From positions 1-64,000 of the forward strand of contig NZ_JAUNTJ010000008.1 of the NCBI RefSeq assembly GCF_030538755.1: a stretch of DNA of 64,000 bases, read 5' to 3'. The DNA comes from Paracoccus sp. (in: a-proteobacteria) (GTDB taxonomy: Bacteria; Pseudomonadota; Alphaproteobacteria; Rhodobacterales; Rhodobacteraceae). The first letter of the stretch is position 1; each line of letters starts with the position of its first letter. Positions 1-64,000 of this stretch are shown here, in pieces. The notes under the pieces are model-generated. The model saw nothing but the letters and a program-made list of their open reading frames with translations. It was not told the origin of the DNA and ran no database searches. Made by a program: the position numbers and the translations under genes.

Positions 1-67
1 TGTTCGGAGCCGTGAATCACGCAGGCCGACCAAAATCAACGGGTCCTGAGCCTAGCTGTTGGTCAGG

Positions 68-1687
68 GTTGCCGCTGGACCGCGATTTCTGAATGAGTAC
101 ACTTTTCCAGTTGATCCGCCGCACGGCGGCGGGGTTGCCGCTGGACCGCGATTTCTGAATGAGTACACTGATAATGACAAACGCCGTCGAGCCGTCTTTG
201 TTGCCGCTGGACCGCGATTTCTGAATGAGTACACTTCCAGTCGTTCGCAATCGGCTTGTGTGAAGTTGCCGCTGGACCGCGATTTCTGAATGAGTACACT
301 CTAAGACGTACCTTACGCTTGTCGTGATTAGTTGCCGCTGGACCGCGATTTCTGAATGAGTACACTGGACAGCTTTCCGCCCCCGTGTCATCGAAGGTTG
401 CCGCTGGACCGCGATTTCTGAATGAGTACACTAAGCCGACACGCGACTTAACGTGCAAGTTAGTTGCCGCTGGACCGCGATTTCTGAATGAGTACACTCC
501 GGAACGCCAGTCCAGCCAGTCGCGAAAAGTTGCCGCTGGACCGCGATTTCTGAATGAGTACACTGATTAGGGCTGGAGTTAGCGAGAGCAGCGAGTTGCC
601 GCTGGACCGCGATTTCTGAATGAGTACACTAAGCAGCGCGCACGGAGCGGTTCGCCGTCTGTTGCCGCTGGACCGCGATTTCTGAATGAGTACACTTATA
701 GTGCCGGAACCAGCGGGCCGTGCCGGGGTTGCCGCTGGACCGCGATTTCTGAATGAGTACACTTCGCCAGCAGGATCGGGCCGATTGGGCGTTGTTGCCG
801 CTGGACCGCGATTTCTGAATGAGTACACTGTTGTCATCGAACACGAACAACCAGAACCGGTTGCCGCTGGACCGCGATTTCTGAATGAGTACACTAATTC
901 CGCGACTGTCATAAATTTATTTAGGGTTGCCGCTAGACCGCGATTTCTGAATGAGTACACTTCCAAGATCGAGGTTGGGATTATCGGTCTCGTTGCCGCT
1001 AGACCGCGATTTCTGAATGAGTACACTTCACATCCGAAATATCAAGAAGGCTCTTAAGTTGCCGCTAGACCGCGATTTCTGAATGAGTACACTGGGGCGC
1101 GGCAGGCGGGGCTGCCAAGAAGGGTTGCCGCTAGACCGCGATTTCTGAATGAGTACACTCTTGGGATCGGCGGCGATGGCAAGCAGACGGTTGCCGCTAG
1201 ACCGCGATTTCTGAATGAGTACACTGGCCCTCCGGGCGATGGCGGTCCAGTGGGAGTTGCCGCTAGACCGCGATTTCTGAATGAGTACACTCGGCCTTGC
1301 GCCGCATGAGCCGCGCCTGAAGTTGCCGCTAGACCGCGATTTCTGAATGAGTACACTACGCCCCGGCCCACATCGGCGATGGTCCCAGTTGCCGCTAGAC
1401 CGCGATTTCTGAATGAGTACACTGCGGGAATACGACGCTTGTGTATGGGAAGAGTTGCCGCTAGACCGCGATTTCTGAATGAGTACACTCATGCGCTCGA
1501 ATGGCACTCAGATTCTCGAGTTGCCGCTAGACCGCGATTTCTGAATGAGTACACTAAGCCCCATCAGCGGGGCTTCGCGGGCCTTGTTGCCGCTAGACCG
1601 CGATTTCTGAATGAGTACACTCGGGCGCTTGTTCACGCCTTCGGCCACGGAGTTGCCGCTAGACCGCGATTTCTGAATGAGTACACT
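68..1687 (+). CRISPR. Type II-C CRISPR array, 25 repeats and 24 spacers
   Basis: There are 25 repeats of 36 nt, each starting GTTGCCGCT and ending GAGTACACT, separated by 24 spacers of 29-31 nt (mostly 30). Repeats differ at only one place: base 10 is G in the first 13 repeats (68-895) and A in the last 12 (926-1687). I place the crRNA strand on plus because the repeat's 5' part is complementary to the anti-repeat at 6646-6672, and because the repeat ends in TACACT, which resembles the -10 box carried inside repeats of Neisseria-type II-C arrays. No terminal repeat is degenerate. I recognised no spacer as matching elsewhere in this window. Confidence 0.98.
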
Positions 1688-1690
1688 CGT

Positions 1691-1730
1691 CCTGCCGCAA
1701 GTTTCTGATATAAAAGAGATTTGTGGCAGG
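1691..1730 (+). terminator. Hairpin between array end and cas2
   Basis: The left arm CCTGCCGCAA (1691-1700) pairs with TTGTGGCAGG (1721-1730) apart from one G-T wobble, across a 20-nt A/T-rich loop. On the plus strand TTCGTTTG follows. It lies 3 nt past the last repeat and 30 nt from the end of cas2, so it could end the precursor crRNA or the convergent cas mRNA. It could also be part of the leader. Its function is inferred from position and structure only. Confidence 0.4.
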
Positions 1731-1759
1731 TTCGTTTGTGGGGAAATGGCGAATCATTG

Positions 1760-2104
1760 TCAGAACAGCACCAGTTGCGATGGATTTTCCCGGGCGCTGC
1801 GGCGGCCTTGGTCCGAGAAATGTACGATATCACGGTACTGGCGGTCTGTCAGCGTCAGGATCTGGACGTCGCCTTGCGAGGGCAGCGCGCGCTCAATCCG
1901 GCGGACGCGGCTTTCGAAGGCCTCCTTGCCGTTGATAAAGCGGGCGTAGATCGAGAACTGGCTGCGCTCGAAACCTTCGTCCAGCAGGAAGTTGCGGAAA
2001 TCCCCGGCCGCTTTACGTTGCGGCTTGGAATCGGTCGGCAGGTCGAACATCACAAGGATCCACATCAGGCGATATCCACTTAGAAATGTTGCCGGGCCGC
2101 TCAT
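1760..2104 (-). CDS. cas2: CRISPR-associated endoribonuclease-like protein Cas2
   Basis: Cas2 is the small dimeric partner of Cas1 in the spacer-integration complex. The core starting MWILVMFDLPTDSK gives the ferredoxin-like first strand with its conserved Asp, followed by the SQFSIYARF strand typical of type II Cas2. From the upstream ATG the protein is 114 residues. That ATG overlaps the cas1 stop as ATGA, which favours translational coupling. An internal ATG at 2065 would give 101 residues starting exactly at the conserved core, so the start is uncertain. It is the last gene of the cas9-cas1-cas2 minus-strand operon and ends 72 nt from the array. Confidence 0.95.
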   Translation of the reverse strand: MSGPATFLSGYRLMWILVMFDLPTDSKPQRKAAGDFRNFLLDEGFERSQFSIYARFINGKEAFESRVRRIERALPSQGDVQILTLTDRQYRDIVHFSDQGRRSARENPSQLVLF

Positions 2105-3012
2105 TTCCCGAGACCCGAAAGGACGAGTGGCGGTGGAGCTTCGGGCAGAGCCAGGCGCAATTTGCGCGTCTCGAAGCTTTGGGCGAGCGAAGTGGCGAGG
2201 CGGGAAAGGGCGACCGATACGGGGCTGGTTTCGCCAGTCAGCGGAAGGTCCAGCGCGATCAGTTCAGCCATACGGCGTTTAGCCTGCGACGTAACCTCGG
2301 GGCCATCGGTCGTGGCGATGGCGCGGGCTGTCAGATCGACCAGCGGGCGGAATGGCTCTATCAGGTCATCGGCCAGCGCGAAGGCATTCGAGCGGTTGGA
2401 ATGAAACAGCCCGATGGTTGGGTGCAGGCCAGCGGCGACCACTGCCCGCGCCGTTGCGGCGCGCAAAACGGTGTAACCATAATTCAGCAAGGCATTGATG
2501 TCGGGCAGATCCTTATCGCGGCGAAAATCCCGGCCCATTATCAGCGGCCAATAAATGCGGGCCGCTTGCGCTTCGGTATTGCCGCTGTCGCCTGATTGGA
2601 CATTGCGGGCCAGCATATCCAATGGCGCAGGCGGCTGACCAATAGCGGCAAGGGCCGCCGCCTGCATCTTGATCTTGGCGATCACGATTTGTTTCCAGGC
2701 TTGCTTTATCAGAGGTTGCGGCGCGTCCCATTGCGCACGCATCCGGGCATTTTGCATATGGTGGCCGTCAAGCGAACAGATCACCGCCCGAGGCTGGTGA
2801 TTGGCCCCGCAAAGAACAACCGGCGCGCCGCGATTGGCCAGTTCGACCAGCAGTGAATTGCTCCAGGTGATGCCGTGGGAATGGGCAATGACCGCTGTGA
2901 TTTGATCGAGAGGCACGCGGCCTATGGTTTCACCAGCCGCCTCGACCTGCATGAAGCCGCGATCCCGCGAGAGATGACGGCCATCCTGACTGATATCGAC
3001 GATCTGTTCCAC
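2101..3012 (-). CDS. cas1: CRISPR integrase Cas1 (type II)
   Basis: Cas1 catalyses integration of new spacers together with Cas2. The 303-residue length is normal for type II Cas1. The expected metal-binding residues are visible: E147 in GNTEAQAARIYW, H204 in GLFHSNRSNAF and E219 in DDLIEPFRPLVD. The start is a GTG at 3012, which begins the usual MEQIVDISQDGR N-terminus; I see no good upstream ATG. The gene follows cas9 after 78 nt holding two hairpins, one of which ends about 10 nt before the GTG, so translation may be modulated. Its stop overlaps the cas2 start. Confidence 0.96.
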   Translation of the reverse strand: MEQIVDISQDGRHLSRDRGFMQVEAAGETIGRVPLDQITAVIAHSHGITWSNSLLVELANRGAPVVLCGANHQPRAVICSLDGHHMQNARMRAQWDAPQPLIKQAWKQIVIAKIKMQAAALAAIGQPPAPLDMLARNVQSGDSGNTEAQAARIYWPLIMGRDFRRDKDLPDINALLNYGYTVLRAATARAVVAAGLHPTIGLFHSNRSNAFALADDLIEPFRPLVDLTARAIATTDGPEVTSQAKRRMAELIALDLPLTGETSPVSVALSRLATSLAQSFETRKLRLALPEAPPPLVLSGLGK

Positions 3013-3021
3013 TGGGGCAAT

Positions 3022-3084
3022 CCCGGCGCAATTGATTTTTTTATAATCAACGCGCCGGGTGATTCGATCCAGAAGATTCTGGAT
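3022..3084 (-). promoter_or_regulatory. Two hairpins in the cas9-cas1 gap
   Basis: Reading on the coding (minus) strand, the first hairpin is ATCCAGAA-GA or TC loop-TTCTGGAT (3067-3084), only 7 nt after the cas9 stop. The second (3022-3059) pairs CCCGGCGC with GCGCCGGG and continues, after a small bulge, with TTGATT and AATCAA around an A-rich loop. No T tract follows either, so neither is a classic terminator. The second lies directly before the cas1 GTG. It could lower cas1-cas2 expression relative to cas9, or protect a processed mRNA end. Function is inference. Confidence 0.45.
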
Positions 3085-3090
3085 TCGGCG

Positions 3091-6000
3091 TTAACTTGAG
3101 TTCCGTATGCGTCCTGCTTCATCCACAATGACCCTGCGCGCCCCGGACTTGAGCAGGCTGCCGGCATTGCAGCGGATAAACACATCCTCTTTGTCGCGAC
3201 GATAACGCTGGTCGGCATTGCTTTCGTTATGGGCGACAAGGCTGATCCCGCCATTCGTATCAAACTTTACAACAACCGCGATCACTGGCCCGAACTTGCT
3301 GTTGTCCAGCTTGACCATATCGCCTTTGTAAAGCCGTATCAGACGTTTTGCGGCCGGGTGTGGCTTTGTTTCGCCTGACTGGTGCGCATCAAAGGTTGAA
3401 ACAACCTGATGCACCGGCTTGCCGTCCGGCATACGCCAGACCTCATAGCATTGGTTGCTGTCGCCTTTGTAGCCCTTATAGGCGCGGCCTTGGGTATCGC
3501 GAATTTTGATAACATCCACCGGCTCGATAATCCGCACATGCCGGATGCGATGATAGGGGCCGGGCTGTTCGCGAAAGGCTTTCAGGGCGGCCTGCAAATC
3601 CTTGCCGCTTTTGTCTTTAACTATCGGCGTCAGCAATTTCACCAGATAGGGGTCGCGAATCTTGTCGAGCATTGCCGGGGTCGGGCTGTCAAAAGCCTTG
3701 CGCGTCACCACCAGCGGCACGCCCCGCGCGGTCTTGTCGGTCAACCCATAGGCGGTATCGTTGTGCAATTGACCTGCCGTTGAATCCCGCCCCTGCTTTT
3801 TCGCCTCGGGGTCGAAGCGACCGTGATCGGCGCGGTGGCTGACGGTGGTTGTCTTTAGCTGTTGCGCAAGATCGGCGCGAAAACTTTCCCATGGCGCGGG
3901 GATCGAGCCTGCCAATTCCTCCAACCCGTTTTCGACATTGGCTTTCGCCATATCGGAAATACGTTTGACCATTCCCTGATCTGTCGCACCGATAACAGCG
4001 GCGTCAATCATATGGTGGCGGTGGTCCTGACGGTTTTTGGCTTTTGCAGTTCCGCGATGCGCGTCAGGCAGCAGGCTGTTCAGCCCCCAGTGACGGCGCA
4101 GCATTTCGGTCAGTTTTCCCGCTACAACCCAGATCGGACGCCGACCCTCTGATAGAGCATCAGCATAAAGGCTTTCCAGATATTCCCGTGCCACCCGCGA
4201 CAGATATTGCGTATCAACCAGTGCGCGGGCGGAAAAATCACGCTCGCCTTCGTATTTCTCCATCGCATCGGGTTGGAAACGCCAGCGTTTTCCTTCGGGG
4301 AGGTTTTTCAGATTGGCCTCGATTGCCGGCCATTTCGGGGTCCCGCCCCACGCCTCCCACGGGGTTTTGTTGCGCTTTTCCCGGTTGGCGGATTTCAGGC
4401 AAATCGTGCGGTTGTTAAAGCTGTCATCCAGCGTGCGCGAATAGGGCAGGATGTGGTCAATATCGCAACTGCCATCAAACAGCATGGCGGCGGAAATCAC
4501 CTGCCCGGTATAGGGGCAGCGGCGCTTTAAGACATCCGGCGAGGTTTCCTCCCATACCCGCAAGATTGCGCGATTGCGGCCATTGTCCTGAACCTTCAGC
4601 TCTTCGATCAGTTTCTGGCTGCGCTGCTCGGCTGCCTTTTGGTTTTTGGCGTTGGTCTGCGCCAGATCACGCTTTTGCTCCTCGCTCATTTTCAGATCGC
4701 GGGCGAGTTCCAGCACGATTTCATCCGGGCGGCCATGAATATCAATGATCCGGTTCACAAGCCGCCGGATCTGCCCCAGCCCGATATGCACGGTCGGGTT
4801 GGTGATGCGCCCGAAGCGGGTCACGTCATCGTCGCTTTCCTCGCCAGTGCCGGGCAGGACGTGGCGGTCAAGAATCTGTCCGTAATAGGGCAGGCGGTCC
4901 AGCACCTCGCCGGTGGCCAGATGCGAATGATTCCAGCCGCAGAACTCCACGGCTTCGTTATAGGTCGCGACCTCCTGATCCGCCGTCCCGCCGATCAAAG
5001 CGGCAAGAATGCGGCGGGTCGCGGTTTCGCCCAGCCGGCCAAAGCCTTCGGGCAGGGGCGCATCGGCAATGGCGCGCGCGCGGTCGCGGTCAAAGCCGGT
5101 GTGGTCCATCAGCCAGCTTACCAGCTTTTCGCCGTCCTGTTCGTCGCGCAGGCGCTGGATGATCTGCCACTGCGCGTCCGTGTCCAGCGCGGTCCAGCCG
5201 GGGCCATAGCGGTCGGGATGGGCAAGGCTCATCCGCACCGGATCGCAGGCGATGGCATCGCGCATCGCGGTTTCCAGTGAAAAGCTTTCATCCGGGTGCA
5301 GCTTGATAATTTTCCTTAGCGCGACCAGCGTCAGCTTGTTCGAGCCGGGGCTTTTGGCCGGAACCTTGGCGTTCAGCGCAAAGATGATCTTGTCGCGTTC
5401 CTCGCGCGTCAGGCGACGTTTCGGCTGACCGGGGGTGACGACACGCAGCATGTTCACGGTTTCATAAAGCGTGCGCTGTTGCGTCAGCGGGTGTGCCTTG
5501 GGCAGGCGGCGTTCGGGCAGGAAAAGACAGCGGCCAATCGCCGGGGCCTTCAGGGGGCGCTGATAAAAGATCTTTTCAAAGATCAGGTCGCGCAATTCGT
5601 CGGTCAGTTCGGGGTGATGGGGGGCTTGTGCCTGCCAGAGCTTGTGAAATTCTTCCTCCAGATGGCGGCGGTCGGGGTAAAAATCATAGCCGGGCTGTTC
5701 CTTGCCATCCTCGCCGGTCAGATGCGGGTTGATCCGGGTGCGCACGGCGGGGACCGCACGGGCATCGCCAGCACTGGCGCGGCGCATGTGCAGAAACTCG
5801 CCATAGGTCCGGGCACCCGCCGCCATCATCGCCTGATCCAGCCGCGCCGAGGCATCGGCGATCAGCCCGCCTTCGTTATTGCCCTTGTCCGCGCGCCGGT
5901 TCGATTTGAACCCGCGCCGCTGGTTCAGGTGAAAGAATGCGCGGCCCAGATGTGTCAGCGGCAGCGGTTGCGTCAGACCCGTAGCCCGCAGCGCATAAGG

Positions 6001-6291
6001 ATCAAGCCGGGCCAGAGCCGCCGCCTCGTCCGGGTTTTGCGGCATCAGCCCGGCTTCGGCCATGCGCTTCATCAGGGTGGCGCGGCGGCGCAGATAGCGG
6101 TCGCGGCGGCGGCGCATGGCGCGGGCATTGCGTCGCCCGACGGCCAGCGATTGCCCGGTCTTGGCCTCGCGCCCATCGCCGAAAATCCGCACGCCGCCAT
6201 CGAGGATGCGCACGGGGCGACCGTTGACAATTTCGTAAAGAATCCAGCCTATTGAGGAGGTCCCGACATCAAGGGCGAGGCGTGTGAACAT
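3091..6291 (-). CDS. cas9: Cas9 RNA-guided DNA endonuclease, type II-C
   Basis: Cas9 cuts crRNA/tracrRNA-specified double-stranded DNA. It is 1,066 residues from the ATG at 6291, chosen because RuvC-I (ALDVGTSSIGW, D8) begins right there; the open frame extends upstream but encodes nothing Cas9-like. An Arg-rich bridge helix follows at about 52-72. RuvC-II (EIVLELARDLK, E528), HNH (CDIDHILPYS, H613) and RuvC-III (HHMIDAAV, H759/D763) are intact, so both nuclease sites look active. The compact size and cas9-cas1-cas2 order without csn2 or cas4 indicate subtype II-C. Its PAM cannot be read from sequence. The upstream region carries a seed-like match to the guide of the adjacent long tracrRNA candidate. 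Confidence 0.98.
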   Translation of the reverse strand: MFTRLALDVGTSSIGWILYEIVNGRPVRILDGGVRIFGDGREAKTGQSLAVGRRNARAMRRRRDRYLRRRATLMKRMAEAGLMPQNPDEAAALARLDPYALRATGLTQPLPLTHLGRAFFHLNQRRGFKSNRRADKGNNEGGLIADASARLDQAMMAAGARTYGEFLHMRRASAGDARAVPAVRTRINPHLTGEDGKEQPGYDFYPDRRHLEEEFHKLWQAQAPHHPELTDELRDLIFEKIFYQRPLKAPAIGRCLFLPERRLPKAHPLTQQRTLYETVNMLRVVTPGQPKRRLTREERDKIIFALNAKVPAKSPGSNKLTLVALRKIIKLHPDESFSLETAMRDAIACDPVRMSLAHPDRYGPGWTALDTDAQWQIIQRLRDEQDGEKLVSWLMDHTGFDRDRARAIADAPLPEGFGRLGETATRRILAALIGGTADQEVATYNEAVEFCGWNHSHLATGEVLDRLPYYGQILDRHVLPGTGEESDDDVTRFGRITNPTVHIGLGQIRRLVNRIIDIHGRPDEIVLELARDLKMSEEQKRDLAQTNAKNQKAAEQRSQKLIEELKVQDNGRNRAILRVWEETSPDVLKRRCPYTGQVISAAMLFDGSCDIDHILPYSRTLDDSFNNRTICLKSANREKRNKTPWEAWGGTPKWPAIEANLKNLPEGKRWRFQPDAMEKYEGERDFSARALVDTQYLSRVAREYLESLYADALSEGRRPIWVVAGKLTEMLRRHWGLNSLLPDAHRGTAKAKNRQDHRHHMIDAAVIGATDQGMVKRISDMAKANVENGLEELAGSIPAPWESFRADLAQQLKTTTVSHRADHGRFDPEAKKQGRDSTAGQLHNDTAYGLTDKTARGVPLVVTRKAFDSPTPAMLDKIRDPYLVKLLTPIVKDKSGKDLQAALKAFREQPGPYHRIRHVRIIEPVDVIKIRDTQGRAYKGYKGDSNQCYEVWRMPDGKPVHQVVSTFDAHQSGETKPHPAAKRLIRLYKGDMVKLDNSKFGPVIAVVVKFDTNGGISLVAHNESNADQRYRRDKEDVFIRCNAGSLLKSGARRVIVDEAGRIRNSS

Positions 6292-6347
6292 GGGTGTGTC
6301 TCTTTGGACCGGTGACTTTGGCTGATGGTGGCTGGCGATCACGCCTG

Positions 6348-6370
6348 AGTCAAGAATTAATGTCTTTGAG
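6348..6370 (+). promoter_or_regulatory. Putative Cas9 self-target site in the cas9 promoter region
   Basis: The plus-strand sequence TGTCTTTGA (6361-6369) is identical to the nine bases that directly precede the degenerate repeat at 6579, and the following G also matches. In a guide RNA these would be the PAM-proximal seed. A 20-nt protospacer ending at 6369 would reach 6350 and cover a minus-strand TTGACT (6348-6353), a candidate -35 box for cas9; the corresponding -10 is poor. The 3' flank, GGAAAACT, would be the PAM side. The site lies about 70 bp upstream of the cas9 ATG. The match is seen; binding and repression are inferred. Confidence 0.5.
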
Positions 6371-6610
6371 GAAAACTTATTGTTCTTGGTGGGCGGATGG
6401 CTTAGGATAAATGTGCCCAGTTCTTGCCGGGGCGATGTGGTCCGGTTCACCCCGTGACTGGCTCTGATAAGCAGCATCGCTTTCGCAAGAGGGAAAGTCG
6501 GCGTCCACACCCGGCTAAGGGCATCAATAGCTTCCGAGCCATGAGGGACAATGTTCCCTGACCCGGCAGTGTCTTTGAGTTGCGACTGGACTGCGATTTC
6601 TGAATTGCTC

Positions 6611-6638
6611 TTGACTTGGCCGCGAGAATGCCTTTATC
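6611..6638 (+). promoter_or_regulatory. Candidate promoter of short tracrRNA
   Basis: TTGACT (6611-6616) is followed after 16 bp by TTTATC (6633-6638), a reasonable sigma-70-type -35/-10 pair. The predicted start would fall at about 6645, exactly where the anti-repeat begins. It lies inside what would be the loop of the longer transcript, as expected if long and short tracrRNA forms have separate promoters. Confidence 0.55.
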
Positions 6639-6645
6639 GGGAAGC

Positions 6646-6765
6646 ATTCAGAAATCGCGGTCGAGTGGTTAACAAGCTCGACAGAGCACCACATTGAAGC
6701 ACGGGCTACGGCCCGTGTTTCCATATTCGGCTGTCCTCTGCCGGTGGGCTTCCCCTTTGATTCCA
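6646..6765 (+). ncRNA. tracrRNA
   Basis: Bases 6646-6672 (starting ATTCAGAAATCGCGGTC) are complementary to the 5' two thirds of the array repeat, with a few wobbles or mismatches near the outer end. Base 10 of the repeat, which varies between array halves, faces a G here and pairs with neither variant. Downstream is a tail with a perfect hairpin CACGGGC-TACG-GCCCGTG followed by TTT (about 6700-6720), then a weaker CGGC/GCCG hairpin and a GGGCTTCCCC stretch before CTTTG, which may end the RNA. The 3' end is approximate. It is needed for crRNA maturation and Cas9 loading. Confidence 0.88.
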
Positions 6766-7111
6766 AGGACGCGCTGCAAGCGGTCTTGGTTGCCTGCGCA
6801 GCCAGCCACCTCCAAATCCGTCCTGAAATCCACCCCAACGAACCAGCCGACCAAGTTCTGACTTGGCAGAGGGCTGATGTGCGCACCCTGCGCTGGCGCT
6901 GCGTCATCGTTCTGAACATCAGCAAGCGTGACTGGCAGGATTGTGTCGAACTGGGCAGGTTGCCGTCGCGCATTCGCGCAAACGTGCTGGCCAGTTGTGG
7001 CGGTCCAATCACGTGGGGGCGAACCAGACCCGCGCGCCTTTGCGGGGATGCTGATCGGGCAGGTGATGCGGCACTGATCCGGGCGGATCGGCGCACGGTC
7101 AGGCCGCGAAT
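6766..7111. other. Region without an assignable gene
   Basis: About 345 bp between the tracrRNA and the LysR gene. Open frames exist on both strands, but none has a recognisable family, a convincing start or a ribosome site. It may be remnant coding sequence separating the CRISPR locus from the metabolic region. Confidence 0.5.
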
Positions 7112-8032
7112 CTAGGCCGCCGTGCCCGCCAGCCTGTGCCGGTTCTGCGCCACCAGATCGCGCAGGAATGTGGCGACGGCCTGCACCCGGCGCGATCCGG
7201 CAAGGTCGGATTGCGTGACCAGCCAGATCACCTGATCCAGCCCCGCTTCGGCCTGAACGCAGGTCAATCCACGCGGGCGGGCCAGAAAATGCGGCAGCAC
7301 GGCAAGGCCCATGCCGCCTGCGCAGGCCGCCAGATGCCCGGCCAGCGTGCCCGAGACCACGGCAGGCGCGCGGCCCGGCCATCTGCGCTCGGACCATTGC
7401 GCGGCGGGCAGATGGGCCTGCGTTTCAGGCCATGCGATAAAGGCATCCTCAGCGGGGCGCACCGCCAGATAGGCGGGGGCGGCATACAGCCCGAACCCCA
7501 GCACCCCAAGCCGTTGCACCACCACATTGCCGCGCTCGGGCCGCACCATGCGCAGGGCAATATCGGCATCGCGGCGATGCAGGCTGACGGTGGCGATGTC
7601 GGTCAGCACCTCGACCACCAGTTGCGGGTGCCGGTCGCGCAGCCGGGCCAGTTCGGGCAGGATCAGGCCGGTGGCCAGATTTTCCGCCGTGGCCAGCCGC
7701 ACCCGCCCCGCAACCTCGGCCTGCGCGGCGGCGCCGTGGTGCAGGGACAGGGCGGCGGCCTCGATCGCCTCGGCCCGGTCGATCAGCGCCGCGCCATCCG
7801 CTGTCAGCGCATAGCCAGACTGCTGGCGGGTGAACAGCGGCTGCCCCATCGCGGATTCAAACCGGGCGATGCGGCGCGACACGGTGGCCAGCCCGACCCC
7901 CAGTCGTGCCGCCGCCCCGCTGAGCGAACCTGTCCGCGCGATGGCCACAAAGCACTGCACGTCATCCCAGATGAACCCGTCTTTTCCGATAATGGAAACC
8001 TCTTTGCCGATTGTGGGTGTATCCCGCCGCAT
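7112..8032 (-). CDS. LysR-family transcriptional regulator
   Basis: The protein has 306 residues from the ATG at 8032; a further ATG at 8047 would add five. The N-terminal winged helix is clear (DDVQCFVAIARTGSLSGAAA, then RLGVGLATVSRRI). The rest is the effector-binding periplasmic-binding-protein fold. It is divergent from the aldo/keto reductase starting at 8075, with only 42 bp between them. By the usual LysR arrangement it probably controls that reductase and the small gene behind it. The inducer is unknown. Confidence 0.9.
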   Translation of the reverse strand: MRRDTPTIGKEVSIIGKDGFIWDDVQCFVAIARTGSLSGAAARLGVGLATVSRRIARFESAMGQPLFTRQQSGYALTADGAALIDRAEAIEAAALSLHHGAAAQAEVAGRVRLATAENLATGLILPELARLRDRHPQLVVEVLTDIATVSLHRRDADIALRMVRPERGNVVVQRLGVLGFGLYAAPAYLAVRPAEDAFIAWPETQAHLPAAQWSERRWPGRAPAVVSGTLAGHLAACAGGMGLAVLPHFLARPRGLTCVQAEAGLDQVIWLVTQSDLAGSRRVQAVATFLRDLVAQNRHRLAGTAA

Positions 8033-8074
8033 TCGGAAATGCCACATTCCCCCAGACCGGCAAGGATGGGGGCG

Positions 8075-9052
8075 ATGATGCAGCGGCGCAGATTGACGAC
8101 GGATTTTCAGGTCTCGGCCATCGGCCTTGGCTGCATGGGAATGAGCGAGTTCTATGGCCCCCGCGACGACGCGCAATCGCTGCGGGTGCTGCACAAGGCG
8201 GCGGAACTGGGCGTCACCTTTCTGGATACGGCCGATATGTATGGCCCGCATCACAACGAAGAGCTGATCTGCCGTTTCCTGCGCGAAACCGCCGTGCCGA
8301 TGCAGGTCGCGACCAAGTTCGGGATCGTGCGCAACCCCGGCGAATACCGCCGCAGCATCGACAACAGCCCCGATTACGCCCGCCGCTGCGTCGAAGGATC
8401 GCTGCGGCGGCTGGGGGTTGAGCGGCTCGACCTGTTCTACGTCCACCGCATCGACCGCAGTCGCGACATTCAGGACACGATGGGCGGGCTGTCGCGGCTG
8501 GTGGGCGAAGGCAAGATCGCCCGCATCGGCCTGTGCGAGGTCAGCGCCGCCACTCTGCGCCGCGCCCATGCCATCCATCCGGTGACGGCGGTGCAAAGCG
8601 AATATTCGCTGTGGTCGCGCGAGGTCGAGGCCGAGGTGCTGCCCGCCTGCCGCGAGCTTGGCATCGGTTTCGTGGCCTATTCGCCCTTGGGGCGCGGGTT
8701 TCTGACCGGGCGGGTGCAGGGCTTTGCCAAGGGTGATTTCCGTGCCAGCCTGCCGCGCTTTCAGGCCGGGGCGGTCAAGGTCAACCGCCGGATTGCGGAT
8801 TGCATCGGAAACATTGCCGTGCGCAAGGGCTGCACGGGCGCGCAGCTTGCGCTGGCCTGGCTGCTGGCGCAGGGGGGTGACGTGGTGCCGATCCCCGGCA
8901 CGGTGCGGCCCGATTATCTGCGCGACAATGCGGCAGCGGTGGATCTGCACCTGACCGCCGATGATCTGACCGAGATCGAGCGCAGCCTCGCCGCCCTGCC
9001 GGTCATCGGGGCGCGTTATACGGATGAGGGCATGAAGGGCGTGGACGCATGA
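8075..9052 (+). CDS. Aldo/keto reductase
   Basis: An NADPH-dependent carbonyl reductase with a TIM-barrel fold, 325 residues. The start MMQRRRLTTDFQVSAIGLGC leads into the conserved GLGCMGMSEFYGP. The catalytic tetrad region is visible: D and Y in FLDTADMYGPHHNEELI, K in VATKFGI and H in FYVHRID. The C-terminal cofactor motif VPIPGTVRPDYLRDNAAA is present. It belongs to the YghZ/Tas-like group that commonly reduces aldehydes. Its stop overlaps the start of the next gene as ATGA, so the two are co-translated. Confidence 0.9.
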   Translation: MMQRRRLTTDFQVSAIGLGCMGMSEFYGPRDDAQSLRVLHKAAELGVTFLDTADMYGPHHNEELICRFLRETAVPMQVATKFGIVRNPGEYRRSIDNSPDYARRCVEGSLRRLGVERLDLFYVHRIDRSRDIQDTMGGLSRLVGEGKIARIGLCEVSAATLRRAHAIHPVTAVQSEYSLWSREVEAEVLPACRELGIGFVAYSPLGRGFLTGRVQGFAKGDFRASLPRFQAGAVKVNRRIADCIGNIAVRKGCTGAQLALAWLLAQGGDVVPIPGTVRPDYLRDNAAAVDLHLTADDLTEIERSLAALPVIGARYTDEGMKGVDA

Positions 9053-9420
9053 GCCGCCTTGCCGACGCGCTTGCCATCCTTGAACGGCTGGACCCCGACG
9101 CGCCGCAGCGGGTGCAGGCCAATCTGGATGGTTTCGCCCCCGATGCGGCTGAACTGGTGCTGGGCTATGCCTTTGCCGACATTCTGTCCCGCCCGGCCCT
9201 GAACCTGCGCAGCCGCGAAATGCTGACCGTCGCCATGCTGGCCGCAATGGCCACCGCGCCGGGACAGTTGCAATTCCACATCCGCGCCGCCCTGAACTGC
9301 GGCGTCACGCGCGCGGAAATCATCGAGATCATCTTGCAGGTCTCGGTCTATGCCGGCGTGCCCGCCTGCATGAACGCGATTACGGCGGCAAAGGCGGCGT
9401 TTGCAGGCGCTGATGAATAG
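9049..9420 (+). CDS. Carboxymuconolactone decarboxylase family protein
   Basis: A 123-residue protein of the CMD/AhpD-like fold: helical, with LNLRSREMLTVAMLAAMATAPGQLQFHIRAALNCGVTRAEIIEIILQ split across the characteristic motif region. Family members are either gamma-carboxymuconolactone decarboxylases or small peroxidase-like proteins with a CxxC pair. Here a CxxC pair is not evident, so AhpD-type chemistry is unlikely. It is coupled to the upstream aldo/keto reductase by a 4-bp overlap, suggesting detoxification or catabolism of the same substrate. The substrate is unknown. Confidence 0.85.
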   Translation: MSRLADALAILERLDPDAPQRVQANLDGFAPDAAELVLGYAFADILSRPALNLRSREMLTVAMLAAMATAPGQLQFHIRAALNCGVTRAEIIEIILQVSVYAGVPACMNAITAAKAAFAGADE

Positions 9421-9434
9421 CGCCGCTGGTCGGT

Positions 9435-10393
9435 TTACGCCTGATCCCGCGTGGCCCACTGGCTTGGGGTTGTGCCTGTCACCCGCAGGAATTCGCGGTT
9501 GAAGTTAGATTTTGTATTGAATCCGCTGTCCAGCAGCGCTTGGGTGACGGACGCGCCGCCCTCGATCAGCCCGCAGGCGTGGCGGATGCGCCATCCGTTG
9601 ATATGGCGCGAGACATTGCCGCCGGTCGCGCGGTTCACCGCCGCCGACAGACGCTTTTCGGGCAGGCGCATCCGGCGTGCCAGCCGCGCAAGCGTCAGGT
9701 TCGGGTCCAGATATCTGTTCACGCGCCAGCAGGGCGTCCAGCCGCGACAGGATTTCGGTATCTGCGGCGGTGTCGGTTTCGACCGACGGGGCGGGGGCGA
9801 GGCGGCAGGCAGAACGCTCAGCAGCCCAAGCGCCAGCAGCGAGAGCGACGATCCAAAGCTGATGATCCCGCCCGCCAGATCGGGCCGACCGCCCGCGAAA
9901 GCCGCCGCGATCAGCAGGTCGCTGAGGGCCAAGGCGATCAGCGCCCAGCCCAGCCCGCGCCAGATCAGCACTGGCAGAGACCCCGCTCCCAGCCGGGCCA
10001 GCGGTAAATCGCCTGTCCGGCGCAACCGGATCAGCAGCACCGCGCCATAGCCCGCGAACAGCCCTGCCACGGCCAGATCAACCATCTGCGATACGAACAG
10101 GCCGCAGAATAGCACAAAACCCGGTCCCGCCAGATGAGGCAGCAGATTGCGCGGGCCAAGCCGCCCGAACAGCACCGCCCGATCCACGCAAAAGGCGGGA
10201 TCATCGCCGCCGATACCGGCAGCACCGGTCGCAGCGTCTGCACACCATAGCCCGAGACCATTGCCACGCCCAGCGATTGCAGCCCGCAAAGGGTCAGAAA
10301 CCCGGCCAGCAGCAGGCGGCGTTCCAGCGCGCTGCGCAGCGCGAGCCACAGCAGAATCAGGCCGGTAAAGGCAGGGATGGGCCGCATCAACAT
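9435..10393 (-). pseudogene. AraC-family regulator with membrane N-terminus, frameshifted
   Basis: The C-terminal part reads as an AraC DNA-binding domain (NRYLDPNLTLARLARRM, then NTKSNFNREFLRVTGTTPSQW). The N-terminal part is hydrophobic with several membrane helices, as in the membrane-bound AraC subgroup. The reading frame changes three times: MLMRPIPAFTGLILLW to about 10190 in one frame; VDRAVLFGRLG to about 9800 in a second; VETDTAADTEILSRLDALL in a third at about 9800-9720; then back for the AraC domain. The gene is therefore broken, or the assembly carries indels here. Its neighbours have the same problem. Confidence 0.75.
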
Positions 10394-10503
10394 GGCCCCT
10401 TTCTGGTCCGAAGTCAGGATATTGGCGACCTTTTTCCGGGATAAAGGACGCGAAAAGATCGGGCAGGAGGCAGGTTTGCCGTATCCTTCACAAGGAGTTC
10501 TCG

Positions 10504-11522
10504 ATGAAACCGACCCTTTCTCTGACGACTGCGATCATGCTCGCCGTCCTTGCCGCCCCGGTGCTGGCCGACACGCTGTCCGGCAATGACCGGCTTGATA
10601 TCGACGCGCCCCATCGCGCCCGTCTGGTTTCTGGCTTGATCTGGTATCCTGCCGGAGCCTCAACCTATGCCGTGCCTATCGGTGACGGCCCGCTGTTCGA
10701 GCCGCCCCGCGCCCTTGTCGGCGCGGCGGTTGCCGAGGGGCGGCATCCGCTGGTGCTGCTCTCGCATGGGTCGGGCGGCAATGCCGATGGTCTTGGCTGG
10801 CTGTCGTCGGGGCTGGCCGGGCATGGGGCCATTGTGCTGGCGGTGAAGCATCCCGGCTCGACCACCGGCGACAGTTCGGGCTGGCGCGCGCTTGATTTCA
10901 GCGCGCGGGCGGCGGATCTGAGCGCGGCGCTGGATCAACTGCTGGCCGATCCCGGCTTTGCGGCCTTTATCGACCCGGACCGGATCTCTGCGCTGGGCTT
11001 TTCGCTGGGCGGGGCGACGGCGCCTGGCCTCGGCGGTGCGCGCTTTGATGGGGCTGTGCATCAGGCCAATTGCATCGACGACCCGGCGGCGGCAGATTGC
11101 AGCTTTTTTCTGCGCCGAGGCGTGGATTTCAGCAAGGCGAGGGGGTTTGATGCCGATATGCGCGATCCGCGCGTGACCCGCGCTGTCGCGGTTGATCCGG
11201 GCTTTATCGGCGCGATCATCGGGGGCAGTCTGACAGCGATGCCCCGGTCCATTTCATCAATCTGGGCGAAGGGACCGACCGGTTCCCTGCCGCCGATGTC
11301 AGCCCCGAGGGTCATGATCTGGTGACGCGCATCCCCGGCGCGACCTATAGCATCTTTGCCCCGGCCAGCCATTTCAGCTTTCTGGCGCTCTGCAAGCCCG
11401 GCGGTGCTGAGATGCTGGCCGAGGAGGGCGATGACCCGATCTGCACTGACCCGCCCGGCACCGACCGCCTTAGGCTGCATCACGTGCTGATCGCGGATAT
11501 TGCCGGGGCGTTGGGGCTGTAA
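10504..11522 (+). pseudogene. Exported alpha/beta hydrolase (dienelactone hydrolase-like), frameshifted
   Basis: It starts MKPTLSLTTAIMLAVLAAPV, a Sec signal peptide, after a good AAGGAG site. It has the hydrolase oxyanion region (LVLLSHGSGGNADG) and nucleophile elbow GFSLGG. From about 11230 the frame ends in unrelated sequence (stop at 11325). The expected continuation (APVHFINLGEGTDRFPAADV, then SIFAPASHFSFLALC with the catalytic His) lies in another frame to 11522. A single-base indel at about 11225-11240 explains this. Family resemblance is to predicted dienelactone or acetylhydrolase-like exported enzymes; the substrate is unknown. Confidence 0.75.
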
Positions 11523-11580
11523 GGGAAGGGGGCCGCCTGCTTGCATATGGCGCGGCGATAAACAGCGGGTTGGGTGCCGG

Positions 11581-11937
11581 TCAGTCCGCCGCCCCGGTCT
11601 CATCCAAAGCCCAATCCACCAGTGCCTCGATGCTGGGGCCAAGGGCAAAGCCCCGTTCCGTCAGGGCATATTCCACCCGTGGCGGCACCTCGGGAAAGAC
11701 TTTGCGGGTGACGATCCCGTCTTTTTCCAGCTTTTTCAACTGCTGGATCAGCATCTTCTGGTTTACCCCCTCGACCCGCCGTTCCAGTTCGGAAAAGCGC
11801 AGCGGTGCCTTGGCCGCGAAAAGCTGGACGATGATGACCATGGTCCATTTCCCTTCCAGCACCCGCAAGGTCGCGCTGCTGGCGGCGGCCCAGAAAAGCT
11901 GTTGCTTGTGATCGTCGCATTTCCAGTCGCGCGGCAT
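11581..11937 (-). CDS. HxlR-family transcriptional regulator
   Basis: A 118-residue winged-helix regulator with the HxlR signature LEGKWTMVIIVQLFAAKAPLRFSEL and then VNQKMLIQQLKKLEKDGIV and YALTERG. A cysteine in the N-terminal WKCDDHK segment is placed as in redox- or aldehyde-sensing HxlR proteins; whether it senses anything here is inference. It is divergent from the reductase starting at 12090 across about 150 bp, the usual arrangement for a regulator and its target. Confidence 0.92.
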   Translation of the reverse strand: MPRDWKCDDHKQQLFWAAASSATLRVLEGKWTMVIIVQLFAAKAPLRFSELERRVEGVNQKMLIQQLKKLEKDGIVTRKVFPEVPPRVEYALTERGFALGPSIEALVDWALDETGAAD

Positions 11938-12089
11938 GGCTTACCTTTGAGTGGGTATCTGACCTTGATGCCAGTTCTTGCGGTTCGTGCAGTTCCTGCT
12001 CATATGGCGATCATAATGGGGCTTGTCAGCCGGGGCGAGGCGAAAACCCTCATCGGCGCATCGGGCGGCCTGCAAGGAAAGGAACGGAT

Positions 12090-14041
<1,952 letters not shown>

Positions 14042-14085
14042 ATGTCCGTTTCCCTTGATGTTAACGTGTCAGGTTCTCGGGCCGC

Positions 14086-14898
14086 TTAACCGGTGGTCCC
14101 GTAAAAGAAATTCGCCGTCGCTCCGCCGTCGATCAGGAAATCGCTGCCGGTGATATAGCCGCCCTCGGGTCCGCAGATCAGCGCGGCCAGCGCGGCGATC
14201 TCATCGGGGGTGCCGGCGCGGCCTGCGGGCTGGCGGGCCAGCATGTCGCGATAGAAGCCCGCGCGTTCGCCGTTCAGCTCGTCATGGGCCAGCGGAGTCA
14301 TCACGATGCCGGGGCTGATGGCGTTGATGCGGGCGCTGCGTGCGCCCCAATGCACCGCCTCGGCCCGGACGCGCAGCCCGTTGCCGCGTTTCGCCATCTG
14401 ATAGGCGTGCAGCGTATCGGTGATGTCCCGCACAAAGGGCAGGTCCAGCAGATCATCGGCGGGCGTGGTGGCCAGTTGCGCGTCCTGTTCGGCACTCAGC
14501 GCGGGCATCCGGTATCCCGATTGCGAGGAAATCACGATGCCGCAGCCGCCCGGTGCGATGATGGGGCGGAACGCCTCCAGCAGCATGGCGGTGCCATACA
14601 GATCGACGCGCAGGATGGTTTCCACCGGCGCTTGCGAAGGCGATACCCCCGCCGCCTGCACCAGCGCCTTGACCGGGCCGATGGCGGTTGCGGTGTCGAT
14701 CAGCGCCTGAACCGAGGCGCGGTCTGCCACATCCGCGCTGATCGCCGTGCAGGCAAAGCCCGCCAGTTCCAGCACCTGTGCCGCCTGATCCGCGTTGTCC
14801 TGCCGCAGATCGGCCAGCACCACATGTCGCCCGGCGCTGATCCGTCGCGCAATCGCCTGCCCGATAGAGCCTGCGCCGATGACAACCGTTACCTCCAT
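14086..14898 (-). CDS. Short-chain dehydrogenase/reductase
   Basis: A 270-residue SDR. It has the N-terminal GAGSIGQAIARR dinucleotide motif, the ADVAD segment, the Ser region (IVISSQSGYR), and the catalytic YQMAKRGN (YxxxK). A large insertion between Ser and Tyr (ALSAEQDAQLATTPADDLLD) is seen in a subgroup of SDRs. The C-terminal FLIDGGATANF closes the fold. It sits between two aldo/keto reductase genes on the same strand, 12 bp from the next gene, so the set probably acts on related carbonyl compounds. Confidence 0.9.
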   Translation of the reverse strand: MEVTVVIGAGSIGQAIARRISAGRHVVLADLRQDNADQAAQVLELAGFACTAISADVADRASVQALIDTATAIGPVKALVQAAGVSPSQAPVETILRVDLYGTAMLLEAFRPIIAPGGCGIVISSQSGYRMPALSAEQDAQLATTPADDLLDLPFVRDITDTLHAYQMAKRGNGLRVRAEAVHWGARSARINAISPGIVMTPLAHDELNGERAGFYRDMLARQPAGRAGTPDEIAALAALICGPEGGYITGSDFLIDGGATANFFYGTTG

Positions 14899-14910
14899 CG
14901 CCCGACCCCC

Positions 14911-15900
<990 letters not shown>

Positions 15901-16302
15901 TTAACCTTTCCGATTGTATTCGGCGTCGGTGACGTGTTCCGCCCAATCGACAACCTTGCCATCCTGAACCTCTTGAATGGCGATATGGCTCATGCCCGTA
16001 TCAGGGGCGGCACCGTGCCAGTGGCGTTCGCCGGGGCTGAACCAGACCACATCGCCGGGGTGGATGTCCTCGATCGGGCCGCCTTCGCGCTGGACGCGGC
16101 CGCGCCCAAAGGTGACGATCAGCGTCTGGCCCAGCGGATGCGTGTGCCACGCGGTGCGCGCGCCGGGGTCAAAGGTGACATGCGCACCCTGCACCCGGTC
16201 GGGCGCTGCGGGGTTGAACATCGGGTCCACGCGCACCTTGCCGGTGAACCATTCCGCCGGGCCAGTGCCCGAGGCGTTGCTGCCTGCACGCCAGATTTCC
16301 AT
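15901..16302 (-). CDS. Cupin-domain protein
   Basis: A 133-residue single cupin barrel. Motif 1 is visible as [20 protein letters not shown], with the His pair and the usual spacing to the E/Q position; motif 2 is [17 protein letters not shown]. The metal ligands are thus largely present. Small cupins next to reductases are often binding proteins or quercetinase/carboxylase-like enzymes; the exact role is unknown. It lies between the formylglycine-type gene and the aldo/keto reductase, with gaps of 15 and 3 bp. Confidence 0.88.
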
Positions 16303-16317
16303 GATGTGTCCTTTCGT

Positions 16318-17121
16318 TTACACGTCGCGCACCAGCCGGAATCCGATGCTGATGCCGCGATAATCAGGGGCATAGTCGCGCCGCGCGGCGCTGTGCCAGC
16401 CGTTGCCGGTGGAATGCCAGCTGCCGCCGCGCACCACGCGCCGGGCGCCGTTGGCCGGGCCTGTCGGATCGGTGGCGGGACCGGCGGCATAGGGACCATA
16501 CCAGTCCTGCACCCATTCCCAGACATTGCCGTGAATATCGTGCAGCCCCCACGGGTTGGCGGGCTTTTGCCCGACGGGGTGATGGCCGCCGTCGGAAAAC
16601 TCCTCGCCATACCAGGCATAGCGGCCCAACTGACCCGGATCATCGCCAAAGGAATAGCGCGTCGTGGTGCCCGCGCGGGCGGCATATTCCCATTCGGCCT
16701 CGGTCGGCAGGCGGTGGCCCGGCTCGACCGCGTTCAGCGCGGCGATGAATTCCTGCGCGTCCAGCCAGGATACGGTCGCCGGGTGGTCAGGCCGGGTGAT
16801 GCGTTCGGCCATGCCGGGCAGGTTGTAATAGGGGTTGGAACGGTCGCGGACATAGGGGTTTTCGCCCATCAGCGCCTGCCATTCGGCCTGTGTCACCTCG
16901 GTCCGGGCCATCCAGAAGGGGCGGGTGATGGTGACGCGATGCTGCGGCTGTTCATTGGCGCGGCCCTGCGGATCGCCCATCAGGAACTGCCCTGCCGGGA
17001 TCTGCACAAAGCGGGTGCCAAGGTGGTTGGTCAGGCTCTGCGCCTGCTGCGCGGCCCCTGCACGGGCCAAGGCCATATTGGCAGCGGCCGAGATCATCAG
17101 GGCACGGCGGGTCAGGGGCAT
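16318..17121 (-). CDS. Formylglycine-generating-enzyme-like (SUMF1) protein, exported
   Basis: A 267-residue protein with an N-terminal Tat-like leader (PLTRRALMISAAANMALARA). It has the full FGE-sulfatase fold motifs: MGDPQGRANEQPQHRVTITR, TEVTQAEWQALMG, PVSWLDA-type TVSWLDAQEF, RLPTEAEWEYAARAG, DIHGNVWEWVQDW, RRVVRGGSW and IGFRLVRDV. Proteins of this family activate sulfatases or act as C-type-lectin-like folds without catalysis. No sulfatase gene is in the window, and the cysteine pair of true aerobic FGE is not visible, so activity as an FGE is doubtful. It heads a minus-strand operon. Confidence 0.88.
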   Translation of the reverse strand: MPLTRRALMISAAANMALARAGAAQQAQSLTNHLGTRFVQIPAGQFLMGDPQGRANEQPQHRVTITRPFWMARTEVTQAEWQALMGENPYVRDRSNPYYNLPGMAERITRPDHPATVSWLDAQEFIAALNAVEPGHRLPTEAEWEYAARAGTTTRYSFGDDPGQLGRYAWYGEEFSDGGHHPVGQKPANPWGLHDIHGNVWEWVQDWYGPYAAGPATDPTGPANGARRVVRGGSWHSTGNGWHSAARRDYAPDYRGISIGFRLVRDV

Positions 17122-17233
17122 CGCGGCTTCCTTTCTGCGCTGAGGTCAGGTTAGGCCGTGCCAGTCAGATTGGGAAATACGGAATGAAGAACGCTTTTAT
17201 ACCGGATCGGGCTTAATCGGCGTGGCGGCCATC

Positions 17234-18223
17234 CTATGCCGCGATCTGGTCCACCAGACGGCGCAGATCGCCGAAATAGCCATCCCCCCGCGCCGGGCGG
17301 TTCGGGTCGGACGTGATCGCCACCGACAGCCCCCGCGTCGGGATCAGCGCCAGCATCTGCCCGCCATAGCCGCGCGCGTAATAGCCGGGCTGCCCGGCAT
17401 AGCGGGTCAGGAACCAGCCGTAGCCGTAACTGTCGCCCGAAAAGGGCGAGCGGGTGCGGCTTTGCCATGATTGCGCGATCCAGTCGCGGCTGACGATCTG
17501 CCGGTCGCCCATGCGCCCGCCCGCCAGCACCATATCGCCGATCCGCGCCAGCCCCAGCGGGCTGATCGCCATGTCATTGCCGCCCAGATAGCGCCCCTGC
17601 GGGTCTGCGACCCAAGGCGGGATGCGGATGTCCAGCGGGTTGCCCAGCCAGTTCTGCGCCATCGCGTGCAGGCTCTGCCCCGAGGCGCGGGCCAGTGCCG
17701 CGCCCAGCACATGCCAGCCGCCGGTGGAATAGATGAACCGCCCGCCCGGCTGGCCTGCGGGCTGCGCCAGCGCGGTTGCGACCCAATCGCGGCTGCTGAC
17801 CCAGGCGCCGTAATTCCCGCCCGAGGTGCTGGACAGGCCGGTCTGCATGGTCAGCAGATTGCCGATGGTCAGCCGGTCGCGGGCATCGCCAAAGCCCGCA
17901 TGGCCCAGCAGCGGCAGAACCCGCTGATCCGGGCCGGTAATCACGCCGCGGTCGATGGCGATGCCGGTCAGCAGCGCCAGAATGGTCTTGGACACCGATT
18001 TCACATTGGCGGGCCGGTCGGGGGCGGGGCCTCGGAATGCCTGCGCAAAGACCCGCTGGCCGTTCTGGTGAATGACCAATGTGCGGAACTGATCCAGCCG
18101 TGCGGCCTGCGCAATCGCGGCATCCATCCCCCGCGAAGCCGCGCCCTGCGCCAGCATCGGCGTGGCAAGGGTCGTGACGGTGGCGGCACCGGCAAGGATC
18201 AGAAAGCGGCGGCGGTTGGGCAT
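17234..18223 (-). CDS. Serine beta-lactamase-like hydrolase (class C / DD-peptidase fold)
   Basis: It is 329 residues from the ATG at 18223, chosen over an upstream start because AAAGGAGA lies just before it and a Tat-type leader (PNRRRFLILAGAATVTTLA) begins there. The active-site motif SVSK is at S76-K79, with YSTGGW as the probable second motif and a C-terminal RGYGGQ region. Such exported proteins are esterases, DD-peptidases or beta-lactamases; antibiotic resistance cannot be inferred. It is divergent from the LysR gene at 18415, which may regulate it. Confidence 0.88.
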   Translation of the reverse strand: MPNRRRFLILAGAATVTTLATPMLAQGAASRGMDAAIAQAARLDQFRTLVIHQNGQRVFAQAFRGPAPDRPANVKSVSKTILALLTGIAIDRGVITGPDQRVLPLLGHAGFGDARDRLTIGNLLTMQTGLSSTSGGNYGAWVSSRDWVATALAQPAGQPGGRFIYSTGGWHVLGAALARASGQSLHAMAQNWLGNPLDIRIPPWVADPQGRYLGGNDMAISPLGLARIGDMVLAGGRMGDRQIVSRDWIAQSWQSRTRSPFSGDSYGYGWFLTRYAGQPGYYARGYGGQMLALIPTRGLSVAITSDPNRPARGDGYFGDLRRLVDQIAA

Positions 18224-18414
18224 CGGGTCTCCTTTCGGTTGTGACAGATTTGGGGGCTGCGCCTTGGCGATCAAGCGGCGGATTGATCGCAATTCGGCAT
18301 AGGTCTTAGCTGCACTTTGGCTGGAACCGTTATTTGGCCCGTGCAGAACGCCGCCGAATATGCTAGGTCGGGGCGAAACCCATATCCGGCAGGTATCAAT
18401 AGCGACGCGATGAG

Positions 18415-19290
18415 ATGAGCGATCTGATGGCCTTTCTGGCCGTGGCCGAGGAGCGCAGCTTTACCCGCGCCGCCACCCGGCTGGGCACCTCGCAAAGCGC
18501 GGTCAGCGCCGTGGTGCGCCGGTTAGAGGAACGGCTGGGTGTGCGCCTGCTGACCCGCACCACCCGCGCGGTATCCCCGACCGAGGCCGGGCAGCGGCTG
18601 GCCGACACGCTGCGGCCCGCGCTGGATAATGTCAGCGCCGAACTGGCGATGCTGGACGACATGCGCGCCCGGCCTTCGGGAACGATCCGGCTGACGGCCG
18701 GCCAGCCTGCCGCGCATCTGGTGATGCCGGTGGCGCTGCGGCTGATGGCGGAGCACCCGGATGTGAATATCGAGATCAGCACCGATCCCCGCTTTGTCGA
18801 TATTGCCCGCGAGGGGTTCGACGCGGGCATCCGTCTGGGCGAAAGTCTGGCCAAGGATATGATCGCCGTCCGCATCGGCCCGGATCTGGAAATGACCGTC
18901 GCCGGAACGCCCGGCTATTTCCGCGACAACCCGCCGCCGCAAACCCCGCATGACCTGACCGCGCACAACTGCATCAACCTGCGGATGCTCGGTTCCGGCG
19001 GGCTGTATATCTGGGAGTTCGAGCGCGAAGGCCGCCCGCTGAACGTCCGGGTCGAGGGCCAGTTCACATGCAGCGACAGCGATCTGGCGGTGCAGGCGGC
19101 GCTGGCCGGGCGCGGGCTGATCTGCCTGCCGTCCGACCACCTTGATCCCTATATCGCCGACGGGCGGCTGGTGCGGGTGCTGACCGACTGGTGCCCGCCC
19201 TTTCCCGGCTATCACCTGTATTATCCCAGCAGGCGGCAGGTCTCGCCCGCGTTCCGCCTGCTGGTCGATGCGCTGCGCTGGCGGGGTTAG
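18415..19290 (+). CDS. LysR-family transcriptional regulator
   Basis: A 291-residue LysR protein. Its winged helix reads MAFLAVAEERSFTRAATRLG then TSQSAVSAVVRRLEERLGVRLL, and the second domain is of the substrate-binding type ending in LLVDALRWRG. It is of the AaeR/DsdC-like clade that often sits beside oxidoreductases. The gene is divergent from the beta-lactamase-like gene (192 bp apart) and convergent with the gene at 19287, the two stops overlapping by 2-3 bp. Confidence 0.92.
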   Translation: MSDLMAFLAVAEERSFTRAATRLGTSQSAVSAVVRRLEERLGVRLLTRTTRAVSPTEAGQRLADTLRPALDNVSAELAMLDDMRARPSGTIRLTAGQPAAHLVMPVALRLMAEHPDVNIEISTDPRFVDIAREGFDAGIRLGESLAKDMIAVRIGPDLEMTVAGTPGYFRDNPPPQTPHDLTAHNCINLRMLGSGGLYIWEFEREGRPLNVRVEGQFTCSDSDLAVQAALAGRGLICLPSDHLDPYIADGRLVRVLTDWCPPFPGYHLYYPSRRQVSPAFRLLVDALRWRG

Positions 19291-20744
19291 CCGGGGCAGG
19301 CGAAGGTCAGCGCCTGTGCTTCTTCGACAGTGCGCCGGGCTTCCTGGGGTAACAGCACGCGGTCGCGGACATTGGCATTGGTGATCGCCTGAACCCGCGC
19401 CACATAGGCGTCGTGGCTGCCATACAGCGCGCACATCTCGGCCTCGGAATAATCGGTATGGGTGCCCGAGGGGCCGCAAAAGCCCGGACCTTGACCGATC
19501 CCCTCGTTCGCGGCCATCGGCGCATCGCGGGCGGCGGTGCGGATGCCGCCGAGGATCTGGCCGTTCGCATCGCGCAGATATTGCGGCCGTTCCTGATCGT
19601 CCACCACGAAGCGCGCGGCGGTGGCGGGTGCCATGCCGCCCTGAATCCACCCGTCCAGCGCGGCCAGCGCCGCCTTTAACACATCGCCATTCGGCACCCG
19701 GCTGTAAAGCGAGGGCGACCCGCACGGCCCGCGTTCCCGCGTCAGGTCGGACACGCTCAACACCCGGTCGCCATCGCGGAACGCACCGTCACGGAGGATC
19801 ATCGGATCGACGTAATCACGCATTTCCTCCAGCGAGAAATGCGCGGCACCGTTGATTTCCCACCAGCGTTGATGGTCGGTGTCCGCTTGCGGGGGCTGGC
19901 CCAGCAGAAAGGTGAAAATCTCGGTCCCGATGGTGATGGCCTTGACGCCGGTATCGGTGCGCAACTGCCCGCTGCGGTCATAGAACAGGAACCCGTCATA
20001 GACCCGGTGCAGCGGCTGGATGCTGTTGTAATAGCTGGAAACCTTTAGCGTGGATTGCGATTCCGAGGCGGCGATCAGCCGTTCGGCCCGCAGCCCGACC
20101 ATCAGATCGGGCGCGCCCGCGCGGGCCAGTTGCCCGATCTGGGAAAAGATGTCCCATGCCAGCACATCGCCGCCCTTTGCCATGATCGAGGGATCGGCGG
20201 GGTCGATCTCATCCCCGGTCAGCGGGTCGGTGTTCGGGGCCGCGACACTCAGCGCGCCATAGCGGTCGGGGTTCCAGCGCCGCATCGCCTCGATCCCGTT
20301 GCGCTGCGCGCTGACGCCGATCCAGACATAGCCGTCGCGCAGCAGCAATTCGCGCGTGGCCCCAAAGACGAAATCGACGTCCTGATCCAGCGACACGTTC
20401 AGCCATTCGATCACCGCCGTGCCATTGAACTGCGCCGGATCGCTGGGGCGGCGCACCAGAACGCGGGTCGTATAGGGGTGGCCGCCGTCGATCAGCGTGG
20501 CCTCGGCCAGAGGATCGGTGATCCGGTAACGCCCGGCCTGACCCGAGACGAAATACTCCGTTTCGGTATAGCCATTGGCGGCCATGGGCATGACCGTCGC
20601 GCTCATCGCGGTGCCGGTGTCGGGCGGGGTGCTGATGCTTTGCGCCTGCGCCAGAGCGGGCGCGGTGCCGGTCATCAGCGCGCAGGCCATCGCCGCGACA
20701 AGGCGGGTCAGGGCCGGGCGGTCCTGATTTTTGATGCGTTTCAT
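19287..20744 (-). CDS. Exported alpha/beta-hydrolase-domain protein
   Basis: A 485-residue protein with a cleavable Sec-type leader (LTRLVAAMACALMTGTAPAL then AQAQS). The body matches the large alpha/beta hydrolase domain family (Abhydrolase_10 type), with conserved FNGTAVIEWLNVS, GYVWIGVSAQRNGIE and INGAAHFSLEEMRDY containing the likely catalytic His region. A candidate nucleophile region is ASESQSTLKVSSYYN. Substrates of the family are poorly known. Its end overlaps the convergent LysR gene's end, leaving no room for a separate terminator. Confidence 0.85.
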   Translation of the reverse strand: MKRIKNQDRPALTRLVAAMACALMTGTAPALAQAQSISTPPDTGTAMSATVMPMAANGYTETEYFVSGQAGRYRITDPLAEATLIDGGHPYTTRVLVRRPSDPAQFNGTAVIEWLNVSLDQDVDFVFGATRELLLRDGYVWIGVSAQRNGIEAMRRWNPDRYGALSVAAPNTDPLTGDEIDPADPSIMAKGGDVLAWDIFSQIGQLARAGAPDLMVGLRAERLIAASESQSTLKVSSYYNSIQPLHRVYDGFLFYDRSGQLRTDTGVKAITIGTEIFTFLLGQPPQADTDHQRWWEINGAAHFSLEEMRDYVDPMILRDGAFRDGDRVLSVSDLTRERGPCGSPSLYSRVPNGDVLKAALAALDGWIQGGMAPATAARFVVDDQERPQYLRDANGQILGGIRTAARDAPMAANEGIGQGPGFCGPSGTHTDYSEAEMCALYGSHDAYVARVQAITNANVRDRVLLPQEARRTVEEAQALTFACPG

Positions 20745-20768
20745 CGGATGTCCCTTGTGCTGGCGCGA

Positions 20769-21653
20769 TCAGTCCTCGATCACGAAAGTATAGTTTTCGG
20801 GGTTGATCGACGTCGGTTCCGGCCCGCCGCGCTTGCCGGTGTCCAGCGCCTCGATGGCGGCGATGTCATCGGCGGTCAGGGTGAAGTCGAACAGGTCGAT
20901 GTTCTGCGCGATCCGCGCCGGGTTCACCGATTTCGGCAGCACCGAATGGCCCAGTTGAATCTGCCAGCGCAGCACCACCTGCGCGGGGGTCTTGCCATGC
21001 GCCTCGGCGATCGCGGTGATGGCGGGATGGGTCAGCGGGTCATCCTCGGGGCGTTTGTCATCGCCCCAATAACGCTGCACCCCGCCGATGGGCGACCACG
21101 CCTGCGTCAGAATCCCCAGCCGTTCATGCGTGGCGCGCAGCTCGGGCTGGGTAAAGAACGGGTGCAGTTCCACCTGATTCAGCGCCGGAACCACCTCGCA
21201 TTCCGCAGCGATCCGGTCCAGTTCCGCCGGGCTGAAATTGCTGACGCCGATGGCGCGGATACGGCCTTCGGCCAGCAGACGTTCCGCCGCCTTCCATGTG
21301 GCGATGGTGCGGTCGAAATCGACGCTCAGCGGTTGGTGCAGCAGCCAGACATCGACCATATCCAGCCCCAGCTTGCGGGAGGAGCGGTCAAAGGCGTGCA
21401 GCGCGGAATCGAAGCCGTAATCGCTGATCCAGATTTTCGTCTGGATGACGACCTGATCGCGGGGCAACCCGCTTTGGCGCAGCCCCTCGCCGACTTCGGC
21501 TTCGTTGCCATAGGCGGCGGCGGTGTCGATCAGGCGATAGCCATCAGCCAGCGCGGTCTTGACGGCGGCGACGGTCTGTTCGGGCGGGCTTTGGAAGACG
21601 CCAAGGCCCACAGAGGGCAGGGTGACGCCATTGTTCAGGGTCAGGGTTTGCAT
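20769..21653 (-). CDS. Aldo/keto reductase (2,5-diketogluconate reductase type)
   Basis: A 294-residue reductase of the DkgA/DkgB-like group. MQTLTLNNGVTLPSVGLGVF leads into the barrel; catalytic residues are D and Y in RLIDTAAAYGNEAEVG, K in IQTKIWI and H in WLLHQPL. GVSNFSPAEL and the cofactor motif VLPKSVNPARIAQNIDLFDF are intact. It is the fourth aldo/keto reductase in 14 kb. It is followed upstream by the NmrA-like gene at 21666-22244 with a 12-bp gap, so they are probably co-transcribed. Confidence 0.92.
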   Translation of the reverse strand: MQTLTLNNGVTLPSVGLGVFQSPPEQTVAAVKTALADGYRLIDTAAAYGNEAEVGEGLRQSGLPRDQVVIQTKIWISDYGFDSALHAFDRSSRKLGLDMVDVWLLHQPLSVDFDRTIATWKAAERLLAEGRIRAIGVSNFSPAELDRIAAECEVVPALNQVELHPFFTQPELRATHERLGILTQAWSPIGGVQRYWGDDKRPEDDPLTHPAITAIAEAHGKTPAQVVLRWQIQLGHSVLPKSVNPARIAQNIDLFDFTLTADDIAAIEALDTGKRGGPEPTSINPENYTFVIED

Positions 21654-21665
21654 GATTGCCTCCTG

Positions 21666-22244
21666 TTAAGAATGGTGAACGCCAAGGCTGACATTGCCAA
21701 GGCGCGGTTGTTCCGCCAGCCGCACGATCAGATCAGCCACGCTGCGGCGCGACACGCTGGCACCGGCGTTTTCGAACGGCTGGCCCTTGCCGGTGGTGGC
21801 ATAGGCGATCTCATCGCGGTCGTTCAGCCATGCCGGGCGGATGATGGCGTAATCCAGACCCGAGCCCTCGATCACGCGGGCCGAATTGCGATAGGGGTCA
21901 AGGATCGCGCCATGGCTTTCGCCCGGCACCTCGTCGTAAATCCCCATCGAGGCGATAAAGATCACCCGCCCCACGCCCGCCGCCTGCATCGCGGTGACAA
22001 TCGCGCGGGCCTGCGGCTCCATATCGCCGGAGAGGTTGGCATAGACCAGATCCTGCCCCGCCATCGCCTGCGCCAAGGTGGTGGCATCCAGCACATCGCC
22101 CTCGACGATGCGGGTGCGGGGCTGCGGCGTCAGACGGGCAATGTTGCGGGCATAAAGCGTCAGGTCGGCATCCGTCCGCGCCAGCAATTCGCGCGTGGCG
22201 ACGCGGGCAATCTGCCCGGCCGCGCCAAGGATCAGGATGTTCAT
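21666..22244 (-). CDS. NAD(P)H-binding (NmrA-like) protein
   Basis: From the ATG at 22244 it is 192 residues, with the Rossmann motif right at the start (MNILILGAAGQIARVATREL). That start lies 4 bp after the stop of the preceding gene and fits the family better than an upstream ATG. The sequence resembles NAD(P)H-binding atypical SDRs such as YwnB/YesF: DLVYANLSGD, VIFIASMGIYDEVPGE, IIRPAWLND. It probably senses or reduces with NADPH. The partner is unknown. Confidence 0.85.
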   Translation of the reverse strand: MNILILGAAGQIARVATRELLARTDADLTLYARNIARLTPQPRTRIVEGDVLDATTLAQAMAGQDLVYANLSGDMEPQARAIVTAMQAAGVGRVIFIASMGIYDEVPGESHGAILDPYRNSARVIEGSGLDYAIIRPAWLNDRDEIAYATTGKGQPFENAGASVSRRSVADLIVRLAEQPRLGNVSLGVHHS

Positions 22245-22248
22245 GACC

Positions 22249-22707
22249 TCACGCCGCGGCATAGGGGTGAACATCACGCCATGTGAAGCGCGCCTCGCGT
22301 CGGGTTATCAGCCATTCGTCCTTCACGCGGCGGTATTGGTCATGATAGATCACGCCGTTGGAATTGCGGGTCTTTTGGCCATCCGGGCCGCCGATCAGCT
22401 CGACCGTGCAGTAATGGGTGGCGGTGGCCGTGTCGCCATCCACCTGCGCGGTGAACTGGCCGTTCATGTGGTAAACCGTGTCGAAGCCGGCCAGAAAGGG
22501 CGTCCAGCTTGCCTCGATCTCGGCCCGGCCATTCAGGGGCGGCAGGGCGGTGTCGCCGAACCATGTCTGAACGGTGGCGTCCTCGGTGAACAGAAAGGTC
22601 TGCTCATGCACCTGTTTGTCGTCGGCAAGGTTGGAAAAGCGATCCACCAGCGCCTTGAGCGCGGCGTGATCTTCCAGATTGCGGATGCGGGTTTCAAGAT
22701 CGGTCAT
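22249..22707 (-). CDS. SnoaL-like / NTF2-fold protein
   Basis: A 152-residue protein from the ATG at 22707, starting MTDLETRIRNLEDHAALKAL. Its pattern (helical start, ALVDRFSNLADDKQVHEQTF, then ATHYCTVELI and VKDEWLITRREARF) is that of nuclear-transport-factor-2-like small enzymes or ligand-binding proteins (SnoaL-like). Such proteins serve as isomerases, cyclases or dehydratases, or have no known role. It heads the 22707-20769 operon with the NmrA-like protein and the aldo/keto reductase. Confidence 0.82.
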   Translation of the reverse strand: MTDLETRIRNLEDHAALKALVDRFSNLADDKQVHEQTFLFTEDATVQTWFGDTALPPLNGRAEIEASWTPFLAGFDTVYHMNGQFTAQVDGDTATATHYCTVELIGGPDGQKTRNSNGVIYHDQYRRVKDEWLITRREARFTWRDVHPYAAA

Positions 22708-22824
22708 TGTCGGCCCTTTATCGCGGGTTGCGTTGCGGACAAGATAGAGGCCGCGCGGCATGGCGATAAGCGGCTAAATCGCGAATGGTCTTATATTGGG
22801 CTGATATGAATTGCGCCTGCCCCC

Positions 22825-23045
22825 TTACCCCCGCGCGATGCGGGCGGTCAGCGCGGCCCCCGCTGCCGCCGCCACCAAGATCACCGCGCTGGCGGCAAAG
22901 GCGCTGCTATGGCCGCCCGCGTCAAACAGCAGCCCGCCCGCCGTCGCGCCAAGGGTGATGGCAAGCTGGATCACCGCCACCATCAGCCCGCCCCCGTCCT
23001 CGGCATCGCGCGGCAGGCTGTGCGCCAGCCATGACCACCAGCCGA
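22825..23045 (-). pseudogene. C-terminal fragment of an MFS transporter
   Basis: Reading minus-strand to the stop at 22825, about 73 residues match the end of a sugar-efflux-type major facilitator: [20 protein letters not shown], then [20 protein letters not shown], and a final helix before ARIARG. The transporter sequence stops near 23045, where transposase sequence begins. The N-terminal four fifths are absent from the window. The break is therefore an insertion followed by deletion, and the fragment is not functional. Confidence 0.8.
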
Positions 23046-23047
23046 CG

Positions 23048-23477
23048 GGCGCGGCAATTCCGGCTGCTGAACGTGCTGGACGACTTCAACCGCGAGGGGC
23101 TGGGCATCGAGGTCGATTTCTCGCTGCCAGCGGAGCGGGTTGTCCGGTCCCTGAACCAGATCATCGAATGGCGCGGCAAGCCATTGGCGATCAGGGCCGA
23201 TAACGGCCCCGAATATGTCAGTTCCACGCTCATGACCTGGGCCGAGAAGCAGGGCATCGCCCTGACCTACATCCAGCCCGGCAAGCCACAGCAGAACGCC
23301 TATGTCGAGCGATACAACCGGACGGTCCGGCATGAATGGCTGGACCTCTACATCTTTGAAACCATCGAGGAGGTGCAGCAGATCGCCACCGAATGGCTAT
23401 GGACCTACAACAACGAACGCCCCAACATGGGCATCGGCGGCGTCACACCCGCCATGAAGCTGAAAATGGCCGTGTAA
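23048..23477 (+). pseudogene. IS3-family transposase (OrfB) C-terminal fragment
   Basis: The frame from about 23048 reads [20 protein letters not shown], then [15 protein letters not shown] with the second catalytic Asp, and [20 protein letters not shown] with the catalytic Glu, ending [10 protein letters not shown]. This is the second half of an IS3-group OrfB integrase core; the first catalytic Asp and all of OrfA are missing. The 5' boundary abuts MFS-transporter sequence directly. I could not identify terminal inverted repeats. The element cannot move itself. Confidence 0.88.
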
Positions 23478-23770
23478 ATCCTACGGTCGCGCCCCCTCAA
23501 AACGGGGAAGATTACCCCTCAAAGGTGCAGGCAAAAGCGTGCTTCAGTCGGGTAAGGGGGCTATCATCGAGCCTGACCCGACTTGCTCAGCGTGACACAT
23601 GCGGGGCGCTTTCTCGAACAGCAGTAAGACATACGGCTTAGGGCTCGAAGCTGTTCTTCGCTGTGCCCATCACGAACGGCTGCTGCTGCGGAAAGGGCAC
23701 ATACCTTCGTATGAAAGGAAAAATATCATCCCCAAAGATCAAATCTCTCTGAGATCAGCAATCTGAAAAA
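23478..23770. other. IS3 downstream flank up to attL, no gene
   Basis: About 290 bp. It begins with the likely 3' end of the IS remnant (two CCCCTC-type stretches around AACGGGGAAG) and then host sequence that was downstream of tRNA-Lys before integration. The last 40 bp are A/T-rich with a weak GATCTC/GAGATC hairpin, possibly the original tRNA terminator. I see no coding sequence. Confidence 0.5.
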
Positions 23771-23821
23771 TGGTGAGCCCGACAGGATTCGAACCTGTGA
23801 CCCACTGATTAAAAGTCAGTT
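23771..23821. repeat. attL: 51-bp copy of the tRNA-Lys 3' end
   Basis: Identical over 51 bp to 32371-32421, the 3' half of tRNA-Lys including anticodon stem, T arm and CCA end. Identity stops at 23822, where TCATAC replaces the GCTCTA of the real tRNA, so this copy lacks the D arm and 5' half and is not a gene. It marks the outer end of the integrated element; the two copies are exactly 8,600 bp apart. Confidence 0.95.
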
Positions 23822-23931
23822 TCATACTGTCCTCTTGGCTTATCTTGAGTTGTCTTGCCTTTCCTGACACATTGATTTTACAGCATAATATATAGCCTTG
23901 CATTGTCGCGTCATATCTCTAATTGTCTCTG

Positions 23932-23954
23932 CGGTGTGCCCCCGGTGTGCCCCA
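23932..23954. promoter_or_regulatory. Tandem GGTGTGCCCC repeats near attL (putative integrase arm sites)
   Basis: Two direct copies of GGTGTGCCCC at an 11-bp period. The same 23-bp block recurs exactly and in the same orientation at 32301-32323 near attR. One block at each end of an element next to its att cores is what arm-type integrase or excisionase sites look like. Binding is inferred. Confidence 0.55.
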
Positions 23955-23965
23955 GAGGAAAAAAG

Positions 23966-25229
23966 ATGCCCGAAAGCGACAAGCAAAGCCGAACTTGCAA
24001 GCTGACGAAAGCCGCTGTTGAACGTATCGTCAGGGCGCACCGGGGGGGGGCGTGTGGATTGGACCGATACGGGCACGGCGGGGCTTGTCCTGCGGGTCAG
24101 TGAAAGCGGGGCGTCTTATGCGTTCCGGTATCGCGTTGGCGGCGGGCGTGGCGCGAAAATGCGGAAAGCGACCATTGGCAAGGTGGGGGCAATCACGCTG
24201 GACGCGGCGCGAAAGCGCGCGCAGTCGCTGGCGGCAGAGGTGACGCAAGGCGGCGATCCGGCGGGGGACAAATCTAAGTGGCGGGCAAATCCGACCGTTG
24301 CGGAGTTGATGGCGCGCTATCTGTCTGACCATGCGGAGGCGCACAAGAAACCACGGTCGGTTGCGGAAGATCGGCTGCACATTGCCAACAGGATTATTCC
24401 GGCCATTGGGTCAATGAAGGTCAGCGATGTTTCCCCGGCAGATATTGAACGCCTGCACCTTGCGCGCCGGGCAACGCCATACCTTGCGAACCGGGTTCTT
24501 GCTCTGCTGTCCAAGGCGTTCGGGCTGGCGGAAAGGTGGCGGGTTCGGGAACGGGGAACGAACCCCTGCCGTGACGTGACGCGCTTTCCAGAGCGCAAGC
24601 GCGAACGTGTGCTGTCACCTGATGAAGCCGCCGCCCTTGGCGCAACCCTTGATATTGCGGAAGCTGCCGGGTGTCTGACCATGCCAAGCGGGGCAACACG
24701 CCGGGTTGCGCGCGCTGCTGTCTTTGCCGTCCGTCTGATCCTGCTGACCGGGGCGCGGCGGGGGGAAATACTGTCGTTGCGGTGGGATTATGTTGACCGA
24801 GAGCGGGGGCGGCTGGTTCTGCCTGACAGCAAGACGGGGGCCAAGGTCATACCCATCGGCCCGATGGCGCGGCGGCTGCTGGATGCGGCCCCGCGTGTGG
24901 CGGGCAACCCATTCGTGATTGCGGGCGAAAAGCCGGGGGCGCATCTGGTGGACATTAAGGGGGCGTGGGATGCGATCCGAACACACGCGGGCTTGCCTTC
25001 CCTGCGCCTCCATGACCTGCGGCACAATTGGGCGTCTGTCGCGGTTGAAACCGGCGTGTCTCTGCGGCTGGTGGGCGGTCAGCTTGGGCATAGTCAGGCG
25101 TCCACAACTCAGCGTTATGCACATGTCAGGGACGATCCTGCACGCAAGCTGGTCAATGACGTAGAACGGATGATTGCCGGTGATACGGCGCGGGGTGGCA
25201 CGGTTGTGCCTATCCGGGGGCGCGAATGA
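23966..25229 (+). CDS. int: Tyrosine integrase, apparent frameshift in a G9 tract
   Basis: The catalytic domain is complete: R in LLTGARRGEILSLRW, K region, HDLRH, GQLGHSQASTTQRYAHV with the nucleophile Tyr. An N-terminal DUF4102-like arm domain (GTAGLVLRVSESGASYAFRY) and a core-binding domain (TVAELMARYLSDHAEAHKKP) precede it. The natural start (ATG 23966, PESDKQSRTCKLTKAAVERI) lies in a different frame, and the two join at a run of nine Gs (24042-24050). One base fewer or more there would fuse them; the frame downstream is open from 24018. It is either a sequencing error, slippage control, or a disabled integrase. It sits next to attL. Confidence 0.85.
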
Positions 25230-25748
25230 TCCGCAACACGGGGGGGGTGATTCGGGCTTATGGGCACGGCGAAGAATATTACCGATCTTAAATACCGCTG
25301 TAGCTTACCGATGCCGCCAGCACGATGATACGGTTTATCGTCAATTCTGGAACGTTAAACGTCAGACAAACCGGCGATTAACGCGGAACACAATAAACTG
25401 GAATGAAAACAGAGATTTGAAGGGCTAGACAAATTGCCCGCAAGTTGTCTTAATGTTCACGCTGATGGCGCAAGTTGTCAGTAAATAGCCGGGACGGGTG
25501 GCGCTGTCTGGAAAACGAAAGCCACCCGCCCCTTGAACGTCAAAGTGACGGCGGCGCTTGGCCGCTAGGCCGATTGCACCCGGCCTTGCGGTTAGCCTGC
25601 CCTGAAAGTCCCCGAAATTGCAAGGGATTTTCACGGGCGCGGACGTGTTTCGGCAACGGGCGGGATTTTGTTCCGTCCCCGCGCGCGGACAGGTTCCGCA
25701 ACGGGCAGGATTTTGCGCCGCCGTCCCGTGGATAAGGAACCGGGGCGT
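25230..25748. promoter_or_regulatory. Gene-free control region of the element
   Basis: About 520 bp between the integrase and the HTH gene. A G8 run is near the start, then an A/T-richer stretch. CGCAAGTTGTC occurs twice, at 25439-25449 and 25469-25479, exactly 30 bp apart on the same face of the helix, as regulator operators often are. Further on, two imperfect 33-bp direct repeats (25637-25670 and about 25680-25714) share GCGCGGAC, CAACGGGC and GGATTTTG. These look like binding sites for the HTH protein or a phage-borne regulator. This is inference from repeat structure. Confidence 0.4.
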
Positions 25749-25964
25749 ATGGAAGCCACCGAACTGCTGACCGTTAGGCAAGCTGCCGAACGGCTGAAAC
25801 TGTCTGCCACCACACTGAACCGCTGGCGGGTTACGGGTGAAGGCCCGGCATTCGTCAAGCTGGGGCGCGCCGTGCGCTATACATCTGCGGCGCTGGCCGC
25901 TTTCGTGGATGGAAAACACCACACTTCCACCATGCCTTACACGGAGGGGCGCGGCGATGCTTGA
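25749..25964 (+). CDS. AlpA/excisionase-like helix-turn-helix protein
   Basis: A 71-residue protein. TELLTVRQAAERLKLSATTL followed by NRWRVTGEGPAFVKLGRAVR is the classic HTH_17 (AlpA/Xis, MerR-like) domain. I chose the ATG at 25749 because the domain begins there. In satellites and islands such proteins act as excisionases or as activators of integrase and replication genes. Its last bases overlap the start of the next gene (ATG at 25957). Confidence 0.85.
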   Translation: MEATELLTVRQAAERLKLSATTLNRWRVTGEGPAFVKLGRAVRYTSAALAAFVDGKHHTSTMPYTEGRGDA

Positions 25965-26259
25965 TGATGAAGGCAAAGTCATTCCGCGCGCGATCTGGCG
26001 GGAAGAAAGCGACGATTATGCCGGTGAGGTTTTCCGGCGTGGTCGTCATAGGGTCATTATCTGCCCGCAAGGGCTGCAATGGATTGTGCAGCGTCAGAGG
26101 TGTTCTAAAGCTGGTCACAGGCGCTGGCGTTCTTTGCACTACTGCACCACGCGCGCGGCGCTTGTGCGGCTGTGGCACGGGGAAGAACCGGGTTGCGGGC
26201 CTATTCCGGCGCTGGACAACCTGCCTGCCCGTGCGGTGCTGATGAACCGGGGGCGCTAG
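25957..26259 (+). CDS. Small protein of unknown function
   Basis: A 100-residue protein starting MLDDEGKVIPRAIWREESDD. It overlaps the HTH gene's stop by 8 bp, so it is part of the same transcript. It is basic and Trp/Cys-containing (QGLQWIVQRQRCSKAGHRRW, then HYCTTRAALVRLWHG). I recognise no family. A nucleic-acid-binding role would suit its composition but is a guess. Confidence 0.65.
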   Translation: MLDDEGKVIPRAIWREESDDYAGEVFRRGRHRVIICPQGLQWIVQRQRCSKAGHRRWRSLHYCTTRAALVRLWHGEEPGCGPIPALDNLPARAVLMNRGR

Positions 26260-26372
26260 GGATGTTATATTATCACATAAAAAGCCCTTCTGCGGTAAGA
26301 AAAAGCGGTAATTTCTGCCTTGGGTCATGCGAAAGCCCCTTGACCGGGGCCGTGCCTGACACCAGAATCAGC

Positions 26373-26398
26373 CTATCCACGGGGGTTCCCGTGGATAG
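26373..26398. other. Perfect 11-bp hairpin
   Basis: CTATCCACGGG and CCCGTGGATAG pair over 11 bp around a GGTT loop. No T tract follows, so it is not an obvious terminator. It lies in a 378-bp gene-free gap (26260-26637) of the element; possible roles are RNA stability, a small RNA, or a replication-related cruciform. Confidence 0.5.
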
Positions 26399-26453
26399 CG
26401 CGGCGAAAAAGGCTGTGCCGGGATTCTCACCCCGCATGAACACAAGGCGCTGC

Positions 26454-26480
26454 AAGCCGCGCCATTTTCGCGCGGCTTTG
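26454..26480 (+). terminator. Terminator-like hairpin
   Basis: AAGCCGCGC (26454-26462) pairs with GCGCGGCTT (26470-26478) around CATTTTC, then TGCTATA. It could end the transcript from the HTH gene pair. The rest of the gap to 26637 holds a further short hairpin, GTTTCACACTGAAAC, just before the next gene's ribosome site. Confidence 0.5.
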
Positions 26481-26637
26481 CTATATTCGCAGGCATGTCC
26501 TGCGCCTATGGGTCGGGCGTCCGGGGCCGCGCAAGCGGGCCGCTTCCTTGTGTGCGGTAGTGAGAACCCCGTTCGTCCGGCCCGCCAATTTCTCACCATG
26601 TCGGGCGGGTTTCACACTGAAACACAAGGGGCAAGCT

Positions 26638-27210
26638 ATGTCTGATCTGAACAGCACCACCAAAACACCAAGCACACTGACCGGCATTTTCGACCAATGG
26701 GGCGCGGTGCACCGCCGTCTGAATGATCCAGAAACACCGGAATGGGAAGAACAGTTGCTTTGGCCGCGCGAACGTGAGCTTTGCGCCGCTGCGGCAAAAA
26801 TCCCGGCGGCTGATCTCATTGATCTGTCGATCAAGTTGGTGATGGACGGGGAAGGCATACCACCTGAAACAAAGCTGATGGAAAGCGCCATTCGTGATGC
26901 GCGCCGGGTGATTGAAGCAGCCCGTTCCGATGCGCGTCTGTTTGATATGTTCGGTTACTGGAACGTGGCGCGGGTTGGGTGCCGTGACAGCAATTTGGGC
27001 GAAGATGCGGAAGATTGGATACACACGCTGATGGATGGCATGGCGAATGATGCCGCGAAAATCCCGGCTATGTCAGCGCGCGGGCTGGCAATGAAAATCA
27101 TGATGGCGGGTGACATGGAAATGGGCTTGCGCCCAATTGTCGAAAGCACACGCAAAGACATTCTGCGACTTGCCGGGATTGCTGCGAATGATGACGAAAG
27201 CATGATCTGA
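26638..27210 (+). CDS. Element protein of unknown function, 190 residues
   Basis: It starts at the ATG at 26638 after ACAAGGGGCAAGCT. The protein is mostly helical and acidic at the C-terminus (GIAANDDESMI), with methionine-rich helices (MAMKIMMAGDMEMGLRP-like segment). I see no known motif. A compact cloverleaf-like set of inverted repeats follows (27209-27278). Conservation of such a gene upstream of the primase-helicase would suggest a replication or regulatory role, but nothing here proves that. Confidence 0.7.
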   Translation: MSDLNSTTKTPSTLTGIFDQWGAVHRRLNDPETPEWEEQLLWPRERELCAAAAKIPAADLIDLSIKLVMDGEGIPPETKLMESAIRDARRVIEAARSDARLFDMFGYWNVARVGCRDSNLGEDAEDWIHTLMDGMANDAAKIPAMSARGLAMKIMMAGDMEMGLRPIVESTRKDILRLAGIAANDDESMI

Positions 27211-27278
27211 CCCAAAAAGGGACTTGCCGCGCTTGCGCGGCTTGAGAAGCGCGGGCTTGCCCGCGCGCCCCTTGGGTC
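27209..27278. other. Nested inverted repeats after 26638-27210
   Basis: An outer stem GACCCAA/TTGGGTC encloses two GC-rich hairpins, GCCGCGC-TT-GCGCGGC and GCGCGGGC-TT-GCCCGCGC. The whole can fold like a three-way junction. No T tract follows. It may be a transcription-attenuating or RNA-processing structure between two element genes. Confidence 0.45.
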
Positions 27279-27400
27279 AGTCTTTCACTGGGTCAATGGC
27301 ATGACGGTTCCACCGGGCGCAACGCCGCCGGGATGTGCTGTCATGGCCGCTCGGAATAATTCCCGCCGCCGCTGGCAGGCCGGGAATATGAGGTAAAGCA

Positions 27401-30286
27401 ATGGGATACGAAAATAACACCCGGATAGACTGGGAAGCTTTAATGCCTGACGTGGCGCGCTCCTTGTTCGGGGGACCGGATGAAAAGCACGGTGGCGGAA
27501 AAGATTGGCGATGGGGGAATAAGGGGGCGTTCTCGGTTAATGTGGAAAAGGGCGTGTTCACGGATTGGAAAACCGGGGACAGCGGCGGCGCTTATGACCT
27601 GATCCGCCGCGAAACCGGGCTGACAGGTGCGGCGGCGGTGGAATGGCTGCGCCGGGAATGTCCGGGTGCAGATGTGCCGGAAATCACCCGCGCGGAACAG
27701 GCTGCCCGCCGGGAAAGGCAGGCAACGGCCCGGCGCGACAAGGAAAAATGGGCGAAGGATAAGGCGGCGGAAATCTGGCGCGGCGCGCGCCCGGTCATGG
27801 GCACGGTGGCGGAAACCTATCTGACGGGCCGCGACCTGTCTGCCGCCGGGCAAGCGTTCATCCGCTGCGCAGCGGATTGCTGGCACGGCGGGCTTAAGCA
27901 AAAAATCCCGGCCATGATCGGCGGCGTTACCGTCTGGCCGGGGGATGAAGTCACGGCCGTGCATCGCACCTTTCTGGCGGCGGATGGCGGCAAGCTGACG
28001 GCGGAAGGCCATGACGCAAAGATGATGCTTGGCCCGGTTTCCGGCGGCGCGGTGCGCCTGTCTGGTGCGGGCGATACGGTTGGCCCGCTGATCCTGTGCG
28101 AAGGGATAGAAACCGGGCTTTCTCTGGCCGCTGCGGGAATCGGGCCGGTATGGGCGGCGCTAAGCGCGGGCGGCATAAAGGCCGTTGTGCTGCCGCCCCC
28201 GGCGCAGGCAGGTGAAATCCCGCCCGGTGCCGCGCAGGACCATGGCCGGGATGATGTCGCGCCCGGCGCGGGGGGCGGCGGCGCGCCGGGCGGGATTGCG
28301 CCCGTCCTTGACCATGCGCCGCGCATCATTATCGCCGCTGACCATGACCGCGCGGGCCGGGATGCGGCAGAGGCACGGGCGGCGGCGCTGACGCGCGTTG
28401 GCTATGCTGTCTCGGTCGTGATCCCACCTGATCCGGGGCAGGATTTTAACGATCTGCACCGCGCGGCGGGGATTGAAGCTGTGCGCCGGGTGCTGGCTGG
28501 CGGGCAGCCATTTGGTGATGAACCCCCGGCCCGGCTGCTGAACGGCGAAGGCTGGCCGTTCCATGTGAACGGAAAGGGTGTGTTCTATACCGCCGAACGC
28601 ACCAATAAGGACGGCGATGCGGTTCAGGATGTGGTGCGCCTGTCCACGCCAATTCATGTCGAGGCGATCACACAAGACGGTAACGGCAAGGGGTGGGGGC
28701 GCATGGTTTGCGTGATAAGTCCCACCGGACAGCGAAATAGAACGATCCTGACGGCGGCGGATATTGCGGAAGGCGCGCGGGCTGGCGTGTTCCGGGTGCT
28801 TTCATCACTTGGGGCAACCCTGCCCGCCGGGGCGCGGCTGCGGGACAGGCTGCTTGATTACCTGATGGAAGCGCATCCAGATCGGCAAATCACGGTTGCG
28901 GAACGCACGGGCTGGCATGAAGAAACCGGGGCCTTCGTGCTGCCGGATGCCAGCTTTAGCAATGATCTGGTCGCGCCTGCGGTGATTTATCATAACCCGG
29001 CGGCGGATGGCGCGCGAAACCCCTATCAGGTCAAGGGCACACTGGCGGCATGGAAGGATCAGGTTGCTGAACCCTGCCGGGGCAATAGCCGCCTTGTGTT
29101 TGCGCTGTCTGCTGCCTGTGTAGGACCGCTGTTGCGCCTGATCGGTGGGGAAGGTGGCGTGTTTCACTTTAGCGGGCCATCGTCCATCGGGAAAAGCACA
29201 TTGCTTGCCATTGCAGGTTCCTTTTGGGGCGGTGGCGGGCTGCATGGGTTCCGTGAAACGTGGCGGGCCACAGATAACGCGCTGGAAAGTAAGGCTCTGG
29301 CCTATTCTGATGCGCTGATCTGCCTTGACGAATTGGGGCAGTCAGAGGCGGGCGCGGCCCAAAGGGCAACCTATATGCTGGCGCAAGGCGCTGGAAAGGC
29401 GCGGATGGACAGGGGCGGAACCGCCCGCGCGGCGGCGGAATGGCGCATCAATGCGCTGTCTAGCGGCGAAATCGGGATGCTTGAAAAGCTGGCAGAGGGC
29501 CGGGGCGCTTTCGTGCTGAAAGATGGCCAAGAGGCGCGCTTTGTCGAAATCCCGGCCGATGCTGGCGCGGGCATGGGGATTTATGAATCGCTGAACAACT
29601 TTGCTTCGCCTGCGGCAATGGCGGAACATTTCAAGGGCGCTGTCGCACAACACTACGGCGCACCCGCGCGGGCCTATCTGGAAAAGCTGGTTCCAGATAG
29701 AGAACTCATAACCGGAAAGGTTCATGATAATATCCGCCGGATTCGGGCCCTGATGGCGCGTGAAGGGGCTTCTGCCGCCGTTGACCGGGTTGCTCATAGA
29801 TTTGCCATTACGGCAACCGCTGGGGCGCTGGCGTCACACTATGGCATTTTGCCCTTCACGCGCGGCGAAATAGACCGGGCGGTGATGATCTGCTTTGAAG
29901 CATGGATTCGGGCGCGCGGGGGCGCAGGATCGGCAGAAGCCTATCAGGCCGCGCGCCGGGTTCGGGCATTTATCGACCAATACGGGGCAAGCCGGTTTCA
30001 AGACTTTGACGGCACCCCTTTGCATCCCATCCCGGTGCGCAGCGGCTTCCGCCGTGAACAAGCTGGCGGTAGCCCGTCAGGGCGGCGCTATGAGTATTTC
30101 TTTTTAGTGTCGCCGCTGCGTGAACTGTTAGGGGGCCTGAATTTTAAGGTCAGCGTGAAGGGCATGGCTGCTGACGGCTTGTTAGTCGGGCTGGATGGGG
30201 CAGCGGCGGTTGGCATTTGGGTGCCATCCGAGCGATGCACGGTCAGGCTGTATCCCGTGGGCGACGGGTTGTTTGATCTGGATTGA
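27401..30286 (+). CDS. Primase-helicase (Toprim plus DUF927-type ATPase)
   Basis: A 961-residue replication protein. The N-terminus has a primase-like region (DWKTGDSGGAYDLIRRETGL), then Toprim motifs LILCEGIETGLSLAAAG (about 230-246) and IIIAADHDRAGRDAAEA (about 309-326). The C-terminal half has a DUF927/superfamily 3-like ATPase: Walker A GPSSIGKST (about 592) and Walker B ALICLDELGQ (about 640). Such fusions replicate satellites and plasmids from their own origin. It precedes a terminator and the iteron region at 30389-30658, the likely cognate origin. GC-rich, Ala/Gly-rich linkers look host-adapted. Confidence 0.92.
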   Translation: MGYENNTRIDWEALMPDVARSLFGGPDEKHGGGKDWRWGNKGAFSVNVEKGVFTDWKTGDSGGAYDLIRRETGLTGAAAVEWLRRECPGADVPEITRAEQAARRERQATARRDKEKWAKDKAAEIWRGARPVMGTVAETYLTGRDLSAAGQAFIRCAADCWHGGLKQKIPAMIGGVTVWPGDEVTAVHRTFLAADGGKLTAEGHDAKMMLGPVSGGAVRLSGAGDTVGPLILCEGIETGLSLAAAGIGPVWAALSAGGIKAVVLPPPAQAGEIPPGAAQDHGRDDVAPGAGGGGAPGGIAPVLDHAPRIIIAADHDRAGRDAAEARAAALTRVGYAVSVVIPPDPGQDFNDLHRAAGIEAVRRVLAGGQPFGDEPPARLLNGEGWPFHVNGKGVFYTAERTNKDGDAVQDVVRLSTPIHVEAITQDGNGKGWGRMVCVISPTGQRNRTILTAADIAEGARAGVFRVLSSLGATLPAGARLRDRLLDYLMEAHPDRQITVAERTGWHEETGAFVLPDASFSNDLVAPAVIYHNPAADGARNPYQVKGTLAAWKDQVAEPCRGNSRLVFALSAACVGPLLRLIGGEGGVFHFSGPSSIGKSTLLAIAGSFWGGGGLHGFRETWRATDNALESKALAYSDALICLDELGQSEAGAAQRATYMLAQGAGKARMDRGGTARAAAEWRINALSSGEIGMLEKLAEGRGAFVLKDGQEARFVEIPADAGAGMGIYESLNNFASPAAMAEHFKGAVAQHYGAPARAYLEKLVPDRELITGKVHDNIRRIRALMAREGASAAVDRVAHRFAITATAGALASHYGILPFTRGEIDRAVMICFEAWIRARGGAGSAEAYQAARRVRAFIDQYGASRFQDFDGTPLHPIPVRSGFRREQAGGSPSGRRYEYFFLVSPLRELLGGLNFKVSVKGMAADGLLVGLDGAAAVGIWVPSERCTVRLYPVGDGLFDLD

Positions 30287-30319
30287 CCCACAAGGAAGGG
30301 TTGTGGTTGCGGGCGCTGT

Positions 30320-30342
30320 GCGGGCAGTTGCCCGCTTTTTTT
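30320..30342 (+). terminator. Intrinsic terminator of the primase-helicase gene
   Basis: GCGGGC-AGTT-GCCCGC followed directly by seven Ts, 34 bp after the stop codon. This is a textbook intrinsic terminator on the plus strand. Confidence 0.88.
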
Positions 30343-30388
30343 GTGCCAAATAAGCGCCTGATCCGGCATCCCCGCCGTGACGCGTGCG

Positions 30389-30658
30389 CGTAAGAAAGCC
30401 TGCAAAAAAACGTAAGGCCGTAAGGATGGCTTAAAACTGAACTTAAGCATATGAATTACAATGGAAAGTTCCCTTACGTTTTTGCTGAAAAAAACGTAAG
30501 GAACGCGTAAGGCGCGTAAGTCGGGTAAGCAATACTGACCCTTTCCTTACGCGCCTTACGCGACCTTACACGTCAAAAAACAGGAGACGTAAGGGACTTT
30601 TTCTTTATGGGTCAGATGGTTAGATGCCCGCCTTACGGCCTTACGTTTTTTTGCAGGC
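30389..30658. other. Iteron-type replication origin of the element
   Basis: A 270-bp region with at least 12 copies of CGTAAG(G) or its complement: 30389, 30411, 30419, 30472, 30495, 30506, 30515, 30545, 30554, 30588, 30631 and 30639, plus a variant CCTTACA at 30564. It is framed by a perfect 28-bp inverted repeat (30398-30425 and 30631-30658), each arm holding GCCTGC, seven As and two iterons. The interior is A/T-rich. Iterons next to a primase-helicase identify a replication origin by analogy with P4-like and SaPI-like satellites. No gene is needed to explain it. Confidence 0.8.
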
Positions 30659-30998
30659 ATAGCCTTATACGCGATGCGAAAAGCGACAGCGGGCGGCGGT
30701 TAGTGTTGCTTTTTGGCACCATATGCGGCGAATATGCAACACACCTTTTAGGCGGTCAGATGGCGATGTGTCCGCCATGCGGCGCGATGAAGGGGGGGGC
30801 GGAATGGAAAATTGCGGATTGCCCTTCCTGTGGATAATCGCCTTTAGGTTGTGCGAATTGTTTCCGTTCCGGGGGCGCGGTATTCCGAAACCGGAAGTAA
30901 TTGCGATTTTCAACATTCGGAAACATCCCCCACCTTCTGGATATGGAAGCTTTGCGCCCGCGCCTAAGATGTCGCTGTCGTATCGAAAGGGGAACGTG
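30659..30998. other. Spacer between origin and zinc-ribbon gene
   Basis: About 340 bp. It holds a G8 run near 30791 and a partial duplication: GGTCAGATGG with a nearby GCCCGCC or GTCCGCC occurs at about 30610 and 30755. Short open frames here run through the origin repeats and are not convincing genes. A promoter for the following genes is probable, but I cannot place it. Confidence 0.4.
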
Positions 30999-31178
30999 AT
31001 GGCCGGTTGTGCTAAGTGCGGCGGAAAGACGCGGGTTTATGGAAGTATCAATGAAGGCGTGTTCATCCGCCGCTATCGCCGCTGCACCGTCTGCGGGCAG
31101 CGTTTCAAGACCTACGAAGAATTAGGGGAAGTGGAAGGGGTGCGACCGTATAGCCGCCAGCCCGCCGCAACCCTGTGA
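30999..31178 (+). CDS. NrdR/Ogr-like zinc-ribbon protein
   Basis: A 59-residue protein after a good ribosome site (AAAGGGGAACGTG). C4-x2-C7 and C29-x2-C32 form a four-Cys zinc ribbon (GCAKCGG, then RRCTVCGQRFKTYEEL) close to the N-terminal ribbon of NrdR and reminiscent of phage Ogr/Delta activators. In P2/P4 biology Ogr/Delta proteins switch on late genes, so this could let the element read or manipulate a helper phage. That role is inference. Confidence 0.75.
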   Translation: MAGCAKCGGKTRVYGSINEGVFIRRYRRCTVCGQRFKTYEELGEVEGVRPYSRQPAATL

Positions 31179-31200
31179 CAGAAACCGGAAAGGAAAATAG

Positions 31201-31377
31201 ATGGCCTGCATCCAGAAAAATCAACGACCGCTGACGGAAGAACAATTTCTTGATCTGATGCGGAATGAAATCAAGCAAGCCGTGAAGGAAGCGGTTTCCG
31301 AGGCGCTGGAAAGCCCGGTGGAAAAGTCTCACGGCTTTGCCGGTTCGGGCGTTCGGCTGGTGGACAGCTTTGCATAG
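31201..31377 (+). CDS. Small helical protein
   Basis: A 58-residue open frame from the ATG at 31201 to TAG at 31375, starting MACIQKNQRPLTEEQFLDLM, followed by an amphipathic helix rich in Glu and Lys (NEIKQAVKEAVSEALE). GGAAAGGAAAATAG precedes the ATG as a ribosome site. It lies 22 bp after the zinc-ribbon gene and 9 bp before the coiled-coil gene, so the three look like one operon. No family recognised. Confidence 0.7.
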   Translation: MACIQKNQRPLTEEQFLDLMRNEIKQAVKEAVSEALESPVEKSHGFAGSGVRLVDSFA

Positions 31378-31386
31378 GGGGCGGGC

Positions 31387-32136
31387 ATGACGGAAATCAG
31401 CTTAACGATAGCAGAGATACCGCAAGACCTGCGGCAAGCCATGTATGAAGCCTATGACGCCTTGGCGGCGCAACGGGCCAAGCTGGACCGCCTGAAAGCC
31501 GCGCGGGCGGCGGTGGCAGATGATATTGCCAAGGCTAAGGCTGATTTGGCAGAGGCAAAAGCCGCCTATGTTGCGGAGTTTGAAGCCGATGTGCAGGGCG
31601 GTGACGCGAACCCGCGCAAGCCGCAAGAGCGCCGGGCAGCGGTGGCAGAGATCGGCGGGCGCATCTATGCCGCTGAACAAACCTTGCCCGATTTTGATGC
31701 GTCCATAGCTGCGGCAAAAGTGGAAATGGAGCCGCTGCGGTCAGCGTTTAACCGTGCCCGGATGCAGGTTGTTCGGCAGGTTCGGCGGGGCGTCCCCCGA
31801 TATGATACGCCCCTTTCCAAAAAGTTATCTCTGGCTGATGTGCTGGTCGGTGACGTGTCTTTCGATCTGGATTCGGTGGCGCTGATGTATCTGGCCCATT
31901 ATTACGACATGCCGCCAGAGGGCGGGCAGGCGTTCACGGCGGGCGAAGGGCCCGCCCGGTTCTTTGCGTTCCTTGGCAATTTCTTTCGCCCCATGGAGGC
32001 CAATGAAATAGCCGCGCAACGCAACCGGCTGGAAGCAATGATATGGGGTGATCGGGAACCGGAACCGCGCGTCAAGATGCCTGACAACCCACCGCCTAAA
32101 GATACATTGGGTTCAGGGGTGATCTGGCCGCAATGA
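31387..32136 (+). CDS. Coiled-coil protein of unknown function
   Basis: A 249-residue protein. Residues about 20-70 and 95-130 are heptad-patterned (QRAKLDRLKAARAAVADDIA, then IAKAKADLAEAKAAY), predicting a long coiled coil. The C-terminal half is globular (VALMYLAHYYDMPPEGGQAF). No known domain is evident. As the last gene before attR it occupies the cargo position typical of satellites and islands, where interference or defence genes often sit. A function of that kind is not shown by the sequence. Confidence 0.7.
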   Translation: MTEISLTIAEIPQDLRQAMYEAYDALAAQRAKLDRLKAARAAVADDIAKAKADLAEAKAAYVAEFEADVQGGDANPRKPQERRAAVAEIGGRIYAAEQTLPDFDASIAAAKVEMEPLRSAFNRARMQVVRQVRRGVPRYDTPLSKKLSLADVLVGDVSFDLDSVALMYLAHYYDMPPEGGQAFTAGEGPARFFAFLGNFFRPMEANEIAAQRNRLEAMIWGDREPEPRVKMPDNPPPKDTLGSGVIWPQ

Positions 32137-32300
32137 GGGGGGGGGCCATTCCGGCGGTGCCAATGCCCCGCCAGTGCGCGCCGGGGCGGATGAAGGGGCT
32201 GCAAACCTGCCGGGGGGAATGAGCGGAACGGGCAAAAGCTGCCCATTCTTACCCTGTTTTGGGGCAATCCAGTTAGGTTCATCGCGTCCGTTTTTCGTCA

Positions 32301-32323
32301 CGGTGTGCCCCCGGTGTGCCCCA
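32301..32323. promoter_or_regulatory. Tandem GGTGTGCCCC repeats near attR
   Basis: An exact copy, in the same orientation, of the 23-bp block at 23932-23954. It lies 47 bp from the attR core. The pair supports a role as integrase or excisionase arm sites. Confidence 0.55.
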
Positions 32324-32329
32324 AAGCAA

Positions 32330-32354
32330 AAGGCCGCGCTTGGTGCGCGGCCTT
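32330..32354 (-). terminator. Terminator of tRNA-Lys, supplied by the element
   Basis: AAGGCCGCGC and GCGCGGCCTT pair over 10 bp around a 5-nt loop. Read on the minus strand, the stem is followed by TTTGCTTT, fitting an intrinsic terminator 17 nt downstream of the tRNA 3' end. As it lies inside the element it replaces the host's own terminator. Confidence 0.7.
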
Positions 32355-32370
32355 AAGTCATTGAAAACCT

Positions 32371-32421
32371 TGGTGAGCCCGACAGGATTCGAACCTGTGA
32401 CCCACTGATTAAAAGTCAGTT
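32371..32421. repeat. attR: 51-bp core within tRNA-Lys
   Basis: The second copy of the direct repeat at 23771. It is part of the intact tRNA, so integration of the element regenerated a complete gene here and left the truncated copy at attL. Confidence 0.95.
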
Positions 32422-32446
32422 GCTCTACCAACTGAGCTACGGGCCC
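32371..32446 (-). tRNA. tRNA-Lys (anticodon UUU)
   Basis: A complete 76-nt tRNA on the minus strand, with encoded CCA. The acceptor stem pairs GGGCCCG with CGGGCTC; the anticodon loop CTTTTAA sits on the CTGA/TCAG stem; the T loop is GTTCGAATC. It is the integration target of the 8.6 kb element, whose attachment core covers the anticodon arm to the 3' end. Confidence 0.97.
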
Positions 32447-32542
32447 ACGACAGGGGCGCTGAATAGGCGGGGGCGGGGGCGGGGTCAAGGGGAAAAATCA
32501 CCCTTCTGGTGGAATCATTGCGGCGGGCCTATATCGGCGGGC

Positions 32543-33376
32543 ATGACAGAACAGAACACAGCTGGCCTGCCCTTCATCAAGATGCACGGGTTGGGCAATG
32601 ATTTCGTGGTGATCGACCTGCGCGGGGGGCTGGATGCGCCCGCGCCGGAACTGGTTGCGCGGATCGCCGACCGGCATCGGGGCGTGGGCTTTGACCAGAT
32701 GGCGACGATTCAGAACGATGATATGGCCGATGCGCGGCTGGTGTTCTGGAACGCCGATGGATCGCGCTCGGGGGCGTGTGGCAATGCGACGCGCTGCATT
32801 GCGCGGCTGCTGATGGACGAATCGGGGGCCGCGCGGCTGGCGCTGCGCACCGATCATGCCGTCTTGCAGGCCGAGGATGCGGGCGGCGGGCTGACGCGGG
32901 TGAATATGGGCGCGCCGGTGCTGGACTGGCGGGCGATTCCCTTGGCGCAGGATGTGGACATCGACCATCTGCCGATCACCGGCGATCCGGTCGCCACCAG
33001 CATGGGCAACCCGCATATGACCTTTTTCGTGCCCGATGCGGGTATCGTCGATCTCGAACGGTTCGGGCCGATGCACGAACATCACCCGCTGTATCCCGAA
33101 CGCACCAATGTCGAGGTGGTCGAGGTGGTCTCGGACGATCAGATCATCCTGCGCATCTGGGAACGCGGCACCGGGGTCACGCTGGCGTCGGGCACCTGTT
33201 CCTGCGCGGCTGCGGTGGCGGCGGCGCGGCGCGGGCTGACGGGGCGGTGCGTCAACGTGAACGTGCCGGGCGGGCGGCTGTTGATCGACTGGCGCGACGA
33301 TGGCGTCTGGATGGAAGGCCCCACGTCCGAGGTGTTTCGCGGCACTCTGACCCCGGAATGGCTGGCCCATGGATAA
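32543..33376 (+). CDS. dapF: Diaminopimelate epimerase
   Basis: DapF interconverts LL- and meso-diaminopimelate for lysine and peptidoglycan synthesis in the cytoplasm. It is 277 residues from the ATG at 32543. Motifs are GLPFIKMHGLGNDFVVIDLR, NADGSRSGACGNATRC with the first catalytic Cys, and TLASGTCSCAAAV with the second, plus NPHMTFFV and ERGTGVT. The stop overlaps the mtaB start. It is the first host gene on the far side of the tRNA-Lys site. Confidence 0.97.
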   Translation: MTEQNTAGLPFIKMHGLGNDFVVIDLRGGLDAPAPELVARIADRHRGVGFDQMATIQNDDMADARLVFWNADGSRSGACGNATRCIARLLMDESGAARLALRTDHAVLQAEDAGGGLTRVNMGAPVLDWRAIPLAQDVDIDHLPITGDPVATSMGNPHMTFFVPDAGIVDLERFGPMHEHHPLYPERTNVEVVEVVSDDQIILRIWERGTGVTLASGTCSCAAAVAAARRGLTGRCVNVNVPGGRLLIDWRDDGVWMEGPTSEVFRGTLTPEWLAHG

Positions 33377-34637
33377 GCCGCCGGTTTTTGCCACGCTGGG
33401 TTGCCGCCTGAACGCCTATGAGACCGAGGCGATGCGCGAGATGGCCGAATCGGCCGGGCTGTCGGGGGCGGTGGTGGTGAACACCTGCGCCGTCACCGCC
33501 GAGGCGGTGCGCAAGGCGCGGCAGGAAATCCGCCGTCTGGCGCGCGAAAACCCCGGCGCGCCGGTCATCGTCACCGGCTGCGCGGCACAGACCGAGCCTG
33601 AAACCTTTGCCGCCATGCCCGAGGTGACGCGCGTCATCGGCAATCACGAAAAGATGCAGCCCGAGACATGGGCCGGTATGGGGGCCGGTATGGGGGCGGC
33701 GGATTTCATCGGTCAGACGGAAAAGGTGCAGGTCGATGACATCATGTCGGTGCGCGAAACGGCGGGCCATCTGATCGACGGATTCGGGCGGCACCGCGCC
33801 TATGTGCAGGTGCAGAACGGCTGCGATCACCGCTGCACCTTTTGCATCATCCCCTATGGGCGCGGCAATTCGCGCAGCGTTCCGGCGGGGGTGGTGGTCG
33901 AACAGATCAAGCGGCTGGTCGGGCGCGGCTTTAACGAAGTGGTGCTGACCGGGGTTGACCTGACCTCCTGGGGCGCGGATCTGCCGGGTGAGCCGCGCCT
34001 TGGCGATCTGGTCATGCGCATCCTGCGGCTGGTGCCCGACCTGCCGCGCCTGCGGATTTCCAGCATCGACAGTATCGAGGCCGATGAGAACCTGATGCTG
34101 GCCATCGCGACCGAGCCTCGTCTGATGCCGCATCTGCACCTGTCCTTGCAGGCGGGCGATGACATGATCCTGAAGCGGATGAAGCGCCGCCATCTGCGCG
34201 ACGATGCCATCCGGTTCTGCGAAGAAGCGCGGGTCTTGCGCCCCGACATCGTGTTCGGCGCCGACATCATCGCCGGCTTTCCGACCGAGACCGAGGCGAT
34301 GTTCGAAAACTCGGTCCGGCTGGTGGAGGACTGCGGGCTGACGTTCCTGCACGTGTTCCCCTATTCAGCGCGCAAGGGCACCCCTGCGGCGCGGATGCCT
34401 GCGGTGCCGGGCGCTGCGATCAAGGACCGCGCGGCGCGGCTGCGGGCCGTGGGCGATGCCGCGCTGGCGGCGCATCTGGGGGCGCAGGTCGGGCAGACCC
34501 GGCGGGTGCTGACCGAGGGCCCGCGTCTTGGCCGCACCGAACAATTCGCCGAGGTCGCTTTTGATCGCGATATGCGTGAGGGGGCATTGATGGATGTGCT
34601 GATAACGGGCCATGATAGCGCCCGGCTGATCGCGTAG
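33369..34637 (+). CDS. mtaB: tRNA-t6A37 methylthiotransferase MtaB
   Basis: A radical-SAM enzyme that adds a methylthio group to t6A37 in ANN-decoding tRNAs. It is 422 residues. An N-terminal MTTase domain has Cys in ATLGCRLNAYE, NTCAVTAEAV and VTGCAAQTEPE for the auxiliary cluster. The radical-SAM motif is NGCDHRCTFCIIPYGRG (CxxxCxxC). A C-terminal TRAM-like segment ends the protein. It overlaps dapF by 8 bp, the usual alphaproteobacterial pairing. Confidence 0.95.
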   Translation: MDKPPVFATLGCRLNAYETEAMREMAESAGLSGAVVVNTCAVTAEAVRKARQEIRRLARENPGAPVIVTGCAAQTEPETFAAMPEVTRVIGNHEKMQPETWAGMGAGMGAADFIGQTEKVQVDDIMSVRETAGHLIDGFGRHRAYVQVQNGCDHRCTFCIIPYGRGNSRSVPAGVVVEQIKRLVGRGFNEVVLTGVDLTSWGADLPGEPRLGDLVMRILRLVPDLPRLRISSIDSIEADENLMLAIATEPRLMPHLHLSLQAGDDMILKRMKRRHLRDDAIRFCEEARVLRPDIVFGADIIAGFPTETEAMFENSVRLVEDCGLTFLHVFPYSARKGTPAARMPAVPGAAIKDRAARLRAVGDAALAAHLGAQVGQTRRVLTEGPRLGRTEQFAEVAFDRDMREGALMDVLITGHDSARLIA

Positions 34638-34639
34638 GA

Positions 34640-34692
34640 CCGGGGGTTTCACACCCCCGGACCCCCGTGGGATATTTATCGGACCAAAGATG
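34640..34692 (+). repeat. 53-bp intergenic repeat with terminator hairpin (copy A)
   Basis: It starts with CCGGGGG-TTTCACA-CCCCCGG, a strong stem, continues through GTGGGATATTTATC and ends GGACCAAAGATG, running into the nitrilase start. An inverted, essentially identical copy is at 41207-41259. It follows the mtaB stop by 2 bp and probably terminates it. Similar sequences ending in ACCAAAGATG are a common intergenic repeat in Rhodobacteraceae genomes, as far as I know. Confidence 0.85.
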
Positions 34693-35640
34693 GAGGGGGA
34701 GAGTTTGGGCAAGATCAAGGTGGCGGTGGCGCAATTACCGGGCGCGCCTGCCGATGCGATGGTGGCGGCGCAACAGGCGGCGGATGCCGTGCGCGAGGCC
34801 GGGGCGCAGGATGTGCGGCTGGTCGTATTCCCCGAGGCTTTTCTGGGCGGCTATCCCAAGGGGGCCAGCTTTGGTGCCCCTGTCGGCCTGCGCAAGCCCG
34901 AGGGGCGCGAGGCGTTCTTGCGCTATTACCGGGCGGCGGTTGATCTGGACGGGCCAGAGGTGGCGCTTTTGCTGGACGCCTGCACTGAGACCGGGGTGTT
35001 TGCGGTCATCGGTGTGATCGAGCGCGATGGCGGCACGCTGTATTGCACGGCCCTGTATATCGACGGCGCGCGCGGGCTGGTGGGCAAGCATCGCAAGCTG
35101 ATGCCAACGGCGGCCGAGCGGCTGATCTGGGGCTATGGCGACGGGTCCACCATGGCGGCGGTCAAGGCGGATTTCGGCACGGTTGGTGCGGTGATCTGCT
35201 GGGAAAACTATATGCCGGCCTTGCGGATGCATATGTATGCGCAGGGTGTGCTGTTTTACTGTGCGCCAACCGTCGATGACCGCGACAGCTGGCTGCCGAC
35301 GATGCAGCATATCGCGATGGAGGGGCGCTGCTTTGTGCTGACCGCCTGCCCGCGCATCACCCGCGCAGCCTATCCCGACGATCACGAATGCGCGCTTGGC
35401 GATGATCCCGACACGGTGCTGATCCGGGGTGGCAGCGCCATCATCGGGTCTTTGGGGCAGGTTCTGGCCGGGCCGGATTACAGTAGCACCGGGCTGATCT
35501 GCGCCGAGGTGGATGCCGATGACGCGATCCGGGGCAAGTTCGATTTCGATGTGACCGGCCATTATGCCCGCCCGGATGTCTTTCAACTGGGTGTGGATAC
35601 GCGGGCGCGATCTGCCGTGGTGGCCGGGGTGGCGGAATGA
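34690..35640 (+). CDS. Nitrilase / carbon-nitrogen hydrolase
   Basis: A 316-residue nitrilase-superfamily enzyme converting nitriles or related amides to acids. The catalytic triad is visible: Glu in VFPEAFLGGYP, Lys in VGKHRKLMPT and Cys in VICWENYMP. The ERLIWGYGDG segment after the Lys is typical of true nitrilases (branch 1). The ATG at 34690 overlaps the repeat's end; a second start at GTG or TTG slightly downstream is possible. The stop overlaps the next gene by 4 bp. Confidence 0.93.
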   Translation: MEGESLGKIKVAVAQLPGAPADAMVAAQQAADAVREAGAQDVRLVVFPEAFLGGYPKGASFGAPVGLRKPEGREAFLRYYRAAVDLDGPEVALLLDACTETGVFAVIGVIERDGGTLYCTALYIDGARGLVGKHRKLMPTAAERLIWGYGDGSTMAAVKADFGTVGAVICWENYMPALRMHMYAQGVLFYCAPTVDDRDSWLPTMQHIAMEGRCFVLTACPRITRAAYPDDHECALGDDPDTVLIRGGSAIIGSLGQVLAGPDYSSTGLICAEVDADDAIRGKFDFDVTGHYARPDVFQLGVDTRARSAVVAGVAE

Positions 35641-36557
35641 CGACCGCGCTGTTCACGCATCCTGCCGCCGACGGGCATGTCACCCCGCCCGGCCATCCCG
35701 AACAGGTGGCGCGTCTGGCCGCTGTGCTGGATGCGCTGGCCGATCTGGACCTTGACCGGCACGAGGCCCCCTTGGCCGACGAATCCGAGGTTCTGCGCTG
35801 TCACCCCGCCCGTTATCTTGAGCAGTTACGCGCCGGTCTGCCCGATTCCGGCAGCGCGACGCTGGATGCCGACACGCATCTGTCGCCGGGCAGTCTCGAC
35901 GCTGCGCTGCGGGCCGTGGGCGGGGCGAATGCGGCGGTGGATGCGGTGCTGTCGGGGGCGGCGGGCAATGCCTTTGTCGCCATGCGCCCGCCGGGGCACC
36001 ATGCGGAAACCGCCACTGCAATGGGGTTCTGCCTGTTCGGCACCGTGGCGATTGCCGCGCGGCGGGCGCTGGATCACCACGGGCTGTCGCGCGTGGCCGT
36101 GCTGGATTTCGACGTTCACCACGGCAATGGCACGCAGGATCTGTTGTGGGACGAGGCGCGGGCGTTTTTTGCCTCGACCCATCAGATGCCGCTTTATCCG
36201 GGCACCGGGGCGGCGACGGCGCGCGGGGCGCATGGCCAGATCCTCAACGTGCCGCTGCCGCCCGGATCGGATGGCGCAACGGCGCGGCAGGCGTGGGATG
36301 CGATCCTGCGCCGGATGGAGGCGCATCACCCCGAACTGGTGCTGATTTCCGCCGGCTTTGATGCCCATGCCGATGATCCTCTGGCGGAACTGAACTGGCA
36401 CGAGGGCGATTTCGCCGCCATCACCCGCGCCATCTGCACCGCTGCGGTAGCGGCGGGCGCGCCGGTGGTATCCTGCCTTGAGGGCGGTTATGATCTGCCC
36501 GCGCTTGGCCGTTCCGCCCGCGCTCATGTCCAGATTTTGCAGGAGTTTTCCCGATGA
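35637..36557 (+). CDS. Histone-deacetylase-family hydrolase
   Basis: A 306-residue zinc hydrolase of the HDAC/acetylpolyamine amidohydrolase family. Key motifs are MRPPGHHAETATAMGFC, VLDFDVHHGNGTQDL (zinc Asp and His) and LISAGFDAHADDPLAEL (zinc Asp), with SCLEGGYDLPALGRS at the C-terminus. Bacterial members deacetylate small amines or proteins. It overlaps both neighbours (nitrilase ATGA; xseB ATGA), so expression is coupled to them. Confidence 0.93.
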   Translation: MTTALFTHPAADGHVTPPGHPEQVARLAAVLDALADLDLDRHEAPLADESEVLRCHPARYLEQLRAGLPDSGSATLDADTHLSPGSLDAALRAVGGANAAVDAVLSGAAGNAFVAMRPPGHHAETATAMGFCLFGTVAIAARRALDHHGLSRVAVLDFDVHHGNGTQDLLWDEARAFFASTHQMPLYPGTGAATARGAHGQILNVPLPPGSDGATARQAWDAILRRMEAHHPELVLISAGFDAHADDPLAELNWHEGDFAAITRAICTAAVAAGAPVVSCLEGGYDLPALGRSARAHVQILQEFSR

Positions 36558-36790
36558 CCGATCTAAGCGCGCTGTCGTTCGAGGACGCGATGAAAGAACT
36601 TGAACAGGTGGTCGGCAAACTGGAACAGGGCGAGGCCAGCCTGGACGAATCCATCGCGCTGTATGAACGCGGGGCCGCCCTGCGCGCCCATTGCGAGGCG
36701 CGGCTGAAGGCGGCGCAGGAACGGGTGGACAAGATCACCCTGTCGCAATCGGGCGAGCCGACCGGCACCACCCCGGCCGAGGGGCTGTGA
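36554..36790 (+). CDS. xseB: Exodeoxyribonuclease VII small subunit
   Basis: A 78-residue protein with the full XseB signature: LSFEDAMKELEQVVGKLEQG followed by EASLDESIALYERGAALRAH. It is the small helical subunit that, with XseA, degrades single-stranded DNA. The start overlaps the upstream stop (ATGA) and its own stop overlaps ispA (TGATG). The xseB-ispA-dxs order is conserved in many proteobacteria. Confidence 0.97.
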   Translation: MTDLSALSFEDAMKELEQVVGKLEQGEASLDESIALYERGAALRAHCEARLKAAQERVDKITLSQSGEPTGTTPAEGL

Positions 36791-37653
36791 TGCACGACCG
36801 GCTGGCCGATGTTGCGGCGCAGGTTCAGGCGGCGCTGGACCTTGCCATCATGGCGCTGCCGCCGGGCGAATTGCGCGATGCCATGGCCTATGCCGCACAG
36901 GGCGGCAAGCGGCTGCGGGCGTTTCTGGTGATGGAATCGGCGCGGCTGCACGGGGTTTCCGATGCGGCAGCCCTGCCGGTGGCCGCCGCTGTCGAGGCGC
37001 TGCACGCCTATTCGCTGGTCCATGACGATCTGCCCGCGATGGATGATGACGACCTGCGCCGGGGCCAGCCGACCGTGCATGTCACATGGTCCGAGGCGAC
37101 GGCGATTCTGGCCGGTGACGCCCTGCAAACGCTGGCCTTCGATCTGCTGACCGCCCCGGCCATCGGTCCCGATGCCGCCCGGCTGGCGCTGGTCGCTGCG
37201 CTGGCCCGTGCCGCCGGGGCGCAGGGCATGGTCTGGGGGCAGGCGCTGGATATTGCCGCCGAAACCGCGCCCGAACCGCTGGATCTGGATGCGATCATCC
37301 TGCTGCAAAGCGGCAAGACCGGCGCGCTGATCGAATTCGCCGCCACCGCCGGGCCGCTGATTGCGGATGCTGATCCGGCACCGCTGTCGGCCTATGCGCA
37401 GGCGCTTGGGCTGGCGTTTCAGATTGCCGATGACATTCTGGATGTCACCGGAAACGAGGCCGCCACCGGCAAGCGCGTGGGCAAGGACGACGCCGCAGGC
37501 AAGGCCACCTTCGTATCGCTGCTGGGGCTGGATGGCGCGCGCGACCGCGCGGCGGCCCTGGCCGATCAGGCGGTGGCCGCGCTGTCACCCTATGGTGAAA
37601 ACGCAGGAAACTTGCGCGAACTGGCGCGTTTCGTTATCGAACGCGACACCTGA
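36790..37653 (+). CDS. ispA: Farnesyl diphosphate synthase (geranyltranstransferase)
   Basis: A 287-residue trans-prenyltransferase condensing IPP with DMAPP/GPP to farnesyl diphosphate, in the isoprenoid pathway. The first Asp-rich motif is DDLPAMDDDDLRRG and the second DDILD in QIADDILDVTG; GGKRLR and GKTGALIEF are intact. The ATG at 36790 overlaps the xseB stop. Placement before dxs gives a short isoprenoid operon. Confidence 0.96.
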   Translation: MHDRLADVAAQVQAALDLAIMALPPGELRDAMAYAAQGGKRLRAFLVMESARLHGVSDAAALPVAAAVEALHAYSLVHDDLPAMDDDDLRRGQPTVHVTWSEATAILAGDALQTLAFDLLTAPAIGPDAARLALVAALARAAGAQGMVWGQALDIAAETAPEPLDLDAIILLQSGKTGALIEFAATAGPLIADADPAPLSAYAQALGLAFQIADDILDVTGNEAATGKRVGKDDAAGKATFVSLLGLDGARDRAAALADQAVAALSPYGENAGNLRELARFVIERDT

Positions 37654-37677
37654 CCGACACGCCCGGAGGGCCAGCCA

Positions 37678-39597
37678 ATGACAGCCACAGACCACCGCCC
37701 GGCGACTCCGACCCTTGACCGGGTGACTCTGCCATCAGACCTGAAATCGCTGACCGACCGCGAATTGCATCTGCTGGCCGATGAATTGCGCGCCGAAACC
37801 ATCAGCGCGGTCAGCGTGACCGGCGGCCATCTGGGCGCGGGGCTGGGCGTGGTGGAACTGACCGTGGCGCTGCATGCGGTGTTCGATACGCCGCGCGACA
37901 AGATCATCTGGGATGTCGGGCATCAGTGTTACCCGCACAAGATCCTGACCGGGCGGCGCGACCGCATCCGCACCCTGCGCATGGGCGGCGGGCTGTCGGG
38001 CTTTACCAAACGCACCGAAAGCGCCTTTGACCCGTTCGGCGCGGGCCACTCCAGCACCTCGATTTCCGCCGGGCTGGGGTTTGCCGTGGCGCGCGATCTG
38101 GGCGGCGATCCGGGCGATGCGATCGCCGTCATCGGCGACGGCGCGATGAGCGCGGGCATGGCCTATGAGGCGCTGAACAACGCCGGTCATCTGGGCACGC
38201 GGCTGTTCGTGATCCTGAACGACAACGAAATGTCCATCGCCCCGCCGGTCGGCGCGATGTCATCCTATCTGACGCGGCTCTATGCGGGCGGCCCGTTTCA
38301 GGAACTGAAAGCGGCGGCCAAGGGCATGGCCAGCCTGCTGCCCCCGCCTCTGGCCGAAGGGGCCAAGCGCGCCAAAGACATGCTGAAAGGCATGGCCATC
38401 GGCGGCACCCTGTTCGAGGAACTGGGCTTTTCCTATATCGGCCCGGTCGATGGCCACGATCTGGACCAGCTTTTGCCGCTGCTGCGCACGGTCAAGGCGC
38501 GGGCCACGGGGCCGGTGCTGATCCATGCGGTGACGAAAAAGGGCAAGGGCTACGCCCCCGCCGAACGCGCCGCCGACCGGGGCCATGCGACGGGCCGGTT
38601 CGATGTGGTGACGGGCCAGCAGGCCAAGGCGGTGTCCAATGCGCCCAGCTATACTGCGGTGTTTTCGCAGGCGCTGATCGCGGCGGCGGAACGCGACGAC
38701 AAGATCACCGCCATCACCGCCGCGATGCCCGATGGCACCGGGCTAAAGGCCTTTGCCGACCGCTTTCCGCGCCGCTGCTTTGACGTGGGCATCGCCGAAC
38801 AGCATGCCGTCACCTTTGCCGCCGGTCTGGCGGCGGGGGGGATGCGGCCCTTCTGCGCGCTCTATTCGACATTCCTGCAACGCGGCTACGATCAGGTGGT
38901 GCATGATGTGGCGGTGCAGGGCCTGCCGGTGCGCTTTGCCATCGACCGCGCCGGTCTGGTCGGGCAGGATGGCGCGACCCACGCTGGCGCCTATGACATC
39001 GCCTTCCTTGCAAACCTGCCCGGCATGGTGGTGATGGCCGCCGCAGACGAGGCCGAGCTGACCCATATGGTCGCCACCGCCGCCGCCCATGACAGCGGCC
39101 CCATCGCATTCCGCTTTCCCCGCGGCGAAGGCACCGGGGTCGAGATGCCTGAACGCGGCGAATTGCTGGAAATCGGCAAGGGCCGCATGATCGCCCAAGG
39201 CTCGCGCGTCGCCATCCTGTCGTTCGGCACCCGCCTTGGCGAAGTCCTCAAGGCCCGCGAATCGCTGATGGCACGCGGCATCACCCCCACCGTCGCCGAC
39301 GCCCGCTTTGCCAAACCGCTGGACCGCGACCTGATCCTGAACCTCGCCACCACGCATGAGGCGCTGATAACCGTCGAAGAAGGCGCGATCGGCGGCTTTG
39401 GCAGCCATGTCGCGCAACTTCTGGCCGAAGAAGGCGCGTTCGACCAGGGGCTGAAATTCCGCTCGATGACCCTGCCCGACGCCTTCGTCGATCACGACGC
39501 GCCCTTCGCGATGTATGACACCTCGGCCCTGAACGCCCCGCATATTGAAACGAAGGTGCTGGAAACACTTGGCGTCGCGGTGGCGAAACGGGCCTGA
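37678..39597 (+). CDS. dxs: 1-deoxy-D-xylulose-5-phosphate synthase
   Basis: A 639-residue thiamine-diphosphate enzyme making DXP from pyruvate and glyceraldehyde 3-phosphate, the entry step of the MEP pathway. [33 protein letters not shown] (ThDP/Mg) and [18 protein letters not shown] are intact. The gene is full length. Its last 146 bp, however, occur again at 41057-41202, so the present 3' end was either restored by, or duplicated with, an insertion. Confidence 0.97.
39452..39597 (+). repeat. dxs 3'-end duplication, copy 1
   Basis: 146 bp ending at the dxs stop, identical to 41057-41202 except for one C/T difference (in GGCGTCGC versus GGTGTCGC). The copies are 1,605 bp apart in the same orientation. 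Confidence 0.95.
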
Positions 39598-39600
39598 GCG

Positions 39601-40997
39601 TTACTGCGCCCAGTCCAGTTCCGAAGACACCAGATCAAGCTGCCCGGTGCCGCCGCCAAAATTCACCTCACCCAGAGGGTCGCTGATATCAAGGAAAAAT
39701 GGCCCGATTTCTGGCATTCCCTGCACGTTCATCACCGTGCCGCCGAAATGGAGCGGACCATAATCGGGCTGCTCGGGCAAGGCATCCCATTCATCACTGT
39801 AAGCGGCTATATATCCATCACGGTTTTCTTCGGCGGCACCGATCAGATCATCAAACGGAATCCGCCCGGTGTTATAATCATCGCTGACCTCGGTCAGTTT
39901 CAAACGCCTTATCGCCCATTTGTCGCCGACCACCTCGCCCCAATCGGCCGCGCGCTGGCTGGTTGTCTTATCCAGCCAGATCGGCGGCGCGCACATGCTA
40001 TTCGCTGCCGTTGTGATCGGATCGGGTGGCAGGCAGGGGGCACCGCTCAGTTCATCTTCGGTTAACCAGATGACGGCGAATGTGTTGTGAAGGATGTCCT
40101 TGGCCCTGAAGTCCATCGGGTGGCGGTTACGCAAGTGATCCAGAAATGGCGCAAGCTCGGGCTCGACCGATTGGGGCAGATCGCGGCCATCAAAGATGAT
40201 GTTCATAAGATCCGAGACGCGCCTGGAAACCGGGCTTTCGCTGGCGGTCTCGCTGAAAAAGGCCAGTGCGACAAACTGCGGCCCTTTAACGCGATAGGGG
40301 GCCGGGACGCGGACAGTAAAATGATGCTCCAGCGGGTGGCCGGTGTTTTGCGACAACGGCCATTGCGCCTGTATGATCCCACGCGGCAGACCGCAGCACC
40401 AGCCATCGGGCGCATCCGCGTCGCGTGGTAAAGCGCCGGGCAAGACCTGCCCGTTAAACGAAACCTTGGGCCGGGGGATCGGAATGACATGTTCGGGGTA
40501 AACTGCGTCCCTGTTGTTTCGTCTGACTGTGTTTACCTTGTCCCCGGTCAGTGAAACGGTCTGATTCACGCCGCCGGGCAGAACCATTGAAGCGGTTGCA
40601 AACCAATTTGCACCCGGCTGTCCGATGGTCCGAATGTAGGGCAATTGTTGCAAGTCGGCATGGCTCATCCGCATTCGTACGCCGCCGATCTCGGTTTGCG
40701 GGTCGAAATGTAGCAAATATTGCACCGAGCCTACGCGCCCGTCACGATCCAGTCGCGCCTTGAAGCCGTAATGTGCTTCAAGATAGGTAATCCACCCTCG
40801 CTCTTCCGGCGCAGGCGGGCGCCAGCGGCTGCCAATAGCTGCGGCCAGCGTTTTCATGTCATCACCCGGCACAATATCGGCCAACGCTTTAAGATCAACC
40901 TCGGTCAACGGTGCCCCCCCATAAGCACGCCAGGCAAGCCGACCAGGACTGTGACAAAGAAGGTGGTTTGCAGGAACAGGCGTCGTTTGATGCTCAT
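39601..40997 (-). CDS. Exported protein of unknown function, signal and body split by a C7/G7 run
   Basis: The body (stop at 39601) is 435 residues from a TTG at about 40908, with no recognised domain; it has many Trp and Pro residues and segments such as GGVRMRMSHADLQQLPYIRT. Upstream an ATG at 40997 encodes SIKRRLFLQTTFFVTVLVG, a twin-arginine/Sec leader, but that frame stops after LMGGHR. The two meet at seven Gs (minus strand; 40914-40920). An eighth G would join them as GVLMGGAPLTEVDLK, giving about 465 residues. It is therefore an exported protein with a sequencing error or slippage switch. It lies inside the dxs-flanking insertion and has lower GC than its neighbours. Confidence 0.7.
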
Positions 40998-41056
40998 ATG
41001 ATGGCTAGTCTGATTGGTGTGGGCAGCATGGTCAACTGTGACTTTGGCCCTGATAT

Positions 41057-41202
41057 TGAAATTCCGCTCGATGACCCTGCCCGACGCCTTCGTCGATCAC
41101 GACGCGCCCTTCGCGATGTATGACACCTCGGCCCTGAACGCCCCGCATATTGAAACGAAGGTGCTGGAAACACTTGGTGTCGCGGTGGCGAAACGGGCCT
41201 GA
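41057..41202 (+). repeat. dxs 3'-end duplication, copy 2
   Basis: The last 146 bp of dxs without the rest of the gene. It is followed by the normal downstream sequence (the 53-bp intergenic repeat), so this is probably the original dxs end, and copy 1 came with the inserted DNA. It is not expressed as a gene. Confidence 0.93.
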
Positions 41203-41206
41203 CAGG

Positions 41207-41259
41207 CATCTTTGGTCCGATAAATATCCCACGGGGGTCCGGGGGTGTGAAACCCCCGG
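41207..41259 (-). repeat. 53-bp intergenic repeat with terminator hairpin (copy B)
   Basis: The inverted counterpart of 34640-34692. Read on the minus strand it lies 14 bp after the cysW stop, and its CCGGGGG/CCCCCGG stem probably terminates the sulfate operon. Confidence 0.85.
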
Positions 41260-41273
41260 CCTTTGGGCGCAAC

Positions 41274-42101
41274 CTACCCCCGCCGCGCTTCCAGCACCGA
41301 TTTCACCCCCATCGTTACCAGCGCGATCAGGGTCAGCGTGGATGCTGCGGCGAAGGCGCCGGTGGTGTTCAGATCGTTGAACATCAGCTCGACCTGCAAG
41401 GGCAGGGTGTTGGTCTGGCCACGGATATTGCCCGAAACCACCGAGACGCCGCCGAACTCGCCCACGGCCCGCGCCGTGCACAGAACTGCGCCATAGAGCA
41501 GCGCCCATTTGATATTGGGCAGGGTCACGCGGCGGAACATGGTCCAGCCGCTGGCGCCAAGGGTCAGCGCGGCCTGTTCCTGCTCTGATCCCTGCGCCTG
41601 CATCAGCGGCAGAACCTCGCGCGCGACAAAGGGGGCGGTGACGAAGGCCGTGACCAGCACGATACCGGGCAGCGCGAACATTACCTGCCAGCCCTGATCG
41701 GCCAGCCACGGCCCCAGCAGACCCTGCCGCCCATACAGCAGCAGATAGCAGATGCCGGCGATGATGGGCGAAATCGAAAACGGAATCTCGATCGCTGTCA
41801 CCAGTAGCCCGCGCCCCGGAAAGCGGAACCGCGCCACCGCCCATGCGGCTGCCACGCCAAAGGCAATGTTCAGCGGCACCACGATCAGCGCGGTGATGGT
41901 GGTCAGCCACATCGCGTGCAGCGTCAGCGGGTTCAGGATGTTCGACGCATAGACCGCCCAGCCCTGCGCAAAGGCGCGCACAAAGATATAGGTCAGCGGC
42001 GCCACCACGATCAGCAGCGTCAGCACCACCGCCAGCCCGATCAGCAGGCGCGGGGCCAGACGGCTTTGGCCGGGGCGCAGCGGAACGGCGGCATGTGACA
42101 T
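41274..42101 (-). CDS. cysW: Sulfate/thiosulfate ABC transporter permease CysW
   Basis: A 275-residue inner-membrane permease from the ATG at 42101, one base after the cysU stop. The first helix (LLIGLAVVLTLLIVVAPLTY) and the binding-protein-dependent permease signature EQEQAALTLGASGWTMFRRV, the EAA loop that contacts CysA, are visible. AVGEFGGVSVVSGNIRGQTN is typical of CysW. It pairs with CysU to form the channel. It is the last gene of cysA-sbp-cysU-cysW. Confidence 0.95.
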   Translation of the reverse strand: MSHAAVPLRPGQSRLAPRLLIGLAVVLTLLIVVAPLTYIFVRAFAQGWAVYASNILNPLTLHAMWLTTITALIVVPLNIAFGVAAAWAVARFRFPGRGLLVTAIEIPFSISPIIAGICYLLLYGRQGLLGPWLADQGWQVMFALPGIVLVTAFVTAPFVAREVLPLMQAQGSEQEQAALTLGASGWTMFRRVTLPNIKWALLYGAVLCTARAVGEFGGVSVVSGNIRGQTNTLPLQVELMFNDLNTTGAFAAASTLTLIALVTMGVKSVLEARRG

Positions 42102-42102
42102 C

Positions 42103-42960
42103 TCAGGCCCCCTTGTGGCGCATGGCCCAGGCTTGCAGGCGGTTCGACACCAGCAGCAGCACCAGCGCAAAGAACAACAGCACCAGCGCGACGGCCGCCG
42201 CGCCGCTGTAATCGAATTCCTCCAGCCGGATAAACGCCAGCAGGGCGGCGATTTCCGTTTTGAAGGGCAGGTTTCCGGCGATAAAGACGATGGCCCCGAA
42301 TTCCCCCAGCGACCGGGCAAAGGCCATGGTGCAACCCGCCAGATAGGCCGGCAGAATCTGCGGAAAGACCACGCGGCGGAAAATCTCGCCCTCGGACGCG
42401 CCAAGCGTTCGGGCGGCCTGTTCCAGCGATGTGTCCAGATCCTCTAACACCGGCTGAACCGTGCGCACCACAAAGGGGATCGAGGTAAAGGCCATCGCCA
42501 GTGCCACCCCCCAGATGGAATAGACCACGCTGATCCCGTTCGGTTCCAGCCACGCGCCGAACCAGCCATTGGCCGAAAACAGCGCCGTCAGCGACAGCCC
42601 GGCCACGGCCGTGGGCAGCGCGAAGGGAATATCCATCAGCGCATCCAGCAGCCGCTTGCCCGGAAAGTCATAGCGCACCAGCACCCATGCCATCAGCAGC
42701 CCATAGACCGCGTTGAACAGCGTCGCCAGCAGCGCCGCTGTCAGCGTTACCTGAAACGCCGCCAGCGCGCGGGGCGAGGTGACGATGGTCCAGAACCGCA
42801 CCGGGCCGATTTCCGCCCCCTTCAGGATCAGCGCCAGAACCGGGATCGCGACGATCACGGTCAGATACAGCAGCGTCGTGCCAAGGCTCAGCGTGAACCC
42901 CGGCAAGACGCGCTTGGCCCGGACGGGCGGAGCGGCAATGGGTGCGGCGGCAAGGCTCAT
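42103..42960 (-). CDS. cysU: Sulfate/thiosulfate ABC transporter permease CysU (CysT)
   Basis: A 285-residue permease with six predicted helices. LGTTLLYLTVIVAIPVLALI is the first helix; LMDIPFALPTAVAGLSLTAL and the EAA loop SLEQAARTLGASEGEIFRRV are characteristic. SLGEFGAIVFIAGNLPFKTE matches CysT. Its start overlaps the sbp stop by 4 bp, so the operon is translationally coupled. Confidence 0.95.
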   Translation of the reverse strand: MSLAAAPIAAPPVRAKRVLPGFTLSLGTTLLYLTVIVAIPVLALILKGAEIGPVRFWTIVTSPRALAAFQVTLTAALLATLFNAVYGLLMAWVLVRYDFPGKRLLDALMDIPFALPTAVAGLSLTALFSANGWFGAWLEPNGISVVYSIWGVALAMAFTSIPFVVRTVQPVLEDLDTSLEQAARTLGASEGEIFRRVVFPQILPAYLAGCTMAFARSLGEFGAIVFIAGNLPFKTEIAALLAFIRLEEFDYSGAAAVALVLLFFALVLLLVSNRLQAWAMRHKGA

Positions 42961-43961
42961 CGGTTGACGAAGACCTGATCCAGAATCGCGCCATCGGCCA
43001 GATGATCGGCGCGCACGGCATCCCAGCCGCCGAACACGTCATCCACCGTGACCAGGTCGACCTCGGGGAAATCGGCGGCGTGCGCCTGTGCCACGGTGGG
43101 GTCGTTCACGCGGTAATGGTTCTGCGCCAGCAGTTCCTGCGCCTGAGGCGAATAGAGCCAGTTCAGATAGGCCGTCGATACCTCGGTCGAGCCGTTCCTT
43201 TCGGCATTCTCGGCGACCACGGCCACCGGGAAGGCCGCGAACAGCGACATCGAGGGCGTGACCCGTTCAAAGCCCTTGTCGGCATATTGCGCGGCGATCT
43301 GGGCGGTTTCGGCCTCGAACGTCACCAGCACGTCGCCGATTTCACGCTCGGCAAAGGTCTGGGTGGCGGCGCGGCCCCCGGTGTCGAAAACCGGCACGTT
43401 CGACAGCAGTTTGCGGATGAATTCCTGCGTCGCTGCCGGATCGCCGTTGTTCTGCGCCAGACCATAGGCATAGGCGGCCAGATAGGTGTAACGCGCGTTG
43501 CCGCTGGTTTTCGGGTTCGGGAACACCGGCGCCACGTCGTCGCGGGCAAGGTCGGACCAGTCGCGGATATTCTTGGGGTTGCCCGCGCGCACAAGGAAAG
43601 CGGGCAGCGAATAATAGGGCGAGGCCCCGTTGGGGAACTGGTCGCGCCAGTCGGCGGGCAGCAGCCCGCCTTCGGCCAGCACGTCGATGTCGGTTTCCTG
43701 ATTGAAGGTCACGACATCGGCGTTCAGCCCTTCCAGAATGGCGCGGGCCTGACGCGAGGAACCGCCGTGGCTTTGTTCGATGGTCACGCTGCGCCCGGTA
43801 TCGGCCTGCCATTTTTCGGCAAAGGCGGGGTTCAGCGCCTCGAACAATTCGCGGGCGATGTCATAGCTGACGTTCAGGATGCGGTCTTGCGACAGTGCCG
43901 GGGTGGCGGCGGCACCAAGCGCGGTGGCCAGTGCCAGCGCGCGGATCAGGCCGGTTTTCAT
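42957..43961 (-). CDS. sbp: Periplasmic sulfate-binding protein
   Basis: A 334-residue solute-binding protein with a Sec leader (LIRALALATALGAAATPALS). The mature start ILNVSYDIARELFEALNPAF and the ligand-loop sequences QSHGGSSRQARAI and NPKTSGNARYTYLAAY are those of sulfate/thiosulfate-binding proteins. Sbp and CysP cannot be told apart safely here. It delivers sulfate to CysU/CysW. Confidence 0.95.
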   Translation of the reverse strand: MKTGLIRALALATALGAAATPALSQDRILNVSYDIARELFEALNPAFAEKWQADTGRSVTIEQSHGGSSRQARAILEGLNADVVTFNQETDIDVLAEGGLLPADWRDQFPNGASPYYSLPAFLVRAGNPKNIRDWSDLARDDVAPVFPNPKTSGNARYTYLAAYAYGLAQNNGDPAATQEFIRKLLSNVPVFDTGGRAATQTFAEREIGDVLVTFEAETAQIAAQYADKGFERVTPSMSLFAAFPVAVVAENAERNGSTEVSTAYLNWLYSPQAQELLAQNHYRVNDPTVAQAHAADFPEVDLVTVDDVFGGWDAVRADHLADGAILDQVFVNR

Positions 43962-45058
43962 AGGCGGTTCTCCTTGATCGGGGAAAGGATGGCAGGCTCG
44001 GGCAGCGTGGTGGCGGGCCGGGCTGCGGGAAAGATCGCACCAGCCAGCGGACGCAGGCGCAAGGCGGCACCGGCTTCCAGCCGGGGCGCGGTATGGCGGG
44101 GCAGGTCGGCGGTTATGCGGGCATTGCCGGGACCGTGCAATTCAAGGCGGATCAGCGCGCCGGTGCTGGTCTTTTGCGCCAGCCGCCACGGGCTGGCCGG
44201 GTCGGGCTGCACGGTGATGGCGTCGGGGCGCAGGAACAGCGTGGCCGGACCATCGGGCAGGGCGCGGCGGTCCAGCGCCGATGTGTCCAGGCCCGGTGCC
44301 TGCGCCCGGCCCGCGCGCAGGGTCACGGGCAGTTCGATCACCGCGCCCATGAAACGGGCGACAAAGGGCGTGGCCGGGTGGTCGTGGATCTGCTCGGCGC
44401 TGCCGATCTGTTCGATCTTGCCCTCGCCCATCACCACCACGCGGTCGGCCAGTTCAAAGGCTTCTTCCTGATCGTGGGTGACAAAGATGGTGGTGCTGCC
44501 GGTCTGGTCATGCACCTCGCGCAGCCAGCGGCGCAGATCGCGGCGGATGCCGGCATCCAGCGCGCCAAAGGGTTCGTCCAGCAGCAGGACCGAGGGTTCG
44601 ATGGCCAGTGCCCGCCCCAGTGCCACCCGCTGCCGCTGCCCGCCCGACAGTTGCGCCGGGAAGCGGTCGGCCAGATGCCCGATTTGCAGGAAGTTCAGCA
44701 AATTATCGACGGTTTCGGCAATTTTTGCCGCGCCGGGCCGTTGTTTGCGCGGGCCGACGGTCAGGCCAAAGGCCAGATTGTCGCGCACCGTCATATGCGG
44801 GAACAGCGCATAATGCTGAAACACGAAGCCGATGCGGCGGGATTGGGCGGGCAGGGCCAGCCAGTCGGTTCCGGCGACGGTCAGTTCCCCGGCCTCGGGC
44901 CATTCCAGACCGGCGATGATCTTGAGAAGGGTGGTTTTCCCCGACCCGGACGGGCCAAGCAGGGCCACCAGCTCGCCATCGCCGACCGTCAGATCGACGC
45001 CGCGAAGCACCGAGGTGGTGCCAAAGCTTTTGGTCATTCCGCGGATCGAGATGGACAT
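43958..45058 (-). CDS. cysA: Sulfate ABC transporter ATPase CysA
   Basis: A 366-residue ATPase. Walker A LGPSGSGKTT, signature QLSGGQRQRVALGRALA, Walker B LLLDEPFGALDAG and the H loop FVTHDQEEA are intact. The C-terminal part is a TOBE-like regulatory domain. It is the first gene of the sulfate operon; the downstream sbp gene overlaps it by 4 bp. Confidence 0.95.
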   Translation of the reverse strand: MSISIRGMTKSFGTTSVLRGVDLTVGDGELVALLGPSGSGKTTLLKIIAGLEWPEAGELTVAGTDWLALPAQSRRIGFVFQHYALFPHMTVRDNLAFGLTVGPRKQRPGAAKIAETVDNLLNFLQIGHLADRFPAQLSGGQRQRVALGRALAIEPSVLLLDEPFGALDAGIRRDLRRWLREVHDQTGSTTIFVTHDQEEAFELADRVVVMGEGKIEQIGSAEQIHDHPATPFVARFMGAVIELPVTLRAGRAQAPGLDTSALDRRALPDGPATLFLRPDAITVQPDPASPWRLAQKTSTGALIRLELHGPGNARITADLPRHTAPRLEAGAALRLRPLAGAIFPAARPATTLPEPAILSPIKENRL

Positions 45059-45465
45059 GGCTGTCTCCTAAGGTTCAGGCCGGGAAATATTTCCTGAAAC
45101 GGGGCAGATCAACGGGATGGCCGGTGTCTTGCGGCCTGTTGCCCGGATTTCGGCGGGATATTGTTCCGGCGCCGCGGTGATCCGGCTGATGCTGGTCGCG
45201 CGGCCTGCCACCTGCGCAAACGCTGTTCGCCGGGCGCGGGGCGGGGCGCATCATCGTCCTTATTTGGGGTTGTGTCATGTTGGGCTGGCCCGGACAACCG
45301 CAGGCGTTGCCGGGGTGGCGCGGTATTGCCCCAGGGTGCGTATTTGGGCAAACAGGAAGCGGGGGCGGTGTGCCCCATGTCATGGCCGGGTCGTTTGCGG
45401 CGCGCGGCGGTTTGACAAATGCGGCGCGGCGCGCTTCCTTGTGGCAGCACAGCAGGAGAGCGGCG
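45059..45465. promoter_or_regulatory. Divergent promoter region with a 12-bp palindrome
   Basis: About 400 bp between cysA and the SDR gene, without a convincing gene. A perfect palindrome GGAAATATTTCC lies at 45083-45094, nested in TTCAGG and CCTGAA arms, 25-40 bp before the cysA ATG. That position fits an operator for a cysteine/sulfur regulator, but no known consensus is claimed. Near 45454 an AGGAGAGC ribosome site precedes the SDR. Confidence 0.4.
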
Positions 45466-46245
45466 ATGGATCTGGGTATCAGGGGCAAGCGGGGGCTGGT
45501 CTGCGCCGCCTCGAAGGGGTTGGGGCGCGGTTGCGCCGAGGCGCTGGCCGAAGCGGGTGTCGATCTGGTCATCAACGCCCGCACGCGCGAGGCGATTACC
45601 CAGACCGCCTATGAGATTGCGTCGAAATACGGGGTGCAGGTCACGCCAGTTGCCGCCGATATCACCACGCCCGAGGGGCGCGCCAAGGTGTTAGAGGCCG
45701 TGGGGCAGGCCGATATTCTGGTGACGAACGCCGGTGGCCCGCCGCCGGGTGACTGGCAGGATTGGGACCGCGACGATTTCATCCGCGCGATTGATGCCAA
45801 TATGCTGACCGCCATCGCGCTGATGCAGGCGCTGGTTCCGGGGATGATGGAGCGCGGCTGGGGCCGGGTGGTCAACATCACCTCGGCTGCGGTGCGTTCG
45901 CCCGTGCCGGTGCTGGGGCTGTCGAATACCGCGCGCACCGGGCTGACCGGCTTTGTCGCGGGCATGTCGCGGCAGGTGGCGGGCAGCGGGGTTTGTGTGA
46001 ACAACATCCTGCCCGGTCTGCACGCTACGGATCGCGCCGTCAGTCTGGATACGACCGCCGCCGCGCAGCAGGGCATCACCCCCGCCGAGGCCGAGGCAAA
46101 GCGCAAGGCCACAATCCCGGTCGGCACTTATGGCGAGGCCGCCGATTTCGGTGCGGCCTGTGCGTTCCTGTGCAGCCAGCAGGCGCGGTTCATCATCGGG
46201 CAGAATCTGCTGCTGGATGGTGGCGCGCTGAATGTCACGGTTTAG
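45466..46245 (+). CDS. SDR-like oxidoreductase with atypical catalytic residues
   Basis: A 259-residue Rossmann protein starting MDLGIRGKRGLVCAASKGLG after a good AGGAGA site. The fold is SDR (VTNAGGPPPG, VVNITSAAVR, NNILPGLHATDR). Where the catalytic YxxxK should stand it reads LGLSNTARTG, so Tyr and Lys are missing. It matches the known BKR-like subgroup whose tetrad is incomplete. Function is unknown. An 11-G run follows directly after its stop. Confidence 0.88.
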   Translation: MDLGIRGKRGLVCAASKGLGRGCAEALAEAGVDLVINARTREAITQTAYEIASKYGVQVTPVAADITTPEGRAKVLEAVGQADILVTNAGGPPPGDWQDWDRDDFIRAIDANMLTAIALMQALVPGMMERGWGRVVNITSAAVRSPVPVLGLSNTARTGLTGFVAGMSRQVAGSGVCVNNILPGLHATDRAVSLDTTAAAQQGITPAEAEAKRKATIPVGTYGEAADFGAACAFLCSQQARFIIGQNLLLDGGALNVTV

Positions 46246-46315
46246 GGGGGGGGGGCTTGTGCCCGGCGGGGTGGATTGTCAGGCCGGGCCTGTGCCGCAG
46301 GATGAGCGACATACC

Positions 46316-47410
46316 GTGACGACGATTGCCACGCCCCGGCTAGAGGTGAAACATCTGTCGCGCCGTTTCGGTGATCGTAAGGTGGTGGACGATGTGTCCT
46401 TCGCCGTGCCCGCCGGTCAGGTTGCCTGTCTGCTGGGGCCGTCGGGTTGCGGCAAATCCACCACGCTGCGCATCGTGGCCGGGGTGGATATTCAGGATGC
46501 CGGGCAGATTCTGGTCGATGGCAAGCTGGTCTGCGATACCGTGTTCCGCATTCCGCCGGAACGTCGCGGCATCGGCCTGATGTTTCAGGATTTCGCGCTG
46601 TTTCCGCATCTGTCGGTGGCCGAAAACGTCGCCTTTGGGCTGCGCGGCGGGGCCTCGGCGCATCGTAGCCGCGTGGGCGAGCTGTTAGAGCGGGTGCATA
46701 TGTCGCGCCATATCGACAGCTATCCCCATGCCTTGTCGGGCGGCGAGCAACAGCGGGTGGCGCTGGTCCGTGCGCTGGCCCCGCGTCCGCGCGTGATGCT
46801 GATGGACGAACCCTTCAGCGGGCTGGACGAACGCCTGCGCGACGGTATCCGCGACGAAACGCTGGCGCTGCTGAAAGAAGAAGGCACCGCCGTTCTGCTG
46901 GTCACGCATGAGCCGCACGAGGCGATGCGCATGGCCGATCTGATCCTGCTGATGCGCGACGGGCGGATCGTGCAGCAGGGCGCGCCCTATAATATCTATA
47001 ACGCGCCGGCTGATCGCGCGGCGGCGGCGTTTTTCAGCGACATCAATGTGTTGCAGGGCCGGGTTGCAGGCGCGCTGACCGCGACGCCCTTTGGCGATTT
47101 TCTGACGCCGGGCGTGCCTGACGGAACCGAGGTCGATATTGTGATCCGCCCGCAGCATCTGAAGATTGACTTTGACCGCGCGGGCCAAGGCCCCGCGCCG
47201 ACGCCGCAGAACGGCACCGCCGCCCATGCCTTTGTGCGCCGCGCGCGGTTTCTGGGGCGGGAATCGCTGGTCGAATTCGTGACCGAACAGGGCGGCATCG
47301 CGCTGACGGCGGCGGTGCCGGGCGTGTTCCTGCCGCCGGTGGGCACACCGATGTGGCTGATGCTGCGCCGGGATCGGGTGCTGGTTTTCCCGCGGGAAAC
47401 GCGGGTATGA
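46316..47410 (+). CDS. Ferric-iron-type ABC transporter ATPase
   Basis: A 364-residue ATPase from a GTG at 46316. Walker A LGPSGCGKST, signature ALSGGEQQRVALVRAL, Walker B MLMDEPFSGLDERL and H loop LVTHEPHEA are intact. The C-terminal TOBE-like half (VDIVIRPQHLKIDFDRAG) resembles FbpC/AfuC-type subunits for iron or small anions. No permease or binding protein is nearby, so its partner is elsewhere. An 11-G run (46245-46255) lies 60 bp upstream and might vary expression. Confidence 0.9.
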   Translation: MTTIATPRLEVKHLSRRFGDRKVVDDVSFAVPAGQVACLLGPSGCGKSTTLRIVAGVDIQDAGQILVDGKLVCDTVFRIPPERRGIGLMFQDFALFPHLSVAENVAFGLRGGASAHRSRVGELLERVHMSRHIDSYPHALSGGEQQRVALVRALAPRPRVMLMDEPFSGLDERLRDGIRDETLALLKEEGTAVLLVTHEPHEAMRMADLILLMRDGRIVQQGAPYNIYNAPADRAAAAFFSDINVLQGRVAGALTATPFGDFLTPGVPDGTEVDIVIRPQHLKIDFDRAGQGPAPTPQNGTAAHAFVRRARFLGRESLVEFVTEQGGIALTAAVPGVFLPPVGTPMWLMLRRDRVLVFPRETRV

Positions 47411-47521
47411 TCTGCGCATCGCGCAATGTTCTGCCACAAGTTGTTCGTTTGATGCCTGAATCTGCTTAACCGTGCCGCAAACTGTGTTATCCCTAGCTTG
47501 CTCTGATTCACGAGGTGAAGT

Positions 47522-47977
47522 TTGCTGCGTTCCTTTTTCGCTCTGCTGATGTCTGTCATGCTGATGGCGTCGCTGCGCCCCGATGCGGTGCTGGCGCAGG
47601 GGGCTGGTGCGGATGATGGCCGCATCGTCGTTGAACTGAACAATGCCGCCGATACCGAAACCGGGGCCTGCCGCCTGACCTTTGTTGCCGCCAACCACAG
47701 CGACACCGGGTTCGAGGCGGCGTCCTGGCAGGTGGGGGTGTTCGACGCGCAGGGGATCGTGCGGTCGATTCTGGTGCTGGAATTCGGCGCGCTGGCCCAG
47801 AGGCGGACCCGGATCGTGCTGTTCGATCTGCCGGGGCGGCCCTGCGCCGATATTTCCCGCGTGGTGGTGAATGATGTCGCGGCCTGCCGTGTGCAGGGCG
47901 GTGGCGCGGCGATGTCTGATGTCTGTCTGGATGCGCTGACTCCGCGCAGCCGCACCGACATTGCCTTTGATCTGTAA
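47522..47977 (+). CDS. Small exported protein of the ExbB-ExbD cluster
   Basis: A 151-residue protein from a TTG start after GAGGTGAAG. SFFALLMSVMLMASLRPDAV with AQG gives a signal peptide. The mature part has three cysteines (CRLTF, CADIS, ACRVQ) and reads as a beta-rich domain: TGFEAASWQVGVFDAQGIVR. No known family. It is the first gene of the operon 47522-50549, 10 bp before the ExbB-like gene, so it probably acts in the periplasm with that complex. Confidence 0.75.
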   Translation: MLRSFFALLMSVMLMASLRPDAVLAQGAGADDGRIVVELNNAADTETGACRLTFVAANHSDTGFEAASWQVGVFDAQGIVRSILVLEFGALAQRRTRIVLFDLPGRPCADISRVVVNDVAACRVQGGGAAMSDVCLDALTPRSRTDIAFDL

Positions 47978-47986
47978 GGGGGCCGG

Positions 47987-48625
47987 ATGTCCGAAATCAT
48001 GCCGATCCTGAACCTGTCCACGCTGGCGATCTTTGCGGCGCTGATCGTGCTGTCGGTGCTGGCGCTGACGGTGACGATCTTCAAGGTGATGCAGTTCCGC
48101 CGCATGGGCGTGGGCCGCCGGGCCGAGGCCGAGGCCGCGCTGGACGACTGGCTGAACGGGCGGCCCGATCAGGCGATCACCGCCGCCGGGCAGGGGCGCA
48201 GCGTGCTGACCCGCGTGCTGGCCCCGGTGATGGAGGGGCTGCGCGCCCGCCCCGGCGACACGACCTATGCCGAGGAACTGGGGCGGCAGTCCGCGCTTGA
48301 GGAACTGGCGGCGCTGAACGGGCGGATGCGTCTGCTGGAGGCCGTGGTGCAGGCCGCGCCGATGCTGGGCCTGCTGGGCACGATCATCGGCATGATCGAC
48401 GCCTTTTCCGCGCTGTCGCTGTCGCAAAGCGCGGTTGATCCGGCGTTGCTGGCCAATGGGATCTGGACGGCGCTGACCACCACCGCCATCGGTCTGGCCA
48501 TCGCGCTGCTGACCTATTTCGCCGCCAACTGGCTGGAGGCCCGGATCGAGGCAGAACGTCAGCGCATGGAAATGATTATCCCCGCCGCGATCCTTGGCCG
48601 GGTCGGGCTGTCGGGGCGGCGCTAG
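47987..48625 (+). CDS. ExbB/TolQ/MotA-family proton-channel protein
   Basis: A 212-residue membrane protein. The first helix is LAIFAALIVLSVLALTVTIF; the second and third (VVQAAPMLGLLGTIIGMIDA and WTALTTTAIGLAIALLTYFA) carry the conserved ExbB pore sequence. It should form a pentamer around the ExbD-like proteins and convert proton flow into mechanical work. It is encoded between the exported protein and two ExbD-like proteins. Confidence 0.93.
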   Translation: MSEIMPILNLSTLAIFAALIVLSVLALTVTIFKVMQFRRMGVGRRAEAEAALDDWLNGRPDQAITAAGQGRSVLTRVLAPVMEGLRARPGDTTYAEELGRQSALEELAALNGRMRLLEAVVQAAPMLGLLGTIIGMIDAFSALSLSQSAVDPALLANGIWTALTTTAIGLAIALLTYFAANWLEARIEAERQRMEMIIPAAILGRVGLSGRR

Positions 48626-48628
48626 GGC

Positions 48629-49090
48629 GTGGCGACGGCGGCTCTGCACCGGATTGACCTGCCGCGCCACCAGCGGCGCTATGGCTTTGCGCTGACGCCG
48701 CTGGCGGATGCGATGTTTCAGGTGCTGATCTTTTTCATGCTGTCATCGAATCTGTCGCCCTATTCGTTGCTGGACCTGCGCGGGGGGGCGCTGGCGGTGG
48801 GCGGTGGTGGCGGTGATGCGCCTGATCCGGGGCAGCAGGCGGCACCGGCGATGCCTGCCGGTGAAACCGCGATCTGGTCGGTCAGTGGCGATGGAATCGT
48901 GGCCTCGGGGCAGCGGTTCGGCTTTGACCGGCTGCCGGATCTGGCGGCGGCGCTGGATCAGGCGGGCACGGCGCGGGTGCTGCTGGTCTCGCAGCCGGGT
49001 GCGCAGGTGCAGAACCTTGTCGCCGTGATCGAGTCGCTGTCGCTGGCCGGGATCAGCGATGTTCAACTGGCGCGAGGGCCGGGCGGATGA
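48629..49090 (+). CDS. ExbD/TolR-family protein 1
   Basis: A 153-residue protein from a GTG at 48629. The single helix has the conserved Asp in LTPLADAMFQVLIFFML, the residue that carries protons in ExbD. A Gly/Ala/Pro-rich linker leads to a periplasmic ExbD domain (FDRLPDLAAALDQAGTARVL). It overlaps the next gene by 4 bp. Confidence 0.9.
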   Translation: MATAALHRIDLPRHQRRYGFALTPLADAMFQVLIFFMLSSNLSPYSLLDLRGGALAVGGGGGDAPDPGQQAAPAMPAGETAIWSVSGDGIVASGQRFGFDRLPDLAAALDQAGTARVLLVSQPGAQVQNLVAVIESLSLAGISDVQLARGPGG

Positions 49091-49497
49091 GCGTTTCCCT
49101 GCCCTCGCACCCGCATCCGCGGCGGATCGACGTTTCGCTGGCGATCGTGAATATCGTGCTGCTGCTGATCTTTTTCTTTCTGGTCAGCGGTCAGATCGGG
49201 GCCAGCGACCGTGCCGTGATGCCGGACCTGCCCGAGACAGCCGAGCTGCCGCTGGATCAGCTGCCCCGCCCGATCCTGATCGTGACGCCGCAGGGCGACT
49301 GGCTGTTGAACGATGAGCCTGTCGCGCCCGATCTGCTGGGGGTCGCGCTGGCGCAACTGCCGCAGCCGGTGACGCTGAACGTGCTGATCGACCGCGCCGC
49401 CCCGGCGGATGTGCTGGTGGCTCTGCTTCAAGACCCGGCCTTGCAGGGCGTGGCGATGCGGCTGGTCACGCTGCGCCACCGGGGCGGGCGGGCATGA
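49087..49497 (+). CDS. ExbD/TolR-family protein 2, lacking the helix Asp
   Basis: A 136-residue ExbD-like protein with the helix DVSLAIVNIVLLLIFFFLVS. Aligning its LIFF with that of the first ExbD protein puts V or N where the proton-carrying Asp should be; the only Asp is at the start of the helix. The periplasmic part (LPDLPETAELPLDQLPRPI, then VALLQDPALQGVAMRLV) is ExbD-like. It may form a mixed dimer with the protein at 48629. It overlaps both neighbours. Confidence 0.88.
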   Translation: MSVSLPSHPHPRRIDVSLAIVNIVLLLIFFFLVSGQIGASDRAVMPDLPETAELPLDQLPRPILIVTPQGDWLLNDEPVAPDLLGVALAQLPQPVTLNVLIDRAAPADVLVALLQDPALQGVAMRLVTLRHRGGRA

Positions 49498-50549
49498 GGG
49501 TGCCGGTCTATGAAAGCGGCGGGCATTGGGCGCAGGCGTTAAGCCTTGCGCTGGCGGCGCATCTGGCCATCGCGGCGCTGTTCGTGGATCTGCCCGGCTG
49601 GCGTCGCGCGGCGGATCAGGGGCCGTCCGCGCCGGTTCAGGTGCAGGTCACGGGGCTTGCCGTCGAAACCGCCAGCCTGGCCCCAGCCACCCTGACCGAG
49701 GCGGTTCCGGTTCAGCCGCAGCTGCTGCCCCCCGCCGAGGCGGCGCAGCCGGCCGTGGCGGGCGCATTTGCCGGGGAACAGGCGGTCACGGTGCCGCCGG
49801 TTGCGGTGATCGCCCCCGGCGAGGTTGCCGGCGTCGCCACGTCACCTGTTGCCGCCGGGGCGCCTGCGCCTGCCGCGCAAGACGGCACCGGCGATGTTGC
49901 CGGGATGCAGCCCTCCGGCCCGACCGACGCCCGGCAGGCGCAGGCGGTGGAATCGCTGATCGCGGCGATCCGGGGCAGGCTGGCCCAATCCTGCCTGATC
50001 GCCGTTCCCGCCACCGCCCCGGACGGCGCGGTGGAACTGACGGTGATCGGCGCGGGCGATCAGGATATTGCCGGGTTCGGCCAGGACATCGCCGCGCAGG
50101 CGCAGGGGGTGGCCTTGCTGGAGCGGTCAATTCTGCTGGATGCGCGGCAATGCCCGGCACTGGCCTATGCGCGGGCCTCGGCCAGCTATCCGGTTGGCGC
50201 GGTGGCGATTTCGCTGGCGCAGCCGGTGGTCGGGTCGGGCGACAGTCTGCGCGGTTCGGTCAGCGGTCAGGCGGTGCTGGTGCTGGTCGATGACAATGGC
50301 GTGGTGCAGGATCTGACCCGCTTCAGCGCGGCGCAGGATGGCGGCGGAGCCATGCAGTTCGACGTGCCGGTGCGCCGCAATGGCAGCGCGCGCGACACCA
50401 GTCAGATCGTCATGGCGCTGACCGGGCCGGGCATGGCCGAGGCGGTGGCGCAGAACGCAGGCCAGACGGCTGAACGGTTCTTTGCCGCCCTTGGCCCGCA
50501 GCCGGGGCCGGGGGTGCAGGTCGCCGTCGCCGGGTTCTATCTGCGCTGA
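49494..50549 (+). CDS. TonB-like membrane-anchored periplasmic protein
   Basis: A 351-residue protein. An N-terminal anchor helix (WAQALSLALAAHLAIAALFV) precedes an Ala/Pro/Val-rich linker (about 40-150), as in TonB/TolA. The C-terminal domain (about 155-351) has no TonB signature. It resembles the C-terminal periplasmic domain of the kinase at 60044: both have QCPAL, a hydrophobic strand ending in V(Q/H)DL, and a segment with QIVMAL/QLIVAL. It completes the ExbB-ExbD operon, presumably as the arm that transmits force. Confidence 0.78.
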   Translation: MRVPVYESGGHWAQALSLALAAHLAIAALFVDLPGWRRAADQGPSAPVQVQVTGLAVETASLAPATLTEAVPVQPQLLPPAEAAQPAVAGAFAGEQAVTVPPVAVIAPGEVAGVATSPVAAGAPAPAAQDGTGDVAGMQPSGPTDARQAQAVESLIAAIRGRLAQSCLIAVPATAPDGAVELTVIGAGDQDIAGFGQDIAAQAQGVALLERSILLDARQCPALAYARASASYPVGAVAISLAQPVVGSGDSLRGSVSGQAVLVLVDDNGVVQDLTRFSAAQDGGGAMQFDVPVRRNGSARDTSQIVMALTGPGMAEAVAQNAGQTAERFFAALGPQPGPGVQVAVAGFYLR

Positions 50550-50591
50550 GCGCCCCGGCCCCGGTCGCGCCCCGCCTGCGGCCCCCGCAGA

Positions 50592-51668
50592 TCAGCGCGG
50601 CAGGTTATTCGCCGTAGGCTGGCCGTCGATGGCGTCGCGATAGGCGGCGGCGAACAGATCAAGAAATTCGTCCAGCATCCCGTTATCGTGCCGTTCGGTC
50701 TTGGCACGCCAGCGGGCGGCATAGATTTCCCATGCCTTGGCGGCGCGGTTGCCGCCCTGACGGTTGGTTTCGGCCTCGGCCTCGATCCCGTCGGGGTCCA
50801 GATCGGCCAGCAGCCGGGCCAGCGCCGGTTGCAGCGCGGCGAACAGCGCCGACTGGTGCAGCCGCAGATCGGCCAGCGCATCGTCCAGACCCTGCGGCCC
50901 GGTCAGAAAGCCGGGGCGCGGGCGCAGGAACATCGCCTCGATGGCCTGATCCGGGGTCGGCAGGAATTTCAGCGGGTTGTTGTCATGTTCGGCCTGCATC
51001 GTGCCTTCGCCCGCGCGGGTGAACTGTTTGGCGGCGGCGCGATCTTGCAGGGCCAGCATGATCTGTTCGCTGATCCGCCGCACCGATTGCCCCAGCGCCA
51101 GCGCCAGCGCCGGGCCATCGGCCTGTGTATACAGATCGGGCGGCAGACCGGCACCGTTGCAAAAGGCGGTGATGACATCGCCGGCGGGGATGGCCGGGGC
51201 GGGGGTCTTGATCCCCGTCACCTCGTGCCGGGGGGGCGGGGGCAGATCGGCCAGCCCCTCATAGGCCGGTGGCAGAGGCGTGGGGCGGACCGGGCGCGAC
51301 AGATCGGGCAGCGATTCCGCGGTCAGCGGCAGGGGGGCGTCGGGCGCGGCCTCGCCCTCGATCAGTGCGACGATCAGATAGGGGCCGACCTGAAAGCGGT
51401 CGCCGTGGCGCAGCCGGTGCGGCCCGTCCAGCCGGAACCGCTGGCCTTGCAGAAAGGTGCCGTTGGTGGACAGATCGCGCAGCCACCAGCCATCGCCCTG
51501 CCGCGAGACGTCGAAATGATGGCCCGACACATGGCGGCTGTCATCGGGCAGCACCCAGCCCATGCTGGCCGAGCGACCCGCGCTTAACCCGGTGTCGGGC
51601 ACCGTGATCTGCGACGGATCGGCCCCGGTCAGGCTGGTATGGCTGTCGATGTGCAGGGTCAGGGTCAT
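50592..51668 (-). CDS. FHA-domain protein (TagH/ImpI-like)
   Basis: A 358-residue protein. The N-terminal FHA domain reads SAGRSASMGWVLPDDSRHVS, GHHFDVSRQGDGWWLRDLS and TNGTFLQG, with Arg, Ser and Asn of the phosphothreonine pocket. The C-terminal part (AIEAMFLRPRPGFLTGPQ, DEFLDLFAAAYRDAI) matches the conserved tail of type VI secretion FHA proteins. No other type VI genes are present. It probably binds a phosphorylated partner made by the kinase at 60044. It is transcribed after the gene at 51684, 15 bp apart. Confidence 0.9.
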   Translation of the reverse strand: MTLTLHIDSHTSLTGADPSQITVPDTGLSAGRSASMGWVLPDDSRHVSGHHFDVSRQGDGWWLRDLSTNGTFLQGQRFRLDGPHRLRHGDRFQVGPYLIVALIEGEAAPDAPLPLTAESLPDLSRPVRPTPLPPAYEGLADLPPPPRHEVTGIKTPAPAIPAGDVITAFCNGAGLPPDLYTQADGPALALALGQSVRRISEQIMLALQDRAAAKQFTRAGEGTMQAEHDNNPLKFLPTPDQAIEAMFLRPRPGFLTGPQGLDDALADLRLHQSALFAALQPALARLLADLDPDGIEAEAETNRQGGNRAAKAWEIYAARWRAKTERHDNGMLDEFLDLFAAAYRDAIDGQPTANNLPR

Positions 51669-51683
51669 GGGCGGCCTGTGCGG

Positions 51684-52286
51684 TCAATAGGCGCGGAACA
51701 GCGGCTCTGCCATATCGACAAAGCGCGCCAGATAGCCGGGGCGGCGGTGCAGATCGGTGCGGGCCAGACAGGTCAGCACCGCGCTGCTGACGGCGCGGGG
51801 GCAGCGGTGCAGCGGCGCGGGCAGCGGATCGTTGGGCGCCACCGGCCCCCCCGACCACGCCACCGCCAGCCCCAGCATGACCGAGGGCGACCGCGACGGC
51901 GCCCAAAGTGCATCGCGCGCAATCCGTTGCCGCATGTTGGTGGCGGGGTGTTGCAGCCAGGCGGCGATCAGCTCCATCATCGGGCGGTCCATCGGGTCGA
52001 GATGGTCGGCCATCATCCGCAGCGCCTCGTATCCCCAGCGGATCGCCGTCTGCGGCAGGGCGGCAAAGGCGGTAAAGGTCAGCGCGTCTTCGGGCGTGGG
52101 CGAGGACCGCAGCCGGGTCAGAAAGGCCAGCGAATCTTCGGCCGGGCGCGGGCGTTGCTGGGTCAGTTCGGCGATCTGCGGCAGGTTGATGAATACCGCC
52201 TGCGGCGATTCGTAGCGCAAAAAGCCCATCGGCGGGCGTGTCTTTTCTGCATCTGTCCGTATCGGCTGCGGGGAAAGGTCGGTCAT
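51684..52286 (-). CDS. Cytoplasmic protein of the FHA cluster (DUF6931-like)
   Basis: A 200-residue helical protein with no signal peptide: SLAFLTRLRSSPTPEDALTF, AALPQTAIRWGYEALRMMAD, MELIAAWLQHPATNMRQRIA. It resembles the small helical proteins (DUF6931 type) found beside FHA and kinase genes; this assignment is from memory and uncertain. It starts divergently from the large adhesin, 274 bp apart, and is first in the minus-strand pair with the FHA gene. Confidence 0.7.
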   Translation of the reverse strand: MTDLSPQPIRTDAEKTRPPMGFLRYESPQAVFINLPQIAELTQQRPRPAEDSLAFLTRLRSSPTPEDALTFTAFAALPQTAIRWGYEALRMMADHLDPMDRPMMELIAAWLQHPATNMRQRIARDALWAPSRSPSVMLGLAVAWSGGPVAPNDPLPAPLHRCPRAVSSAVLTCLARTDLHRRPGYLARFVDMAEPLFRAY

Positions 52287-52560
52287 GTCCGGTTACGCCA
52301 TTTCAGGTCCGCGCAGGATGCGGGAAAGCGGCTTGCCCCGTCAAGACCACTTGCGGTTGAATGGGTTGCTTTGGGGTTGCACGGTCGCTCCGCAGGTCAG
52401 GGCAAGGCGTCGGGGGCGGCGCTGTCGCCGCGAAAACTTGCGCAACATGCAGTCGCGCAAAAATTTTTCTGCCCTGACAACATTTTGCATTTGATTTGAA
52501 CTGTATTTTCAGAAAAGCCCATCAGATATGCCGGGCTGTTTTCCGGCCGGGAAAGGTAAC
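52287..52560. promoter_or_regulatory. Divergent promoter region upstream of the adhesin
   Basis: 274 bp between the two divergent operons. The last 80 bp before the adhesin are A/T-rich (GCAAAAATTTTTCTG and further T runs to 52510), the most A/T-rich stretch nearby, and are the likely promoter. I cannot assign -35/-10 boxes with confidence. GGAAAGGTAAC just before 52561 is a strong ribosome site. Confidence 0.45.
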
Positions 52561-55500
52561 ATGGGTCTGAATCCGAAGGGTCATCGTGGTGTGACCGGCT
52601 GGCCGCTTTGGCCGGCGGGGTTCCCCTGTGCCCGGCTGGTGCCGCCTTTGACCTTTGCGGTTGCGCTTGGCGGCGGCTCGGTCGCTGTGGCTGCGACGCT
52701 GCATTATGATTATGGCGACGGCACGGCGGATGGCCAGTTCAACCCGCAATCGGGCGGTGACTGGGACAGTCAGTCCGCGAACTGGTGGTCTGCCGCGACC
52801 GATGCAGCGGCGGTTTTTCTGTCCGGCGATCATGTCATCCTGCGCCACGACGGCGGTGGCCCGGTCAGCCTGACCGTGACCGAGGCGCTGGAAACCGGCA
52901 ATATCGACGTTGCCAGCGGCGATTTCACCATCGACACCGCCCAAGGGGCCGGGCTGTCCTCGGTCGGGGGCTGGCTGCGCAGTATCGACATCGCGCAGGA
53001 TGCGCGGCTGTCCTATACCGGGTCGCTGAGCGGGTTCTATAATCTGACCGTTGCCGGTCAGCTTGACCTGACGGCGCAGGTTGACCGCCTGAACTCTTTG
53101 AACATTGCCGCAACCGGGCAGGCGGTTCTGGCCAATCCGGCGGGCAGCGGCCCGATTCAGATCGTGGGGCAGTTTCGCAATAACGGCACCCTGACCATAG
53201 CCGAAGGGGCAGTCGTTCAGACCGTGCAGCCGCTTGTGAACGCCACGGCGGCGCATCTGACGATTGGCGGCATGGTCAGTGGCAATCTGTCCAACAATGC
53301 CGATGCCACGCTGGATCTGAATGCGACCGGCGCGATTGGCGGCAATTTCAGCAATGCGGGGCTGGCGCGGCTGAATGGCGGTATCATCACCGGCGTTCTG
53401 ACCAACAACGGCCTGACCCGGGTGAGCGGCACCAACCAGATCGGCCATACGCCCGGCGAAAATGTGGTTGCCAACAGCGGGCGGATCGAGACAGCGGGCG
53501 GGGGCGCGCTGTCGCTGACCGGCGATTTTCTGAACGGCTGGAACGCGGTCATCAGTGGCTCGGCCGATGATCCGCTGGAAATTGCGGCGGGGACGATCAC
53601 GCTCAGGCCCGGTTCGCAGATCAGCGGGCAGGTGCGGCTGACGGGGGCTGTGGTCAACCAGTCGGCGCTGAATCTGGCATCGCTGGATGGCCTGCATGGC
53701 AGCCTGACCAATGCCGTCGGCGGCGCGATCACCATTGATTCCGCCGTGCAGGGCAATGGCCATGACGTGACCAACAGCGGCAGCTTTACCATCGCGGATG
53801 GCGGCGATCTGTCGGCTATCGGCATGTTCACCAATTACCAGGGCCTGACCATCGCACCCGGCGGGCGGCTGTCGGCGCAGCAGTTGCAGCATGATGGCGG
53901 CACGCTGACCAGTCAGGGCAGCATCGAGGCCGGGCAGATCAGGCTGGCATCGACCGCCAGCCTGTCGGGGCAGGTCAGCGGCCGGGTCGAGGTGGCGGGC
54001 GGCGTGACCAGTGTCAATGGCGCGCTGACGGTTGCCGCGCCCACTGCGGGCGGCGACGAGATCACCGTATCCGGCGGCGAATTGCGGCTGGGGAACGGCG
54101 CGGCCCTGACCGCGGCCAGCGTGGCGAACGACGGCCAACTGTCTTTGGCGGCGGGTGCGGTTCTGACGGGGAATGTGAGCAGCAGCGGCCATATCGCCGG
54201 CCCCGGCCTGATCGATGGCGATCTGTGGCTGGTGGGCGGCGCGACCTATGCCTTGCTGAACAATACCGGCACGCTGATAAACCAGATGAGCGCGCCGCAG
54301 ACGCTGACCGGCTTTGGCGCGCTGACCGCCGCTGCCATCGAAAACCGCGCGGTGCTGAGCATCGACGCCGACATGGCGCAAAGCCTGACCAATGCCGAGG
54401 GCGGCGATCTGACCATTGCGCGCGATGTCGCCGGGCTTGTCACCAGTCTGGGCCAGACTGTTGTGGTGGCCGAACCCGGCCATTCCGCCGTCAACCTGAC
54501 CGGCGGGCTGATCGTCTCGGGCGGGCAGACGGTGACGCATGGCGCGGTTGCGGTGGCCGGAGCGGGGCCGGTATCGCTGCGGGTCACGACCGGGGGCGCG
54601 CTGAATCTGGCCAGCGGCACCGTGACCACGACCGGCGATACCGTCAGCCGGGGCCAGTTGCAGATCGCCGACGGGGCCGGGCTGGTCAGCGCGGGGCAGC
54701 TGCGGCTGTTCGAGGGATCGGCGCAGATCATGGGGCGGGTCAGCGGCGAAACGCTGGTCAGCGCCCCGGCCTCGCTGACGCTGGACGGCGCGGTTCTGGA
54801 CGGTGCTCTGACCAATGCCGGAACGCTTGGCATCGCCATCGGCACGGGCCGCGCCAGCCAGATCGCGGCGCTGAACAACAGCGGCTTGGCGGTTCTGGGG
54901 GCTGTGGGCACCGGCGTGCAGATCGACGGGCCGGTGGCCAACAGCGGCGATCTGAGCATCACCGGCGGCCTGTTGGCGGGCGGGCTGACCAGTTCGGGCA
55001 CGGCAAAGCTGGATCAGACAGAGATCAAGGGCGCGGTCAGCAACCAGCCAAGCGGCGATCTGACCGCCACCGGCGGCGCAATGGACACGCTGACCAATGC
55101 GGGCAGCGCCGGGCTGAACGCTGTGGCGGTGGCGGGTGCGGTGACGAACGCCGATGGTGGTGGCCTGACCGTGACGGGCGGCTCGCTGGGGGCGCTGACC
55201 AACGCGGGCACCGCCGGGCTGATGAACACGACGACCCAAGGCCCGGTCAGCAACGAGTCAGGCGGCGAGTTGACCGCCACCGGCGGCGCGATGGGGCCGC
55301 TGGCCAATGCAGGCAGCGCCGGGCTGAACAGTGTGGTGGTGACAGGTGCCGTCACGAATGCCAGCGGCGGCGACCTGAGCGTGAGCGGTGGCTCGGTCGC
55401 CGGAAACCTGACCAATCTGGGCAGCGCCGGGCTGGGCGGGGTCAGCGTGGCGGGCATCGTCACCAACCGGGCCGGCGGCGATATGACCGTCCAGACGGCG

Positions 55501-58500
55501 GACACGGGCGGCATCGTGAATCTGGGCGATCTGGGGCTGTCGGGCACGGTCAGCGGCGCGATCAGCAACATGGCTGGCGGCACGATGGCCACGCAGGATG
55601 ACGCGAATCTGCTGTCAGGGCTGACCAATCGCGGCACGGCGCATCTGGCCGGGCGCATCGACAACGGCATTGCCAACACCGGCACGCTGCATGTTCAGGG
55701 CGATCTGGTCGCCGACATCGCCAATGGCAGCGGCGGGCAGGTGCAGATGACCGAAGCCACGCATCTGAGCGGCGATCTGACCAATGACAGCGGCGGCAGG
55801 GTTTTCGCACAGGGGCGGATCGGCGGCGATCTGACCAACGCGGGCATCGTGCGGATGACCGGCGATCTGACCGTCGATGGCGATCTGGCCAACAGCGGTA
55901 TCCTGACCAAGACCGGCGGTGATGCGCTGCTGGCCATTGCGGGCACCCTGACCCAGAACGGCAGCATCACCAGCGCCGGGCAGGGCAGGCTGACCATCTC
56001 GGCCGGGTCGGTGCAACTGGGGGGGGCAGGCTCGGTCGGGGCGGGCGTCGATATTCTGGCGGCGCTGGATGTCGCGGGCGATGTGACCTTTACCGATGAC
56101 ATGACCCTGCATGACGATCTGCGCATTGCCTCGGGCGGCAAGATGACGGTCGAGGCGGTCTTGTCGGGGCAGGGTGGTGTCTCGGTCGATAATGCCGGGC
56201 AGACGGTGGTTGCCGATGGCGGCGCGCTGGCCGGGGTGAACAGCCTGACCAATCGCGGCACGATGACCATCGCCGCCGATGGCCGTGTGCAGGCCAGCAC
56301 GCTGAACGCCCGCGCGGGCAGCAGCATCGCCAACGCGGGCACGCTGGACGCCGATGTGACCCTGCGCGACGGGGCGGCGCTGGTGTCCACGGGTGTGCTG
56401 AGCGGCGATCTGGGCAATGCGGGCACGGCCAGCCTGCGCGGGCGTCTGGCGGGCGATCTGACCAACCACAGCACCGGCAGCGTGACCGTGACGGGGTCTC
56501 TGGATGCGCGCGGGGCCGGACTGACGAATGACGGCGATCTGCGGCTGACCGGCGGCACGCTGCGCGCGGATGAGGTGCTGAACCGGGCGGATATGTCGCT
56601 GGCTGCGGGCGCGACGGCGATCATCAGCGGCCTGACCCGCAACAGCGGCACGCTGACGGCGCAGGGTCGTCTGGTGGGCGATGTGGCGAACAGCGGCAGC
56701 GCCAGCTTTGACCGCCAGCTTGAGGGCGCGGCCAGCAATGCGGCGGGGGGCGAACTGCTGTTGAAGGCCGGGGCCAGCGGCGCTGTCACCAATGAGGGCA
56801 GCCTTGGCATCGGCGGTCATCTGGGCGGCGATCTGCTGAACCGGGGCACGCTGTCGCTGACCGGCGATCTGACAGCGGGGCAGGTCAGCAGCAGCGGCAG
56901 CCTGACGGTTGCCAGCGGGCAAAGCGCCGATCTGTCGGGCGCCTTGTCCGTGACCGGCGGCGATGCCGTGATCGGCGGCAGTCTAAGCGCCGCCGGGATC
57001 AGCAACAGCGCCGATCTGACCGTGGCCGCCGGGGGCACGCTGCGCGGCGATCTGTCCAACAGCGGCACGCTGCGGCTGAACGGCACCGCGCAGGGCGACA
57101 TCGCCAACACTGGCCGGCTTGCGCTGGCCGGGACGATCCGGGGCGATCTGCTGAATAACCGCGGCACGATTGTGACGGCGGGCGATGCACTGATTACCGG
57201 CACGCTGACCAACGCCCCGGCCCCCGCCAACGCCGCCACCGATGCGCAGGCAATGACTCTGGCTGCGGACAGCACGCTGGCGGCGGCGGTTTCGGGGCTG
57301 AACGTGCGTCAGGGGCACCGCCTGACGGCCAGCGGCGGGGTGGACAACAACAGCGGCGGCCAGATCACGGTCAGCGGCACGCTGGCGGCGGATGTGGTGA
57401 ATAACGGCGCGATCACCGTGACCGGCGCGCTGGACGGGTCGCTGCACACGCAGGGCAGCGCCGATCTGGGCGGCTCGATCAGCGGCGACCTGACCTATGC
57501 CGGGGGCAGCCTGCGTCTGGCCGATACGCTGAATGTCGGCGGCACGGTGGATCTGCACAGCAGCATCGCCATTGCGGACGGCACCCGCCTTGGTGCGGGG
57601 CAGGTTATCAACCGGGCCGAACAGATGCTGGAGCTGTCGGGCACCATCGACGGCGATCTGACGAACGCCGGGCAGACCAGCCTTGCGGCGACCGGCCTTG
57701 TGCAGGGCGCGGTCAGCAATGACGAAGGTGCGATCCTGACCTCGGCCGGTGGCGGACGGATCAGCGGCGGGCTGGCCAATGACGGCACCGTCGATCTGCG
57801 CAACGGCGCGGCGGGCGGGGTGCTGCGCGTGGGCGGGCTGTCGGGCAACGGCACCTATGCGCTGGACGTGAACCTTGACCCCAGCGGAGCCGGGCCGCGC
57901 GCCGACCGGATCGAGGTCAGCGGCGGCGCGGTGACGGGCCATCTGAATCTGGACCTGAACATCGTCAATATGCCGCTGGAATCGCCGCTGGATCTGGGTG
58001 TTCTGCTGGTTGATGCCGATGATGCCTATGCGGCGCATAACAGCTATACCTATTCGGCGGCGAATCTGCCGGTGGGGACGGAAAAGCTGGTGTATGGGCT
58101 GGAAAAAACCTCGGTCGGGGATCTGTTGCTGAGTTACGGCACCAACGCCACCATCGGCGGGATCAGTGCCAATGTGGTGCTGACGCAAAGCCTGATCGGG
58201 TCGGTGGTGAACCGCCCGACCAGCCCCTTTGTCACCGGCTATGCCGTGGCCGAGGGCGAAAGCCGCTGTTCCCCCGGTGCATGGACCCGCGTCACCGGCG
58301 GGCGCGCCGATGCGGGCGGGGCCAGCTCGGCCCGGACCTACAGCGTCGAAAGCAGCATTTCGGCCAGCTATCGCGGGATGCAGTTCGGCGGCGATCTGGC
58401 CTGCTTTGACGGCTATTTCGACGGCTGGAACATGGCCTTTGGCGCCATCGGCGGCATGAACGACGGCAGCACGACCCAGCCGGTCTATCTGCTGGAATGG

Positions 58501-59220
58501 GACGGCAGCACCTGGAACCAGACCGGGCAGCGCGGCTCGGTCAACCGGGCCGATTTCCGGCAGGTCTATGGCGGCGTCTATGTGACCGCCGCGCGCGACA
58601 ATATCAGCGCCGATCTGCAACTGCGCCGCGAACGGACCCGGTTCACGCTGAACAACACCCCGCTGATTCAGGGCAGCGACGGGCTGGGGCTGACGGATGC
58701 GGATTTCAGCAGCAACGCCTGGACGCTCAGCGGGTCGCTGTCTTATGCGGTGCCGCTGGCCGATGGCTGGCAGGTGGTGCCCACGGCGGGCTTTGCCTTT
58801 TCCAACACCCGCACCAGCGCGGTGCATTTCGACGATGGATCGCGGCTGGAAGTCCGCGACAGCAGCAGCCGCGTGGGCTTTGCCGGGGCCACGCTGTCGC
58901 GCGGGACGGTGCTGCCCTCGGGGGTCGAGGCGGTGAACTACTATGCCACCGGCACGATTTACCGCGATTTCGCCGGTCGCGTCCAATCCGAGTTCAGCAA
59001 ATATCGCGCCGATGGCAGCCTTGAACTGCGCGAGGATCTGGCATCCGACAACCTTGGCGTGTATGGCGAAGTGGGGATCGGTGCCGCCTATACGCGCGTG
59101 CTGCAACCCGGCGGCGATGGCCGGCCCAAACAGTTCAGCGCCTCGGTGCGTCTGGACGGGCGGAGCGGGGCGTCGCTGGACAGTGTCGGCATGACGGCGC
59201 AGATGCGGCTGCAATTCTGA
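52561..59220 (+). CDS. Giant autotransporter-like adhesin
   Basis: 2,219 residues from the ATG at 52561, preferred over an ATG at 52528 because of its ribosome site. A signal peptide ends near GGGSVAVAA. Residues about 90-1,800 are a repetitive beta-helix of short rungs built on LTN-x-G (for example GDLTNSG-like units), with near-identical tandem units at about 55060-55440. The last about 300 residues form a membrane beta-barrel (GGDLACFDGYFDGWNMAFGA, GVYVTAARDNISADLQLRRE) ending in Phe. It is a type V-like surface protein, probably for attachment or biofilm. PP2C and kinase genes follow on the same strand. Confidence 0.88.
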   Translation: MGLNPKGHRGVTGWPLWPAGFPCARLVPPLTFAVALGGGSVAVAATLHYDYGDGTADGQFNPQSGGDWDSQSANWWSAATDAAAVFLSGDHVILRHDGGGPVSLTVTEALETGNIDVASGDFTIDTAQGAGLSSVGGWLRSIDIAQDARLSYTGSLSGFYNLTVAGQLDLTAQVDRLNSLNIAATGQAVLANPAGSGPIQIVGQFRNNGTLTIAEGAVVQTVQPLVNATAAHLTIGGMVSGNLSNNADATLDLNATGAIGGNFSNAGLARLNGGIITGVLTNNGLTRVSGTNQIGHTPGENVVANSGRIETAGGGALSLTGDFLNGWNAVISGSADDPLEIAAGTITLRPGSQISGQVRLTGAVVNQSALNLASLDGLHGSLTNAVGGAITIDSAVQGNGHDVTNSGSFTIADGGDLSAIGMFTNYQGLTIAPGGRLSAQQLQHDGGTLTSQGSIEAGQIRLASTASLSGQVSGRVEVAGGVTSVNGALTVAAPTAGGDEITVSGGELRLGNGAALTAASVANDGQLSLAAGAVLTGNVSSSGHIAGPGLIDGDLWLVGGATYALLNNTGTLINQMSAPQTLTGFGALTAAAIENRAVLSIDADMAQSLTNAEGGDLTIARDVAGLVTSLGQTVVVAEPGHSAVNLTGGLIVSGGQTVTHGAVAVAGAGPVSLRVTTGGALNLASGTVTTTGDTVSRGQLQIADGAGLVSAGQLRLFEGSAQIMGRVSGETLVSAPASLTLDGAVLDGALTNAGTLGIAIGTGRASQIAALNNSGLAVLGAVGTGVQIDGPVANSGDLSITGGLLAGGLTSSGTAKLDQTEIKGAVSNQPSGDLTATGGAMDTLTNAGSAGLNAVAVAGAVTNADGGGLTVTGGSLGALTNAGTAGLMNTTTQGPVSNESGGELTATGGAMGPLANAGSAGLNSVVVTGAVTNASGGDLSVSGGSVAGNLTNLGSAGLGGVSVAGIVTNRAGGDMTVQTADTGGIVNLGDLGLSGTVSGAISNMAGGTMATQDDANLLSGLTNRGTAHLAGRIDNGIANTGTLHVQGDLVADIANGSGGQVQMTEATHLSGDLTNDSGGRVFAQGRIGGDLTNAGIVRMTGDLTVDGDLANSGILTKTGGDALLAIAGTLTQNGSITSAGQGRLTISAGSVQLGGAGSVGAGVDILAALDVAGDVTFTDDMTLHDDLRIASGGKMTVEAVLSGQGGVSVDNAGQTVVADGGALAGVNSLTNRGTMTIAADGRVQASTLNARAGSSIANAGTLDADVTLRDGAALVSTGVLSGDLGNAGTASLRGRLAGDLTNHSTGSVTVTGSLDARGAGLTNDGDLRLTGGTLRADEVLNRADMSLAAGATAIISGLTRNSGTLTAQGRLVGDVANSGSASFDRQLEGAASNAAGGELLLKAGASGAVTNEGSLGIGGHLGGDLLNRGTLSLTGDLTAGQVSSSGSLTVASGQSADLSGALSVTGGDAVIGGSLSAAGISNSADLTVAAGGTLRGDLSNSGTLRLNGTAQGDIANTGRLALAGTIRGDLLNNRGTIVTAGDALITGTLTNAPAPANAATDAQAMTLAADSTLAAAVSGLNVRQGHRLTASGGVDNNSGGQITVSGTLAADVVNNGAITVTGALDGSLHTQGSADLGGSISGDLTYAGGSLRLADTLNVGGTVDLHSSIAIADGTRLGAGQVINRAEQMLELSGTIDGDLTNAGQTSLAATGLVQGAVSNDEGAILTSAGGGRISGGLANDGTVDLRNGAAGGVLRVGGLSGNGTYALDVNLDPSGAGPRADRIEVSGGAVTGHLNLDLNIVNMPLESPLDLGVLLVDADDAYAAHNSYTYSAANLPVGTEKLVYGLEKTSVGDLLLSYGTNATIGGISANVVLTQSLIGSVVNRPTSPFVTGYAVAEGESRCSPGAWTRVTGGRADAGGASSARTYSVESSISASYRGMQFGGDLACFDGYFDGWNMAFGAIGGMNDGSTTQPVYLLEWDGSTWNQTGQRGSVNRADFRQVYGGVYVTAARDNISADLQLRRERTRFTLNNTPLIQGSDGLGLTDADFSSNAWTLSGSLSYAVPLADGWQVVPTAGFAFSNTRTSAVHFDDGSRLEVRDSSSRVGFAGATLSRGTVLPSGVEAVNYYATGTIYRDFAGRVQSEFSKYRADGSLELREDLASDNLGVYGEVGIGAAYTRVLQPGGDGRPKQFSASVRLDGRSGASLDSVGMTAQMRLQF
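55060..55440 (+). repeat. Tandem repeats within the adhesin gene
   Basis: Units of roughly 120 bp (two rungs each) recur, with blocks such as GACCGCCACCGGCGGCGC at 55063 and 55273, and GGCAGCGCCGGGCTGAAC nearby in both. The higher-order period is about 210 bp. Recent duplication or gene conversion would explain the identity. Copy number may vary between strains. Confidence 0.65.
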
Positions 59221-59282
59221 AAAAAAGGAGCGGCGATGACACGGCGGATCACGCCACCGGCACCCTGCGGGCAGAGATCGGC

Positions 59283-60047
59283 ATGATCCTGCCCTTGCCG
59301 CCTTTCCGCTATGACACCGGCACGGCCAGCGACACCGGGCTGGTGCGTGCGCATAACGAAGACAGCCTGCTGTCGCTGCCCGCCGCCGGGGTGTGGATGG
59401 TGGCTGATGGCATGGGCGGGCATGATGCGGGCGATGTCGCCGCCGCCATCATCGCCGAGGAAATCGAATCCGTCGGCATCGCCGTATCCACCCAAGATCA
59501 GCGCGCCCGCGTCGCGGAACGGCTGGGGCGCGCACATCACCGCATCACCGCCCATTCGCGCGAGATGGGGCTTGCCACCGTTGGCGCGACCGTGGCGGCG
59601 CTGCTGATCTTTGAAACCGGCTTTGCCTGCCTGTGGGCGGGGGACAGCCGCATCTATCTGCTGCGCGCCGGGCGGCTGTCGCGGCTGACCACCGACCATT
59701 CCGAGGTGCAAGAGCTGATCGACGCCGGACGCCTGACGGCGCAACAGGCGCGGACATGGCCGCGCCGCAATGTCATCACCCGCGCCATCGGCATCCATGA
59801 CGGGCCGCATCTCGAAACCGTCACCGGCATGGTGATGCCGGGCGATGTGTTCCTGCTGTGCACCGACGGGCTGACCGAGCATCTGCCCGACCCCGACCTG
59901 ACCGCCCTGCTGGCCGGGCAGGGGTCGGCTCAGGCGGTGGCGGATGCGCTGATCGCCGAAACCTTGCAGCGCGGGGCGCGCGATAACGTCACCACCATCG
60001 TGCTGCGCTGCCTGCCCACCGACGATGAAGCCGGGGATCAGCCATGA
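59283..60047 (+). CDS. PP2C-family serine/threonine phosphatase
   Basis: A 254-residue metal-dependent phosphatase. Motifs are VRAHNEDSLL, VADGMGGHDAGDVAA (metal Asp and Gly), TVGATVAALL, WAGDSRIYLL, LCTDGLTEHL and ARDNVTTIVL, all complete. It should remove phosphate from targets of the neighbouring kinase, like PppA in type VI clusters or Stp/PrpC. It lies 62 bp after the adhesin and overlaps the kinase start by 4 bp. Confidence 0.93.
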   Translation: MILPLPPFRYDTGTASDTGLVRAHNEDSLLSLPAAGVWMVADGMGGHDAGDVAAAIIAEEIESVGIAVSTQDQRARVAERLGRAHHRITAHSREMGLATVGATVAALLIFETGFACLWAGDSRIYLLRAGRLSRLTTDHSEVQELIDAGRLTAQQARTWPRRNVITRAIGIHDGPHLETVTGMVMPGDVFLLCTDGLTEHLPDPDLTALLAGQGSAQAVADALIAETLQRGARDNVTTIVLRCLPTDDEAGDQP

Positions 60048-61900
60048 CCCGGCCCGGCGACAACAACGGGGACCGGCGCGACGCCACCCATGTCACGCTG
60101 ATCGCCCCCGCCGGGGCCGAGGATCGCACCGTCATCGCCGCGCCGCCCGCCGTGACCATTCCGCCGCTGTCGCCCGCCCGTCCGGTCGCGCCCGGTGTGC
60201 TGATTAACAACAACTACCGCGTGCAGCAGATGCTGTCTCAGGGCGGGATGGGCGAGGTTTACCGGGCCGAGAACGTGTTCACCGGCGATCCTGTCGCGCT
60301 CAAGATCGTGCTGTCCAGTCTGGCCAGCGATGACGGCATCATCCAGATGTTCATGCGCGAGGCGCGGATTCTCGGGCAGCTGACCGATGACGCCATCGTG
60401 CGCTATCACAATTTTGTTCTGGATCAGGGGCTTGGCCGCTATTGCCTGATTATGGAGTTCATCGACGGCACCACCATCTGGGATCACGTCGATGTTCATG
60501 GCCCGATCCGCGCCCGTGATGCGCTGAACCTGATCGCGCGGCTGGCCGAGGGGCTGGCCAAGGCCCATGCCCGTGGCGTGACGCACCGCGATCTGTCGCC
60601 CGACAATGTGATGCTGCGCGGCGATGATCTGAACCAGCCGGTTCTGATCGACTTTGGCATCGCCCGCGCCACCGATATGGGCGAAGGCGTGCTGGCGGGC
60701 CGGTTCGCGGGCAAGTTCAAATATATCGCGCCCGAACAGCTTGGCCATTACGGCGGCGAGGTGGGGCCGCGCGCCGACATCTATGGCATGGCGCTGATGA
60801 TCGCGGCGGTGCTGCGCGGCACGCCGCTGGACATGGGCGCCTCGGCCGAAGAAGCAACGGCGGCGCGGCGGCAGATCCCTGATCTGAGCGGCATCCCGCA
60901 CGAGGTTTATCCGCTGCTGCAATATATGCTGGAGCCTGACCCGGCGGCGCGCCCGGCCAGCATGTCGGATGTGGCGGCGATGGCGGCTGATCCGACGCGG
61001 ATTCCGCAGCATTATCGCCATCCGCTGTGGGGGGCTGCGGCGGTGGCCGATCACCCGGCCCCGGCTGCACCTGCCGCGCTGCCCCTGTCGCCGCCGCGCC
61101 GCCGCGCGCGGGTTCTGGCCGGGGCGGCAGGCGTGGTGGCTGTGGCGCTGACCGCCGGCTGGCTGGCGCTGCGCGGCGGGGATCAGCCGGTGCCGCCGCC
61201 CTCGGTCCCCGCTGCCGCGCCGTCGGCAACGGCGCTGCCGCCGCGCGATATGGCGACGCGCGACGGCTTTCTGGCCGGGTTCGACCTTGGTTCCTGCGTG
61301 CAGGTTCACCGGCTGACGTCGGGGCTGGATGCCGGGCGCTTGTCGGCGCTGTCGGCAGGCCCGGTCGATTTCGCCCCGCTGCTGGCGGGATACGAGACCG
61401 CCTTTGGCGCCAGCCCCGCCCTGCTGGACAACCGGGTGACACAGGCCCAATGCCCGGCGCTGGATTTCGTGCAAGAACTTCAGGGCCGGGCCGAGCTGGC
61501 CCCGGCTCTGACGCTGGACAGTCAGGCGGTGGCGGGCGGCACCGGCACCGTCGCGGGCAGCCTGCGCGATCTGCGCGGGCGGTTTTTGTGGCTGTTTCTG
61601 GTGGCGGCTGACGGCACCGTGCATGACCTGTCGGCGCGGCTGACCGCGCATCCCGATGGCCGGATGACCTTTGCCTTTGCGATGGCGGCGCAGCCCGGCG
61701 CGTTGCCCGAACCGCAACTGATCGTTGCGCTGGTCAGCCGTGATCCGCTGGTTGCGCCGGTGGCGGCAACGGCTGCGGGCGAACCCGCCGCCGATCTGCT
61801 GCCGCGCGTGCTGGATGAGATCAGGGCCACAGGCGGCGCTGCCGCCGCCGATGTGACCTTTTTCCAGTTGCTGCCGCCCGAGGCCGCAGAGGCGGGCTGA
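60044..61900 (+). CDS. Transmembrane Ser/Thr protein kinase
   Basis: A 618-residue protein. An N-terminal tail contains a DRTVI segment, a plausible FHA-binding phosphothreonine site (T29). The kinase domain (about 57-320) has LSQGGMGEVY, K87 in VALK, HRDLSPDN (D183; Ser replaces the usual Lys of HRDLK), DFGIARA (D203) and APEQ. A single helix (about 355-377) leads to a periplasmic domain (about 400-618) related to the C-terminal domain of the TonB-like protein at 49494. It is probably the sensor of the cluster. Confidence 0.92.
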   Translation: MTRPGDNNGDRRDATHVTLIAPAGAEDRTVIAAPPAVTIPPLSPARPVAPGVLINNNYRVQQMLSQGGMGEVYRAENVFTGDPVALKIVLSSLASDDGIIQMFMREARILGQLTDDAIVRYHNFVLDQGLGRYCLIMEFIDGTTIWDHVDVHGPIRARDALNLIARLAEGLAKAHARGVTHRDLSPDNVMLRGDDLNQPVLIDFGIARATDMGEGVLAGRFAGKFKYIAPEQLGHYGGEVGPRADIYGMALMIAAVLRGTPLDMGASAEEATAARRQIPDLSGIPHEVYPLLQYMLEPDPAARPASMSDVAAMAADPTRIPQHYRHPLWGAAAVADHPAPAAPAALPLSPPRRRARVLAGAAGVVAVALTAGWLALRGGDQPVPPPSVPAAAPSATALPPRDMATRDGFLAGFDLGSCVQVHRLTSGLDAGRLSALSAGPVDFAPLLAGYETAFGASPALLDNRVTQAQCPALDFVQELQGRAELAPALTLDSQAVAGGTGTVAGSLRDLRGRFLWLFLVAADGTVHDLSARLTAHPDGRMTFAFAMAAQPGALPEPQLIVALVSRDPLVAPVAATAAGEPAADLLPRVLDEIRATGGAAAADVTFFQLLPPEAAEAG

Positions 61901-61905
61901 CCGCC

Positions 61906-64000
61906 TTAGCCCAGCTTGACCGCTTTCGCGCCCCAGATGTCGTCCATATAGCCGCGGATCGTGCGGTCCGACGAAAAGAACCCCGACCGCGCGATGTTCA
62001 GCGTGGCCATCCGGTCCCAGCGGGCATGGTCGGCATAGGCGGCATCCACCTGCCGCTGGCTGGCGAAATAGCTGTCGAAATCCGATGCCACAAGGAAGGG
62101 ATCGTCGTTCCACGTCCGGTCCAGCAGCGTGTTGAAGCGATCCGTTGCCCCGTCCGAGAACCGCCCCGTCGCGATCGCCACCAGCGCCGCTTTCAGTTCC
62201 GGGCTGGATTCGATCGCCGCGCGGGCATGGCCGGGCTGCGCGACCTGCGCCTGTGCCTGTTCCGCATCCATGCCGAACAGGAAAAAGTTCTCTGCCCCGA
62301 CCAGTTCGCGGATTTCCACATTCGCCCCGTCCAGCGTGCCGATGGTCAGCGCGCCGTTCATGGTGAATTTCATGTTGCCGGTGCCGGATGCCTCTTTCCC
62401 GGCGGTGGAGATCTGTTCCGACAGGTCCGCCGCCGGGATCAGCCGTTCCGCCATCGAGACATTATAGTTCGGCGGATAGGCCACTTGCAGCAGGTGTTTC
62501 GTGACCGGATCGTTGTTCACCACCCGCGCGACCGAGTTGATGAGATAGATCACATCCTTGGCCAGCCAGTAACCCGGCGCGGCCTTGCCGCCGAAAATCT
62601 TGACGCGCGGCGTCCAGTCGGCGTTCGGCGCGTCGTGCATTTTCTGCCACAGGGCGATGGTTTCCAGAATGTTCAGCAACTGCCGCTTGTATTCGTGGAT
62701 ACGTTTCACCTGCACATCAAAGATGGCGTCGGGATCGGCCTTGACCCCCAGCCCGGCCAGCAGGTTTTCGGCCAGCGCGACCTTGTTCTGCCGCTTGGCC
62801 GCGCGCAGGCGATCCTGAAAACCGGCGTCATCGGCGTGGTTTTCCAGCCGCGACAGTTCGGCCAGATCGGTGGTCCAGCCGGTGCCGATGCTATCATCCA
62901 GCAGATGTGCCAGCGGCGGGTTCGCCATCCGCAGCCAGCGGCGCGGGGTGACGCCGTTGGTCTGGTTCAGGATGCGGTCGGGGTGCAGCCGGTGCAGATC
63001 GGCAAACACGGTCGAGCGCACCAGATCGGTGTGCAGCGCCGACACGCCATTGACCTTGCCCGCCATGATAAAGGCCAGTTCACCCATATGCACATGATCG
63101 TCGCGCACGATGGCGGTGCTGTCGCCGCCGCCGGTGGCGGCACGGTGATCGGCGTCGATCATTTCCACGATCTGCATATGACGCGGCAGGACGCGACCGA
63201 ACAGCCATGTCGGCCAGCGTTCCAGCGCCTCGGGCAGCAGGGTGTGGTTGGTATAGTTCAGCGTGCCGCGCGCGATGTCGCGGGCCTCGGCAAAGTCAAA
63301 GCGGTGGTCGTCCATCAACTGCCGGATCAGTTCCGGCCCGGCGATGGCGGGGTGGGTGTCGTTCAACTGGATCGCCACCTTTTCCGGCAGCAGGCGAAGA
63401 TCGCCATGTTCGCCCATGAAGCGCCGCAGGATGTCATGCAGGGCGGCGGCGGTCAGGAAATATTCCTGCTTCAGCCGCAGTTCCTTGCCCTGTTCGGTGG
63501 TGTCGTCGGGATACAGCACGCGCGACAGGGTGCGGGCCAGCGCCTCGGGGGCGGCGGCGGCGGTGTAATCGCCGGCGTTGAAACGGTGCAGGTCGAACAG
63601 CGTCGTCGGATGCGCCCCCCACAGCCGCAGCGTGTTGGCCCAATGCCCGCCCCAGCCGATGACCGGGGTATCATAGGCCCGCGCCTCGACGCTTTCGGAA
63701 GGGTGCCAGACGGCGCGGCCATCGACATGTTCGACATGGCCCTTGAAGCCGATGACATAGGCCGATTCCGGGCGGGTGAATTCCCACGGGTGCGACTGGT
63801 CCAGCCAATCTTCGGGCGATTCGACCTGACGGCCGCCTTCGAACCGCTGCCGGAACAGCCCGTGTTCATAGCGGATGCCATAGCCATAGGCCGGGCATTG
63901 CAGCGATGCCAGCGATTCCATGAAACAGGCGGCCAGACGGCCAAGGCCGCCATTGCCAAGCGCCGCATCGGGTTCATCCGACAGCACCGCATCGCGGTCC
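61906..64000 (-). CDS. glgP: Glycogen phosphorylase, N-terminus beyond window
   Basis: 698 residues are visible, with the start beyond 64000 (the frame stays open to the edge). It catalyses phosphorolysis of alpha-1,4-glucans to glucose 1-phosphate. Conserved sequences are ALGNGGLGRLAACF, IQLNDTHPAIAGPELIR, GVTPRRW, VKRIHEYKRQLLN and the PLP site EASGTGNMKF with its Lys. Its stop lies 5 bp from the convergent kinase stop, so it is not part of that cluster. Confidence 0.96.
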   Translation of the reverse strand, partial: DRDAVLSDEPDAALGNGGLGRLAACFMESLASLQCPAYGYGIRYEHGLFRQRFEGGRQVESPEDWLDQSHPWEFTRPESAYVIGFKGHVEHVDGRAVWHPSESVEARAYDTPVIGWGGHWANTLRLWGAHPTTLFDLHRFNAGDYTAAAAPEALARTLSRVLYPDDTTEQGKELRLKQEYFLTAAALHDILRRFMGEHGDLRLLPEKVAIQLNDTHPAIAGPELIRQLMDDHRFDFAEARDIARGTLNYTNHTLLPEALERWPTWLFGRVLPRHMQIVEMIDADHRAATGGGDSTAIVRDDHVHMGELAFIMAGKVNGVSALHTDLVRSTVFADLHRLHPDRILNQTNGVTPRRWLRMANPPLAHLLDDSIGTGWTTDLAELSRLENHADDAGFQDRLRAAKRQNKVALAENLLAGLGVKADPDAIFDVQVKRIHEYKRQLLNILETIALWQKMHDAPNADWTPRVKIFGGKAAPGYWLAKDVIYLINSVARVVNNDPVTKHLLQVAYPPNYNVSMAERLIPAADLSEQISTAGKEASGTGNMKFTMNGALTIGTLDGANVEIRELVGAENFFLFGMDAEQAQAQVAQPGHARAAIESSPELKAALVAIATGRFSDGATDRFNTLLDRTWNDDPFLVASDFDSYFASQRQVDAAYADHARWDRMATLNIARSGFFSSDRTIRGYMDDIWGAKAVKLG

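Follow-up and report, generated by a model that had tools for sequence, protein, structure and literature searches.

A probable natural single-guide RNA directed at the cas9 promoter in type II-C CRISPR-Cas loci of Paracoccus and related bacteria

The window, that is the whole stretch of 64,000 nucleotides of Paracoccus DNA analysed here, begins at the start of its contig and carries a CRISPR-Cas locus close to that end. Its array and cas genes are arranged as follows:

68..1687, plus strand (the crRNA sense): CRISPR array of 25 repeats of 36 nt, the first at 68, from repeat finding, consensus and count
1760..2104, minus strand: cas2 (TIGR01573; Cas2_II)
2101..3012, minus strand: cas1, type II form (TIGR03639 above cut-off; Cas1_II)
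3091..6291, minus strand: cas9, 1066 aa (TIGR01865, E 5.4e-154; Pfam HNH_4 and RuvC_III; PADLOC Cas9 models)
6289-6291, minus strand: cas9 start codon

The genes follow the order cas9-cas1-cas2 with the array directly after, which differs from the type II-A set of cas9, cas1, cas2 and csn2. Type II-C is defined by cas9, cas1 and cas2 without csn2 or cas4, and by a Cas9 near 1000 aa. The window locus is of type II-C, its contig ending at window position 1, just beyond the array. PADLOC gave no match in three ORFs that lie beyond the tracrRNA gene, and the nearest relatives of the window Cas9, among the best matches of each genome search, were from Paracoccus. A single CRISPR repeat lies near a contig end at G000:C50:96240-96278 (L120), next to an apparent transposase end; because the window starts at the start of its contig, close to the array, this repeat may be the other end of the window array, split by an insertion sequence. 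Farther along, window positions 26505-26588 match the C4 antisense RNA (RF01695; 45.5 bits against a cut-off of 45), a phage-type immunity RNA, and there is perhaps a prophage in the window.

Upstream of cas9, the plus strand holds a tracrRNA gene with a repeat and a short guide before it:

6568..6578, plus strand: natural guide AGTGTCTTTGA, 11 nt, which co-varies with its target across 17 loci
6579..6606, plus strand: degenerate CRISPR repeat GTTGCGACTGGACTGCGATTTCTGAATT, 24/28 identical to the array repeat and with equivalents in relatives
6611..6638, plus strand: likely short-tracrRNA promoter, TTGACT, 16 nt and TTTATC, ending 6 bp before the anti-repeat
6645..6672, plus strand: tracrRNA anti-repeat, an inverted repeat of the array repeats
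6673..6722, plus strand: tracrRNA body, its last stem-loop near 6700-6718, almost invariant in eight aligned sequences and seen in the fold

The gap from the degenerate repeat to the anti-repeat is 38 nt, on the same strand. Computed folding of the RNA from 6569 to 6725 gave -78.4 kcal/mol (z = -8.2) and the expected repeat/anti-repeat single-guide shape. Sequence and fold thus bear out what the initial annotation had described, a degenerate repeat at 6579-6606 upstream of an anti-repeat on the same strand with a single-guide fold; the anti-repeat, placed there at 6646-6672, is present with its start at 6645. Guide bases are also paired within the computed fold, which counts against a guide function. 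CTTGAC lies between repeat and anti-repeat in 8/8 aligned sequences (the window and seven relatives), and in L026, L028, L035 and L080 the TTGAC box sits inside the degenerate repeat itself; from its position, this box is likely the promoter of the short tracrRNA. A simple automatic scan found no sigma-70-like promoter for a long RNA, for the short tracrRNA or for cas9, and no terminator either, and at the gathering threshold nothing in Rfam matched the locus.

The counterpart of the guide lies in the cas9 promoter:

6348..6353, minus strand: possible cas9 -35 box TTGACT, recognised by eye in a comparison of 14 loci
6359..6369, plus strand: 11-bp target AATGTCTTTGA in the cas9 promoter, 10/11 identical to the guide, with the mismatch at position 10 from the PAM
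6370..6377, plus strand: PAM-side flank GGAAAACT, compared with the flanks of phage protospacers

GGAAA stands directly after the target. The nine bases before the repeat do recur at 6361-6369, as had been noticed at the outset; the match is exact there and takes in position 11 as well. The suggested overlap of the protospacer with a possible -35 box also holds, since a 20-bp protospacer at 6350-6369 overlaps TTGACT at 6348-6353, the box being read by eye. The 10-base word TGTCTTTGAG has two copies in the 64-kb window, namely the guide and target sites, against 0.04 expected. The 3.0-Mb assembly (87% complete) has a single occurrence of TGTCTTTGA with NGRNA after it, at the cas9 promoter; as the reversed control pattern also occurs once in the same assembly, this search shows that there is no second site, not that one site is surprising. 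When the window was taken alone, a 9-nt match anchored at the repeat was reached in 1 of 500 Markov-shuffled promoters. The window by itself is thus suggestive, and it is the relatives that decide.

Related loci were drawn from a genus set (125 genomes, 11 with a Cas9 match including the window's own), a family set (394 genomes, 31 with a match), a class set (385 genomes, 62 with a match) and an order set added later (390 genomes, 30 with a match), at most the best 30 loci of each genome search being taken; a contig search of the genomes gave 38 loci with Cas9 relatives. The initial sets comprised 107 loci, and the cas9 start was present in 102 of them, or 103 with the window, corresponding to 89 distinct upstream regions. 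Addition of 13 of the 14 loci that were new from the order set brought the total to 102 upstream regions.

When the window and seven relatives were aligned, guide and target were found to change between species and to remain matched: L002 (AGTGCTGTTGA) and L013 (AGTGCTTTTGA) match at 11/11, L006 (AGTATCATTGA) and L011 (AGTTTCATTGA) at 10/11, and GGAAA stands 3' of the target in all four alike. Four guide positions differ between the sister sequences L002 and L006, and the targets changed at all four. Among the other close relatives, L004 has one mismatch, L005 matches over just 6 nt and L003 is without the target region. Distant carriers belong to Marinosulfonomonas, Roseovarius, Yoonia, Pseudohalocynthiibacter, Pelagivirga, a Rhodobacterales bin and Sphingomonas, together with L080, from another family. 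Two of these loci come from cultured environmental carriers, L028 from Yoonia vestfoldensis DSM 16212 and L035 from Pseudohalocynthiibacter aestuariivivens. In the 19 loci whose anti-repeat is preceded by a repeat, the matches of own pairs sum to 152, versus at most 120 in 20,000 permutations; the permutation ignores relatedness, and since related loci raise the swapped scores the test is conservative. At least 8 contiguous matches are present in 12/19 of these loci, and at least 10 with one mismatch allowed in 15/19. Four loci, L003, L005, L034 and L067, have the repeat before the anti-repeat without an acceptable match on either measure.

A second scan was blind to the repeat and asked for 10/11 matches with an identical 4-base end and a G at the second flank position. 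It was counted over 33 roomy loci, which have 150 nt or more between the anti-repeat and the cas9 start, and 39 compact ones, 30 of the 102 loci having been dropped beforehand for want of a convincing anti-repeat with the repeat library used. Matches occurred in 16/33 roomy loci and 0/39 compact loci; swapping promoters among the 33 roomy loci gave 1.44 matched loci on average and never more than 5 (300 shuffles, self-pairs not counted). The remaining 17 of the 33 roomy loci gave no match under this strict rule. For 15 of the 16 matched loci every match lay at the repeat junction or at most 2 bases away, L035 having one unrelated match in addition, and L051, whose degenerate repeat starts with ATTGCG, was recovered in this way after an earlier miss. 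Out of sample, three of the 13 added loci were eligible (anti-repeat score of at least 25 and a repeat before it) and two of the three fit, L150 with 11/11 (flank AGGGTTAA) and L152 with 10/11 (flank GGGGTTGT); the third, L153, with its cas9 in several pieces, had no promoter match. Judged by comparison of sequences, guide and target have changed together in the relatives, with 16 different guides over 17 loci, the window included, mostly from Rhodobacteraceae and also from Sphingomonas. The guide-target identity to be looked for by alignment of homologous loci is therefore present, and it co-varies with differing sequences.

This co-variation bears on two simpler explanations. The degenerate repeat might be a decayed array unit, with a short match that is fortuitous or left over, as could be supposed from the four loci that have the repeat but no match (L003, L005, L034, L067) and from a Paracoccus without a Cas9 match that retains an orphan repeat/anti-repeat locus. 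However, each of 16 different guides has its match in the promoter of its own locus, few matches arise with swapped promoters and both sides changed together in close relatives, and in view of this co-variation we regard such an origin as very improbable. Alternatively, both sites could be copies of the binding site of one transcription factor, built on a promoter-like TTGA word, and in most of the Paracoccus group both do end in TTGA. Nevertheless, the guides elsewhere are little alike (AAAGCTGGTCA, GAAGTAACTTG, AAACCTTGCTA), each being equal to its own promoter site, and 16 distinct pairwise-matched sequences are hard to square with the site of one factor, an explanation to which we give hardly any credence.

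The extent of the match was followed over 17 same-strand loci, the 16 from the blind scan plus L017, which was added by hand since its mismatch falls at position 3. Guide and target agree at positions 1-11 in 14-17 of the 17 loci, at position 12 in 0/17 and at positions 13-16 in 1-5/17; because loci were chosen by their match, the agreement at positions 1-11 is somewhat overstated, but the mismatch at position 12 is not produced by this choice. Given a cross-locus agreement of 0.24 and loci taken as independent, the chance of 17 misses at position 12 is about 0.01. Mismatches within the seed are found at position 5 in L004, position 3 in L017 and position 8 in L152. According to the accessible parts of PMC8616872 and PMC11417352, the tracr-L of S. 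pyogenes has an 11-nt match to a cas promoter. The abrupt end of the match at position 11 would show, as measured by nature itself, how much pairing allows binding without cleavage.

Flanks of phage protospacers were used to judge the PAM. Five matches were examined, from four spacers of three arrays (window, L013 and L026), with matches H2, H13 and H14 of these same arrays outside the examined set. The window spacer matches a Dinoroseobacter phage at 26/30 (E 0.5, flank CGGAAAGC, the PAM-adjacent base being mismatched); one L013 spacer matches two phages, at 28/30 (E 6e-3, flank GGAGATCA) and 27/30 (E 0.8, flank GGACATCA), and another a Pseudanabaena phage at 27/30 (E 0.8, flank TGCTGTAG); the L026 spacer matches a Thiobacimonas phage at 30/30 (E 3e-6, flank TGGGCGTC). 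These flanks have a G at position 2 in 5/5 and A or G at position 3 in 4/5, four of the five matches having E values of 6e-3 to 0.8. The target flanks have a G at position 2 in 17/17 and A or G at position 3 in 16/17; the G was a condition of the blind scan for 16 of the 17 targets, and 14/14 same-strand targets found without requiring it have it anyway. The poorest fit to the PAM is the flank AGTTTTAC of L080. The window flank GGAAAACT, on whose tolerance as a PAM the initial annotation had made its proposal depend, is compatible with the Cas9 PAM suggested by the five mostly weak phage matches and is not refuted by them. No phage match came from the arrays of L040, L020 or L012. A plasmid search with the window array returned six records; in the protospacer searches two matches lay under transposase genes and H11 spans a spacer and a repeat.

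The place of the target differs among loci. The target of the Paracoccus group is 55-82 nt upstream of the cas9 start, before the presumed -35 box, and in most members a TTGAC-like cas9 box, read by eye, follows close downstream of the 11 bp (none was seen in L013). In other loci it lies near or after the presumed -10 box (by eye), 4-39 nt before the start codon, or 50 in L017. Either placement would block transcription. The polarity of the guide also permits pairing with the cas9 mRNA, so that 11 nt of a long plus-strand RNA could act as antisense on its 5' end and block translation without any guiding to DNA, and in L026, L028, L035, L037, L051, L080, L150 and L152 the target is 4-19 nt before the start codon (start by alignment to the window Cas9). 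Such a role seems improbable to us. The match is anchored at the base adjoining the degenerate repeat, which mRNA pairing would not need, and the G at position 2 (17/17, and 14/14 of those found without the condition) would be superfluous for it; moreover, the targets of the Paracoccus group stand far upstream, ahead of the presumed -35 box, and L043 has a one-mismatch target on the other strand.

Taking these data together, it is very likely that the tracrRNA gene of these type II-C loci yields a natural single-guide RNA that targets Cas9 to the cas9 promoter in a negative feedback. This is the interpretation first put forward in the initial annotation, and it is supported by the co-variation in relatives, repression being its predicted outcome. 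A long transcript starting upstream of 6568 would carry the 11-nt guide, the degenerate repeat and the anti-repeat in one molecule, which according to the computed fold could fold on itself into a shape accepted by Cas9. The loaded Cas9 would then bind the cas9 promoter at 6359-6377, where 9-11 bp beside a proper PAM should, by analogy with type II-A, be enough to bind and not to cut. As HNH and RuvC_III are both recognised in this Cas9, the match would have to be short if the locus is not to be cut. The bound Cas9 would cover the -35 region, or the start region in relatives, and block transcription of cas9-cas1-cas2, while a separate promoter between repeat and anti-repeat would supply short tracrRNA for the ordinary crRNAs. 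The net result would be negative feedback on Cas9.

The guide could instead chiefly control other genes, like the scaRNA of Francisella, with the match at cas9 being secondary. The Francisella scaRNA is a separate small RNA that acts with tracrRNA and represses other genes, not cas9. In contrast, repeat and anti-repeat of the window lie 38 nt apart on one strand and the sole genomic site is at cas9. The likeness of the F. novicida scaRNA (type II-B) to the present loci is the use of Cas9 as a DNA-binding repressor, in the available text of PMC13431127. Unmatched guides do occur (L003, L005, L034, L067), and the whole-genome search for further sites covers the window's genome only; yet in that genome the word with its PAM occurs solely at cas9, and no further site within the locus was found, by the rule used, for L003, L034, L067 and L017, four of the six guides tried. 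The other two gave weak sites within their loci, one 8-nt match in L005 (flank GACCAGTT) and two weak matches in L043. We hold a main role at other genes to be highly improbable, and return to the natural single guide against the cas9 promoter.

Upstream of the guide, in the presumed leader of a long RNA, one element recurs:

6500..6512, plus strand: GTCCACA element, presumed long-tracrRNA leader, with a co-varying hairpin in relatives and an imperfect copy in the window

The exact GTCCACA is present on the plus strand upstream of the guide in 11/19 repeat-bearing loci, plus L051, with two copies in some; among the remaining distinct upstream regions (of 89), only L047 and L085 have it on the plus strand. 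Hairpins with a GUCCACA loop are found at 6490-6520 of the window and in L002, L004, L017, L026, L028, L035, L037, L040, L051, L067, L080, L150 and L152, with two copies each in L035, L037, L040 and L067; L150 has the hairpin with new arms and L152 the variant loop GUCCAUA (stems by eye). Pairing holds for 91% of the stem cells in 14 copies, with changes on both sides in 17 cells, and 0/500 shuffles equalled this, the copies having been chosen by eye, which favours pairing, and the window copy being imperfect. The G-U pairs of the hairpin fall on the plus strand. The co-varying hairpins suggest that the long RNA starts further upstream. Rfam gave no match at the leader hairpins of L026, L035, L037 and L040 with E up to 0.5, and the hairpin core occurs at two places in the window's own genome, against one for the control.

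An anti-guide within the leader was tried as a candidate. Guides are partly complementary to it, and own combinations are weakly better than swapped ones (P = 0.012 for pairing, 0.044 for duplex energy and 0.041 ungapped); it was not adopted and is kept as a lead. A broader reading would join type II-C autorepression by a natural single guide, with its 11-nt rule, to a structured 5' leader that makes self-silencing conditional and so acts as a switch. Its leader parts would possibly be the GUCCACA hairpins with co-varying stems and a guide-pairing segment, and as a whole it seems unlikely to us.

The tracr-L of Streptococcus pyogenes type II-A (Workman et al. 2021, as presented in the accessible parts of PMC8616872 and PMC11417352) resembles the present loci in several respects: guide, repeat and anti-repeat stand in a single RNA, an 11-nt match to a cas promoter adjoins the PAM (in the window 10/11, beside a putative PAM), long and short tracrRNA come from two promoters, as they would in the type II-C loci, and the target is at the promoter or downstream of its -10 box. 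The present loci differ in being of subtype II-C with a different Cas9, in that their short promoter would lie in or after the degenerate repeat, and in that the GTCCACA hairpin leader co-occurs in many of them, whereas repression here is a prediction. Since the locus does not have the II-A composition, it would work like tracr-L without being a member of the II-A family by subtype. At the level of sequence, the anatomy of tracr-L, 11-nt match included, is now seen in type II-C, having previously been described for II-A. Shmakov et al. 2023 reportedly described CreR, mini-arrays and crRNA-like elements of types I and V-A. These are alike in having degenerate repeats and short guides matching cas promoters, but belong to other types and are not known as natural single guides formed from tracrRNA.

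A 2021 review states, in its accessible part, that tracr-L is absent from other subtypes (PMC8616872). The scaRNA of Neisseria meningitidis is likewise a CRISPR-associated regulatory RNA of type II-C, but in the available text of PMC13431127 it is a post-transcriptional regulator of efeO mRNA and is not described as a tracrRNA extension toward a cas promoter. The accessible portions of the literature, including those of PMC11417352, PMC13431127, PMC9067536, PMC8616872, PMC10013973 and PMC12080349 and with subscription papers and preprints outside this scope, report no natural single guide against a cas promoter in type II-C; a word search of the available text of PMC7606464 gave nothing, and literature on alphaproteobacterial tracrRNA gave nothing relevant.

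In a tree of 54 Cas9 proteins (L011, L150 and L152 absent, and L051 labelled as without repeat), the matched loci are interspersed with others whose intergenic region is compact and lacks a repeat. The matched or unmatched label of the 18 repeat-bearing rows is not clustered (3 changes; 127/500 shuffles as low). This distribution would fit repeated loss or repeated gain alike. We also scanned 20 extended loci from the wider type II-C, one without an array and one without a usable repeat, for stretches resembling repeat and anti-repeat. In the distant L008 and L070 a repeat precedes the anti-repeat by 154 and 168 nt and the matches are doubtful, and no clear repeat close before the anti-repeat was seen in the remaining loci of the 20, which were not studied singly; thus, the feature is not claimed for all of type II-C. 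If the interpretation is true, autorepression would be old in type II, or would have evolved repeatedly, each time solving in the same way the problem of how to bind and not cut. It would also account for the distance of some of these tracrRNA genes from cas9. When native type II-C systems serve as tools, their own tracrRNA may dampen them, and 17 natural guide-target pairs are available for testing.

Some individual loci show further features. In L043, from Sphingomonas, the guide matches the other strand with one mismatch at about 165 in the upstream region, beside AGGAATTG, a possible target in the opposite orientation as far as its sequence goes. The upstream region of L067 has, at 247-320, two tandem degenerate repeats before the anti-repeat, forming a mini-array whose first guide is without a promoter match. 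At about 1500-1640 of L116 (genome G072, the Paracoccus without a Cas9 match), a near-perfect repeat, a TTGAC box and an anti-repeat follow one another with no cas9, which would be a relic or a free-standing tracrRNA-like gene. Finally, the genome of L005 (G084), whose natural guide has the 6-nt promoter match, carries a second small CRISPR array on another contig (L119).
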